Below are positions 1-7,674 of a stretch of 7,674 nucleotides of DNA, piece by piece (positions within the stretch are counted from its first letter, which is position 1; each line of letters starts with the position of its first letter). Both the position numbers and the translations under genes were made by a program. Below the pieces are notes generated by a model. It was not told the DNA's origin, made no database searches, and saw only the letters and a program-made list of their open reading frames with translations. This DNA comes from a bacterium (GTDB lineage Bacteria > Patescibacteriota > Gracilibacteria > JAUYGZ01 > DAOVYC01), in contig DAOVYC010000027.1 in the NCBI GenBank assembly GCA_030635805.1, positions 1-7,674 of the forward strand, in the 5' to 3' direction.

Positions 1-719
1 AAGCGGAGGCGGAATTTGCCGGGGATTTGATCGATCTCCGTAAGGAGGCGGGCAAAGTCTTCCTGTTCATTTTTTTGGATTTCTTCATCGTAAATATCGT
101 TGGTTCGTCCGTAAGAATTTACGTTTTGACCGAGGAGAGTAATTTCTTTGTAACCGTTTTTAACGAGTTGTTTTACTTCGTTGATGATGCTACTCATGGT
201 TCTGGAAATTTCCCGACCGCGAGCGTAAGGAACGATGCAATAGGTGCAGAATTTATTACAACCATTCATGATGGGGACAAAGGCGCGGAAGGATTCCTGG
301 TAACTTGGTTTAATTTCAAAGTAGCTAATAGGGCTTTGATCGTTGTCTTTTGTTTCGAATTCGTTTTCGAGAAGGGAGGGGAGTTTTTCTACATCTTCAA
401 TACGAAAGGTGAAGTCGAGTCCCTTGAGTTTCTTGAGAAGCTTATCTTTTTTTTCGCTATTTTGATTACTTGTGGTTCTGGTCATACAGCCGGTAAGGCC
501 TATTTGGATACTCTTCTTCTTCAGTTTTACGAGGTCGTGAAAATGACCGATGACCTTGTCTTCAGCTTTTTGTTTTACGGAGCAAGTAACAAAGATAACC
601 AGATCGGCTTTGTTAAGATTATCCGTTTCCTTGTGTTTGGCATTTTGCAATACAGCCCGAATTCGATCGGCGTCGGAATAGCTCATTTGACAGCCGTGGA
701 TTTGTAAGTTGAATTTCAC
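1..719 (-). CDS. miaB: tRNA-2-methylthio-N6-dimethylallyladenosine synthase MiaB (N-terminal part, cut by window edge)
   Basis: This is a radical SAM methylthiotransferase. The family adds a 2-methylthio group to (iso)pentenyladenosine-37 of tRNAs reading UNN codons, using two 4Fe-4S clusters in the cytoplasm. The visible 239 residues cover the UPF0004 domain, with cluster cysteines C10 (IHGCQMS), C46 (VTCSV) and C78 (TGCM), and the start of the radical SAM domain with C154-x3-C158-x2-C161 in MNGCNKFCTYCIVPYARG. The motif ITLLGQNVNSYG follows and points to MiaB rather than RimO or MtaB. The remaining roughly 200 residues, including TRAM, lie beyond the left edge. The start is GTG at 717-719. 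It puts the first cysteine at residue 10 as in the family, the open frame upstream has no ATG, GTG or TTG before an in-frame TGA, and the next ATG would delete C10. No Shine-Dalgarno is present; GCTTACC heptamers lie directly upstream. Confidence 0.93.
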   Translation of the reverse strand, partial: MKFNLQIHGCQMSYSDADRIRAVLQNAKHKETDNLNKADLVIFVTCSVKQKAEDKVIGHFHDLVKLKKKSIQIGLTGCMTRTTSNQNSEKKDKLLKKLKGLDFTFRIEDVEKLPSLLENEFETKDNDQSPISYFEIKPSYQESFRAFVPIMNGCNKFCTYCIVPYARGREISRTMSSIINEVKQLVKNGYKEITLLGQNVNSYGRTNDIYDEEIQKNEQEDFARLLTEIDQIPGKFRLR

Positions 720-720
720 T

Positions 721-757
721 GGTAAGCGGTAAGCAGTAAGCCAATAAGTTGGTAAGC
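721..757. repeat. GGTAAGC heptamer mini-array
   Basis: Three tandem 7-base units GGTAAGC, GGTAAGC and AGTAAGC occupy 721-741. A decayed unit (CAATAAG) and one more exact GGTAAGC (751-757) follow. The array ends one base before the miaB start codon, so on the minus strand it supplies the whole proximal leader. It is too short to be CRISPR and no function is known to me. Confidence 0.7.
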
Positions 758-770
758 TTAAGAGGGCTCT

Positions 771-799
771 AGTGTAAGGGGGGAAGAGGTGTTTTGCAA
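771..799 (-). promoter_or_regulatory. Candidate sigma70-type promoter for miaB
   Basis: Read on the minus strand, TTGCAA (794-799) is followed by a 17-base spacer and TACACT (771-776). Each box matches four of six consensus bases and the spacing is optimal. Transcription would start near 764 and give a leader of about 45 bases. The spacer is pyrimidine-rich. This is a motif match only. Confidence 0.3.
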
Positions 800-805
800 C
801 AAATA

Positions 806-828
806 TACGTGGTCAAATTGACCACGTA
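806..828. repeat. Perfect 11-bp inverted repeat around one central base
   Basis: TACGTGGTCAA (806-816) and TTGACCACGTA (818-828) are exact reverse complements around A817. The right arm shares CGTA (825-828) with the next palindrome. No T-run follows on either strand, so it does not look like an intrinsic terminator. It could be a binding site or part of a repeat element. Confidence 0.8.
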
Positions 829-854
829 GAGACATGCCGCGGCATGTCTCTACG
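825..854. repeat. Perfect 30-bp palindrome (GTAGAGAC...GTCTCTAC type)
   Basis: CGTAGAGACATGCCG (825-839) is followed directly by its exact reverse complement, CGGCATGTCTCTACG (840-854), with CCGCGG at the centre. It lies downstream of the prsW stop and upstream of miaB. From memory, GTAGAGAC...GTCTCTAC palindromes occur as dispersed intergenic repeats in several bacterial groups, so a REP- or MITE-like dispersed element is the likeliest reading. No coding capacity or target duplication is visible. Confidence 0.8.
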
Positions 855-870
855 GTGATTGAATAATCAC
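855..870. repeat. Small stem-loop downstream of prsW
   Basis: GTGATT (855-860) and AATCAC (865-870) form a 6-bp stem with a 4-base loop, about 8 bases past the prsW stop. It is AT-rich and has no U-tract, so a role as terminator is weak. It directly abuts the 30-bp palindrome. Confidence 0.45.
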
Positions 871-878
871 TGTATAAT

Positions 879-1778
879 TTAATGTCTGCTTCTCTTGTTT
901 TTGATAACAACAAAAACTCTGGTGTAGACCGGCTTGAAAAACATGCGCCAGAGACCCCAGGAGGCGACAAAGAGGAGGGGAACAATGAGGAAGGTCCAGG
1001 TGTGGCCAAAGAGGTGAACTTTGACAAAAAGGTTATAAAGAAAGTGAATGAAAGTAGCCAGGAAGAAGCCTTCGAGAATGACTATGCCGGGGTGTTCATC
1101 ATGATAGCCATGTTTTTTACCAGGAAGAATTGATCGGCGAGTAGCGTGAAAGGTGGCCGCTTTTTTGAGAGTATGTCTCATGTCGTGCCAGATTTTTTTC
1201 TTCTTTAATTCCTCGGTAATATACGGGGAAAGGTAAGCCTTGGCATAATAAAAGCCAAAAATACCGGTAAAGATAGTGTGCCCGAGCATGGTGCCCAGGG
1301 AACGAATAGTGAATATCGAAAGAAAATCGCTATTGTATCCTAAACTTTGAGCGGCAATGTAAAAATAATAAATATTTTCAGCAAAGGCAAAACCCAGGGC
1401 AACAGAGGCGGCATAAACTATGCCATCCACCACCTGATTAAATTCGATTTTATAGTGCTCGATTACACCGACGGTAGAAAAAGCTTTTACTAATTCTTCA
1501 ATAATGGAAACAAAAGCTAAAAATACAAGAGAGAAGACAATGGGATTGACCATGTTGGTCTGAAGAGACTGTATGAAATTATATTCCGGGAAGTTTTTAA
1601 AAATAAACTGTAATCCAAAGATTGGGATTGTAGAAATAACACCCAAAACACCCGCAGTTATCATGGCTTTAGGGGGTTCAAGTTCTTTTCTGTCCAGCCA
1701 TCTATAAAGGAAAAACCAGAAGATAGCGGGGAGCAGAGCAAGAAAGCTTGCGATTATCATAACAGAGAGTTTGTCCAT
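879..1778 (-). CDS. PrsW-family glutamic-type intramembrane protease
   Basis: The protein has 299 residues and about seven membrane segments (roughly 7-26, 40-60, 78-100, 115-141, 154-178, 232-252 and 259-281). The PrsW signature motifs are present: E94-E95 in IIEELVK, FAEN with E134, R159 and H167 in RSLGTMLGHTIFTG, and H245 in HFLYN. Members cleave membrane proteins within the bilayer. Bacillus PrsW starts site-1 cleavage of anti-sigma factor RsiW, while most other members have unknown substrates. No anti-sigma factor is seen here, so the target is unknown. The loop at about 180-231 is long and basic and holds six histidines. The ATG at 1776-1778 places the first membrane segment near the N-terminus. 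There is no Shine-Dalgarno, but a good promoter match lies just upstream. The stop is TAA at 879-881. Confidence 0.88.
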   Translation of the reverse strand: MDKLSVMIIASFLALLPAIFWFFLYRWLDRKELEPPKAMITAGVLGVISTIPIFGLQFIFKNFPEYNFIQSLQTNMVNPIVFSLVFLAFVSIIEELVKAFSTVGVIEHYKIEFNQVVDGIVYAASVALGFAFAENIYYFYIAAQSLGYNSDFLSIFTIRSLGTMLGHTIFTGIFGFYYAKAYLSPYITEELKKKKIWHDMRHTLKKAATFHATRRSILPGKKHGYHDEHPGIVILEGFFLATFIHFLYNLFVKVHLFGHTWTFLIVPLLFVASWGLWRMFFKPVYTRVFVVIKNKRSRH

Positions 1779-1800
1779 ATGAGTTCAGTAATATCTGTTT

Positions 1801-1829
1801 ATTTTAGCATAAATGAGCCTTATTTGCAA
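1801..1829 (-). promoter_or_regulatory. Candidate promoter for the prsW-like gene
   Basis: On the minus strand, TTGCAA (1824-1829) is followed by exactly 17 bases and TAAAAT (1801-1806), which matches the -10 consensus at five of six positions. TGC immediately before it forms an extended -10. Transcription would begin near 1794, leaving a leader of about 16 bases with no Shine-Dalgarno. It lies in the 77-base gap after the phosphatase-kinase gene, so prsW may be transcribed on its own. Confidence 0.5.
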
Positions 1830-1855
1830 TAATGAGGGCTTCAATTGTCAGAATG

Positions 1856-3010
1856 CTAGAAATACCAGAGAGTCAGAATCCAGCCGGCGGTGAGAGGAAT
1901 TATGATATTGTCGTCGATTTCCAGATTTCCGATTTTTAGTCGTAAAGATTCTACAAATATAGCTCCGGCGGAGGCGAAGAAAGCGGGCCAGAAGCTGACA
2001 AAGAAACTGGCAACGGCAAGAGAAAAGAAAAAGCCAACTAGAGAGCCTTCTATAGTTTTTTTGGGATTTAGAGGGTTTTCTATTTCTCCGAAATATCGGC
2101 CAACGATATTTGTGACCGAATCACCAATGGCAAGAATGGCAATGGCGGTAAGAGCGATTTGCTGAGGAAAAAGAATGAGGGACAAAAAAATTCCGAGAAT
2201 GAGAAAGAAAGAACCTTTCCCGGGAAAATTGAGACGATCCTTTTTTCTTTCAAAGAAAGAGAGAAGAGGAGTAATCACCGGAATTTTATCCGGATATTTT
2301 TTGTAGGCGATTAAAAGGAAAAGACCGCCGAAGAAGATACAGCCAATATCCCGAATGTTAATCAGATTGGTTTGAATGCCGATTATGGCTGCAGAACCGA
2401 TGATAATATGAGCTACTTGTCTGCGGAGTTCGAAATGAATATTCATTATTTTTTTTGAGAATTTTCTTTTTTCTTCCAGCCAAACGAATATTTCTCCGCT
2501 GGCTAATCCAACGACTATTCCTCCAAGAACATCACTCAAAAAGTGGGCACCGACGTAAATTCGCGAAAAGGCGATTAGAAAAGCGATTGCGCCCAGGACG
2601 GGAACTAATTTTTTGTAAGTTAAGAGAAGAATGGGAATAACGGAAAACATCAGGGCGGTATGCATACTGGGAAAGCCGGGAGAAGTTTCCTGGGTGAGCA
2701 TAATAATTTCCGGTCTTCCGGAAAGAAAAAATATTTTTAAAGTATGCGTTAAAAGTAGGGCAAGAGCAATGCTTCCCCAGAGAGGAAAAATCTTGGTTCT
2801 GTGTTTTTCTGATGCTAAAAAGGGGATAAATAAAAGAACAAATAAAATCCAGATTACTTCCAGTTGAGTTATTATAACCATAATGACATTCATCTTTTCT
2901 GTTCGAAAACCGGTTATATACGAGGTGATTGAATTGTTAAAATGAAGACTGATGATAGTGAGAATCACCACCAGAACTAGATGTCGATATCTGATGAGAG
3001 TGGGTTTCAT
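1856..3010 (-). CDS. PAP2-type lipid phosphatase fused to dolichol/phytol-kinase-like domain
   Basis: This 384-residue multi-pass membrane protein has two recognisable halves. Residues about 1-180 carry the PAP2 acid phosphatase motifs: K92...R99-P100 (KIFFLSGRP), P114-S-M-H117 (PSMHT; usually PSGH) and S149-R150...H156...D160 (SRIYVGAHFLSD). Such proteins dephosphorylate lipid phosphates or diphosphates, for example undecaprenyl diphosphate. Residues about 190-384 resemble CTP-dependent polyprenol kinases (dolichol kinase SEC59, phytol kinase VTE5, DGK1): RRQVAH with H201, GDSVTNIVGRYFG (296-308), NPKKTIEGS (315-323), E354, and DDN (366-368) before IPL. The two chemistries oppose each other on lipid alcohols. 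Sitting 144 bases after a penicillin-binding protein gene, it may handle the peptidoglycan carrier lipid. The substrate is inferred. The stop is TAG and no Shine-Dalgarno precedes the ATG. Confidence 0.85.
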   Translation of the reverse strand: MKPTLIRYRHLVLVVILTIISLHFNNSITSYITGFRTEKMNVIMVIITQLEVIWILFVLLFIPFLASEKHRTKIFPLWGSIALALLLTHTLKIFFLSGRPEIIMLTQETSPGFPSMHTALMFSVIPILLLTYKKLVPVLGAIAFLIAFSRIYVGAHFLSDVLGGIVVGLASGEIFVWLEEKRKFSKKIMNIHFELRRQVAHIIIGSAAIIGIQTNLINIRDIGCIFFGGLFLLIAYKKYPDKIPVITPLLSFFERKKDRLNFPGKGSFFLILGIFLSLILFPQQIALTAIAILAIGDSVTNIVGRYFGEIENPLNPKKTIEGSLVGFFFSLAVASFFVSFWPAFFASAGAIFVESLRLKIGNLEIDDNIIIPLTAGWILTLWYF

Positions 3011-3015
3011 GAACT

Positions 3016-3036
3016 AATTTACAATTTACAATTTAC
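3016..3036. repeat. AATTTAC triple heptamer
   Basis: Three exact tandem copies of AATTTAC stand at 3016-3022, 3023-3029 and 3030-3036. They begin 6 bases upstream of the ATG of the phosphatase-kinase gene. On the mRNA strand they read GTAAATT and form the AU-rich initiation region in place of a Shine-Dalgarno. Confidence 0.8.
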
Positions 3037-3037
3037 T

Positions 3038-3105
3038 CTTCGAGCCTGAGCCTGAGCTCACCTCATCATTCGACCCTGAGCTCATGACCGAAGGGGAGCC
3101 GAAGG
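3038..3105. repeat. TTCGA/CCTGAGCTCA intergenic repeat cluster
   Basis: Two related copies are present. TTCGAGCCTGAG plus CCTGAGCTCA (3039-3060) carries an extra CCTGAG, and TTCGACCCTGAGCTCA (3069-3084) is the shorter form. Each contains the 8-bp palindrome TGAGCTCA (3053-3060 and 3077-3084). CCGAAGG occurs twice (3088-3094 and 3099-3105) and pairs in part with the TTCG ends, for example TTCG 3069-3072 with CGAA 3089-3092. It looks like a dispersed palindromic repeat element; there is no T-run typical of a terminator. Confidence 0.6.
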
Positions 3106-3114
3106 CAGTTTACA

Positions 3115-3142
3115 TTCAAGGTTCAAGATGCAAGGATCAATT
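3115..3142. repeat. TTCAAGG decaying heptamer array
   Basis: Successive 7-base units TTCAAGG, TTCAAGA, TGCAAGG and ATCAATT occupy 3115-3142, with loss of identity along the run. The array lies just downstream of the penicillin-binding protein stop codon. It shares unit length but not sequence with the arrays at 721 and 3016. Confidence 0.55.
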
Positions 3143-3154
3143 AAGAATTGCGAA

Positions 3155-5416
3155 TCAGGAATCGGGGACTGATTTGTCGGGTGGAATGTGATAGTGATTA
3201 AACATAAATTCTGCAATTTTTTTAAATAATGGTGCGGCCTCTATGGCTCCCCAGGGAGATTTGCGGGGACGATTGATTTTGATTAGAATTGTGAATTGAG
3301 GATCGTTAATTGGTCCGTATCCACCGAATGAAGCGATGGTGGAGCCATCTCCTTTTTCATATACACCACCCGTGGCAATTTGCGAAGTACCGGTTTTTCC
3401 CGCTACATAGTGTTTCTCTATCATGGCAGGATTTGCTACACCCGTTTCCACCGAATTAACAAGCATGGCGGTCATAATTTTTGAAGTGCTGTCACTTATT
3501 ACTCTGCGGATTATTTGAGGTTTCGTTTCCGATATTTTTCCGTCTGCCGAAATGATCGTATCTACGATATAGGGTTGCATAAGAATACCACCGTTGGCGA
3601 TGGCAGAAAGAGCGTTTACCATTTGCAAAGGAGTGGCGGCTATACCCTGTCCAAAAGCTTTGGTGATTAAATCTGATTCGGAAAGCCAGCGTCTGTGATA
3701 AGTAAGTTTGCCCTTTTCCTCATCGGAGAGTTCTATATTTGTTCGTTCACCAAATCCAAAATTGCTTAAATATTCGTAAAGAGTGGATGGTCCCAGTTTT
3801 TTGGCTACGAATGCCATTCCGGTATTTAAAGAAAGAGAAAGTACTTCCTTCATGGTTACGCTTCCATAATATTTATGGTTGGAGTTATGAATTGTGTAGT
3901 CACCATTATCCACTTCCAAGGGGCCGGTATCGCGATAGATTGTGTTTGGATTAACTTCTTTCGCATCTATGGCGGTGGCCATAGCCATGGCCTTAAATAC
4001 AGATCCCGGTTCATAAATATCCGATACTATAGGATTTCTGTAAGCCCGAATTCCAACTTTATTTTTATAAGTAAACCATTTTTCGTTTTTCTTAAAAATT
4101 TCTATTCGATATCCCGGGTTATAGTACAAGAAGTATCTTGATCCTTCCTTGTTCTTTTGTTCGTAAACATTTTTTAAATCTTCCTGATTTAGATAAATCT
4201 CCTCTTGTTCGTAAACTTCCCCGTATTTATTGGGGTTATATCCCGGGAAGGTGGCCATAGCTATAATTTTCCCAGTCTTTGGCTCCTGAATAACAATCTC
4301 TCCACTGGCTGCGTTAGATTCGAGAACCTGTTTTTTTAAAAATTTTTCTATAGTGTTCTGAATGACATGATCAATGGTGAGTACGATGTCGGAACCATTT
4401 TCCGCCTCCTCAATTATAGTAGATGATCTTGAGGCGAGGGTGCGTCCACTTACATCTACATCAGCGTGGATAACACCTGTTTTTCCTCGTAAGGTATCGT
4501 CCATACTTTTTTCTATTCCGTAGACAGCGCGGTTTTCATGATCGATAAATCCAAGAACCTGAGAAGCGTAGTAGTTTTCGCCATCTTGTTCCGAATAATT
4601 TCGCCAATGTTCCTTAATAAATCCGAGACCCTTGATAGAAAGTTTTTTTATTGCCTCTGCTGTTTCAAAATCTATTTTATTTTGAATTTTTACGTATCGA
4701 TTTGGTCTTTTTGTCAGACTGAATTCCAGATTATCTAGTGAATATTCCGATAGGTACGGCAAGAGTCTTTCCGCTGATTCCCGCGGGTTTATTATTTCCA
4801 GGGGATTGGCGTAGATGTAGTCTTCTTTAGTATATATACCGGAAAGGCGAAGATCCTGAACAGTCAGTAAAATTTCTTTTAATAGTCCTATTTTGAGAAG
4901 GACAAAATCTCTTTCTTTTTTGGCGATTTTGGTGGTAATTTTAGCGGTGAAAATATTTTTTAATTCTTCTTCCGAAAGTGTTTCCTCTTCATCTTTTGCT
5001 CCATCTTTGGACGTTTTTCCGATGAGTTGTGTTTCAAGTTTTGTTTGAAGACATCTTTCATTTTCACCACAGGCCTTGTGCTGATTTTTTGCCGCCTCAA
5101 AGAGAAGTGGGGCAATTTTTTTTGCCACATCATCAGGATTTTCTATAAGGAGAGGGTCGGCAAATAGGAGATTAAGAGATACATTACTTACGAGCTCGAA
5201 AAATTTTCCCGACTCACCTTCTTTCAAAAGAATTCGACCTCTTTTAGCCTGAATAATCTTGTTTGTGATTCTCTGCTTGGCATAACTGCTATAAGTATCG
5301 TATTCCAGTATTTGGAGCTGGAATAGCCTTCCGGCTATTATTATAAAGAAAATAACAAAAAACCATTTTAGAATAGTAATGCGATTGGTATTGATGGTTT
5401 TGGTTATTTTTCGCAT
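3155..5416 (-). CDS. Class B penicillin-binding protein (peptidoglycan D,D-transpeptidase, FtsI/PBP2 type)
   Basis: This transpeptidase crosslinks peptidoglycan stem peptides outside the membrane, usually together with a SEDS glycosyltransferase in division or elongation. It has a short cytoplasmic tail, one membrane anchor (about 15-36), a pedicle/dimerisation domain starting at RGRI (59-62), and a transpeptidase domain with all three active-site motifs: S472-V-F-K475 (YEPGSVFK), S529-L-N531 and K674-T-G676 (AGKTGTS). At 753 residues it is longer than most FtsI proteins. Two insertions explain this: an acidic one at about 110-165 with C116 and C122, and one at about 400-457 between FPGYNPN and the catalytic serine. 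No PASTA domain is present. It ends in TGA and starts at ATG 5414-5416 without a Shine-Dalgarno. Whether it serves division or elongation cannot be decided from the sequence. Confidence 0.94.
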   Translation of the reverse strand: MRKITKTINTNRITILKWFFVIFFIIIAGRLFQLQILEYDTYSSYAKQRITNKIIQAKRGRILLKEGESGKFFELVSNVSLNLLFADPLLIENPDDVAKKIAPLLFEAAKNQHKACGENERCLQTKLETQLIGKTSKDGAKDEEETLSEEELKNIFTAKITTKIAKKERDFVLLKIGLLKEILLTVQDLRLSGIYTKEDYIYANPLEIINPRESAERLLPYLSEYSLDNLEFSLTKRPNRYVKIQNKIDFETAEAIKKLSIKGLGFIKEHWRNYSEQDGENYYASQVLGFIDHENRAVYGIEKSMDDTLRGKTGVIHADVDVSGRTLASRSSTIIEEAENGSDIVLTIDHVIQNTIEKFLKKQVLESNAASGEIVIQEPKTGKIIAMATFPGYNPNKYGEVYEQEEIYLNQEDLKNVYEQKNKEGSRYFLYYNPGYRIEIFKKNEKWFTYKNKVGIRAYRNPIVSDIYEPGSVFKAMAMATAIDAKEVNPNTIYRDTGPLEVDNGDYTIHNSNHKYYGSVTMKEVLSLSLNTGMAFVAKKLGPSTLYEYLSNFGFGERTNIELSDEEKGKLTYHRRWLSESDLITKAFGQGIAATPLQMVNALSAIANGGILMQPYIVDTIISADGKISETKPQIIRRVISDSTSKIMTAMLVNSVETGVANPAMIEKHYVAGKTGTSQIATGGVYEKGDGSTIASFGGYGPINDPQFTILIKINRPRKSPWGAIEAAPLFKKIAEFMFNHYHIPPDKSVPDS

Positions 5417-5419
5417 AAA

Positions 5420-5447
5420 TTAGAACATGGAAAATGGAAGGTATAAT
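5420..5447 (+). promoter_or_regulatory. Alternative upstream promoter for the exonuclease gene
   Basis: A perfect TATAAT lies at 5442-5447 with TTAGAA (four of six) at 5420-5425 and a 16-base spacer. It would give a leader of about 60 bases. It could act alone or with the nearer site. Confidence 0.3.
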
Positions 5448-5458
5448 GTGGAATAAAC

Positions 5459-5486
5459 TTGGTTCCTGAGCGGGCTGTCTTATAGT
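5459..5486 (+). promoter_or_regulatory. Candidate proximal promoter for the exonuclease gene
   Basis: TTGGTT (5459-5464), a 16-base spacer and TATAGT (5481-5486, five of six) point into the plus-strand gene, with predicted transcription start near 5493 and a leader of about 23 bases. The -10 box overlaps the opposite-strand TATACT, so the two directions may compete. Confidence 0.35.
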
Positions 5487-5510
5487 ATAGTGTCGAAGCT
5501 TTATCTGCAA
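5484..5510 (-). promoter_or_regulatory. Possible promoter for the penicillin-binding protein gene
   Basis: On the minus strand, TTGCAG (5505-5510) is followed by 15 bases and TATACT (5484-5489, five of six). The spacer is shorter than ideal, so this is tentative. It would leave a leader of about 60 bases before the ATG at 5416. Confidence 0.2.
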
Positions 5511-5515
5511 TAAAC

Positions 5516-7674
5516 ATGACTGATTTTCACTCCTATGTATCGTTTGATCTGGAAACCACAGGAATAGACCCTTTACAGGATAAAATAATAGAGGTGGGAG
5601 CGGTGAAGGTTATTGGTGGGGAGGTAAAGGAAACATACAGTACCTTCCTGACCCTTGATAAGCCTCTTGATCCGATCGTTTCCATAATTACCGGTATTCA
5701 TGATGAGGATCTGATTGGCTCACCATCCTTTTTGCAAATTCAGGAAGATATTAAAAGTTTTATAGGTGATTTTCCGATATTAGGGCATAACGTTATTTTT
5801 GATCTGAGTTTTTTACAAACCTATGGTTTGGAGTTTAAAAATCCGATTTGGGATACGAGTGTTCTTTCTGCAATTCTTTTCCCTGAAACCAGGTCACATA
5901 GTTTGGAGGTTTTAAGTCAGAAGTTTAAAATAGAGCACGAGGCACATCGTGCCCTTGGTGATGCCAAAGCTACTTCCGATCTCTGGCTCAGTCTTCTTAA
6001 AGAGGTTTCTATTCTTGAGATAGATAAAAGGAAAGTGCTGGATGAATTTTGTTTGAAAAGCGAATGGGGGATGAAAAATATTTGGCAGGGTGTTGAGGCT
6101 GATAAGTCTTATTCTTCCTTATTAACCTCATTCACCGGGGGTATCGAACTGTCTGATGAGATACAGATTTCTATTGACGACAAAGCTCTTTGCCTGGACT
6201 GTTTCGGGGTTGATAGGAAGCAGGTAACTGTTTCCGCGCTGAATAATATTTTAAAAAATCATAAAAAATGTCTTTTAATTGGGGCTTATTATTTTTTCCA
6301 AGATTCAGTTTTAAGTCAATTTGAGGGAAGTCCTTATCTGGACAAACCTGAATCATATTTGGATTGGGGGAAGTTTAATAATTTTATTAAGAAGGATTTA
6401 TTTACCGATGGGGAGATTGTGTTTATCTGTAAGGTTTTGCGTAGTTTTAATGAAGGAGATCTTGTACATCGGGGAAAACTTTCGTTGATGCCACAGGATT
6501 TTGATTATTGGGATCAGGTTTCTTGTACGAGAGAGAGTGGTTTATACGTGAAAATTTTGAAATCGGTTCTAGAATCAAATCTTTTGGGAATGTCTCAATA
6601 TGGTTTTTTTCAACACATACAACACGATCCAAATTTTTTGAATGATTATGATTATGTTGTTTTTCTTGATGGTCAGCTATTGGAACAAAATCTTATTAAT
6701 TCTTTTGGGGATTCTCTTGATTCCAGAAAAGCAGAGGGTGAGAAAAGAGAGTTTCTGAAAAGAATGCAGTCGTGGATATCTGCTTCTGTTCCGGATTCTC
6801 CTTACCCACAGTCGATAATGCTTAATGAAACACTAAAGAATGATACTTACGAACAGCTTAAAAAGGATGTTAGCAATGTTGGATCTTCTGTTCTTAAAGC
6901 CTTTTTTGAAGATAGTGAGGATTATGTATCTTGGGTAAAAATTGATCCAAAAGGATTTTTTGTTGTTCATGTTGACCCCATTAAAGTGGAGACAATTTTC
7001 AGGGAGACAGTTCTGGATAAAATTTCGCATTTGTTTGTAAATGATAGAGGATTTTGTACCAGGTGTATTGGATTTGAAGGGCAACATAGAAATATTGTAT
7101 CGAATGAGTTTTGTTCGAACTTTTCCGTTATTCTTCCGGCGATTGAAGAAATAGTTGGAACGAAAAAAGAAGGCGATACTTCTGCTCAAATTGAGTACTT
7201 TTCCAATACCCTTCTTTCCACCAAGGGGCGTTGCGCTTTTGTCTTTAGTTCACGACGGGTTCTGCAGAAATTTTTTGTGGCACTTCAGCCCTGGTTGGTG
7301 AAAAATAATATTCCTTACGTTGTGGAGGGAGTAACGGGTGGTAGGGGTAAAATGCTGGAAGTGTATGAAAAGAATTTTAAAGCGGAGAGAGTAGTATTTT
7401 TTTGCACACATAGATTTTTGCCGTTGTTTCAGCGAGAAGATTTACAATTTCATAATCTCTTTTTTCAATCTCTACCATTTGATCCATTTGGAGACCCGGT
7501 AATTCAGGCTCGAAATAATAGTTTTAAAAATGGATTTATGGAATATTTTTTACCTAAAGCTCTTCAGAATTTTGGAGTACTTTTTGAGAAGATGGCCTTG
7601 GATGATAAAGAAAAAAAAGTGTTTTTGATGGATAGGAGATTGCATGAGAAATCTTATGCGGAAGAGTTTCTGAA
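5516..7674 (+). CDS. DnaQ-type DEDDh exonuclease fused to a degenerate DinG-like helicase domain (3' end cut)
   Basis: At least 719 residues; no stop before the window edge. Residues about 6-165 are a complete 3'-5' exonuclease domain with D11 and E13 (FDLETTG), D96 (GHNVIFDLSFL), H144 and D149 (HRALGDA), as in DnaQ and the N-terminus of Firmicutes-type DinG. The rest follows DinG order: LLGMSQYGFFQHI at the usual NHALL position, YVVFLDGQLLEQ at DEAH, KGRCAFVFSSRRVL at motif IV, QSLPFDPFGDPVIQAR at the conserved LPF segment, and LMDRRLHEKSYAEEFL near the end. Walker A is absent and DEAH, TSATL, FWEGVD and GRLIR are all replaced. No iron-sulphur cysteine set is recognisable. The frame is open throughout, so this is not a simple pseudogene. 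A nuclease with a structural or DNA-binding pseudo-helicase is inferred. The ATG is the only start after an in-frame TAG; no Shine-Dalgarno is present. Confidence 0.85.
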   Translation, partial: MTDFHSYVSFDLETTGIDPLQDKIIEVGAVKVIGGEVKETYSTFLTLDKPLDPIVSIITGIHDEDLIGSPSFLQIQEDIKSFIGDFPILGHNVIFDLSFLQTYGLEFKNPIWDTSVLSAILFPETRSHSLEVLSQKFKIEHEAHRALGDAKATSDLWLSLLKEVSILEIDKRKVLDEFCLKSEWGMKNIWQGVEADKSYSSLLTSFTGGIELSDEIQISIDDKALCLDCFGVDRKQVTVSALNNILKNHKKCLLIGAYYFFQDSVLSQFEGSPYLDKPESYLDWGKFNNFIKKDLFTDGEIVFICKVLRSFNEGDLVHRGKLSLMPQDFDYWDQVSCTRESGLYVKILKSVLESNLLGMSQYGFFQHIQHDPNFLNDYDYVVFLDGQLLEQNLINSFGDSLDSRKAEGEKREFLKRMQSWISASVPDSPYPQSIMLNETLKNDTYEQLKKDVSNVGSSVLKAFFEDSEDYVSWVKIDPKGFFVVHVDPIKVETIFRETVLDKISHLFVNDRGFCTRCIGFEGQHRNIVSNEFCSNFSVILPAIEEIVGTKKEGDTSAQIEYFSNTLLSTKGRCAFVFSSRRVLQKFFVALQPWLVKNNIPYVVEGVTGGRGKMLEVYEKNFKAERVVFFCTHRFLPLFQREDLQFHNLFFQSLPFDPFGDPVIQARNNSFKNGFMEYFLPKALQNFGVLFEKMALDDKEKKVFLMDRRLHEKSYAEEFL

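Follow-up and report, generated by a model that had tools for sequence, protein, structure and literature searches.

Among DinG-like proteins, the ExoDinG subgroup combines an N-terminal 3'-5' exonuclease with a DinG/XPD helicase that carries the Walker A, DEAH and VI motor motifs (PMC11981726). In Staphylococcus aureus DinG (SaDinG, 897 residues; PDB 8zef, 9ii8), a DEDDh exonuclease is followed by motor domain 1 (MD1), an Arch domain and motor domain 2 (MD2), with the motifs Walker A (GSGKS), DEAH and GRLIR. SaDinG was earlier reported to be without helicase activity and is now reported to be an active 5'-3' helicase (PMC12345164). Of the 22-nt oligo-dT in its crystal, 11 nt could be traced, with seven lying on MD2 and four at the exonuclease, and alanine mutants of the MD2 contacts K801, F804, F823, R858 and Y864 lost helicase activity and bound single-stranded DNA (ssDNA) more weakly (PMC12345164). 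The ATPase is dispensable for the nuclease of ExoDinGs: the Listeria DinG E465A mutant is reported to keep prominent exonuclease activity (PMC12774634) and the ATPase of Bacillus subtilis DinG is reported neither to stimulate nor to inhibit degradation (PMC12525004). The jobs reported for these proteins are removal of unprocessed rRNA in Listeria (PMC12774634) and removal of R-loops in B. subtilis (PMC12525004). A 2025 review distinguishes ten subgroups of DinG-like proteins, none of which is described as motor-dead in the available parts of the text (PMC11981726).

The DNA analysed here, which we refer to as the window, is a whole contig of 7,674 nt (labelled C87) from a draft genome of 0.83 Mb in 161 contigs, 77.75% complete. 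It carries an ExoDinG-like coding sequence at positions 5516-7672 of the plus strand, with 719 codons, an ATG start and a frame that stays open to the contig end, so that the protein is truncated at its C-terminal end. The start of contig C43 in the same bin (G000:C43:1-105, L003) repeats the last 29 codons (window 7586-7672) in diverged form: 15 of the 87 nucleotides differ and 83% of the residues are identical. As this copy reaches a stop codon five residues beyond the end of the window frame, little is missing, and the full protein is probably only a little longer than 719 residues. The divergence between the two copies also suggests a mix of strains in the bin. Features of the protein are collected in Table 1.

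Table 1. Features of the ExoDinG-like protein, with positions in the window and residue numbers.
Feature	Position (nt)	Residues	Strand	Basis
DEDDh 3'-5' exonuclease domain	5531..6046	6-177	+	RNase_T match, catalytic residues
Catalytic residue	5546-5548	D11	+	residue reading
Catalytic residue	5552-5554	E13	+	residue reading
H91, also present	5786-5788	H91	+	residue reading
Catalytic residue	5801-5803	D96	+	residue reading
Catalytic residue	5945-5947	H144	+	residue reading
Catalytic residue	5960-5962	D149	+	residue reading
MD1 scaffold, poorly conserved, without ATP site (approximate boundary)	6137..6715	208-400	+	
Walker A (motif I) position: DCFGVDRKQ, no P-loop	6197..6223	228-236	+	alignment with motor-intact relatives
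DEAH (motif II) position: LDGQ	6665..6676	384-387	+	alignment with motor-intact relatives
Arch-like insert, shortened (approximate boundary)	6716..7015	401-500	+	motif II-III spacing
MD2 scaffold; conservation similar to that of the exonuclease among closest homologues	7016..7672	501-719	+	
Motif III position: VNDRG	7037..7051	508-512	+	alignment with motor-intact relatives
Glycine-rich loop GGRGK in MD2, hallmark of motor-dead proteins	7337..7351	608-612	+	
Motif V position: FLPLFQ	7415..7432	634-639	+	alignment with motor-intact relatives
F804 equivalent of SaDinG (ssDNA stacking)	7478..7480	F655	+	alignment
F823 equivalent of SaDinG (ssDNA stacking)	7535..7537	F674	+	alignment
Motif VI position: EKMAL, both arginine fingers lost	7586..7600	691-695	+	alignment with motor-intact relatives
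DRR; R708 is the R858 equivalent of SaDinG (ssDNA contact)	7631..7639	D706-R707-R708	+	alignment
Y864 equivalent of SaDinG (ssDNA stacking)	7655..7657	Y714	+	alignment

The exonuclease half has the D, E, D, H, D residues and the fold of a DEDDh 3'-5' exonuclease, and Pfam RNase_T matched residues 8-154 (E 4.2e-26). The original prediction, made from the letters of the sequence, held that all five catalytic residues are kept. Reading of the protein confirmed this, and each of the five was present in all 50 motor-dead rows, one of which is the window protein. The domain resembles the exonucleases of PolC and DnaQ (PDB 2p1j, 1j53; 35% identity to 2p1j), which come without a helicase half. From these residues we infer that the exonuclease is active. 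The same genome contains a second, DnaQ-like exonuclease match (G000:C70:6536-7027, minus strand), with one TAA in the matched stretch.

The remainder of the protein has the predicted fold of a DinG/XPD helicase, with no ATPase motif left. Pfam Helicase_C_2 matched residues 565-718 (32.3 bits; cut-off 25.3), the profile labelled A1 matched PDB 8zef with 434.8 bits over 3-875, and residues 208-719 matched DinG/XPD structures, as the original prediction had anticipated from the strings KGRCAFVFSS, YFLPKAL and LMDRRL..KSYAEEFL, all of which are present. The rmsd of the structural matches was large, so that the domains may sit differently from those of SaDinG. The fold was also predicted to be retained in two distant motor-dead members.

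On alignment with motor-intact relatives, none of the five motif sites (I, II, III, V and VI) fitted its consensus. No GK[ST] occurs in the 719 residues. GK pairs are limited to positions 285, 320 and 611, and the three DE pairs (63, 176, 214) all precede the motif I site. The whole length of the protein was also searched for a Walker A at another place, or a displaced pair of P-loop and DEAH box, and neither was found, which bears out the earlier claim that there is no Walker A. The alignment placed motifs III and V where they had been read by eye. At motifs II and VI the proposed losses stood, with the register moved by one residue from DGQL (385-388) and by four from GVLFE (687-691); the conclusion of motor loss is unchanged by these shifts. 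The motif I-II stretch spans 149 residues (172 in a Bacillus DinG) and the II-III stretch 121 (218). The earlier statement that every motor motif is lost holds for the window protein, but some motor-dead relatives keep remnants: members of family f7 (L044, L049, L053, L056, L059, L069) have DE[AG]E at motif II despite loss of Walker A, V and VI, which could mark an intermediate stage of decay or a remnant retained for metal binding or structure.

Set against the described systems, the protein has the domain order of an ExoDinG without its Walker A, DEAH or motif VI. It shares with SaDinG the predicted fold over the whole length and four of the five tested MD2 ssDNA-contact residues, and differs from it in its shorter length and shorter Arch region. 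NCBIfam dinG_rel TIGR01407 (exonuclease/helicase, a hypothetical equivalog) scored 145.8 bits, below the curated cut-off of 547.7. In place of the four MD1-insert cysteines of FeS-type DinG/XPD proteins, there are only C252, C305 and C337, widely spaced between the motif I and II positions; FeS cysteines are reported to be absent in some known ExoDinGs too (PMC11981726). The pExoDinGs (Caulobacter vibrioides type) also have one half of the fusion as a pseudoenzyme, but there the exonuclease is thought to be dead and the motor alive (PMC11981726); the window protein, with nuclease residues intact and motor residues lost, is the mirror image. The lost motor likewise separates it from CasDinG of type IV CRISPR: the PADLOC typeIV_DinG match was weak and partial (39.7 bits), and no cas families were found among five frames scanned on the contig, whose 7.7 kb leave room for a locus further away. 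Literature searches on ExoDinG, on DinG in Patescibacteria or Gracilibacteria and on nuclease-pseudohelicase fusions returned no motor-dead ExoDinG among the matches listed. We regard the ATP-free, motor-dead protein as a new form of ExoDinG.

The losses are shared by homologues. The motor was absent in 39 of 50 relatives of the class with a long frame and in 13 of 15 relatives from the rest of the phylum. The class search covered 60 genomes including the window's own, 55 of them with a match, many exonuclease-only; short or exonuclease-only frames (among them G005:C1, G023, G040 and G041) were left out, L164, which is another protein carrying an exonuclease domain, and the incomplete L165 and L169 were not counted, and L166-168 were counted although short at the end. 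The phylum sample comprised 96 genomes including the window's own, 27 of them with a match at 1e-40; L190 and L192-L195 were excluded as cut or exonuclease-only, and L180 is cut by its contig end. Several relatives in the class have TGA inside reading frames, and two protein-database matches carry the name Candidatus Gracilibacteria, which makes a gracilibacterium-type patescibacterium the probable source. Six candidates (P0021, P0029, P0032, P0036, P0039, P0043) were rejected as motor-dead, since their apparent absence of GK[ST] seems to come only from the translation of TGA, probably glycine, as W (WVWKT, WLWKS); none was counted as dead. Six code-25 loci read under table 25 had intact motors. 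The motor-intact ExoDinGs of the class (L050, L055, L061-L063; code-25 L157-L162) have the same domain order and DEDDh residues, with an SGG..K-like loop in several, and differ in possessing the motor motifs and in their length of 874-946 residues (code-25 proteins counted stop to stop).

A search with the profile labelled A2 gave only four proteins. In a scan of named genomes, the best 80 of 381 loci bore mainly Chloroflexota and Bacillota titles, with no patescibacterium named; 19 of these 80 loci were examined and gave 14 usable frames, all 14 with Walker A. On the exonuclease tree, built without the near-duplicates L036, L055, P0003, P0014 and L054, four changes of motor state were needed, of which the starred branches force at least two, and the motor-intact family f10 nested with the dead family f6 (96/84). 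A single motor-dead clade was not rejected by the AU test (p 0.169; 0.135 without L166-168). The motor may thus have been lost once or repeatedly.

We compared the fate of the ssDNA contacts with that of the ATPase residues, using SaDinG contact numbering verified on the PDB chain. In the 50 motor-dead proteins, the F804 column has F in 47 (three gaps), F823 has F, W or Y in 47, R858 has R in 41 and Y864 has Y, W or F in 48. Ranked by conservation among 476 columns of the dead half in 43 motor-dead rows (without L036, L055, P0003, P0014, L054 and L166-168), F804 was 3rd, R858 8th, F823 12th, Y864 15th and K801 58th; one column (L227) scored as a non-number and falsely took rank 1, so that all ranks may be one too high. 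The 15 ATPase columns, near-invariant in motor-intact proteins, ranked 43-409, with 14 of them at 118 or lower in conservation; the best kept, at rank 43, was the E column of motif II, now mostly D or E. In 200,000 random draws of five columns, none had a mean rank as low as that of the five contacts, K801 included. The 13 motor-dead proteins from outside the class, which took no part in the ranking, have F in 12 and Y in one at F804, F in all 13 at F823, R in nine and K in four at R858, and Y in 11 and W in two at Y864.

The motif losses, the retained nuclease residues, the purifying selection in relatives described below and the retained ssDNA-contact residues are the basis of the reading that we favour, with a probability of roughly 0.6: an active DEDDh exonuclease joined to a dead DinG/XPD half that acts as a passive, ATP-free clamp. 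MD2 would hold a single strand of nucleic acid and pass its 3' end to the exonuclease, along the strand path of SaDinG minus the motor. We likewise infer strand binding by the dead half and no use of ATP. Since nothing would be unwound, a 3' single-stranded tail, a recessed or frayed 3' end or an RNA end would be the expected natural substrate. By analogy with the characterised ExoDinGs, the likeliest cellular job would be R-loop removal, as in B. subtilis, or removal of unprocessed rRNA, as in Listeria. Among the non-ATPase roles proposed earlier, DNA clamping and substrate guidance would fit the selective retention of the MD2 contacts.

Several observations count against a clamp. The K801 contact is a serine (S652) in the window protein, and the MD1 contacts K336 and K338 of SaDinG read by eye as D276 and P278, with K277 between. 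The columns of G608, P680, K306, E300 and D328 are as well kept as the contacts and have no assigned role, and the contact residues may serve folding rather than binding. A different placement of domains, which the large rmsd would allow, also weighs here. Proteins L166-L168 (code-25 family f11) are motor-dead and also lack the C-terminal part of MD2, ssDNA-contact residues included, so a strand clamp cannot be universal.

The strongest rival, though an unlikely one, is that the dead half, rather than feeding strands, serves mainly in regulation or docking and keeps the nuclease covered in wait for a partner or a particular substrate. Eukaryotic XPF offers the precedent: its nuclease is coupled to an SF2 helicase-like module reported to be unable to bind or hydrolyse ATP, which is needed for full activity and binds SLX4 and DNA, and whose helical domain contributes to an auto-inhibited state (PMC7048804). 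XPF belongs to another SF2 branch and has another nuclease type, so the parallel is functional, with no common origin of the fusions claimed. The clade-conserved strings FSSRRVLQ and FCTHR lie away from known DNA contacts, and well-kept columns such as P680, K306, E300 and D328 are not known contacts, as a platform of this kind would allow. Against it, no partner is known, and four of the five known ssDNA contacts of MD2 rank within the top 15 columns of the dead half for conservation.

Selection on the dead half bears on a second rival, distinctly less probable than the first, in which the exonuclease alone is selected and the helicase half is a decaying passenger. In three pairs of motor-dead relatives, dN/dS for the exonuclease, MD1, Arch and MD2 was 0.020, 0.052, 0.020 and 0.026 (L035/L036), 0.082, 0.192, 0.105 and 0.102 (L046/L054) and 0.118, 0.174, 0.352 and 0.111 (L046/L048). 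The range of 0.02-0.35 across the dead half answers the proposal that its losses be tested for purifying selection and already disfavours decay. In L047/L048, the exonuclease gave 0.14 and MD2 0.17, the other domains being saturated; the motor-intact control L050/L055 gave 0.059, 0.030, 0.053 and 0.029. No ratio was obtained where dS was saturated (all domains of L033/L034, parts of L047/L048 and L050/L063). For the window's own close relatives, the comparison consists of the 29 codons shared with C43 (dN 0.072, dS 1.89), and full domains come from the pairs of other relatives.

Relaxation is nevertheless clear in MD1, which in the window protein is 36-40% identical to P0001 and P0002, against 53-57% for the exonuclease; in motor-intact pairs of similar exonuclease divergence, two parts of MD1 are kept at 37-73%. 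Among the three pairs with values for all domains, dN/dS was highest in MD1 in two and in Arch in the third. MD2 was at least as conserved as the exonuclease in four of six pairs of the window's clade (62% and 57%, respectively, between window and P0001) and more conserved in seven of eight motor-intact pairs, but it fell below the exonuclease in all eight pairs of other motor-dead clades, from 40 versus 72% in L044/L053 to only 70 versus 72% in L046/L048. These eight pairs count against a universal role for MD2, and so against the clamp as well as in favour of a passenger, as does the family that lost part of the domain. Decay is hard to reconcile, however, with a frame that is open in homologues at 46-49% identity (P0001-P0003), with DNA-contact residues kept across the phylum and with the predicted retention of the fold in two distant members.

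The GGRGK loop of MD2, which has the form GGxGK across the motor-dead proteins, lies between a strand and a helix. Among 63 motor-dead proteins, G608 is present in 57 and K612, as K or R, in 52; the loop is less regular in motor-intact proteins. A glycine-rich strand-helix loop ending in GK could be a relocated nucleotide site that regulates the nuclease, but we consider this very improbable: I, L, M or V follows the loop in 49 of 63 rows, with S or T in seven, no acidic Walker B partner is evident, and the motor-intact L050 and its kin have SGGRNK at the same place beside a normal Walker A. Given this location, a backbone-binding loop, which is also the simpler role, is more likely than a new ATP site. 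Chance [AG]xxxxGK[ST] strings occur in six of the 63 proteins (L038, L057, L065, P0002, L175, L191); as P-loops they were rejected in P0002, where the string precedes strand 1, and in L038, where it comes some 20 residues after the motif I site, and the other four were judged chance matches by position only. An ATPase working through motifs too diverged to recognise is scarcely credible: many motor-dead proteins keep an acidic residue at the motif II E column (D in 24 and E in 14 of 50; D385 in the window), but the window protein has no GK[ST] and neither arginine finger, and the Walker A, III, V and VI columns vary across the motor-dead set.

In genomes G001 and G002, a penicillin-binding protein (PBP) gene and ftsZ-ftsA-ybeY flank the gene, and prsW and miaB lie further out. 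The left side is shared by the window, which has an extra PAP2 gene there, and the right side by contig C43, where ftsA and ybeY were identified by Pfam and ftsZ by eye. ybeY encodes an rRNA-maturation endonuclease; as the arrangement is simply the gene order of this taxonomic order, its proximity is no evidence of shared function. The extra gene (window 1856-3010, minus strand) encodes 384 residues with a PAP2 phosphatase domain (77-182) and a weak, sub-threshold CTP_transf_1 match in the remainder (142-349, E 0.56), and may be a fusion of a lipid-carrier phosphatase with a kinase-like enzyme. The ExoDinG frame of family f8 (L203:7463-9547) overlaps by 4 bases the next gene (9544-10389), which has an FtsQ-type POTRA domain, a second link to division genes besides the PBP/ftsZ neighbourhood of the window's order.

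What the helicase half contributes to the ExoDinG nuclease is unsettled, given the conflicting reports on SaDinG and the nuclease activity kept by the Listeria DEAH mutant. A natural family that has dropped the ATPase while holding on to the residues that grip the strand sets these two roles apart and opens the question to direct testing. Tentatively, and with a little less than even confidence, we suggest that the motor-dead ExoDinG is a phylum-wide nuclease: in most Patescibacteria that keep an ExoDinG, the XPD-type helicase may have become a single-strand clamp that needs no ATP, perhaps through several independent events. The resulting exonuclease would use no energy and would take over, in these minimal-genome cells, the work of powered ExoDinGs on R-loops or in trimming rRNA ends.
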